A stretch of DNA of 35,251 nucleotides from Spirochaetaceae bacterium (GTDB lineage Bacteria > Spirochaetota > Spirochaetia > DSM-27196 > SLAA01). This document shows positions 1-35,251 of the stretch, in pieces. The position numbers and the translations under genes were made by a program. Under the pieces are notes generated by a model. It made no database searches. It saw only the letters and a program-made list of their open reading frames with translations, and was not told the origin of the DNA. Position 1 is the first letter of the stretch. Every line of letters starts with the position of its first letter. The stretch covers positions 1-35,251 of the forward strand of contig PUNW01000166.1 in NCBI GenBank assembly GCA_003552665.1, read 5' to 3'.

Positions 1-564
1 CGTGAGCCGGACCTGGTGGTGCTCGATCTGATGTTACCGGAGATCGACGGCATCGAGGTGTGCCGCCGCCTGCGGCGTGAGAGTGACGCGCTGGTTGTGA
101 TGTTGACCGCGCGGACCACCGAGCAGGACAAGCTCGCCGGACTGGACGGGGGCGCCGATGATTACGTCGTCAAACCGTTCAGCCCTCGCGAGCTCGCGGC
201 GCGAGTGCGAGCTGTTCTCCGACGGTTGCCGTTGGAAATGACGCTTCGCGGACCGCCAGTGATGGATCACGGCCCGCTTTTGGTCGACTTGGAGCGGCAC
301 AAAGCTGAGCTCAACGGTGAAGAGCTGCGGCTTACACCGGTGGAGTTCCGGTTGCTCGCGTTGCTGATGCGAGAGCGAGGACGAGTTCTTACCCGGGCGC
401 AGCTGGTGGAGCGGGCCTTCGGTCATGATTACGAGGGGTTGGAGCGCACTATCGACGTTCATATTCTCAACCTGCGCCGGAAAGTGGAGCCGGACCCGTC
501 ACGCCCGACGCTGATCAAGACGGTCTATGGGGTGGGGTATACCTTTACGGAGGGCGCGGCATGA
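1..564 (+). CDS. OmpR/PhoB-family response regulator (5' end outside window)
   Basis: Open in frame from base 1 (REPDLVVLDLMLPEIDG); receiver motifs (D in VLDLMLP, KPFSPREL) and a C-terminal winged helix (LTPVEFRLLALLMRERGRVLTRAQL...IDVHILNLRRKVEPDP...TVYGVGYTF). Confidence 0.93.
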   Translation, partial: REPDLVVLDLMLPEIDGIEVCRRLRRESDALVVMLTARTTEQDKLAGLDGGADDYVVKPFSPRELAARVRAVLRRLPLEMTLRGPPVMDHGPLLVDLERHKAELNGEELRLTPVEFRLLALLMRERGRVLTRAQLVERAFGHDYEGLERTIDVHILNLRRKVEPDPSRPTLIKTVYGVGYTFTEGAA

Positions 565-1925
565 TGCACCGGTTGCAGGTTCGGCTGTTCGCGGCCTTTC
601 TGCTGGTGATCATCGTAGTGGTGATTACGATTCTCTTGCTCGTCCTTCCGGCGGCGGAGCAGGAAATCGAGACGTATGCGCAGCGTACCGGACGGCTGCA
701 ACTTGCGCGGATGCACCACTGGCTGCTCGGCTATCACTCTGCTCGCGGCAGCTGGAGCGGGGTGCAGCCTTTCGTCGAAGAGATGGGGGTTTTGTACGGT
801 CAATGGGTTGTGCTGGCCGCCGAAGACGGCACGGTCGTCGCCGACTCGCGGAACATGCTGTTCGGACAACCTTTCACTGAGGAGTGGACCGAAGTGGTCC
901 TGCGTGGGAGGGACAACGAGCGCATTCTGGGCGTATTGTACGTCAGCGCCGAGTCGGGGATTGATGAGGCGTTTGCGCGAAATCTTCGCGATTCGCTCGG
1001 ATACTTCCTGTTTTGGGGTGCGTTGACCGCGCTCGGAGCTGCGATTGTGCTGACGGTGCTACTGTCGCGGGCGATCTCGGCGCCGGTGCGCCAGCTGGCC
1101 GAATCGGCGATCAGGGCCGGCAAAGGTGACCTCTCGGTCAGGGTGCCGGGTTCGTTCCGCGGCGAAATCGGGGAGCTCGCACGGTCTTTTAACGGCATGA
1201 TCGCCGATCTGGGGCGTGCGGCCGAGCTGCGGCGCAATCTCGTCGCGGATACCGCGCATGAGCTGCGTACGCCGCTGTCGAATATTCGCGGTTACCTCGA
1301 GGCAATGAAAGACGAGGTGGTGGAGCCGCAGGACGCGCTCGCCTCGGTGGAGGAAGATGTGGGAATGCTGGCGCGCCTGGTTGACGATCTGCAGGAGCTC
1401 GCGCTTGCGGAATCCGGGGCGCTGGGGCTCCATCTTGAGCCTGAGAACCTGGTAACGGTGATACGGCGTTGTGTCGCAAACCTTCACGCGCGGGCCGCAG
1501 CCCGGGGGGTTGCGCTTCATCTGGAGCTTCAGGAAGAGCTCCCGCCGGTGATGATTGATTTCCAACGGATCACGCAGGTTGTTCACAATCTGCTGGTGAA
1601 CGCGTTGGTGCACACCGAGCGCGGCGATCGCATCGTTGTCGCCGCCCGCCGCATCGACGGGGTTGTTGAGATGCGCGTAACCGACACCGGAGAAGGAATC
1701 CCGGAAGCGGACCGCGTGAACGTGTTCGAGCGTTTCTACCGGGTGGACCGCTCACGAACACGCGCGACGGGAGGAACCGGGCTTGGTTTGACGATATCCA
1801 AACAGCTGGTGGAAGCGCATGGCGGGCGGATATGCGCGGAACCGAACGAGCCGCGCGGCAGCATCTTCGTCGTCGAGCTGCCGCTGGCCGGCTACGGTCC
1901 GAAAACGGACTCTATGATTTCCTGA
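561..1925 (+). CDS. Membrane sensor histidine kinase (TM-periplasmic-TM-HAMP-HisKA-HATPase_c)
   Basis: Overlaps the RR stop by 4 bp; HAMP (SRAISAPVRQLAESA), H-box DTAHELRTPLSNIRGYLE, N-box NLLVNALVHT, G-boxes DTGEGIP and GGTGLGLTISKQLV. Confidence 0.94.
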   Translation: MMHRLQVRLFAAFLLVIIVVVITILLLVLPAAEQEIETYAQRTGRLQLARMHHWLLGYHSARGSWSGVQPFVEEMGVLYGQWVVLAAEDGTVVADSRNMLFGQPFTEEWTEVVLRGRDNERILGVLYVSAESGIDEAFARNLRDSLGYFLFWGALTALGAAIVLTVLLSRAISAPVRQLAESAIRAGKGDLSVRVPGSFRGEIGELARSFNGMIADLGRAAELRRNLVADTAHELRTPLSNIRGYLEAMKDEVVEPQDALASVEEDVGMLARLVDDLQELALAESGALGLHLEPENLVTVIRRCVANLHARAAARGVALHLELQEELPPVMIDFQRITQVVHNLLVNALVHTERGDRIVVAARRIDGVVEMRVTDTGEGIPEADRVNVFERFYRVDRSRTRATGGTGLGLTISKQLVEAHGGRICAEPNEPRGSIFVVELPLAGYGPKTDSMIS

Positions 1926-2302
1926 AGGCGGCCACGTTCGATCGGCTTGGTCAAAAAGCCGTCCATACCGGCCTCGCGGCAACGCTCGTCCTCTCCGGCC
2001 GCCACCCCGGCGGTCAAAGCGACGATCGACGGCGCTTCCCCGCCGGCCGCTGCCAGTTCGATGATCTCTGCGGTCGCCTGATACCCATCGGTATGCGGCA
2101 TCTGCAGATCCATGAAGATCAACTGAGGGCGGTGGTCCCGAAATAGCTCCACTGCCGCCGCTCCGTCGGTGGCTTCGATGATCTGTGCCTGCGGCAGGAT
2201 GTTCGAAACCATCTTGCGCGCTACCAGAAGGTTGATGCGGTCATCCTCGGCAACCATGATCACCGGCTGCCGCTTTTCCGGTTGGTGTTGTTTTTCGTGC
2301 AT
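1892..2302 (-). CDS. Stand-alone response-regulator receiver protein
   Basis: Single REC domain: VAEDDRINLLVARKMV, LIFMDLQMPHTDGYQ, ALTAG, LTKPIE; no output domain. Confidence 0.88.
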   Translation of the reverse strand: MHEKQHQPEKRQPVIMVAEDDRINLLVARKMVSNILPQAQIIEATDGAAAVELFRDHRPQLIFMDLQMPHTDGYQATAEIIELAAAGGEAPSIVALTAGVAAGEDERCREAGMDGFLTKPIERGRLQEIIESVFGP

Positions 2303-2416
2303 ACGTTGTTATGCGTGCCTATTTGCGACAAAAGTTGGGCCCGCCGTCGCGCGCTCGAGAAGGTGAGCACACGCACGAACGGCAGGCCCGGCAAATGTGG
2401 TTAGCGCTTTCGAGCG

Positions 2417-3724
2417 CTAATTGGCCCAGCTGGCCGCATCAACATCATTCTCGGTCTTCGCAACCGCGCACGTGACCGCCATGTCTCCGGTCACGTTCAA
2501 CCCGGTGCGCCCCATGTCGAGGATCGCGTCGATTCCGAGGATCATCGCATAAGCGAGCGCCTGCGGCGTCCCCTCGGTTACCGGCAGCCCGACTGCGTTC
2601 AGGACCATCAGGAGCATGATTGCGCCCGCGCCGGGAACGCCGGCGGTTCCGATCGAGGCCAACACCGCGGTTACCACTACCATCACCTGCTGCGCGATGG
2701 TAAGCGGCAGGCCGATCGCGTTGGCAATGAACAGTGCACAGACCGCCATGTAGATCGCGGTTCCATCCATGTTGATGGTGGCACCCAGCGGGAGGCTGAA
2801 CGAGTAAGTCGGCCGACCGACGCCCATTCCCTCGGAAACGTTACGCATCGTGACCGGGAGGGTACCGCCCGAGGAACGGCTGACAAATGCCGTCACCATC
2901 GCTTCGCGTCCGCGCTTGAGAAACTTCGGCAAGCTGAAGCCGAATCCCTTCAGGATACCTCCGTACACCAGCAAGAGGTGCAGGACGAGCGCGAGGTAGA
3001 CCGCCAGAGTGACGATGGCAAGCGGCCCGACCACCTCAGCACCCTGCCTTCCGAATACAACCGCGATCAACGCGAACACACCGATCGGCGCGTACTGCAG
3101 CACTCCACGCACGACCTTGAACATGATCTCCGCACCTCCGTCGAAGAAGCGGAAGATCAGGTCGGCGGCCGATTTCAGCCGTTCGTCATCGCTCGCCTGC
3201 AGATAGGACAGCCCGAGACCAAAGACCAGCGCGAAGAAGATGATCTGCAGGACTGCTCCTTCGGCCATTGCGGAGATCGGGTTGGTCGGTACGATTTCGA
3301 GCAGCGTGTTCACCAACGATGGCGCTTCTACGTCGCGAGCCGCTCCGTCTTCTATGACCGCGATGTCCACGCCGGAACCCACTCGGAAGACATTTCCGAT
3401 GATGAGCCCGATCACGATGGCTACTGCGGATGTCACGAGATAGAACAGTACCGTCTTCACCCCGATACGACCAAGGCGAGCCGGGCTGACGCTTGCAGCA
3501 CCTACGACCAAGGTGAAGAAGATCACCGGGACCACGATCATCTGCAGTAAGCGGACGAACAAGCGGCCGAGAGGTTCAATCACTTCAATCGCGGGTCCTA
3601 CAATAAGCCCGACCACCGCACCGGCGACCAAGCCAATCAGGATGCGCATAAGCAGGTTCGTTTTGAAGTACCAGTCGAGCATCCCACCCTTACCTGGAGA
3701 TTGTGAACTCATATCTCCCTCCAA
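2417..3724 (-). CDS. Dicarboxylate/amino acid:cation (Na+ or H+) symporter, DAACS family
   Basis: Characteristic motifs SRSSGGTLPVTMRN, LGATINMDGTAIYM, GTAGVPGAGAIML, DMGRTGLNVTGDM; hydrophobic throughout. Confidence 0.93.
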   Translation of the reverse strand: MEGDMSSQSPGKGGMLDWYFKTNLLMRILIGLVAGAVVGLIVGPAIEVIEPLGRLFVRLLQMIVVPVIFFTLVVGAASVSPARLGRIGVKTVLFYLVTSAVAIVIGLIIGNVFRVGSGVDIAVIEDGAARDVEAPSLVNTLLEIVPTNPISAMAEGAVLQIIFFALVFGLGLSYLQASDDERLKSAADLIFRFFDGGAEIMFKVVRGVLQYAPIGVFALIAVVFGRQGAEVVGPLAIVTLAVYLALVLHLLLVYGGILKGFGFSLPKFLKRGREAMVTAFVSRSSGGTLPVTMRNVSEGMGVGRPTYSFSLPLGATINMDGTAIYMAVCALFIANAIGLPLTIAQQVMVVVTAVLASIGTAGVPGAGAIMLLMVLNAVGLPVTEGTPQALAYAMILGIDAILDMGRTGLNVTGDMAVTCAVAKTENDVDAASWAN

Positions 3725-3734
3725 CAGGTTTATT

Positions 3735-3757
3735 TAGCTCAGACAACGTCTGAGCTA
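3735..3757. promoter_or_regulatory. Perfect 10-bp inverted repeat (TAGCTCAGAC-AAC-GTCTGAGCTA), candidate operator upstream of the symporter
   Basis: Read directly; lies 11 bp upstream of the symporter start in the divergent intergenic region. Confidence 0.5.
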
Positions 3758-3903
3758 TTGTTTCAAAAAGCCGTGTGAATAATTGGCGAATAATGCAGTC
3801 TGCACCCGGTATGCTGCCACGTCAAGCAAATTTGTAACCGCATATGCGTTAAGCTATCGCATCGGTTTTAGACGGTGTATACTGAGCTTATCAGGAGGCT
3901 GCT

Positions 3904-4725
3904 ATGGGTGTGATTACGTTGTCCCGGGAGCTCGGGAGCCACGGCGACCGAATCGCCGAGCAGTTGGCCGAGAGGCTTGGGTACCGCTTCGTTAACAAGG
4001 CGGAGATAGAACGCGTGCTGCGCGAGGATGGGGTTCCCGAGAGCAGTATCGAGAAGTTCGACGAAAAGCACCCCGGTTTCTGGCAACGCTTCTCTCGCGA
4101 CCGCGACCATTACCTGCATTTGCTCAGCTACACAATCTCACGCTACGCCTACGAGGGAAACTGCGTGATTCTCGGTCGCGGCAGTCAGGTGCTGCTTTCG
4201 CATCTTCCGTGCGTATTGAATCTCCGGATTACGGCGCCGCTCGAGGTGCGGGTCGACAATGTGGCTCGGGAGTTCGGCTACACACACCAGGAAGCGGAGC
4301 ACATGGTGCACCACAGCGACCGCGATCGCGCCGGGTTCCACCGCTTTTTCTTCAACGTGAGCTGGACGAACGCCGAGCTCTACGATCTGGTTCTGAATAC
4401 CGAGTATCTCGACGTTGAAGCGGTCGTCGATGTGGTAAGTCATGCGCTCGCGGCTCTTCAGCGCCCCGATTATGTGAGTGAAACCGACGAGAAGCTGGGA
4501 AATCTGTTCCTGGAGATGCGGGTAATTACCCAGATCGTGTATCAGGAAGGGGTGCCGGTACAGAATCTCACCGTCACCGCTGAACAGGGGAAAGTGCACC
4601 TGCGCGGCATGGTGAGCGCCGAGGAGGACGTCCGCCTGGTCGAGGAGTCGGCTCGCCGGGTGGAGGGAGTGAAGGCGGTGAGCTCTGCGGTCTATTACGT
4701 GCCGCCGAACACCAGTATCAGGTGA
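3904..4725 (+). CDS. Cytidylate kinase-like protein with C-terminal BON-like domain
   Basis: N-terminus MGVITLSRELGSHGDRIAEQLAERLGYRFVNKAEIE typical of the cytidylate-kinase-like family; C-terminus VQNLTVTAEQGKVHLRGMVSAEEDVRLVEESARRVEGVKAVSSAV resembles BON; AGGAGG-type RBS upstream. Confidence 0.78.
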   Translation: MGVITLSRELGSHGDRIAEQLAERLGYRFVNKAEIERVLREDGVPESSIEKFDEKHPGFWQRFSRDRDHYLHLLSYTISRYAYEGNCVILGRGSQVLLSHLPCVLNLRITAPLEVRVDNVAREFGYTHQEAEHMVHHSDRDRAGFHRFFFNVSWTNAELYDLVLNTEYLDVEAVVDVVSHALAALQRPDYVSETDEKLGNLFLEMRVITQIVYQEGVPVQNLTVTAEQGKVHLRGMVSAEEDVRLVEESARRVEGVKAVSSAVYYVPPNTSIR

Positions 4726-4787
4726 GCGGGCGCCCTGTCGGGCGCACCACAAGCGGGACCGACAGAGGACCGCGAAAATACGACAAA

Positions 4788-4810
4788 AAGGCCGCGCAGA
4801 GCGCGGCCTT
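4788..4810 (-). terminator. Intrinsic terminator (AAGGCCGCGC-AGA-GCGCGGCCTT), best oriented for the minus-strand gene
   Basis: Perfect 10-bp stem; minus-strand reading continues into TTTTT; sits between convergent gene ends. Confidence 0.85.
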
Positions 4811-4854
4811 CGTTCGCTTAGGTTAGCTAGCGGTAGCTTAGCGTGAGCTCGGGC

Positions 4855-5724
4855 TTACGGAATCCAGGACTCCACCCGTTCGCGGTTCTCCGCTACCCAG
4901 CGCTCGGCGGTTTCGATCGGCTCGGCCCCGTCCTCTTCGTTCCACAGCAGAATCTCGCCGAGCTCGTCGAGGGACCAGTAGAAATTGTCGAGGAACTGGT
5001 GTACTTCGGGCATCTCTTCAGCCAGTCCTTCACGCGCGACTGCGCTGACGTGTTCCTCGCCTCCGAAGGATTCCTCGGGGTCTTCGAGGTACTTCAGGTC
5101 AAAAGCGGCTTCTTTCCAGTGCGGAGTCCACCCCGTGAGCACGATCCAGTCGCCGTTCTCATAGGCATTGCTGAGTGCGGCGGTCATGCTGGCATCGCTT
5201 CCTTCCACCAGGGTCAACTCGAGTCCGTAGTCATCGATCGCCCGTTCAGCCGCGGCCATGATGCCGGCGCCCGGGTCAATACCGATGATCTCGCCGCCGA
5301 ACTCATCCTGATAGTCGTTGAGATCGGCGATGCTGTCGACTTCCTCCACATAGGCGGGAACCATAAGCCCGATGCGAGCGCCTTCGATGGTGGGGCTGAG
5401 TAGATCAACCCGATCCTCGGTTTGCTCGAGGTAGGCCCCGTGCGTCCCCGGCAGCCAGGCGGCAAGCATGCCATCCGCATCTCCGGCGGCAATCCCTTCC
5501 CACATCGCTGCTGCGCTGACCGAGATCACGTTGACCTCGTAGCCCATCTCCTCGAGTACGATCTGAGCGACGTACGTAGTCGCGATCGCATCAGCCCATT
5601 CCACGTAGAGAAGGTCAACTTCGCCCGCAGGTTCGGCTTCTTCGGCCCCGGCCGAAAACACCACCGCCAGCGGGACGGCGACGAGTAAAATCGCAACTGC
5701 TGCCGCAAGAATCGTTTTCTTCAT
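4855..5724 (-). CDS. Glycine betaine/proline-type ABC transporter substrate-binding protein (OpuAC-like)
   Basis: Signal peptide MKKTILAAAVAILLVAVPLAVVFSAGAEE; LLYVEWADAIATTYVAQIVLEEMGYEV, LTGWTPHWKEAAFDLKYLEDPEE; AGGAGG RBS before the ATG at 5724. Confidence 0.88.
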   Translation of the reverse strand: MKKTILAAAVAILLVAVPLAVVFSAGAEEAEPAGEVDLLYVEWADAIATTYVAQIVLEEMGYEVNVISVSAAAMWEGIAAGDADGMLAAWLPGTHGAYLEQTEDRVDLLSPTIEGARIGLMVPAYVEEVDSIADLNDYQDEFGGEIIGIDPGAGIMAAAERAIDDYGLELTLVEGSDASMTAALSNAYENGDWIVLTGWTPHWKEAAFDLKYLEDPEESFGGEEHVSAVAREGLAEEMPEVHQFLDNFYWSLDELGEILLWNEEDGAEPIETAERWVAENRERVESWIP

Positions 5725-5803
5725 GTACATTCCTCCTTGAACTACGCACGTCATGCGCGAAACGCTCGAGTGCCCATCATCGCTGACGCGCGGGTTGGAA
5801 GGA

Positions 5804-5832
5804 AATATACAATACTTATAGCTGCAATGCAA
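5804..5832 (-). promoter_or_regulatory. Sigma70-type promoter for the OpuAC-like gene
   Basis: On the minus strand TTGCAT - 17 bp - TATATT. Confidence 0.55.
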
Positions 5833-5859
5833 GACTTCTGAACAAAAATATTCGCAAAA

Positions 5860-5885
5860 CCAATAGTACGCACTGAAACTATTGG
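5860..5885 (-). terminator. Candidate intrinsic terminator of the U32 gene
   Basis: CCAATAG...CTATTGG stem overlapping the U32 stop codon, followed on the minus strand by TTTTGCG. Confidence 0.5.
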
Positions 5886-7219
5886 GGCTGTACCGCTCGC
5901 AGCAGCCATCCCGGCGCCGGATGGAGTCGGGGTCGTCGTACGCGGTCAATCTGAATATGCCCGGCCGACTGATTCACCAATCTCTCCACGGGCTTACCCT
6001 CGAGCGTCAGTAGGCGAAACTCGCCGGGCTGCACCGAGGTAGCCATCTCGTGCGGCCCGAGGAGCTCAAATCCACGGTCGCTGTGTATGGTGTTCTTAAC
6101 GTCGACATAGAGCGGCGTGCTCCAGCGAGCGGTTTCGGCACCGCGGGCACCAGGGCGCTCCGCCTGATCCGCTTCGTGAGCGGCTTGCAGAGGCGCGCAC
6201 CGCGCTGCCGGTTGCTCCGTCCGGCACTCGGGCTGCGCCGGGGCTTCGATACTGCCGAGGAACAGGTGCGTCTGCCGGTAACTGCCGAGGGCCGGCTGGT
6301 CGAACGCCTCACGCCCAAAATAGAAACCGGTTGAGTATTCACGATGACTGACCGCGAAGAGATCGTCCCGGAACGGGTTCCGGTCTGCAGGATGGTCGAG
6401 CGCATAGCGATAGGCGCGTGTTACGACCGCGACGTAGTAGAGGCTCTTGATGCGTCCTTCGATCTTCAGGCTATCGACTCCGGCGGAACGCAAGTCTGCC
6501 AGATGGTCGATCATGCAGATATCCTTGCTCGACATCAGCGTGGTGAAGCCGCCGCCGGCGGTTTCACCGGTTTCGACCGGGAGGTACTCGCCCGGACGTT
6601 GCTCTTCTTCCAGCGCGAGCCGATAGCTCCAGCGGCAACTGTGGGCACAATCGCCTTGATTGGCCGAACGGTCGGCCGCCCATTTCGAGAGGAAGCAGCG
6701 TCCGGAGTAAGCGATGCAGACCGCCCCGTGTACGAATACCTCGAGCTCCAGCTCCGGGACGCGGTCCTTGATCGCCGCGATCTCTGAAAGCGAGAGCTCC
6801 CGGCCCGGCACGATCCTGCTGAAGCCCATGCGGTAGTACATCCGTGCCGCTTCCGGGTTCGTGCAGTTCGCCTGGGTGCTCAAGTGCAGCGGCAGATCGG
6901 GAAAGCGCCGCTGCAGGAGCGAGACCACACCGATATCGCTGACGATAAATGCGTCGAACGGATACTCGGCGATGCGTTCGAGGGACGCCTCGAGCGCGCC
7001 GAGGTCGGCGTTGTGAAAGTAGATGTTGAGCGCGCAGTAGAGCTTGCGGTCGCCCTTCAACGCCCGAATCTGTGCCGGGCTTTCAGCGCGCTCGTCATCG
7101 ATGTTCTCGGCGTTGGCTCGTAGACTGAAGCCGGGTAACCCCATATAGGCCGCATCGGCCCCGTACCGATAGGCATAGCCCAGCTTGCGGGAACTCCCGG
7201 CCGGTGCAAGTAATTCCAT
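5879..7219 (-). CDS. Peptidase U32 family protein
   Basis: MELLAPAGSSRKLGYAYRYGADAAYMGLPGFSLRAN, HLSTQANCTNPEAARMYYRMGFSRIVPGRELSL, ELEVFVHGAVCIAYSGRCFLS; start at the internal ATG 7219. Confidence 0.9.
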   Translation of the reverse strand: MELLAPAGSSRKLGYAYRYGADAAYMGLPGFSLRANAENIDDERAESPAQIRALKGDRKLYCALNIYFHNADLGALEASLERIAEYPFDAFIVSDIGVVSLLQRRFPDLPLHLSTQANCTNPEAARMYYRMGFSRIVPGRELSLSEIAAIKDRVPELELEVFVHGAVCIAYSGRCFLSKWAADRSANQGDCAHSCRWSYRLALEEEQRPGEYLPVETGETAGGGFTTLMSSKDICMIDHLADLRSAGVDSLKIEGRIKSLYYVAVVTRAYRYALDHPADRNPFRDDLFAVSHREYSTGFYFGREAFDQPALGSYRQTHLFLGSIEAPAQPECRTEQPAARCAPLQAAHEADQAERPGARGAETARWSTPLYVDVKNTIHSDRGFELLGPHEMATSVQPGEFRLLTLEGKPVERLVNQSAGHIQIDRVRRPRLHPAPGWLLRAVQPQ

Positions 7220-7274
7220 CACGCAGCAGAGTACCCGATCGATGCCGATCAGTCGAGCCGTACGAGCACGGCGC

Positions 7275-7700
7275 CTACGGGTTGAGAACGACCTCGTAAC
7301 TGAGGTCGGCAATCTGTCTGAGCATCGCCGACACGCCGCAGTATTTCTCCTGTGAGAGCTTCACCGCCTTTTCGATCTTGGCGCGATCGAGCGCGTCGCC
7401 GGTGAAGAGGTAGCGAACGCGGATCGCGGTATACACCCTGGGGTGCTCCTTCGAAAGATCCCCCTCTACCTCCACCTTGAAGCTCGCATACGGCATCTGC
7501 ATCTTGGCCAGGATCGAAGCCACGTCCATCCCGGTACATCCGGCTAGCGAGGTTAACATCAAAGCTTTTGGGGTGGGGCCGTAGTCTTGCCCGCCGACCG
7601 ACGAATCGGCGTCCAGTCGAAGGTTGTGGTTCTGAAGCTGCGCGTCGAACGCGAGCCCTTCACGGTGCGTAATCTCTGTGTGGTGGGTAGCCATGCTCAA
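7275..7700 (-). CDS. OsmC family protein
   Basis: GGQDYGPTPKALMLTSLAGCTGMDVASILAKM, typical of the OsmC/YhfA family. Confidence 0.86.
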   Translation of the reverse strand: MSMATHHTEITHREGLAFDAQLQNHNLRLDADSSVGGQDYGPTPKALMLTSLAGCTGMDVASILAKMQMPYASFKVEVEGDLSKEHPRVYTAIRVRYLFTGDALDRAKIEKAVKLSQEKYCGVSAMLRQIADLSYEVVLNP

Positions 7701-7701
7701 T

Positions 7702-7932
7702 TTACCTCTTCAGCGCGCGCTCGAGATCGGCCTTGCTGAAACCAACCAGGATCTTGCCGTTGACATCGATCACCGGCACGCCCATCTGGCGCGATTTTTT
7801 GTACATTTCATCCGCTCGGCGTTCATCGCGCGCAACATTGTATTCGGTGAAGCGTATGCCCCGCTCCCTCAAGTATTGCTTGGCCGTCGTACAGTGCGAG
7901 CACGTCGGAGTAGTGTAGATTTTGACTGCCAT
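7702..7932 (-). CDS. Glutaredoxin-family protein (CxxC: CSHC)
   Basis: MAVKIYTTPTCSHCTTAKQYLRERGIRFTEYNV...GVPVIDVNGKILVGFSKADLERAL. Confidence 0.92.
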   Translation of the reverse strand: MAVKIYTTPTCSHCTTAKQYLRERGIRFTEYNVARDERRADEMYKKSRQMGVPVIDVNGKILVGFSKADLERALKR

Positions 7933-7992
7933 ACCGAACCTCCCGGATAAAGCGTTATTACATATTGAAATTACTATATAAGGCGCGTTCGG

Positions 7993-8727
7993 TCAAGCGG
8001 TGGCTGCGTTTTTCACCAGCCCTTCGAGCGGCGCGAGCACCCGCCGCACAGCGAGCGTGCCCAAGACCGCGCGTACGGCCATCACCGCGAATATGATTCC
8101 GGCCGCGGTGCGAGTTGCGGCGACAATTCGGACGAGAAAGGGGTGTTCCGGCACGGCTACAACGATCAACCAGTCGAGATTGAGGTTGCGGTACGGCAGC
8201 ACCCCGACCAGTAAGCCCCTGGTTCGGCGGGGTGGCGGGCTGGTGCCGGGTGTAGCGCGCTGTTGCTCGGCGCGCACTGTGCTCCAGGTGTCGGCAATCA
8301 CCTCGTGGCCGCTCTCAGCCGGCCGGACGCGCAGAAGCGCCCCGGAATCGTCGCGGCGAAAATTATCTGTCAGCTCGGAGTTTGCGACCAGAATCCCGGT
8401 GGTGCGTTCCACGATATACAGCGCGCCGCCTCCGCCGAGATCGATGCTGCGCAGAAACCGGCTGAGCTGCGCGAGCAGGAGATCGGTGCCGAGCACCCCG
8501 ACCAGCCGGTCGCCTTGATCGTATACCGGAAGCGAGGCCGTCACCACAAGCTCCCCGGTCTGAAAGCCGGTGAAAATCGGGCTGAAGCTGATGCCCTGCC
8601 GCTCGGTTGCAGCGGTGTACCACGGGCGCAGGCGTGGGTCGAACTCGGTCACCGCATCGATTTCTTCTATCAGATCATGTACTTCAAGCCGCGATCTCTG
8701 TACCATCTGATCGACTCGCACATCCAC
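7993..8727 (-). pseudogene. Cache-domain sensor fragment truncated at both ends
   Basis: FDPRLRPWYTAATERQGISFSPIFTGF...GVLGTDLLLAQLSRFL...YIVERTTGILVANS is dCache-like; no N-terminal TM, only a GTG start, and it stops just inside a HAMP-like start (RRVLAPLEGLVKNAATA*). Confidence 0.65.
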
Positions 8728-8990
8728 AAGTACCAGAAGCGGTTTCAGGAGCGCCTCGAGCGCATCCTCGCTGAAGGAAAGCCAGTCCGGCGTTCTTCGC
8801 GATACCGACCCACATCACGCCGCTCTGGCTTTCCGCTGTTTGCGGGACGGCGGGCTCCTGTTTCTGATCCTGGACACCGGCATGACCGAACGGGACATCA
8901 GCCGGGTCTGGAGCAGCTTCTGGCACGGCCTCGCCGGACCGGAATGAACTGCGCGGCTCCCGCCCGGCAGCGGTCAGTCTTGAGGATCCC

Positions 8991-9020
8991 TTGACAGATA
9001 TGATTCGTGGTTGGTAACGT
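8991..9020 (+). promoter_or_regulatory. Candidate sigma70 promoter for the hybrid kinase
   Basis: TTGACA - 18 bp - TAACGT. Confidence 0.4.
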
Positions 9021-9092
9021 TTGCATTTCTTGAACCGCCTACGTCACTCATCTCATTGACACGCGTCATAAGAACCTACCGGAGACCACAGT

Positions 9093-10631
9093 TTGAATAC
9101 GCTGAAAGCTCTATTGGCGAACACTCCGGACGTCATCACGATCTTCAGCAAGGACGGCCGTTATGTCGAGGTCTCGGCAGCCGCGGCCGAGGTGATCGGG
9201 CGCTCGGTAGAGGAGATCAAAGGCAAGACCTTTTCAGAGGTACTGCCCACCGAAGTTGCGCAGGAGTTCATGCACACGCTCACCGAGTTACGGGAGACTC
9301 GGGAGCCGATGACTAAGACCGACGTTTTGGTCATCGAGGGGCAGGAGCGTGTGTTTGAAAGCAGGTTCTTCCCGGTGCAAACGGCTGCCGGCGCCGGTGA
9401 GGAGTACTTCGGTGCGATCGCGACCGACATAACCGAGAAGGAACGTGCGCAGGAGGAGCTCGTCCGAGCGCGAGAGAAGGCCGAAGCTTCGGACCGGGCC
9501 AAGAGCGAGTTTCTCGCAATCATGAGTCACGAGATACGCACGCCGTTGAACGGTATCGTCGGGATGCTGCAACTGCTCAACAGCACCGCACTGAACGACG
9601 AGCAGTGTGAGTGCGTTGAGTTGGGTCTGCGCTCCGCGGACAGGCTAACGCATTTGCTGTCCGATCTTCTTGAGCTTGCAACGATTGAGGCCGGCAAGCT
9701 CCGGATCGTGGAAGCCGAGTTCAGCGTTTCCCGCCTGTTGCAGTCCATCTCAGAGCTCTTTGAACTCGGTGCACGTGAAAAAGGTCTGCGTCTGAGTCTT
9801 GTGCCCAGCCCCGACCTTCCCGATGCAATCATTGGGGACCAATCCCGGTTGAAGCAGATTCTCTTCAACCTCGTGGGGAACGCTGTGAAGTTTACTCACG
9901 AGGGAGAGGTCTGCATTTCGGCCGAACCCGTCGACCGCGGCCCCGGGCGCCGGTTGGGTGTTGCCTTCGCTGTGAGTGACAGCGGCGTCGGCATTCCCCG
10001 CGATCGCCTCGATCAGCTGGCGGATCCGTTCAAACAGGTCGATAGCTCGCACACCCGGAGCCATGAAGGCGCGGGGCTTGGGCTCGCGGTGGTACACCGT
10101 CTCGTAAAGCTTATGAACGGGGCGGTGTCGATCGACAGCGTCGAGGGCGAGGGGACCACGGTACGAGTAGTGCTGCCGCTCAAACGCGCCGGGAATGAAG
10201 CTCCCAGTGACAGCGTACAAGGGGAGGAGGAGCCGCATGACGAGCACTGCGGAGTGCGGATTCTGGTTGCCGAGGATGACCGGCTGAACCAGATTGCCCT
10301 TCAGCGCCTCCTCGAGTCAAACGGGCACCGGATTACCGTCGTCAACGACGGCCGTGAGGTCATCGAGCGACTGCGCGCAGAGGAGTTCGATTGCGTACTG
10401 CTTGACGTGCAAATGCCGGTTATGAACGGCGTTGAGGCCACCCGCGAAATCCGTCAGGCCGAAAAGCTCAACGGCAAGCGCCATATCCCCATCATTGCTG
10501 TAACCGCCTACGCGGGATTCGAAGACCGGGAAAAGTTCATTCAAGCGGGGATGGACGACTACTTGGCGAAACCGGTGCTGATGGAAGACCTACAGCGTGT
10601 ACTGGCCCGTCATGTGATCGGTTCCACCTAG
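9093..10631 (+). CDS. Soluble PAS hybrid sensor histidine kinase with C-terminal receiver
   Basis: PAS (LLANTPDVITIFSKDGRYVEVS), H-box FLAIMSHEIRTPLNGIVGMLQ, HATPase (LVGNAVKFT, DSGVGIP, GAGLGLAV), REC (ILVAEDDRLNQ, LLDVQMPVMNG, LAKPV). Confidence 0.94.
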   Translation: MNTLKALLANTPDVITIFSKDGRYVEVSAAAAEVIGRSVEEIKGKTFSEVLPTEVAQEFMHTLTELRETREPMTKTDVLVIEGQERVFESRFFPVQTAAGAGEEYFGAIATDITEKERAQEELVRAREKAEASDRAKSEFLAIMSHEIRTPLNGIVGMLQLLNSTALNDEQCECVELGLRSADRLTHLLSDLLELATIEAGKLRIVEAEFSVSRLLQSISELFELGAREKGLRLSLVPSPDLPDAIIGDQSRLKQILFNLVGNAVKFTHEGEVCISAEPVDRGPGRRLGVAFAVSDSGVGIPRDRLDQLADPFKQVDSSHTRSHEGAGLGLAVVHRLVKLMNGAVSIDSVEGEGTTVRVVLPLKRAGNEAPSDSVQGEEEPHDEHCGVRILVAEDDRLNQIALQRLLESNGHRITVVNDGREVIERLRAEEFDCVLLDVQMPVMNGVEATREIRQAEKLNGKRHIPIIAVTAYAGFEDREKFIQAGMDDYLAKPVLMEDLQRVLARHVIGST

Positions 10632-10651
10632 ACTCGGAAACCTACCGGTTG

Positions 10652-10705
10652 AGCCCCACTCAGGTGGGTGAGCCCACTCAGCTACTCGAGCGCACTCAGC
10701 TCAGC
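10652..10705. repeat. Three imperfect 18-bp tandem repeats with core CACTCAG
   Basis: CACTCAG at 10657, 10675 and 10693, exact 18-bp spacing, between convergent gene ends. Confidence 0.6.
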
Positions 10706-11171
10706 TGCTCGAGCCCGATACGTAATTCTCCAACTGCCGAATCAAGCGTTGCTTTTCGTCGAGCAAAGCCTCCTTCTCACCGAGAGCCGCTTTCACGAGG
10801 TCGCCGATTGAGACGAGCCCGATCAAGCCGTTCGCTTCATCTACCACGGGGATGTGCCGGATTCGCCTGCGCGTCACAAACTCCATGCATTCCTGCACCG
10901 TTCGCTCCGGCGAAACCGTGATGACATCAGGTGTCATCAGCTCCTTGATCGGAGTTTCCCTCCCGAGGTCATCCCGTTCAACCGATTTGCGAGCATAGTC
11001 GCGTTCGGAGAAGATACCCACAAGGACGCCGCTCGCATCAAGCACCAACACAGCACCGATCTTATAATCGGCCATCAACCGAAGTGTATCAATCAAGGTG
11101 GTATCCGGGGTCACCGAGTAGATTTTGCGTCCGTTGATTCTGATAAGGTCTCCGACCGTTGTTTCCATCAT
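10701..11171 (-). CDS. CBS-domain pair protein
   Basis: TLIDTLRLMADYKIGAVLVLDASGVLVGIFSERDYARK and ELMTPDVITVSPERTVQECMEFVTRRRIRHIPVVDEANGLIGLVSIGDLVKA; AGGAGG RBS upstream of the ATG at 11171. Confidence 0.92.
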   Translation of the reverse strand: MMETTVGDLIRINGRKIYSVTPDTTLIDTLRLMADYKIGAVLVLDASGVLVGIFSERDYARKSVERDDLGRETPIKELMTPDVITVSPERTVQECMEFVTRRRIRHIPVVDEANGLIGLVSIGDLVKAALGEKEALLDEKQRLIRQLENYVSGSSS

Positions 11172-11209
11172 TTGCCTCCTCACTCTTTGACCTTTGACAA
11201 CTCCGCTCA

Positions 11210-11230
11210 CCGCCGCTTCGTCAGCGGCGG
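11210..11230 (-). promoter_or_regulatory. Stable hairpin in the CBS gene leader
   Basis: CCGCCGCT-tcgtc-AGCGGCGG perfect 8-bp stem. Confidence 0.35.
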
Positions 11231-11384
11231 GCGGGCCAACACACCAAAATAATACCATAAGACAGCTTGCGTGTGCGGCTCTTGATTCGCGCCCACACCG
11301 ACCGCGACGGGTTGCTACACGGGTGATCAGCTCCACCAATGAGCCGGCCTAAGGCATCTGCTTGTTGAAGAGAGCATGTAGAGT

Positions 11385-11512
11385 TTGTTATTTGAGGATG
11401 CGATTCGGGAAAGCGCGCAGCGGAATATGGAGCAAATTCCGACAGACGGAAGACCTACTCACCCCGGCGAAGTGTTACGTGAGGAGTTCCTCAGCCCTCT
11501 GGGGTTATTCTC
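11385..11512 (+). pseudogene. Truncated HigA-type antitoxin (N-terminal remnant)
   Basis: IPTDGRPTHPGEVLREEFLSPLGL parallels VPTDREPTHPGEILREEFLEPMGL of the intact HigA at 12216; homology ends where the tRNA-like repeat begins. Confidence 0.75.
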
Positions 11513-11522
11513 GAAGGCACAC

Positions 11523-11588
11523 TGCCGGAGACGGGACTCGCTGAAGCGAGCCCCGCTTGCCACGCCGGCTCTCTCTACGAGAGCACAC
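11523..11588 (-). repeat. 66-bp tRNA-Leu-like repeat unit (47-nt mini-tRNA module 11523-11569 plus hairpin linker 11570-11588)
   Basis: Identical to 13666-13731; on the minus strand the module starts GCCGGCGTGG and ends CGAGTCCCGTCTCCGGCA, matching both ends of tRNA-Leu. Confidence 0.9.
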
Positions 11589-11655
11589 TGCCGGAGACGG
11601 GACTCGAACCCGTACGGACCTCTCGGTCCAGGGGATTTTAAGTCGGGTCACCGGC
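11589..11655 (-). pseudogene. tRNA-Leu(UAA)-like sequence lacking the D-arm and 5' anticodon-stem strand (67 nt)
   Basis: Minus strand GCCGGTGACCCGACTTAAAATCCCCTGGACCGAGAGGTCCGTACGGGTTCGAGTCCCGTCTCCGGCA: anticodon loop CTTAAAA, variable stem GGACC/GGTCC, intact T-arm and 3' acceptor strand. Confidence 0.8.
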
Positions 11656-11889
11656 GTAGCAGGCTGTTCCTGTGTGCCTTCTAAGACACTATTAGGAAAC
11701 AAATTAACAGGCAAGCTGTTCTTTCGTGTTCCGAGGAGATCCGCGGTGTAGCAGGCCGGATTTCTACGATTTTGCTACAATCACATCCTCATCAGATATG
11801 TAACGCCAGAAGTGAGCTCCTCAGGGTGTCAATGCTACCGAGTTGCTACATGTGGCTAGGAGACATTGGTAGACTTACCTGTCTTGAAA

Positions 11890-11910
11890 TAGCATGCGTA
11901 GCGTGCTATT
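11890..11910. promoter_or_regulatory. Inverted repeat ATAGCATGC-GTA-GCGTGCTAT, candidate HigA operator
   Basis: 9-bp arms with one mismatch, 10 bp upstream of the higB start. Confidence 0.6.
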
Positions 11911-11919
11911 CTATTCCGT

Positions 11920-12219
11920 GTGATTCAGTCGTTCCGAAACGATGCGAGTGAAGATCTCTTCAATGGACGAAACACGAAGGGAGCTCGTAAAGCGTGTCCG
12001 GAATCACTGTGGAACGTTCTAACGAGAAAGCTGGATGCGCTGGATTCAGCCGAACGTCTGGACGACCTCCGCATTCCACCCGGAAACCGCCTCGAGCAAC
12101 TCTCAGGAACGCGAGCCGGACAACACAGCATCAGGGTGAATGAGCAGTATCGAATCTGCTTTTCCTGGGCCGAGGGTGGACCCAAAGATGTCGAGGTGAC
12201 CGACTATCACGATGAGTGA
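11920..12219 (+). CDS. higB: HigB/RelE-family toxin
   Basis: MIQSFRNDASEDLFNGRNTKGARKACPESLWNVLTRKLDALDSAERLDDLRIPPGNRLEQLSGTRAGQHSIRVNEQYRICFSWAEGGPKDVEVTDYHDE; adjacent overlapping antitoxin. Confidence 0.92.
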   Translation: MIQSFRNDASEDLFNGRNTKGARKACPESLWNVLTRKLDALDSAERLDDLRIPPGNRLEQLSGTRAGQHSIRVNEQYRICFSWAEGGPKDVEVTDYHDE

Positions 12220-12536
12220 GGGAGCATATGGTACGAGTACCTACTGATCGAGAACCAACCCATCCCGGAGAGATCCTGCGAGAAGAGTTCCTTGAGCCGA
12301 TGGGCCTCAAACAGCAGGACCTTGCGAATGCCATTCACGTCCCGTTTCAGCGAGTCAATGAGATCGTTCGTTGTCGACGAGGGGTGAGCACCTCTACGGC
12401 GCTCCGACTGGCTCGGTACTTCGGAACGAGTGCCGGCTTCTGGATGAACCTTCAATTGCGCTATGATCTCTACGAGACCGAGCGAACGGAGAAGGAAGCG
12501 CTGGAAGGGATTGAGCCGCTGCATTACGTGGGATGA
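12216..12536 (+). CDS. higA: HigA-family (XRE/HTH) antitoxin
   Basis: PTHPGEILREEFLEPMGLKQQDLANAIHVPFQRVNEIVRCRRGVSTSTALRLARYFGTSAGFWMNLQLRYDL; overlaps the higB stop; likely start ATG 12228. Confidence 0.92.
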   Translation: MREHMVRVPTDREPTHPGEILREEFLEPMGLKQQDLANAIHVPFQRVNEIVRCRRGVSTSTALRLARYFGTSAGFWMNLQLRYDLYETERTEKEALEGIEPLHYVG

Positions 12537-12546
12537 GACTATCCTA

Positions 12547-12597
12547 GAACGCCCCCTAATGGTGCTTTTCTTTTTGTCCACCATTAGGGGGTCGTTC
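12547..12597. repeat. Long inverted repeat (GAACG-CCCCCTAATGGTG ... CACCATTAGGGGG-T-CGTTC) directly after higA
   Basis: 13-bp perfect arms (12552-12564 / 12579-12591) extended by 5 bp with a one-base bulge; 14-nt T-rich loop. Confidence 0.75.
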
Positions 12598-12602
12598 CAC
12601 AA

Positions 12603-13130
12603 CTACCGAAATGTGTCCAAGAAGCTTTTCATTCCTAACGCGGCGTGGACAAGAACGTCGAGTAGATGTCGAGAACGGACAACGGCGGCGGTGTGTGGAA
12701 GCTCGAACCTTACTTGAAGCTGGAGGTTACCTCGCTTCTGAGACAACAGCTCGTATGCGGATCTTGACCACAGCGGCTGGTACACAACCCCATCGGTTCC
12801 GTTTGGCACGAGTACTCGTAGATCAAACTCGATCTGGGCGTCTTCGATTCCTGGCGATCTCTGGGACTTGTAGTGTCGTTGCAGCAGAAGTATGGATGGT
12901 CTCCCGCTACCATAGTCATGAGCCATCTTAGAGAGAGCCAGCGCAGTACTCTCGAGCAGGGTTACCAAACCCTTCCATCGCCAATTTCTTCAAGCGCGTC
13001 TTCACGCCTTTTGCACTGTTTGGAACAGTAACCGAGATACTGGTTTTCTTCCGACTGATCCCAACGGTGAGGTAGAGTTCACCTGAGTGGTGTAATTTCT
13101 GGCGGAAGGTAGAGCAAGCGACCGCCGTCT
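12603..13130 (-). pseudogene. Decayed coding region of unknown family
   Basis: Only broken, overlapping minus-strand frames (e.g. FRQKLHHSGELYLTVGISRKKTSISVTVPNSAKGVKTRLKKLAMEGFG, then a frame change); no family recognised. Confidence 0.3.
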
Positions 13131-13140
13131 CCGGTATGCT

Positions 13141-13665
13141 GTGGTCACCACAACAACACAGTGTGGGGAGGCAGACACGGTGGCAGAAGACAGCATCGCA
13201 TTGTTGGAGCTGGTTGAACAGTACGCGGATGCGGATTTGTTCAAGGAACTGGGACAGTACGCTTTGCAGCGGCTTATGGGAATGGAGACGGAGCAGAAAG
13301 CGGGCGCTGGTCGTCATGAACGGAAAGACGATCGCCTTACTCATCGAAACGGGTACCGCGACCGCCGGCTTGAAACGCGGCTTGGGACGATGAACCTGAG
13401 GATCCCGAAGCTGCGTAGCGGTACGTACTTCCCGTCGTTTCTCGAGCCGCGAAAGATGAGCGAGCAGGCGCTGGTGGCCGTCGTCCAGGAAGCCTACGTG
13501 AAGGGAGTAAGCACCCGCAAGATCGACGACCTCGTGCAGGCGCTCGGGATGAGCGGAATCTCGAAGAGCCAGGTCTCCAAGCTCTGCGGAGAGCTCGACG
13601 AGCGCGTGGAGGCCTTCCTGAAGCGTGAGCTCACCGGACAGTGGCCGTACATGTGGCACTCTATT
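13141..13665 (+). pseudogene. IS256-family transposase, N-terminal remnant
   Basis: LVEQYADADLFKELGQYALQRLMGMETEQKAGAGRHERKDDRLTHRNGYRDRRLETRLGTMNLRIPKLRSGTYFPSFLEPRKMSEQALVAVVQEAYVKGVSTRKIDDLVQALGMSGISKSQVSKLCGELDERVEAF; homology breaks at 13665 where the tRNA-like array begins, DDE catalytic part missing. Confidence 0.85.
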
Positions 13666-13796
13666 TGCCGGAGACGGGACTCGCTGAAGCGAGCCCCGCT
13701 TGCCACGCCGGCTCTCTCTACGAGAGCACACTGCCGGAGACGGGACTCGCTGAAGCGAGCCCCGCTTGCCACGCCGGCTTTCCCTGGAAAGCACAC
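13666..13796 (-). repeat. Two tandem tRNA-Leu-like units (66 and 65 bp) immediately 3' of tRNA-Leu
   Basis: Modules 13666-13712 and 13732-13778 identical; linkers 13713-13731 and 13779-13796 form GCTCTC/GAGAGC and GCTTTC/GAAAGC stems. Confidence 0.92.
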
Positions 13797-13881
13797 TGCC
13801 GGAGACGGGACTTGAACCCGTACAGGCGCAATGCCCGGGGGATTTTAAGTCCCCTGTGTCTACCAATTCCACCACTCCGGC
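13797..13881 (-). tRNA. tRNA-Leu (anticodon UAA)
   Basis: Minus strand GCCGGAGTGGTGGAATTGGTAGACACAGGGGACTTAAAATCCCCCGGGCATTGCGCCTGTACGGGTTCAAGTCCCGTCTCCGGCA; full cloverleaf with 7-bp acceptor, long variable arm; CCA not encoded. Confidence 0.95.
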
Positions 13882-13913
13882 GTGGTTGGGTTCGGCCTCC
13901 TCGTATTGGGCCA

Positions 13914-13943
13914 ATACTACACGCAGCGTAGTTGGGTGGTCAA
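13914..13943 (-). promoter_or_regulatory. Sigma70-type promoter of tRNA-Leu
   Basis: Minus strand TTGACC - 18 bp - TAGTAT, about 33 bp upstream of the tRNA 5' end. Confidence 0.65.
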
Positions 13944-14133
13944 TGCGAAGCCGGCAGCGCGGTAGGTGGGAGCGTGAGAGAGGCGGCAGCGCGGCAGACG
14001 GTAGCGCGTGGGAGCCTCCGGCCCCGGCATTGTGGCAAAACGGTGGCCGGGTCTTCACCGTTTAGGGTTCCGTTCCGATGATTACTAACGACGGCCAAAC
14101 TCCGGAGACCGCCCGCGGACCTGGAGCGCATCG

Positions 14134-14694
14134 ATGAATCCAAACGGCTGTCGTGACCAGCGACCAGAGGAGTGCTTGAACATGAGCGACCGCAGTGGTG
14201 CCGAACCGCACGTACGAGTACGACAACTACGAGAACGCTGGAGCCGTAGCCTCTCCATAGCTCTTGGGGCGTTGATATGCTTCCAGGTGGCAGGGGCGCA
14301 GGCTTTTGCCGAGCTTCCCGATCCGGAGGCAATTCCGCTTGAGCGGATCGACGAGGCCGACGAAGACCGATATCGCAACAGACTGCCCATGTTCGTGGTG
14401 GAGGAGTACGAATCGCCCTGGATCACTGATGACCGCAACGGCGACGGGCGCACTGATTACGCTGTTTTACTGAATGAGTATTTCGAGAAGGTCGCCGAAG
14501 CGGTGGATCATCGTCATGACGGCCTGATGGATAATTTCTATTTTTATAACAAGGGAAACCTGATACGCCAGGAGATCGATACCAACCATGACGGCGCCAT
14601 CGATCTCTGGGTGTATCTCGACGGGGCGTACGTCACGCGCTGGGAGCGAGATACAAATCACGATGGAAGCGTTGACCAAACGCGCGAATACTGA
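14134..14694 (+). CDS. Exported protein with DxNxDG (EF-hand/dockerin-like) repeats
   Basis: Hydrophobic segment SLSIALGALICFQVAGAQAFAE then DRNGDGRTDY, DHRHDGLMDN, DTNHDGAIDLW, DTNHDGSVDQ. Confidence 0.75.
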   Translation: MNPNGCRDQRPEECLNMSDRSGAEPHVRVRQLRERWSRSLSIALGALICFQVAGAQAFAELPDPEAIPLERIDEADEDRYRNRLPMFVVEEYESPWITDDRNGDGRTDYAVLLNEYFEKVAEAVDHRHDGLMDNFYFYNKGNLIRQEIDTNHDGAIDLWVYLDGAYVTRWERDTNHDGSVDQTREY

Positions 14695-14703
14695 TTCGTA
14701 GCC

Positions 14704-15525
14704 ATGAAGAAAGACAGACACACTCTGTCCGGTTTCCACGCGGTTGATGAGTATCTAAGAACGGGGCGCCCTGCCGAGGTGCTCCTGGCGGCATCCGCGA
14801 ACCGGCGCGTGGCCGCGCTTTGCGAACGTGCGGAGGAGCTCGGTATACCTGTTCGAAAGGTCTCGCGCGAGGAGCTGGTGAACGAAGCCGGCTCCAGGAC
14901 CCGCGACGTCGCGCTCGTGGTGCCGAAATCACAGGCTTCGAGGGGCAAGCGCCGTGCGGATGCACAGGCGGACGACCGCGCAAGCGGCCGCGCAGAAGGG
15001 CGCGCAGAGGCCCGTACCTCTGACCGGCCACACTCATTAGGTGAGCTTTGCGATTCCATCGACCAGCGTTCGGACGCGCTCATTCTGCTGCTCGACGGCA
15101 TCACCGACCCCCAGAACCTCGGCGCCATTCTCCGTTCTGCGGAGCAGTTCGGAGTGGATGCGGTCCTGCTTCCGAAACGGCGGAGCGCGGGTCTCGACAG
15201 TCGCGTTGTGCGCGCCTCAGCAGGCGCGACTGCGCACCTGCCGGTGATCGAAGGCGTGAACCTGGCCGAGGCGGTTGCCGCGCTGCAGTCGCGGGGGGTG
15301 TGGGTTTATGCCGCCGACGCGAAAGGTACGGCCGCGCCGCAGTTGCGGCTTGAGGGCAAGGTCGCTCTGGTGATGGGAAGTGAGGGCAGTGGAGTTCGAA
15401 GGCTGGTGCGCGATCGGTGTGACGGTCTTATCTCAATTCCGACGAGAGGTCAGCTCGATTCGCTGAACGTATCGGTCGCCACCGGGATCCTGTTGTACGA
15501 AATCAGGCGGCGCGCCGGCGGGTAG
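14704..15525 (+). CDS. rlmB: TrmH/SpoU-family (RlmB-like) RNA 2'-O-methyltransferase
   Basis: LSGFHAVDEYLRTGRPAEVLL; LLLDGITDPQNLGAILRSAEQFGVDAVLLPKRRSAGLDSRVVRASAGATAHLPV; LVMGSEGSGVRRLVRDRCDGLISIPTRGQLDSLNVSVATGILLYE. Confidence 0.92.
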   Translation: MKKDRHTLSGFHAVDEYLRTGRPAEVLLAASANRRVAALCERAEELGIPVRKVSREELVNEAGSRTRDVALVVPKSQASRGKRRADAQADDRASGRAEGRAEARTSDRPHSLGELCDSIDQRSDALILLLDGITDPQNLGAILRSAEQFGVDAVLLPKRRSAGLDSRVVRASAGATAHLPVIEGVNLAEAVAALQSRGVWVYAADAKGTAAPQLRLEGKVALVMGSEGSGVRRLVRDRCDGLISIPTRGQLDSLNVSVATGILLYEIRRRAGG

Positions 15526-15625
15526 GTAGCTCACCGCTGCCCAGTGGGCGCACGACCGGACCGCTTTGAGCTGACGGCTTCAGATGGCGTTTTCAGTTGC
15601 CGGTTGTGGCCCGAAACACCTTCGC

Positions 15626-16876
15626 CTACTGCCCGAAGATCATCCCGCCGATATCGGAGCGGCACCATGCTCCCTCGAACCTCACATTCTTGACGGCAGC
15701 ATAGGCAGTGCTCCGCGCTTCGAGAAGCTCTCGCCCGAGCCCCACGACCGTGAAACAGCGGCCGCTTCCGGTCAATACGCGGTCGCCGTCGGTAGTTGTG
15801 CCGGCGTGAAACACCATCAGCTCCTTGCGGTTATCAAGGGGAAGCTCGTCCACCGGTATCGCCCGGCGGTAAGAACCGGGGTACCCAGGGCTGGCAAGCA
15901 CCACGCCGAGCGCGGTCTTGGTGGACAGCTCCAGCGGAAAATCGGCCAGTTTGCCCTCAACCATGGCTTCGCAGAGGTTTCCGAAATCGCTCTTGATCAA
16001 CGGCAGGACGACCTGCGCCTCAGGATCTCCGAATCGCACGTTGTACTCCAACACCTTCGGCCCGTCGTCGGTTATCATCAGCCCGAAATAGAGCACCCCG
16101 ACGTACTGCAACCCCTCGAGCTCGAGGCCCGCAAAAGTGGGGTTAACCACGCGCACGCGCACCTCCTCGAGCAGTTCAGGCGTTACCCACGGAACCGGAC
16201 AGATAGCTCCCATTCCGCCCGTATTCGGACCGGTCCCGCCGTCGCCCGCCTTCTTGTAATCCGCGCAGGGAGGAAGCAGTGTGTAGCTCGTTCCGTCGGT
16301 GAGCGCAAATATCGTGATTTCATAACCCGATAGGCGTTCTTCGACCAGAATCTGATCGTCCTGCAGAATCGTGCGCGCGAAGGCGATCATCTCGTCCTTA
16401 TCGTCGGTCTCGAGCACGCCTTTGCCTTCCGCGAGTCCGCTTTTCTTGATTACCACCGGACGCTCGAGGCTCTGGACATGCTCCTCGAACGCATCGATAT
16501 CGCTGAAGACCGCCGCTTCGGCAGTCGCAACTCCGTGGCGCCTCATGAAATCCTTGGAGATCGTTTTACTCGCTTCCAACTGGGCCGCGGCCGCCGTCGC
16601 ACCGACGGCCGGAATGCCGGCCTCCTGCAACGCATCCACGACTCCAGCCGCAAGCGGCGCTTCCCCCCCCACGAACACGAGATCGATCCGTTCTCGCCGG
16701 CAGACGTTGATCAGCGCCGCGGCGTCGGTCTCGGAGATTTCAGGGAAGTTGGTCGCAAGCTCGTTCGTGCCGGCGTTGCCCGGCACGCAGTAGAGCCCCG
16801 AGATGCGGAAGCTACGCGAAAACTTCCAGGTCAGCGCATGCTCTCGCGCTCCTCGCCCGAGAATCAACGCTCTCAT
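15626..16876 (-). CDS. purD: Phosphoribosylamine--glycine ligase
   Basis: MRALILGRGAREHALTWKFSRS...KDFMRRHGVATAEAAVFSD...VIKKSGLAEGKGVLE...NTGGMGAICPVPWV...NVRFGDPEAQVVLPLIKSD. Confidence 0.96.
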   Translation of the reverse strand: MRALILGRGAREHALTWKFSRSFRISGLYCVPGNAGTNELATNFPEISETDAAALINVCRRERIDLVFVGGEAPLAAGVVDALQEAGIPAVGATAAAAQLEASKTISKDFMRRHGVATAEAAVFSDIDAFEEHVQSLERPVVIKKSGLAEGKGVLETDDKDEMIAFARTILQDDQILVEERLSGYEITIFALTDGTSYTLLPPCADYKKAGDGGTGPNTGGMGAICPVPWVTPELLEEVRVRVVNPTFAGLELEGLQYVGVLYFGLMITDDGPKVLEYNVRFGDPEAQVVLPLIKSDFGNLCEAMVEGKLADFPLELSTKTALGVVLASPGYPGSYRRAIPVDELPLDNRKELMVFHAGTTTDGDRVLTGSGRCFTVVGLGRELLEARSTAYAAVKNVRFEGAWCRSDIGGMIFGQ

Positions 16877-17454
16877 ACGGTTGCCCCCTGTGACCAGTGA
16901 TCGAGCAGATCATGGACTACTTTCGGATACCAGTAGTGCTCGAGCGCGTGGATACGCTCGCACGCTGCCTGCAGATCGGCGACTTCAGACCGGTTGAACG
17001 ATCGTTGCACAATGATAGGACCGGTATCAACGCCGTAATCCACGAAGTGGATCGTGATTCCAAGCTCAGTATCACCGGAATTAAAACTATTTTCAATTGC
17101 TCCCACGCCGGCATGGCGGGGGAGAAGGGAAGGATGAATATTGACGATCCGCTGTGGAAACCGGTCGATGATCGTGGGGGTGAGGATCTTCATAAAACCG
17201 GCAAGCGCAATCATATGACACTCGCGACGATCGAGCTCGTCGATTATCTCGCGTTCGACCTCGCTTCGGGCGCGACGCGGGCGGTAGTCTGCATGGTAGA
17301 CCGCGATATCGCGCTCGTGCGCCCGTTCGACCACCGGCGCGTCAGGCTTGTCGGTGACCAGCACCGCAACGCGATGCGGGCCTCCCGCGAGCGCATCGGC
17401 GATTGCGACGAAGTTACTCCCGGTGCCGGAAGCGAATATCGCGAGGTTAGCCAT
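16873..17454 (-). CDS. purN: Phosphoribosylglycinamide formyltransferase
   Basis: MANLAIFASGTGSNFVAIADAL...LAGFMKILTPTIIDRFPQRIVNIHPSLLPRHAGVGAIENSFNSGDTELGITIHFVDYGVDTGPII. Confidence 0.95.
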   Translation of the reverse strand: MANLAIFASGTGSNFVAIADALAGGPHRVAVLVTDKPDAPVVERAHERDIAVYHADYRPRRARSEVEREIIDELDRRECHMIALAGFMKILTPTIIDRFPQRIVNIHPSLLPRHAGVGAIENSFNSGDTELGITIHFVDYGVDTGPIIVQRSFNRSEVADLQAACERIHALEHYWYPKVVHDLLDHWSQGATV

Positions 17455-18484
17455 CGACCAGCTCACCAATATTCCACACAGTCACATCACAAGCCTCGGC
17501 GGCTTTGCGTACTGCACCTTCATCCGCGCCGGGAACAACCACGACCATCCCGATTCCCATGTTGAAGACGCGGCGCATCTCGTCCTGCGAAACCTCACCG
17601 TCCTCGGCAATCTGACGGAAGACCGGCGGCACATGCCAGTCCCAGCGAAACTGCGGTTTCAGGTGGCCGGGAAGAACGCGCTGCGTGTTTGCGACCAGCC
17701 CGCCGCCGGTCACGTGAGCCGCACCGGTGACTCCCCCGGCGGCAAGCAGCGCTTCGAGTTCCTTCGTGTAGATGATCGTAGGTTCGAGCAGCGCGCGGCG
17801 CAGCTCGTCGGCACGCTGACGGGCGTCGTGATCCTGTCCGGCGCCGGCCTCGATTCGGGTGAGGACACGGCGCGCCAGGCTGAGCCCGTTGGAGTGAACG
17901 CCGGAAGAGGGCAGGCCCAGCAGACAATCCCCGGCCTGCATCCGGTTCGGCTGCGGCAGGACCCTGTCACGCTCGGCGATACCGACCGCGAAGCCGGCGA
18001 TGTCGAATCCGCGAGCACCGTAGAGGTCCGGCATTTCGGCGGTCTCGCCCCCGACCAGTCGACACCCGGCGATCTCGCACCCTCGTACGATACCCTCCAT
18101 GAGCGGCTCGAGCACAGTCGGTTCCACCCGTTCGCAGGCGATATAGTCCAGGAACGCCAGCGGTTGCGCCCCGCACACGATCAGATCGTTGACGCACATT
18201 GCGACCAGATCGATCCCCAGGGTATCGTAGCGCTCGAGCTGTTGAGCAATCAGCAGTTTGGTTCCCACGCCGTCGGTGGCCGAAAATAACACCGGCCGCC
18301 GGTAACCGTGGAGGTCCAGCTCGAGTCCGCCTGCGAACCCGCCGAGATCCGCTCCCACCACGCGCGGATTCAGGCTGCGAATGAACTCGGCAAATGCATC
18401 GCCGCGCTCGATACTGACGCCGGCCGCTTCATAGTCCAGCGGCCGGTCACTGCGGGGCTGCGACATCTGTTGGTGTCCGCTCAT
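17447..18484 (-). CDS. purM: Phosphoribosylformylglycinamidine cyclo-ligase
   Basis: DYEAAGVSIERGDAFAEFI...LFSATDGVGTKLLIAQQLERYDTLGIDLVAMCVNDLIVCGAQPLAFLDYIAC...GETAEMPDLY...HVTGGGL...VFNMGIGMVVVV. Confidence 0.96.
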   Translation of the reverse strand: MSGHQQMSQPRSDRPLDYEAAGVSIERGDAFAEFIRSLNPRVVGADLGGFAGGLELDLHGYRRPVLFSATDGVGTKLLIAQQLERYDTLGIDLVAMCVNDLIVCGAQPLAFLDYIACERVEPTVLEPLMEGIVRGCEIAGCRLVGGETAEMPDLYGARGFDIAGFAVGIAERDRVLPQPNRMQAGDCLLGLPSSGVHSNGLSLARRVLTRIEAGAGQDHDARQRADELRRALLEPTIIYTKELEALLAAGGVTGAAHVTGGGLVANTQRVLPGHLKPQFRWDWHVPPVFRQIAEDGEVSQDEMRRVFNMGIGMVVVVPGADEGAVRKAAEACDVTVWNIGELVDG

Positions 18485-18486
18485 TG

Positions 18487-19953
18487 TTATTCCTGCTCGG
18501 CGGCTCCGAGATCGGCGATCTCCATAGCCTTTCTCATCTCGCGCAAGTCACGCTCTCGACCGACCGCAAGCTCTTCTTGAGTCAGCGGTACATCGATGGG
18601 GTATGCCCCCGAAAAACAAGCATAGCAGTATGCATTCGGCGTGTTAAGACAGCTCTGTAGCTCATCGAGCGAGAGGAAGCGGACCGAATCAGCATGTGTA
18701 AACCGGGCGATCTCGTCCGGCATCATCGCGTTGGAAATCAGTTGTTTGCGCGTCGGGATATCGATTCCGAAAAAACAGGGCCAGCGGATTTCAGGGGAAC
18801 AGAGTCTGAGATGCACCTCGGTTGCTCCAACCTCGCGCACCAGGCGTACGAGCATCCGCGCCGTGGTCCCTCGCACCAGCGAGTCATCCACCAGGACTAC
18901 GCGTCGGCCCTCAATAACATCGCGTACCGGATGCAGCTTCATGCGTACCGCCAGGTCCCGTTCGGCAGTGGTGGGCATGATGAACGAGCGCCCGGCGTAG
19001 TGATTGCGAGTCAGGCCGAACTCCAACGTGATGCCTGATTGCTCGGCGTAGCCCAGCGCGGCGCTGTTTCCGGAGTCCGGTATCGGCACTACCACGTCGG
19101 CCTCAACTGCGTCGGCGGCAGCGAGCGCGCGGCCCATCGCCTTGCGAGCGGCGTGCACCGAGTGGCCGAACACTACAGAGTCCGGACGAGCGAAGTAGAT
19201 TAGCTCGAAGACACAGCGGGATTCGTTCTCCTGCTTGCGAACCTGCTCGCTGCGCGAGCCGAGGTGATCCACGATCAGGATCTCTCCCGGCACGAGCTCG
19301 CGATAGCCGCGGACGCGCAGGATATCCAGCGCGCAGGTTTCCGAGGCGACCACGGTCATTCCATCCTGCTCACCGACGTACAGCGGCCGGAACCCGCTGG
19401 GGTCGCGCACCGCTACCAGGGTGTCGTCGTGCATCAGCACCATGCTGTAGGCACCTTCGACCTCCGGCAGGATTTCGTGCAGCGCTTCCAGGAAGCTCTG
19501 TGCCCGCGAGCGCGACAGCAGGTGCAGCAGTAGCTCGGAATCGGAGCTGGTTTGGAAAATTGAGCCCTCATCGAACAGGCGCCGTTTGATCTCCGGCATG
19601 TTGGCGATGTTGCCGTTGTGCGCCAGCGCGATCTCACCCTTGTTGCAGTTGACCAGAATCGGCTGAGCGTTCTCGAGCTTGTTGCCGCCGTGCGTGGAGT
19701 AACGCACATGGCCGATTCCGACGTGACATAACCGCTCGCGTTCGAGATACCGCGAGAGCACGGTCGAGACCATGCCGAGGTCTTTGTACACCACACTGTG
19801 CCCATCCTTACGATAGGCGACACCGGTGCTTTCCTGCCCCCGGTGTTGCAGGGCAAACAGCGTGAAGAAGAGCTTCTCGGGAATATTGATGGGGTCGCGG
19901 GAGTGGACCGCCGCGACACCGCACTCATGCTCGATACCATCTGAGTAGAACAC
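18487..19953 (-). CDS. purF: Amidophosphoribosyltransferase
   Basis: ECGVAAVHSRDP...LFALQHRGQESTGVAY...GHVRYSTHGGNKLENAQPI...VVPIPDSGNSAALGYAEQSG...RVVLVDDSLVRGTT...CFSGAYPIDVP. Confidence 0.97.
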   Translation of the reverse strand: MFYSDGIEHECGVAAVHSRDPINIPEKLFFTLFALQHRGQESTGVAYRKDGHSVVYKDLGMVSTVLSRYLERERLCHVGIGHVRYSTHGGNKLENAQPILVNCNKGEIALAHNGNIANMPEIKRRLFDEGSIFQTSSDSELLLHLLSRSRAQSFLEALHEILPEVEGAYSMVLMHDDTLVAVRDPSGFRPLYVGEQDGMTVVASETCALDILRVRGYRELVPGEILIVDHLGSRSEQVRKQENESRCVFELIYFARPDSVVFGHSVHAARKAMGRALAAADAVEADVVVPIPDSGNSAALGYAEQSGITLEFGLTRNHYAGRSFIMPTTAERDLAVRMKLHPVRDVIEGRRVVLVDDSLVRGTTARMLVRLVREVGATEVHLRLCSPEIRWPCFFGIDIPTRKQLISNAMMPDEIARFTHADSVRFLSLDELQSCLNTPNAYCYACFSGAYPIDVPLTQEELAVGRERDLREMRKAMEIADLGAAEQE

Positions 19954-20036
19954 TCTACCGGTATAGCAGCATCCCCTCAGAGGGTCAACATCCCGCCTGC
20001 GTCGAGATTACTCCGCCCGGCAGGTGCGCTTGCCGC

Positions 20037-20813
20037 TCAGGAGGCGTTGAGCCCGAACAGCTTGACGGTATTGGCGTAGATCTGTTCGGTCACCTCTTCG
20101 AGCGGCTGTTCGCGCAGCTCGGCGATGAAGCGTGCGGTCTCCTTGAGATACGCCGGCTTATTACGCTGACCCCGGTAGGTCGCCGGAACCATGAACGGGC
20201 TCTCCGATTCAATCAGCATGCGGTCGAGCGGCATCTTCTTCGCCGTCTCATGCAGGTTTCGCGCATTCCGATAGGTTACGTTCCCGGCAAACGAGATATA
20301 GAGGTTGAGCTCGAGTGCCTCTTGCGCGTAGGCCCAGTCTTCGCTGTAACAGTGCAGTACGCCTCCGCGCGACGGGAGCTTCTCCTTCAAAATTTCGAGC
20401 ACGTCCTTGCCGGCGTCACGATTGTGAATGACGACCGGGAAATTGAGCCGCTGGGCCAACTCCAGCTGCCGGATGAACAGCTCGATCTGCGCGTCACGGT
20501 TTCCGAACTTGCGGTAATAGTCGAGCCCGGTTTCACCGATTGCGACGACGCGCCCGAGTTTGGTACCTTCTTCGATCTTCGATTCCCAATCGCGTCCGGG
20601 GTTCATCACCTCGGAAGGTGACACTCCTACGCTATGGTACACGTGAGACGCGGTCTTGAGGTTCTCATAGATCTGAAAGAAGTCGTACAGGTTGTTGCAG
20701 ATGCTGAGGATGCCCTCCACCTGCTCCTGCTTTGCTTCTTGAACTACAATCAATTGCTCGATTGGGTCTTCGTGGATCAGCCCAATATGAGCATGGGAAT
20801 CAAAGAGTTTCAT
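20037..20813 (-). CDS. TatD-family metal-dependent hydrolase
   Basis: MKLFDSHAHIGLIHED...VAIGETGLDYYRKFGNRDAQIELFIRQLELAQRLNFPVVIHNRDAGKDVLEIL...GVLHCYSEDWAYAQEAL...LIESESPFMVP. Confidence 0.93.
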   Translation of the reverse strand: MKLFDSHAHIGLIHEDPIEQLIVVQEAKQEQVEGILSICNNLYDFFQIYENLKTASHVYHSVGVSPSEVMNPGRDWESKIEEGTKLGRVVAIGETGLDYYRKFGNRDAQIELFIRQLELAQRLNFPVVIHNRDAGKDVLEILKEKLPSRGGVLHCYSEDWAYAQEALELNLYISFAGNVTYRNARNLHETAKKMPLDRMLIESESPFMVPATYRGQRNKPAYLKETARFIAELREQPLEEVTEQIYANTVKLFGLNAS

Positions 20814-21026
20814 GTCGGTTTCTCTACGATTGATTAAGATTCCGTATGGAAGCTGGCTTCCTACAGCTTCTACGGTACTACACGCTTGTCATTCCGTCAA
20901 TCAAAACAAAGGGTTTCGTCCGATTTGACAAACGAACTGAGCACGTGATACGCTTAAGTTCCGACAACGGCGCCTTTTAGAGACCGTTATCCTTATATGG
21001 ACGCAGTGTAACCTGGAAGTGCAACT

Positions 21027-22055
21027 ATGGCAAGACGCGGACTCCGCGGTGGCTTTCTCGGTTTGGTCGGGATCTTCACCCACAGTATTCGATATCGCAG
21101 CGCCCGGGCTGTGCGAGCAATCGCTGGGATCGCGCGCAAGCGCTTCACCATTATGCTCATCCCGCATTCGCAGCGGGGCTCGCTCAATCTGCAGGTCAAC
21201 GTGATCGTTTTGGTCGTGGTCGTGCTGGCGGCCGTAGGCCTCGTATCCAGTTTTTTCTACTACAGCACCATGTACACCGGCTCGTCACGATTGGTTTCCC
21301 ATCAGAGTCGCGAGATCGAGCGTACCGAGCGGGAGCTTGAGGCGGTGGAGAGCGAGTTAAACGAGGTCATCAAGAGCGCGCGGTTGTTCGACGGTACGCT
21401 GCAGACAACGCTGCGGAATCTCGGCCTCAGCTATCCGGGGGAAGAAGGCCCGCGCCCCGACGGTAGCGGGGATCTCGAGCGTGACATGGTGGTCGAGCAG
21501 GTTGAGCCGGGCGAAACCCCGCAGGTGCAGGAGATACGGCAGTTAGCCTCGTTCATGGAGCGCGCCGTGGATCCGCTTGAGGAAATCCGCAAAGTGCTCG
21601 GTGATCAGAAAGACCTTCTCGCCGATCTGCCGAACTTCTGGCCGGTTGAAGGGGGTACGGGTCGAGTGGTGATGGAGTTCGGTCCAAACCGCCACCCCAT
21701 AACGGACCAGTGGTACATTCACAAGGGCTTTGATATCGCAGCGCCGGTCGGAACCCCAATCGTGGCCAGCGCTAACGGCAAGGTAGTGGAGATCGGCTTT
21801 GATCCCACCTATGGGCTCTACGTTTGGCTCCGCCACAAGTACGGCTTTCGGACGAGGTATGCGCATTTGCAGAGCATCGCCGTCTCGGAGGGGCAGCAGG
21901 TGTTTCAAGGCGAGCATATCGGCACGCTTGGGAACACCGGGCGCGGTTCCGGATCGAGCCTGTATTTCCAGATCTGGGTCGGTACCGACGTGGTCGATCC
22001 GGCGGCCTTTCTGAAGATCTCCAACGAGTTTGCATATCTCGGTAATATGCGATAA
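21027..22055 (+). CDS. M23-family (LytM) peptidase with N-terminal TM and coiled coil
   Basis: TM LQVNVIVLVVVVLAAVGLVSSFFYYS; coiled coil; HKGFDIAAPVGTPIVASANGKVVEIGFDPTYGLYVWLRHKYGFRTRYAHLQSIAVSEGQQVFQGEHIGTLGNTGRGSGSSLYFQIWV. Confidence 0.92.
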   Translation: MARRGLRGGFLGLVGIFTHSIRYRSARAVRAIAGIARKRFTIMLIPHSQRGSLNLQVNVIVLVVVVLAAVGLVSSFFYYSTMYTGSSRLVSHQSREIERTERELEAVESELNEVIKSARLFDGTLQTTLRNLGLSYPGEEGPRPDGSGDLERDMVVEQVEPGETPQVQEIRQLASFMERAVDPLEEIRKVLGDQKDLLADLPNFWPVEGGTGRVVMEFGPNRHPITDQWYIHKGFDIAAPVGTPIVASANGKVVEIGFDPTYGLYVWLRHKYGFRTRYAHLQSIAVSEGQQVFQGEHIGTLGNTGRGSGSSLYFQIWVGTDVVDPAAFLKISNEFAYLGNMR

Positions 22056-22082
22056 GGTCGATAAGCAGGTAGACGGAGCTCC

Positions 22083-22583
22083 ATGAAGCGGAACGACAAG
22101 CTGACGGCAGACGACTCGTTCGTCAACTCAATAATCGGCGAAGGCACCCACTTTCGCGGCCATTTGGAGCTCTCGGGGCTTCTGCGCATCGACGGCGATT
22201 TTTCGGGGTCAATCCGTACCAGCGGAAAGGTGATCATTGGTAAGAACGGCAGGGCGGACTGCACGATCGACGCCGGCACGGTGGTCGTGGGCGGCGCGAT
22301 TCGCGGCAATATCTATGCCGAAGAACGAGTCATCGTGCTAGCATCGGCTCTGTTGCTCGGGAATATCTACGCTCCGAAGCTCGTGATCGAGGAAGGGGTG
22401 ATTCTCGACGGGCACTGCGAGATTACCGGGCAGTCTCCGGCGCGCTCGGCTATTCCGGGGGCGGGTCGGGGTATGCTCTCCGGCGCTAACCGGTCGACGC
22501 TCCCGTTCGGCGGCAGCGAGTCGGTCTCGAAGCCCGGCTATGCTGAAGGGGCCCATCAGCCCGCAGCACGAGCCGGCCAGTAA
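22083..22583 (+). CDS. Bactofilin (polymer-forming cytoskeletal protein)
   Basis: SFVNSIIGEGTHFRGHLELSGLLRIDGDFSGSIRTSGKVIIGKNGRADCTIDAGTVVVGGAIRGNIYAEERVIVLASALLLGNIYAPKLVIEEGVILDGHCEI. Confidence 0.93.
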   Translation: MKRNDKLTADDSFVNSIIGEGTHFRGHLELSGLLRIDGDFSGSIRTSGKVIIGKNGRADCTIDAGTVVVGGAIRGNIYAEERVIVLASALLLGNIYAPKLVIEEGVILDGHCEITGQSPARSAIPGAGRGMLSGANRSTLPFGGSESVSKPGYAEGAHQPAARAGQ

Positions 22584-22596
22584 GTGGAATGGCGCT

Positions 22597-23106
22597 ATGG
22601 AACGGATCGACAGCGGTGCCTTTTTTTCGCGGCCGAGCGGGCGCCGTGACGCTGGCGGCAAGAAGGGTAAGACCCGCAAGAGCGAGGCGGCGCCTCCCAG
22701 CTTTCTCAGTGCGTTGAGCAGCGTCGAGGAAACCGAAAAGAGTGAGGCGCCCGGGAACGTGACCGACGACAAGCAGACTGCCGCGGCCGAAGAGGCGCAG
22801 GCGCTGCTTGACGAGGTCCATCAGCGCGGAGATCAGCTCAAGCGCGAAATGACGTTGCAGGCGCTTGAACGGTATAAGAGGGCGGTGCAGGCGTTTCTGC
22901 GCTGCGTCGTTGAGCACGGGGTGGCCGTTCACGAATCAACGTCCGGAGCTCATGTCGCCAATCGCAAGCGTTTCACCTTAGTATCGGTGGTGAATACAAG
23001 GCTGGAACGCCTGGCAGCAGGGATGATGGCAACGCAGCGTGATCAGCTCGAAATTCTCGCCCGAGTGGCTGAGATTAACGGCATGCTGGTGAATCTGCTG
23101 CACTGA
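22597..23106 (+). CDS. YaaR-like (DUF327) protein
   Basis: SFLSALSSVEETE...LLDEVHQRGDQLKREMTLQALERYKRAVQAFLRCVVEHG...VVNTRLERLAAGMMATQRDQLEILARVAEINGMLVNLL; position before a PSP1 gene. Confidence 0.8.
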   Translation: MERIDSGAFFSRPSGRRDAGGKKGKTRKSEAAPPSFLSALSSVEETEKSEAPGNVTDDKQTAAAEEAQALLDEVHQRGDQLKREMTLQALERYKRAVQAFLRCVVEHGVAVHESTSGAHVANRKRFTLVSVVNTRLERLAAGMMATQRDQLEILARVAEINGMLVNLLH

Positions 23107-23129
23107 GGCCGCACCTAGGAGAGTCCGAT

Positions 23130-24089
23130 ATGAGTGCAGACGTCCGTTTTGAGACGTTGTCACGATTGGAACCCGGCGAGTGCCGGGAGGAGATTTCACC
23201 CGAAGAGAAGTATGTGCTCGCGCGCGTTCTTCACAGCAACGAGACCGAGCTGTGCTTCAATCCGAGTGAGTTCAGGGTGGCACACAACGAGATCGTGGTG
23301 CTGCCGACGAAGTATGGAGTGGACCTTGGGATCGTGCTCGGATCGATCTCGCCCCACAACGCCGGCGCATGGAAAGAGACGCGCAGCATCAAGCGCATTG
23401 CTACCGAAAAAGATCGAGCCACTTATGGTGAGAATCTGGAGCGCGCCGAGGAGGCCCTTGAGATCTGCCGGCGGTGCGTGGAAGAGCACGGGCTCGATAT
23501 GAAGCTGGTCTCGGCGCACTACCTGTTGGAAGAGCCCAAGCTGTTGTTTTTCTTTACCGCTGACGGACGCGTTGATTTCCGCAGTCTCGTGAAGGATCTT
23601 GTCAGCCGCTTCCTCATGCGGATCGAGCTGCGCCAGATCGGGGTGCGCGATGAGTCTCGCGTGCTCGGCGGCCGCGGCGTTTGCGGCCGCGACTTCTGTT
23701 GTCACGGCCTTACGGACAAGCTCAGCCCGGTTTCGATCAAGATGGCCAAAACGCAGAGTCTGTCGCTCAACTCAATGAAGATATCAGGACCGTGCGGCCG
23801 GCTCCTATGCTGTCTTGCTTACGAGAACGACTATTACGTCTCGCAGAAGGCGAAGCTCCCGGATCTTGGGAACCGGATTGAGTTTGAGGACACCCAGTTT
23901 CGGGTCTGTGATATCAATGTTCTCACCAACCATGTCAAGCTAAGCGGCGAGGACGGGAGGTTGCTGACGCTTCCGGCCTGTCGCCTGCGCTACGATGAGC
24001 GCGCCCGCCGTTGGGTTGTGCGCGAGGAAGGCTGCCCCCGAGCCGAGAGCGACCGAGAGGACGAGGCTTCTCACAACCTGCAAGGCTGA
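23130..24089 (+). CDS. PSP1-domain (YaaT/RicT-like) protein
   Basis: LLFFFTADGRVDFRSLVKDLVSRFLMRIELRQIGVRDESRVLGGRGVCGRDFCCHGLTDKLSPVSIKMAKTQSLSLNSMKISGPCGRLLCCLAYENDYY. Confidence 0.92.
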   Translation: MSADVRFETLSRLEPGECREEISPEEKYVLARVLHSNETELCFNPSEFRVAHNEIVVLPTKYGVDLGIVLGSISPHNAGAWKETRSIKRIATEKDRATYGENLERAEEALEICRRCVEEHGLDMKLVSAHYLLEEPKLLFFFTADGRVDFRSLVKDLVSRFLMRIELRQIGVRDESRVLGGRGVCGRDFCCHGLTDKLSPVSIKMAKTQSLSLNSMKISGPCGRLLCCLAYENDYYVSQKAKLPDLGNRIEFEDTQFRVCDINVLTNHVKLSGEDGRLLTLPACRLRYDERARRWVVREEGCPRAESDREDEASHNLQG

Positions 24090-24168
24090 GGCAGTACGAC
24101 TGAGCGTCCACGGCCGAGGGCCTGACGCCGTCACTCCTTCTGAGTTGAAACCGGACCGGGCACTGCGC

Positions 24169-26346
24169 TCAACGCTCCAAACCCTCGTATTGAAACTTGT
24201 ACAGCGTGGAGTACAGCCCGCTGTTCTGCAGCAGCTCCCAGTGCGTACCCTGCTCCACGAGCTCCCCGTGTGCCAGCACCAGGATCCGATCGGCGTGTTT
24301 AATTGTGGAAAGCCGGTGCGCGATCACGACTGCGCTGCGCCCGGCAAGCACGTGTTTCAGCGCCTGTTGTATCAGCACCTCGGTCTCGGTGTCGATATTG
24401 GCTGTTGCCTCGTCCATGATCAGGACCGGAGGATCATGCGCCAGCACCCGGGCGAAGGCTATCAGTTGGCGCTGGCCGGTTGAGATCACGGTGGCCCCCT
24501 CGTTCAACGGGGTGTAGTACCCATGCGGCAAGCGTTCAATGAACTCGGATGCCTGAGCGGTACGCGCAGCCTCGACAACCTGATCATCACTGAACGGCTT
24601 GCCCAAACGAATATTCTCGGCGACCGTATCGTCGAACAGGAACACATCCTGTTGAATGGGTTGTATCGCCGAGCGCAGCTCGGAGAGCGGTAGGTCGCGG
24701 ATATCGATGCCGTCAAGTAAGATGCGCCCTTCATCGACGTCCCACAGCCTGGTGAGCAGATTGGCGATGGTTGTCTTGCCGGCTCCGGTGAATCCCACGA
24801 TCGCAACTGTTTCGCCGGGCTTGACATGAAAGCTGAGGTCCCGCAACACCGGTTCTCCCGGTACGTACTGAAACGATACATGCTCGAACACCAGCTCTCC
24901 GCGCACCGGCCGGGGCAGGCGCTGCACCCCGTTGTCGGGCACGCGGTCGTCCTGATCGAGCACCGAGAACACCCGTTCTCCTCCCGCCATCGCACTCTGC
25001 AGGAGATTGAACTTCTCGGCGATATCCATTACCGGCCGGTAGAACATGCGCACCAGGTTCAGAAAAGCGATGAGCACGCCGAGCGTAACCAGACCGTCGA
25101 GATAGAAGCGTGCTCCGAAGAACACCACCGCCGCGATCGAAGTGGTCGATAGCAGGTCGATCAGCGGACGAAAAGTCGCGAATACGTACATCTCGCCGAG
25201 ATTGGCATCCAGCAGCTCGCGATTGCGCCGCTCAAACCGGCGGTCTGTCCGCTCCTCCTTCACGAACATCTGTACGATCGCCATTCCGGAGATGTGCTCC
25301 GAAAGGAATGCGTTTACGTTGGAGACCGCATGCCGCACGCGGCGAAACGCGTTGCGCGCTCGAACCCTGAAGACCAGTGTCAGCACGAGCACCGGGGGTA
25401 GGGTCAGCACCACTACCGTAGCGAGCCGTGGATTGAGCAGGTACAGCGTGATTACGACCCCGATCATGATCGCGACGTCTTTCAGCAGGTTAACCAGTAC
25501 CTGGGTGAACAGCTCGTTGATCGTCTCTACGTCGTTGGTGAGCCGGGTGACAATCTTCCCAACCGGATTGTGATCCAGAAAACGCAGCGCCTGATGGACG
25601 GTATGATCGAAAAGCCGCATCCGCAGGTCCTTCATCACACCTTGGCCGACGTAGGCGGTGAGGTAGGTTTGAGCGAAGGTGAATATAAGAACAAACACGA
25701 GCACGCCGAGGAACAGGAAGCTGACGCGAACCACCCCGTCGATGTCATGGCTGCGAAGCCGGCGCAAATCTTCCTCCGGCAGCTGTTCGAGCACCGCGGT
25801 CGGCACGGCTCCGGTTTCGGCGTTTTCGCCGATCAGCTCGTCTCCGGCGGCCTCGCGCGTCTCCTCGCTTAGTGGAAACAGGTAGTAGCCGGCGTGATCG
25901 AGAATACCGTGCTCGCGCAGCACCTCCTGCTCGGCTCCCGAAAGCCGCTGGGCCTCGCTTTCGAGCGCGTACAACGCCTCACCGAGCCGGACATACGTAA
26001 TCTGGTTGGCCTCGAGCAGCGCAACGATCGAATCAGGATGCAGGCTGTCGGCCGGGAAATCGGCGGGAGGCGGGCGGTCTTCTTCGCGCAGCTGCTGTTC
26101 CACCTCGGCTGCCTGTTCGAGATCAAAGCGTCGGTGGGTCGCAAGTAGGTGCTCATCAACGGCGCGCTGCAGCATGACCGGTAGCAGGAGCTCACCGGCA
26201 GTCGAGATTGCCAGGGCAAGCAACGCGAGGATCGCGGCCAGTTTGTAAGGACGTGCGAAGCCCAGGATCCTGCGCATTACCACCGGATCATAACCTTTTG
26301 CGACTTGTTCCTGTTCAAGCGGCCCTTGCGCGTGTTGTCCTCGCAT
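24169..26346 (-). CDS. ABC exporter half-transporter (TMD-NBD) with an extracytoplasmic insertion
   Basis: Walker A VGFTGAGKTTIANLL, signature STGQRQLIAFARVLAHDPPVLIMDEATANID; about 140 residues between TM1 and TM2. Confidence 0.94.
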   Translation of the reverse strand: MRGQHAQGPLEQEQVAKGYDPVVMRRILGFARPYKLAAILALLALAISTAGELLLPVMLQRAVDEHLLATHRRFDLEQAAEVEQQLREEDRPPPADFPADSLHPDSIVALLEANQITYVRLGEALYALESEAQRLSGAEQEVLREHGILDHAGYYLFPLSEETREAAGDELIGENAETGAVPTAVLEQLPEEDLRRLRSHDIDGVVRVSFLFLGVLVFVLIFTFAQTYLTAYVGQGVMKDLRMRLFDHTVHQALRFLDHNPVGKIVTRLTNDVETINELFTQVLVNLLKDVAIMIGVVITLYLLNPRLATVVVLTLPPVLVLTLVFRVRARNAFRRVRHAVSNVNAFLSEHISGMAIVQMFVKEERTDRRFERRNRELLDANLGEMYVFATFRPLIDLLSTTSIAAVVFFGARFYLDGLVTLGVLIAFLNLVRMFYRPVMDIAEKFNLLQSAMAGGERVFSVLDQDDRVPDNGVQRLPRPVRGELVFEHVSFQYVPGEPVLRDLSFHVKPGETVAIVGFTGAGKTTIANLLTRLWDVDEGRILLDGIDIRDLPLSELRSAIQPIQQDVFLFDDTVAENIRLGKPFSDDQVVEAARTAQASEFIERLPHGYYTPLNEGATVISTGQRQLIAFARVLAHDPPVLIMDEATANIDTETEVLIQQALKHVLAGRSAVVIAHRLSTIKHADRILVLAHGELVEQGTHWELLQNSGLYSTLYKFQYEGLER

Positions 26347-26373
26347 GCTCTTATTCTCGCGGCAGCAGCGCTG

Positions 26374-28116
26374 CTAGTGGTGCAGCTGCTTCTCAAGCTG
26401 TTGGATCGTATAGATCTCGCGATAAAACCCGTCGGTCCGGATCAGCTCGTGGTGAGTCCCGCTCTGGGTGATGCGTCCTTCGTCAAGTACGATGACGTTG
26501 TCGGCGCGTTGCAAGGTTGAAACACGGTGTGAGACGATCACCGTGGTCTTGCCCTTGCGGAACTCCAGCAGACCGGTGAGGATTCGTTCTTCGGTTTCGG
26601 TGTCCACCGCCGAAAGGGAGTCATCGAGGATCATTATCTCGGGATCCTTAGCCAGTGCCCTGGCGATGGCAATACGTTGTTTCTGGCCTCCCGAGAGCGT
26701 GATACCGCGTTCGCCCACCACAGTGTCCCACCCATTCGGAAACAGCTCCAGATCACGATCGAGAGCCGCGATTTCGGCCACCCGGCGCAGCAGCGCATCG
26801 TCGGCCTCCTCGAGCGCAAAGGCCAGATTCTCGCGGACGGTTGTCGAAAACAGAAAGCCGTCCTGGGGAACCACGCCGAACAGTGCGCGCAGGTTCCCGA
26901 GCTCATACTCTTCGACCGGCACCCCGCCGACCAAAACACTTCCCGGCGGCGGGTCGATCAGGCGCGGCAAGGTCTTGACGAGCGTAGTCTTGCCGCTTCC
27001 GGTGCGGCCGAGAACGCCGATGCTGTGCCCGGGTTTCACCGTAAATGTGACCTCGGCCAGCACATCCGGGGTGTCTTCCTGGTAGCGGAAACTGAGCGAG
27101 TTGACCTCGATCCCGGTGTGTGCAGCAGTACGGCGGCCGTCCGGCGGACTGACGATCTCAGGCTCTTCACGCAGCACCTGATTGATCCGCGCGAGCGAGG
27201 CCGCGCCGCGTTGAATTACATTTACGGTAAACCCCGCACCGATCATAGGCCAGGTGAGCATCTCGAGGTAGTTCAGGGTGGCGACAAACTCACCCGGGGT
27301 GAAGCCGAGCATGATCACCGACTCACCGCCCACACGCAGCAAAATCAGCATCGTCAGTCCCGACAGGAAGGTGACTGCCGGCATGAAAAGGCCCCAGATT
27401 ATGACGAGCTCAAGGTTGCGCCGCTGATAGTCATAGTTGGCCGCGCCGAACCGTCGCAGGAAGTAGTTTTCCTTTACGAAGCTCTTGATTACGCGAATAC
27501 CGGTGAAGGTTTCCTGTGTGTTCTCGCTGAGCCGCGAGAACCCCTCCTGAACGCGTTTGAAACGCCGGCTGATGGTGCGCCCGAGGCTGACGATGAGAAT
27601 CGAGATCAGTGGGAGGGGCAAAACGGTCAGCAATGCCATCGGCGGCATCTGTACAAACAGAATGACGAGAATCGCGAGGGTCATGAAGATGCCGTCGGCG
27701 GCGGCGACGAGCGCCATCCCGCTCGCCATACGAATCGCCTGCAGGTCGTTTGTGGCGCGCGCCATCAGATCGCCGGTGCGCGTGCGCGCATAGTACGATG
27801 GGTCGAGCTTCAACAGGTGTTTGAACAGATCGCCGCGCAGCTCCACCTCAATCCGCCGTGAGGCCCCGTGGATGAAGTATCGCCAGCCGAAGCGACCGAC
27901 CGCAATGATCGCTGCGAGTGTGCAGAGCTGGAGCATCAGACGGGTGATCGCGCGAATTTGGAAATCACCGGCGGCGATCTCATCAATTGCGATCCGCAGC
28001 AGCTGCGGAATGAACAGTTGTCCCCCGCTCGTGATCGCCAGGGCGGCCAAGCCCACGATGTAGAACCGCAGGTATCTGCGCATGTACGGCAGCAGCGTGC
28101 GGTACTCGGTTATCAC
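26374..28116 (-). CDS. ABC exporter half-transporter (TMD-NBD)
   Basis: Walker A GRTGSGKTTLVKTL, signature LSGGQKQRIAIARALAKDPEIMILDDSLSAVDTETE; six-TM N-terminal part. Confidence 0.95.
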   Translation of the reverse strand: MITEYRTLLPYMRRYLRFYIVGLAALAITSGGQLFIPQLLRIAIDEIAAGDFQIRAITRLMLQLCTLAAIIAVGRFGWRYFIHGASRRIEVELRGDLFKHLLKLDPSYYARTRTGDLMARATNDLQAIRMASGMALVAAADGIFMTLAILVILFVQMPPMALLTVLPLPLISILIVSLGRTISRRFKRVQEGFSRLSENTQETFTGIRVIKSFVKENYFLRRFGAANYDYQRRNLELVIIWGLFMPAVTFLSGLTMLILLRVGGESVIMLGFTPGEFVATLNYLEMLTWPMIGAGFTVNVIQRGAASLARINQVLREEPEIVSPPDGRRTAAHTGIEVNSLSFRYQEDTPDVLAEVTFTVKPGHSIGVLGRTGSGKTTLVKTLPRLIDPPPGSVLVGGVPVEEYELGNLRALFGVVPQDGFLFSTTVRENLAFALEEADDALLRRVAEIAALDRDLELFPNGWDTVVGERGITLSGGQKQRIAIARALAKDPEIMILDDSLSAVDTETEERILTGLLEFRKGKTTVIVSHRVSTLQRADNVIVLDEGRITQSGTHHELIRTDGFYREIYTIQQLEKQLHH

Positions 28117-28922
28117 GACGCTCCCTTGTTCTGCAGCGATGGTTCGGGTTCGGCTGGAAAGCCGGGCAAGGTGCGTTTGTCCTCCGCCTGCCAGGCCTCC
28201 ACTTGAGAGCGGATGCGCTCGTGCGCATCGCTGAGAAGCGCAGCGATCTCGCGCTTGTCGGCCGGGGTAGGATATACGTTCACGATACGCGCACGGTAGC
28301 AGGTGTTACGCATCCGCTTTGCGAGCTGGTTCAGATGCGAAAACCGGTATCCTCCGTCGAGTGCGATTGCGATGACCGGCATCCGGTGCGCTTCAAGCAC
28401 ACGGCGCACCGCGCCGGAGTTGAATTGCCGCACCGTCCCGGTCCGCGAGCGAGTGCCTTCGGGGAACACAACCGGCGAGTTGCCGTGCGCGGCGCGCCGT
28501 CCCAGGCTGCGTAGCTGATTCATCGTGGTCTGGAAATCGCTGCGCCGGTCGATCAGTGCGTGGCGCTGCACGCGCAGGACATGCGAAACCGCGGGGAACC
28601 AGTTCTTGAGCTCGCGCTTGGCCACGAAGCGCAGGGCGTGATCCGGCAGGACGACCATCAGCAGGGGGATATCGACCAGACTCTGGTGGTTTGCAACCAC
28701 AAGCGCCGGTTTAGGCAGCGGGTTCTCGACTGCCGAGTTGATCTCGAACTCCAGTCCGGCGTAGAGCCCGGCCATCGTGAACAGCTTATGGGCCATCGCG
28801 GCGACGTTTCTATCGATGTAGCTGCGCGTTCTGCGGTAGCTGAAAACGGTGCCGAGCTTGAACCGGAGATCCCAGAACAGGAGCTGTGCGAGGAGGCAAA
28901 TTAAGAAAACAACACTACCCAT
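28113..28922 (-). CDS. 1-acyl-sn-glycerol-3-phosphate acyltransferase (PlsC-like)
   Basis: LVVANHQSLVDIPLLMVVLPDH (HX4D-type motif NHQSLVD), FPEGTRSRTGTVRQFNSGAVRRVLEAHRMPVIAIALDGGYRF; start assigned to internal ATG 28922; overlaps ABC start by 4 bp. Confidence 0.9.
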   Translation of the reverse strand: MGSVVFLICLLAQLLFWDLRFKLGTVFSYRRTRSYIDRNVAAMAHKLFTMAGLYAGLEFEINSAVENPLPKPALVVANHQSLVDIPLLMVVLPDHALRFVAKRELKNWFPAVSHVLRVQRHALIDRRSDFQTTMNQLRSLGRRAAHGNSPVVFPEGTRSRTGTVRQFNSGAVRRVLEAHRMPVIAIALDGGYRFSHLNQLAKRMRNTCYRARIVNVYPTPADKREIAALLSDAHERIRSQVEAWQAEDKRTLPGFPAEPEPSLQNKGAS

Positions 28923-29114
28923 AGACCGTGCAAATCTACCGCGAATGCGCCGAAATGGAAAGTAGCGTCGAGGAGGACGAGACGTTTGGTGCTTCGACTC
29001 TACGGCGATGGCCGCGCATCGTCTTGACATGCCGTAAGTTATCTGGTAGCTTGAGCCACCTGTACAATCGGTACGGAAATCCACGGTAAGAGACTGTTAC
29101 GAAGGAGTTGACTA

Positions 29115-29381
29115 TTGGCTGAATATGGACCTGCGGCGAAGCGGCACCGCCAGAGTCTCAAGGCGCGGCTGCATAACCGTTCGATTCGCAGCCGCGTTCG
29201 GACGGCGCAACGAAGCTGCCTGCATGCAATTGAAGCGAAAGACAAAGACCTTGCGGAGCAACGCTATCGCGAGCTTGCGAAGCTTATCGACACGGCCGCC
29301 GGAAAAGGGGTGTTCCACAAGAATACCGCCGCCAGAACCAAGTCCCGACTGAGAAAGAAACTGGATTCATTACTCGTGTGA
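29115..29381 (+). CDS. rpsT: 30S ribosomal protein S20
   Basis: AAKRHRQSLKARLHNRSIRSRVRTAQRSCLHAIEAKDKDLAEQRYRELAKLIDTAAGKGVFHKNTAARTKSRLRKKLDSL; TTG start with upstream GAAGGAG. Confidence 0.93.
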   Translation: MAEYGPAAKRHRQSLKARLHNRSIRSRVRTAQRSCLHAIEAKDKDLAEQRYRELAKLIDTAAGKGVFHKNTAARTKSRLRKKLDSLLV

Positions 29382-29501
29382 CCCTTGCGTGAGCCTGACC
29401 GGGCTCATGTGAGCAGGCTGTGAACTACGAGCACACGGTGCAGTATGAGTGCGTGGCAGATTCGGAAGCGCAACGACTGAGAGCGTAGCGAGGTAGCAAG
29501 C

Positions 29502-29804
29502 GTGTCGGACTCAAAGCTGACGAAGGCGGAGATCGTAGAGTCAATCTCCGAAGAATGTGACGTTAGCAAGAAAGACATCCAACGGATCATCGACCTGTTC
29601 TTCGACGAGGTGAAGAGCGCCTTGAAGCAGGATCGCGTGGTTGAGTTCCGTGGGTTCGGCACCTTCGAGGTGCGCACCCGCAAAGGGCGTGAAAAAGCAC
29701 GAAATCCAAAGACCGGCGACACTGTTCAAGTGCAGCCCCACGGCGTGGTGGTCTTCCGCCCCGGCCGGGAGCTCAAGGAAGCGGTGTGGAGCATCCGCCG
29801 GTAA
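29502..29804 (+). CDS. HU/IHF-family DNA-binding protein
   Basis: LTKAEIVESISEECDVSKKDIQRIIDLFFDEVKSALKQDRVVEFRGFGTFEVRTRKGREKARNPKTGDTVQVQPHGVVVFRPGRELKEAV; GTG start. Confidence 0.94.
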   Translation: MSDSKLTKAEIVESISEECDVSKKDIQRIIDLFFDEVKSALKQDRVVEFRGFGTFEVRTRKGREKARNPKTGDTVQVQPHGVVVFRPGRELKEAVWSIRR

Positions 29805-29857
29805 CGAATTGACATTCAGGCATACCTGTAGGAGAATGAGGTTACCGAGCGGGTGAG

Positions 29858-30589
29858 GTGGGTATGGAGCCGAAAGGCAAGATTCTAATTGCCGATGATG
29901 AGCAGATCAACCTCGAGTTCTTCGATGTAATGCTGTCGAAGCTGGGATTTGAGGTGGAGACAGCCGAAGACGGGGAGATGGCGCTCGAGAAGGTTCGCGA
30001 AACCGAGCCCGATCTGGTGATTCTCGAGAATATCATGCCGAAGATGTCCGGCTGGGAGGTCACGCGCATGCTCAAGACTGACGATGAGTATGCCGCCTAC
30101 CGCAATACTCCCATCATCATGTTTTCGGCGATGCATGATGTGAAGGACAAGATCGAGGGGTTCGAGCTCGGCATTGAAGACTACATAACCAAGCCGTTCA
30201 ACTTCTCAGAGGTTCTCGCACGCATCCGTGCAGTGCTTCGCAGCCGCGAGTTATCGGAACAGGTAGTACAGCGGGAACGCCGTATCGCGCTGATTGAAAC
30301 GTTGAACAAATCGCTGGTATATTTCACTACGCACCTGCGACTGCCGGTGAAAGATCTGCTGCAGTCGGCGGCAACCCTTGACCCGCGGGATGTCGAGGCG
30401 GTAAAGTCCTTTGTCGAACAGGTCAAGCGGGAGTCTGAAACAACCTTGGCGGCGCTGGACGGGCTCGAGGACGAGATCCAGGATCTGCTGACAAAAGGCG
30501 ACGAGCTGAAATCGCAAGAGCTTACCCTTGATTTGCTTGAAGAAAAGTATCAGAAACACTTCGAACAATACCGGCAGAGCGCAACGTAA
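29858..30589 (+). CDS. Receiver-domain protein with helical C-terminal extension
   Basis: KILIADDEQINLEFFDVMLSKLGFEVETAEDGEMALEKVRETEPDLVILENIMPKMSGWEV...IIMFSAMHD...ITKPFNFSEVLARIRAVLRSREL; the phospho-Asp position reads E. Confidence 0.87.
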   Translation: MGMEPKGKILIADDEQINLEFFDVMLSKLGFEVETAEDGEMALEKVRETEPDLVILENIMPKMSGWEVTRMLKTDDEYAAYRNTPIIMFSAMHDVKDKIEGFELGIEDYITKPFNFSEVLARIRAVLRSRELSEQVVQRERRIALIETLNKSLVYFTTHLRLPVKDLLQSAATLDPRDVEAVKSFVEQVKRESETTLAALDGLEDEIQDLLTKGDELKSQELTLDLLEEKYQKHFEQYRQSAT

Positions 30590-30603
30590 GGCGCGGATAC
30601 CAC

Positions 30604-31026
30604 ATGGCACGTGACAGCAGCATGCGGAGCATTCCTCGAACCACCACCCGGCTGAGTTCCGGCACGGTGTTCAAGGGCAAGATGAAATTTACCGATTCGG
30701 TAAGTATCGGCGGACGGTTCGAGGGTGAGATTCGCTCGAGCGGGTTTCTCTACATCGAAGAGGGCGCCGAGGTGCATGCCGACGTCTTCGCTGAGACGGT
30801 CATAATCGCCGGCACGGTACGCGGCAGCGTGCTCGCAACCGCCAGGCTGGAGATGCTTTCAACCGGTCGCATCTACGGCGATGTGAAAGCGTCCAAGCTG
30901 AGAATTGCCGACGGAGTCGTGTTCGAGGGCAAGTGCCGGATGCTGCGCAATGCCGACGCTGTGGACATTTTCGCGGCACCGGTGGAACAGCTGAAGGAAG
31001 GCACTCCGCGCGTTGTGTCTTCGTGA
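30604..31026 (+). CDS. Bactofilin (second copy)
   Basis: SSGTVFKGKMKFTDSVSIGGRFEGEIRSSGFLYIEEGAEVHADVFAETVIIAGTVRGSVLATARLEMLSTGRIYGDVKASKLRIADGVVFEGKCRM. Confidence 0.92.
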   Translation: MARDSSMRSIPRTTTRLSSGTVFKGKMKFTDSVSIGGRFEGEIRSSGFLYIEEGAEVHADVFAETVIIAGTVRGSVLATARLEMLSTGRIYGDVKASKLRIADGVVFEGKCRMLRNADAVDIFAAPVEQLKEGTPRVVSS

Positions 31027-31042
31027 CCTTTTGGATGCGGAT

Positions 31043-31075
31043 CGTGGGCCGCCGGGTGGGGGAAGGCGGCCCACG
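31043..31075. terminator. Strong hairpin after the second bactofilin gene (no clear T-tract)
   Basis: CGTGGGCCGCC...GGCGGCCCACG, perfect 11-bp stem, 17 bp after the stop codon. Confidence 0.5.
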
Positions 31076-31122
31076 GAAGCGATAATTGGGAAGAGCTGCG
31101 GTCGGAGCGGCACCGCCGCAGG

Positions 31123-31151
31123 TTGACAGGGAAGCGCGGGCGCTCTATAGT
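31123..31151 (+). promoter_or_regulatory. Sigma70 promoter of rho
   Basis: TTGACA - 17 bp - TATAGT, near consensus. Confidence 0.78.
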
Positions 31152-31292
31152 TTAAGGTGCGCGCCGCAGAGGACATCCCGATAAAAAGCACATTTCAACG
31201 TAAGCTCGACTATATCACATGACATCAGTGGCTGCCGAAGTTCGAATTCGCAGATGTGTTCTCATAACAATTAATTAGAACTGGAGTTTCTC

Positions 31293-32954
31293 ATGGCTAC
31301 GACATCCAACGACCACGAAAACGAGCTCAGCAACAACAGCGAATCCACACCCGCCAACGGCGAGAAGGGCGAAGGAAACGGCGCCACGGCCGAAACCTCG
31401 GAGCGCAAGTCCGGGCGAAAGAAGAAGGTCCGGGTGGCGTTGATCAAAGACTCGGACGCCAACGATCGCGAGAAGGCCGATAAGAACGAGAGTTCCGACG
31501 ACAGCGACCAGAGTTCCGGAACAGGGGACACAACTGCAACGGCGACGGTTGATCCGAGCGATATGCCGAAACCGGATCCTCGTGGAGGCCGGGAGGGGCC
31601 GCGTACGAAGCGCCACAATACCACCGATTTCCAGGCGATGCGCACCGGCGAGTCCGACCCGGAGAAGCTCGCTGAAAGCAAGACGTTGAGTATCAACGAC
31701 CTGACCAAGCTGAACATGAAGGAGCTGCGCACCGTAGGCTCGCGTATGGGGATAACCCAGGACAACCTGCTCGCGTTGAAGAAGCAGGAGGTTATCTTCG
31801 CTATCCTGAAAGCTCATACCGAGAAGAACGGGACGATCTACGCCTACGGCTCGCTTGAGATTCTGCCTGACGGGTACGGGTTTCTGCGTTCGCCGCAGAA
31901 CAGCTATCTGCCGGGTCCCGACGACATCTATATTTCGCCTTCGCAGATTCGACTGTTCAATCTCAAGACCGGAGATACGGTTTACGGTCAGATTCGACCG
32001 CCGAAAGAAGGCGAACGGTTCTTCGCGATGTTGCGGGTGGAGAGCGTCAACTTCGACAATCCGAGCGTGGCACAGACGCGCATTCCGTTCGATAACCTCA
32101 CGCCGCTGTATCCCGACGAGCGGCTGAACATGGAGACGCGTTCGGGCGACCCGTCAACGCGAATGATCAACCTGTTCTGCCCGATCGGCAAGGGTCAGCG
32201 TGGTCTGATCGTTTCTCCGCCGCGAACCGGAAAGACGGTATTGCTGCAGAAAATCGCCAACGCGATCACTGAGAATCAGCCCGAGGTGTTTCTCATCGTG
32301 TTGCTGATCGACGAACGGCCCGAAGAGGTTACCGATATGCAGCGCAACGTGCAGGCGGAGGTGATCTCGTCCACGTTTGACGAACAAGCGACCCGGCACG
32401 TGCAGGTAGCCGAGATGGTGCTTGAGAAAGCGCGCCGCCTGGTCGAGCACAAAAAGGATGTCGTGATTCTACTCGACTCCATCACTCGGCTGGCTCGCGC
32501 CTACAACCAGACGGTTCCCACTTCCGGTAAGATCCTCTCCGGCGGTGTTGATTCCAACGCGCTTCACAAGCCGAAGCGGTTTTTCGGCGCCGCGCGCAAC
32601 ATTGAAGACGGCGGCAGTCTTACGGTTGTGGCAACGGCCCTCGTTGAGACCGGCAGCCGCATGGACGAGGTCATCTTTGAGGAGTTCAAGGGTACCGGTA
32701 ATATGGAGATTATCCTCGATCGCAAGCTGGCGGACCGTCGCCTCTATCCGGCAATCAACATCAAGCGCTCGGGGACGCGTCGCGAGGATCTGCTGTTGAC
32801 CGACGAGGAGCTGCAGAAGATGTGGATTCTGCGGAAGGTCATCAATCCTATGGACGACGTTGAGATCGTCGAGTTGTTAGTTGACAGGATGGGTAAAACC
32901 AAGAATAATGAGGCTTTCCTGCGCTCGATGAACACTTCGGGTGTAAGTGACTGA
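31293..32954 (+). CDS. rho: Transcription termination factor Rho with a charged N-terminal extension
   Basis: [21 protein letters not shown]-type Rho N domain, [123 protein letters not shown]. Confidence 0.97.
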
Positions 32955-33009
32955 CAGACAGGCGTATTCATTACCGCACATGACCAGAGGCATTGATCAG
33001 GAGATACCC

Positions 33010-33255
33010 ATGAAGAAGGACATCCATCCGAACTATAGACCGGTGGTTTTCAAGGATACCGCCTCCGGGACGCTGTTTCTTTCGCGCTCCACAGTGGAGA
33101 CCAAAGAGACGGTCGAGTACGAAGGCAAAGAGTACCCGCTGTTTCAGGTGGAGATTTCCAGCGCGTCCCACCCGTTCTATACCGGCAAGCAACAGCTCGT
33201 TGACACCGCCGGGCGGGTTGAGCGCTTCAAGCGCAAGTACAACATCAAGACCTAA
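33010..33255 (+). CDS. rpmE2: 50S ribosomal protein L31, type B (no CxxC zinc motif)
   Basis: [78 protein letters not shown]; no cysteines. Confidence 0.93.
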
Positions 33256-33323
33256 TCACCGTACCCTGCGAACCCCTGCGCGGCGTCGAACCGTGCGCCC
33301 GAGTTCGGTTACCGGGTATGCGG

Positions 33324-35024
33324 TTACGGGGACGCGCGGTGGCGGCGCTCTGTGCGCAGCGGTGCGACAATACCCGCCAGCACGATACCCAGGAACAACA
33401 CCGGCAGGTAATCTCCGAAGCGAGTGTAGAAGGTCAGCTGCGCAGGACGATAGACCGGAACGTTGGTGCGCAGATAACTCTCGGTAAACATCGGAAGGTC
33501 CGCCGTTACCCGCCCGTGCGGGTCGATGACGCTGGTCAGGCCCGAGTTCGTGGATCGCACCAGCGTGCGTCGATTTTCGACCGCGCGGAATCTCGCAGCG
33601 ACGAAATGCTGAGTTTGCGCTGAGTTGGTCTCCGACCATGCGTTGTTGGTGAGATTGATGAGCAGGTCCGCGCCCCGGAGGGTGAACTCCCGATTGATGT
33701 AGGCAAAGGCGTCTTCGAAACAGATCGGAGTAGCGAAACGGATCGGCTCACCGGGGTTCGCGCTGCTGTGCACCTCGGGGAACTCAAACACTCGATACTC
33801 CGGCCCCGGAGTCCAGGCGCCGTGCAGCCCCACGAGTTCCTGGTAAAACCAGCGCACGAACTCGTGCTCCCACAGCGGGATCGCTTCGGTGAACGGGACG
33901 AGATGGCGCTTCCCGTAAACCTGACGCTCCCGGCCGTCCTCGTCGAGCAGTATTGCCGCGTTGTAGCTCGCGTGCCGGCCGGTCTCCAGGTCCCACTCCA
34001 CATAGGGTGCGCCGGTAAGCAGCGGTACATCGATCTCGCGCACGAACTCGAGAAACGGATCGCCTTCGGGCCGGTTGCGATAGAACTCGCGGTCTTCGCG
34101 CACCGGCCGGTTGAGCGTCGTTTCGCTCCAGACCACGAGGTCCGGGTGGCCGGCGCCGCCCTCGGATTGGATTCCGGCGCGGGTGAGCTCCTGAGCGCGC
34201 CGAATACCGCGTTCTTCGGCGCCGCGCTCCCACGAATCGGTATTCTGTTGTACCAGCACCATGTCGATCTCGGCAAGCTTCGGATACTCGGTGCGAAGCC
34301 GGTGCACTCCGAACGCGCTCATGAACACCACGATCGCGGCAACCACTGCCACGGCAGCCGGCGCGTGAAACCGCGCTGTGGCCGCGGCGGGCAGTTGACG
34401 CCGGGGCGCTGCCAGCAGAGCCGAGATGGTCCCGAACCGGATTCCGTGCTCCGCCGGCCCGATCGGTTGCGGCGCGAGTGCTTCGTCGGTCGCGATTACG
34501 AGCTCCGCCAGGATAGTGTTCGCAGCGACGGCTACAAACGATAGTGCCCACACGCCGGTAATCTCAGCGTGCTGCAGCAGCAAGGGGTAGTCCGAGAGTG
34601 GGTAACCGGCAAGTCCCCAGGGGTAGCCGAGAAACCCGATTGATTTCAGATACTCGTAGGCCGTCCAGGCTGCGGCAAGCACAAACGGACGCAGATGCCG
34701 CGGGCTGTCGGCGAGGCGCCTCAGAAACGGGGCGAGGATGGCGTTGTACAGGATATACCCTATCGTGGGCCCGCCAATCGTCCAGATCGCGAACTCCCCG
34801 AAGTTTGCAAGCCAGTAGTTCGACAACGCCGTGGAAATGCCGCCGAAAACGGCGCCGAGCAGCGCCGCATCCCGCAGGCGCCGGGTTCGGATCAGTGCAA
34901 CGAAAAAAGGGGTGAGCGCGAGAAGGCTGAGCCACGGGACCCCGTAGGGAAACACCTCATTCGGCAGCGCGACGGCAAACAGAACCGCGGCTGCGATCGC
35001 ATTCACTATACTCATGCCCATCAA
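33324..35024 (-). CDS. lnt: Apolipoprotein N-acyltransferase
   Basis: Multi-TM N-terminus with YPWGLAGYPLSDYPLLLQHAEITGVWALSF; nitrilase-like domain VVWSETTLNRPVREDREFY, YGKRHLVPFTEAIPLWE, PICFEDAFAYINREFTLRGADLLINLTNNAWSETNSAQTQHFVAARFRAVENRRTLVRSTNSGLTSVIDPHGRV. Confidence 0.95.
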   Translation of the reverse strand: MMGMSIVNAIAAAVLFAVALPNEVFPYGVPWLSLLALTPFFVALIRTRRLRDAALLGAVFGGISTALSNYWLANFGEFAIWTIGGPTIGYILYNAILAPFLRRLADSPRHLRPFVLAAAWTAYEYLKSIGFLGYPWGLAGYPLSDYPLLLQHAEITGVWALSFVAVAANTILAELVIATDEALAPQPIGPAEHGIRFGTISALLAAPRRQLPAAATARFHAPAAVAVVAAIVVFMSAFGVHRLRTEYPKLAEIDMVLVQQNTDSWERGAEERGIRRAQELTRAGIQSEGGAGHPDLVVWSETTLNRPVREDREFYRNRPEGDPFLEFVREIDVPLLTGAPYVEWDLETGRHASYNAAILLDEDGRERQVYGKRHLVPFTEAIPLWEHEFVRWFYQELVGLHGAWTPGPEYRVFEFPEVHSSANPGEPIRFATPICFEDAFAYINREFTLRGADLLINLTNNAWSETNSAQTQHFVAARFRAVENRRTLVRSTNSGLTSVIDPHGRVTADLPMFTESYLRTNVPVYRPAQLTFYTRFGDYLPVLFLGIVLAGIVAPLRTERRHRASP

Positions 35025-35226
35025 TTATAACTGTACGAGAGAGTTCGCCTGTTGGGCAAGCCTCTGCGGTCGTACGGATCGGCGTGCAACCGACCGGCCT
35101 TACACTGCCGGCCGTCGCACCGAGCGCGCGGCGGTAGCAGATTCCCGGGATTAGATTTATGTTGATCATTTAGATTATTTAGGCTAAAATACCTGCAGTA
35201 GCGTTTTGAGCATAACAGAACTTACC

Positions 35227-35251
35227 ATGACTGACATAGCTGCTGCACACA
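35227..35251 (+). CDS. Possible start of an unidentified gene running out of the window
   Basis: ATGACTGACATAGCTGCTGCACACA (MTDIAAAH...) at the window edge; AT-rich upstream region. Confidence 0.3.

Follow-up and report, generated by a model that had tools for sequence, protein, structure and literature searches.

The stretch of DNA analysed here, referred to as the window, comprises 35,251 nucleotides from a Spirochaetaceae bacterium and carries on its minus strand a tRNA-Leu(UAA) gene with no encoded CCA (13797..13881; ARAGORN; Rfam RF00005, 59.6 bits), behind which short repeat units form an array. Unit 1, of 65 nt (13732..13796, minus strand), directly adjoins the tRNA and consists of a first stem-loop (SL1, GCTTTC-CAGG-GAAAGC), a GCAAG box, a second stem-loop (SL2) and a copy of the tRNA 3' end. 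Unit 2, of 66 nt (13666..13731, minus strand), has a different SL1 (GCTCTC-GTAGA-GAGAGC) and is otherwise the same as unit 1; both units are matched by the covariance models R1 and R2, and unit 2 also by the repeat finder. Read in the sense of the tRNA, the two units are followed by an insertion of 2 kb containing a truncated Mutator/IS256-type transposase gene (13141..13656, plus strand; Pfam PF00872, profile positions 9-163 of 379), which is cut where unit 2 ends, and intact higBA genes for a HigB-like toxin (11905..12219, plus strand; Pfam PF05015, E 1.7e-19) and a HigA-like antitoxin (12216..12536, plus strand; Pfam HTH_3, E 3.7e-7). Beyond the insertion lies a displaced, attR-like tRNA-Leu 3' half (11589..11644, minus strand; repeat family D3), whose sequence runs from the anticodon loop to the discriminator base and includes a foreign variable arm. 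It is followed by unit 3 (11523..11588, minus strand; repeat finder; R1, 74.4 bits), which has the same sequence as unit 2 and which the insertion has moved about 2.1 kb away; when the window's own genome was searched, this third identical copy was returned together with a partial match at 11510-11606, within the window. The array terminates in a cut fourth unit (11506..11522, minus strand), of which the sequence retains only the start and the 5' arm of SL1, fused to an N-terminal higA fragment (11430..11507, plus strand) that is cut at the array and, without a Pfam match, resembles the intact HigA by eye. A CBS-domain gene (10704..11339, minus strand; Pfam CBS) forms the far flank. A junction of the same kind, between a unit and a higA-type sequence, recurs on another contig (G003:C195, locus L011), where the neighbour is again a CBS-domain gene. 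Elsewhere in the window, open reading frames at 15626-19953 are purD-, purN-, purM- and purF-like by translation and lie 3' of a SpoU methylase gene.

A sequence-only reading of the window had reported two identical 47-nt modules directly after tRNA-Leu(UAA), and these are present on the minus strand at 13732-13778, within unit 1, and 13666-13712, within unit 2; chance is excluded as the source of this exact duplication. The similarities it described were reproduced, the module agreeing with the tRNA-Leu 5' end at 9 of 10 positions and with the 3' end exactly over 16 nt, as was the 9-bp stem with one G-U pair, a single module folding at -30.4 kcal/mol (z -4.3). Its delimitation of the repeat has to be revised, because the linkers of 18-19 nt that it had treated as spacers fold into a separate hairpin in which a change on one side is compensated on the other (GCTTTC/GAAAGC versus GCTCTC/GAGAGC); the linkers are part of the repeat unit, which therefore measures 65-66 nt and not 47 nt.

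Across all units found, the length ranges from 63 to 85 nt. The 5' part comprises SL1, in most units a box reading TGCAAG, CGCAAG or TTCAAG, the 5' strand of a T-stem and the base opposite T60, and the 3' part comprises a variable palindrome instead of the T-loop, T60, the T-stem 3' strand, and the acceptor 3' strand with the discriminator base. The conserved core is a T-stem-like hairpin in which the T-loop has been exchanged for the variable palindrome, and the closing stem of SL2 is made up of the copied T-stem 3' strand of the resident tRNA and its matching strand. From T60 to the discriminator base, the terminus of the unit is the resident tRNA's own 3' end; the copy spans 14-16 nt with no encoded CCA, and its last 13 nt are exact in 23 of 29 first units. 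The fit of the T-stem was measured by placing the inner hairpin and its left arm blind to the tRNA and then comparing the four adjoining bases with tRNA positions 61-64, a rule that left out nine further units in which the inner stem is too short or interrupted. All four bases pair in 18 of the 20 units, and the mean of 3.8, against 2.38 with tRNAs permuted, was reached by 0 of 10000 permutations; the base opposite T60 is G in 19 of these 20 units. Two types of SL1 occur: one resembles GTCTGCCTTC-GTTGA-GAAGGCC, and the other (GCCCGCC-TATCC-AGGCGGGCTATTTTTT), found at tRNA-Cys and tRNA-Pro, is terminator-like and amounts to an outright terminator in genomes G088 and G492. The type can differ between species at one tRNA, and both are present in the Pro(GGG) array of genome G003.

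An exact-pattern search of 395 genomes of the phylum matched the window genome only, and a covariance model was therefore needed. R1 detected units in 13 of 46 genomes of the order and the broader R2 in 27 of 398 genomes of the class, belonging to 14 genera and 12 families, which bears out the structural conservation in relatives that the sequence-only reading had proposed as a test. Over the phylum, R2, a model tuned to class sequences, found no units beyond the class; covariance searches of the sister genus gave no convincing unit, and a search of phage and plasmid records found nothing similar. Arrays are present in all five genomes of the window's genus, where a survey of about 150 tRNA genes for downstream copies of each tRNA's own last 14 nt located them behind six isoacceptors, Leu(UAA), Leu(GAG), Val(CAC), Cys(GCA), Pro(CGG) and Pro(GGG), and at no others, each unit bearing the 3' end of its own tRNA; the survey rejects the idea of an oddity unique to tRNA-Leu(UAA). 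Further hosts are Val(UAC), Thr(GGU), Thr(UGU) and possibly Asn, so that units, each with its host tRNA's end, occur at a total of at least nine isoacceptors. The unit behind tRNA-Asn (L247/L261, G492:C190, 885-976) combines an end that matches its host with a T-stem half, TCCGG, that mismatches the host T-stem, and is possibly a hybrid or a recent arrival. Wherever the DNA around a confident unit was available, the unit either adjoins the 3' end of a tRNA, belongs to an array that follows one, or comes after a displaced tRNA half. Between one and five units were observed per locus; since several contigs (G002:C71:34301-34384, G004:C169, G003:C195, G002:C5 and others) stop at the tRNA or partway through the array, counts from these drafts are lower bounds.

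The closest known counterparts are found in E. coli K-12, which has 22 tRNA-linked repeats (TLRs) at ten loci, one to five at each, every repeat finishing with 18-19 bp identical to the 3' end of the preceding tRNA or rRNA (PMC8144298). TLRs have been on record since 1978 (Egan and Landy 1978; Rudd 1999, both through PMC8144298), and there is still no agreed origin or function for them (PMC8144298). The spirochaete units are like TLRs in following directly behind a tRNA gene in one to five copies per locus, in carrying at their terminus the copied 3' end of the gene before them and, in some cases, in following a first terminator, as the rrB TLR does. They differ in being 63-85 nt long, as opposed to about 150-180 nt between the repeated ends of TLRs, in their shorter tRNA copy of 14-16 nt, in their two covarying hairpins and GCAAG box, and in their host tRNAs. 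By these features they are tRNA-linked repeats in kind, in a compact variant. The E. coli tyrT locus (rtT), which had been named as the nearest precedent, stands up to comparison: in the minimum free energy fold of the 178-nt repeats at tyrT-tyrV, GGGGAAGGAT pairs with ATCCTTCCCC of the tRNA copy, and since these repeats likewise close on the tRNA 3' end, they have this logic in common with the spirochaete units. Membership in the Rfam family RtT (RF00391) was rejected, cmscan up to an E-value of 2 having matched no spirochaete unit in the loci scanned, while the E. coli control gave four matches at 133-138 bits.

Comparison of the cores, in segments delimited by hand, gave identities of 0.655 for units of the same genus at different tRNAs, 0.545 for units at the same tRNA in different genera and 0.533 for unrelated pairs; permutation of genus labels equalled the observed value in 0 of 2000 trials, and permutation of tRNA labels gave P 0.22. 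The core thus tracks the genus and not the tRNA, from which it follows that units have spread or been homogenised between tRNA loci. The core goes with the genome, and the closing stem and the end go with the tRNA. Copies decay with distance from the tRNA, the mean number of mismatches to the tRNA end rising from 0.28 in first units to 0.75 in second and 1.36 in third units.

Covariation within the units is strong. Alignment A7, made up of 32 distinct units, has 97.3% of its cells paired; both sides have changed in 13 of 17 pairs, and 142 cells have changed on both sides against 4 on one, for a covariation score of 0.681 as compared to 0.197 in shuffles; alignment A3 has both-side changes at 10 of 17 pairs. 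Entire palindrome tips are exchanged between units. G-U pairs occupy 3 of 461 unit cells, counted outside two fixed G-U columns, versus 96 of 1572 cells in tRNA stems of the same genomes, and are hence about ninefold rarer in unit stems. Covariation of this order would ordinarily be taken to mark an RNA, but palindromes that are perfect and lack G-U intermediates would be explained no less well by templated copying of DNA or by a requirement for hairpins in the DNA. The position of terminators varies among loci: a terminator separates the tRNA from SL2 in four genomes (G088, G492, G036, G038), arrays at Leu(GAG) stop ahead of the terminator, one array lies between tRNA-Thr and an apparent rpmG, and many arrays come ahead of any terminator. 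Judged from this layout, the array is probably cotranscribed with the tRNA at some loci and probably not at others.

We favour an explanation at the DNA level, to which we give about an even chance of being correct: the units would multiply as DNA palindromes attached to the 3' ends of tRNAs, and their transcription would be incidental. It draws on the T-stem fit and the covariation of the units, the scarcity of G-U pairs, the terminators between tRNA and SL2, the exchange of cores between loci, the decay away from the tRNA and the foreign DNA found in arrays. Under this model, a first unit would arise by duplication or insertion at the T-loop and 3' end of a tRNA gene, and recombination between the identical tRNA ends would let the array grow and shrink. 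Templated copying from one arm to the other, or a need for the DNA hairpin, would keep the palindromes perfect, and cores would be traded between tRNA loci within one genome. At loci with no intervening terminator, the units would be transcribed as a folded 3' trailer, which would hold the extra T-stem strands in local hairpins and so avoid competition for the tRNA, and the repeated tRNA ends would offer foreign DNA a place to land. Several observations stand against propagation at the DNA level. The conserved G opposite T60 forms a wobble pair that correction of the palindrome should remove, which hints at some other constraint, and neither Y1 transposases nor integrases are consistently tied to arrays, for which no phage or plasmid counterpart was found.

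As many arrays lie ahead of any terminator, an RNA role has some plausibility, and the main alternative, which we hold to be clearly less likely, is that the units are RNA genes, the tRNA transcript being processed into folded small RNAs that bind proteins or act as sponges, like the products of E. coli TLRs or 3' external spacers. The very strong covariation of both hairpins would be expected of such genes, as would arrays that separate tRNA-Leu(GAG) from its terminator or tRNA-Thr from rpmG, and the rrA, rrB and rrF TLRs of E. coli give transcripts that are processed and that bind Hfq and CsrA in vitro (PMC8144298). The same terminators and G-U deficit that favour the DNA level weigh against RNA genes, as do the patchy presence of the units, none of which occurs in the sister genus, and the precedent of rtT, for which a role in recovery from starvation was once claimed and later withdrawn (PMC8144298). 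A more specific proposal, that the units are self-propagating miniature DNA elements specialised on the tRNA T-loop and 3' end, which would take a single core to successive tRNAs of a genome and adapt its closing stem to each host, with the E. coli TLRs as long relatives, strikes us as unlikely.

Several loci indicate that arrays are insertion sites for foreign DNA. Besides the higBA genes and displaced tRNA half inserted in the window array, a HigBA-like pair lies at the end of an array on a contig of genome G002, and genome G039 has a tRNA-Val 3' half plus a unit. At L249 (G050:C1:450000-465000, 6771-9759), two units behind tRNA-Val(CAC) flank an insert of 2.85 kb that contains a DnaJ-like open reading frame among others and terminates in an attR-like tRNA-Val 3' half. 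The tRNA-Leu(UAA) of genome G003 (L059/L016, G003:C90) has a different variable arm and ends in CCGGTA, its units being on G003:C195; it looks as though an integrated element has supplied this tRNA with a new 3' half. A higB region accompanied by higA is found in nearly identical form at about 9960-11750 of L264 (G061:C65:1-20000) and at 11890-12536 of the window, in two families and in both cases adjoining tRNA-Leu(UAA) 3'-end copies, which suggests a common, horizontally moved cassette. At another locus (L096, G000:C157, 1215-1450), what by eye resembles the remnant of an XRE-type helix-turn-helix gene follows a Val(CAC) array.

Such insertions bring up a further reading, in which the units are integration scars, an integrase displacing the tRNA end at the T-loop and repeated or tandem events leaving behind displaced ends and short att-arm sequences. 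The unit copies start at T60, in the region of the T-loop inferred as the attachment site of the Dehalococcoides tandem ssrA islands, where more than a dozen 20-bp ssrA repeats occur (PMC3146451); the two systems share rows of displaced 3' ends starting in the T-loop, and differ in what separates the repeats, which in Dehalococcoides is islands of kilobase size that contain serine recombinase modules (PMC3146451) and in the spirochaetes palindromic fillers of 50 nt. The attR-like tRNA halves within arrays (window 11589-11644, L224/L250 and L249) and an integrase gene (PF00589) beside the Val(CAC) array at G002:C244 likewise speak for scars. In the PF00589 search that is the only array with such a neighbour, and integrase genes were not found on most array contigs, although att sites can outlive their integrase; an integrase of this family is not a consistent partner of the arrays. 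The uniform spacing of 63-85 nt and the two conserved hairpins are moreover unlike decayed islands, and the core is specific to no island, and we consider integration scars unlikely. The units resemble REP/BIME sequences in being short, palindromic, arrayed and exchanged within a genome; unlike REP/BIME with RAYT, they are bound to tRNA 3' ends, few per genome and show no Y1 association. Y1 transposase genes (PF01797) occur in 2 of 15 array genomes and in 10 of 31 others of the order and do not track the arrays, for which reason REP/RAYT membership was rejected. Nor does an integron-like cassette array describe these loci, as most units adjoin directly, with genes between units in some arrays (e.g. 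higBA).

The sequence-only reading had taken the modules for tandem mini-tRNAs, that is, minihelices of acceptor and T-arm retaining both acceptor strands, possibly freed by RNase P and CCA-tailed. In the window genome the module does have the exact tRNA 3' end and 6 of 7 acceptor pairs, a 6/7 match whose shuffled P is 0.08-0.10. The supposed acceptor 5' strand reads GCCGGCG in the window and GCCGATG, GCCAGCT, GCCGAAC or CCATGCC in relatives, the module's GCC is where SL1 ends, and upstream of SL2 no 7-nt complement of the acceptor 3' strand does better than shuffled sequence in nearly all units, by which a minihelix with paired acceptor strands is rejected. Given that several relatives have terminators between tRNA and SL2, release of CCA-tailed mini-RNAs is no general function, and we regard mini-tRNAs as highly improbable, ranking them last behind DNA-level propagation, RNA function and integration scars, in that order.

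The spirochaete units are short, numerous and diverse, with dozens of loci on different tRNAs and covariation that can be measured. They show a repeat built on the tRNA's own T-stem, with a core that is moved or homogenised and distal copies that decay, and the origin of TLRs becomes testable through comparison of strains. For annotators, they are a warning that such covariation need not imply a functional RNA, and the arrays may be one reason why contigs of draft genomes break at tRNA genes.

A longer repeat, of about 130-160 nt (GGATTTGAAACGAGCGA...CCGGAG..CAAATCC), is present at L254, L256 and L260 (G036, G038 and G468), where it starts with an inverted copy of the tRNA T-arm and 3' end and finishes in the tRNA 3' end. 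Among five long-type units compared (L254, L256, L260, L264 and L225), none resembles rtT and two, L256 and L260, resemble the core of the E. coli rrB TLR, a modest similarity (z 3.5, 1 of 300 shuffles each) that is no more than suggestive. At tRNA-Val(UAC) in G040 and G017 (L220, L229 and L221), an unrelated hairpin-rich segment (GGACGAAGCCGCGCAGCGC...) lies between units or between the tRNA and the units.
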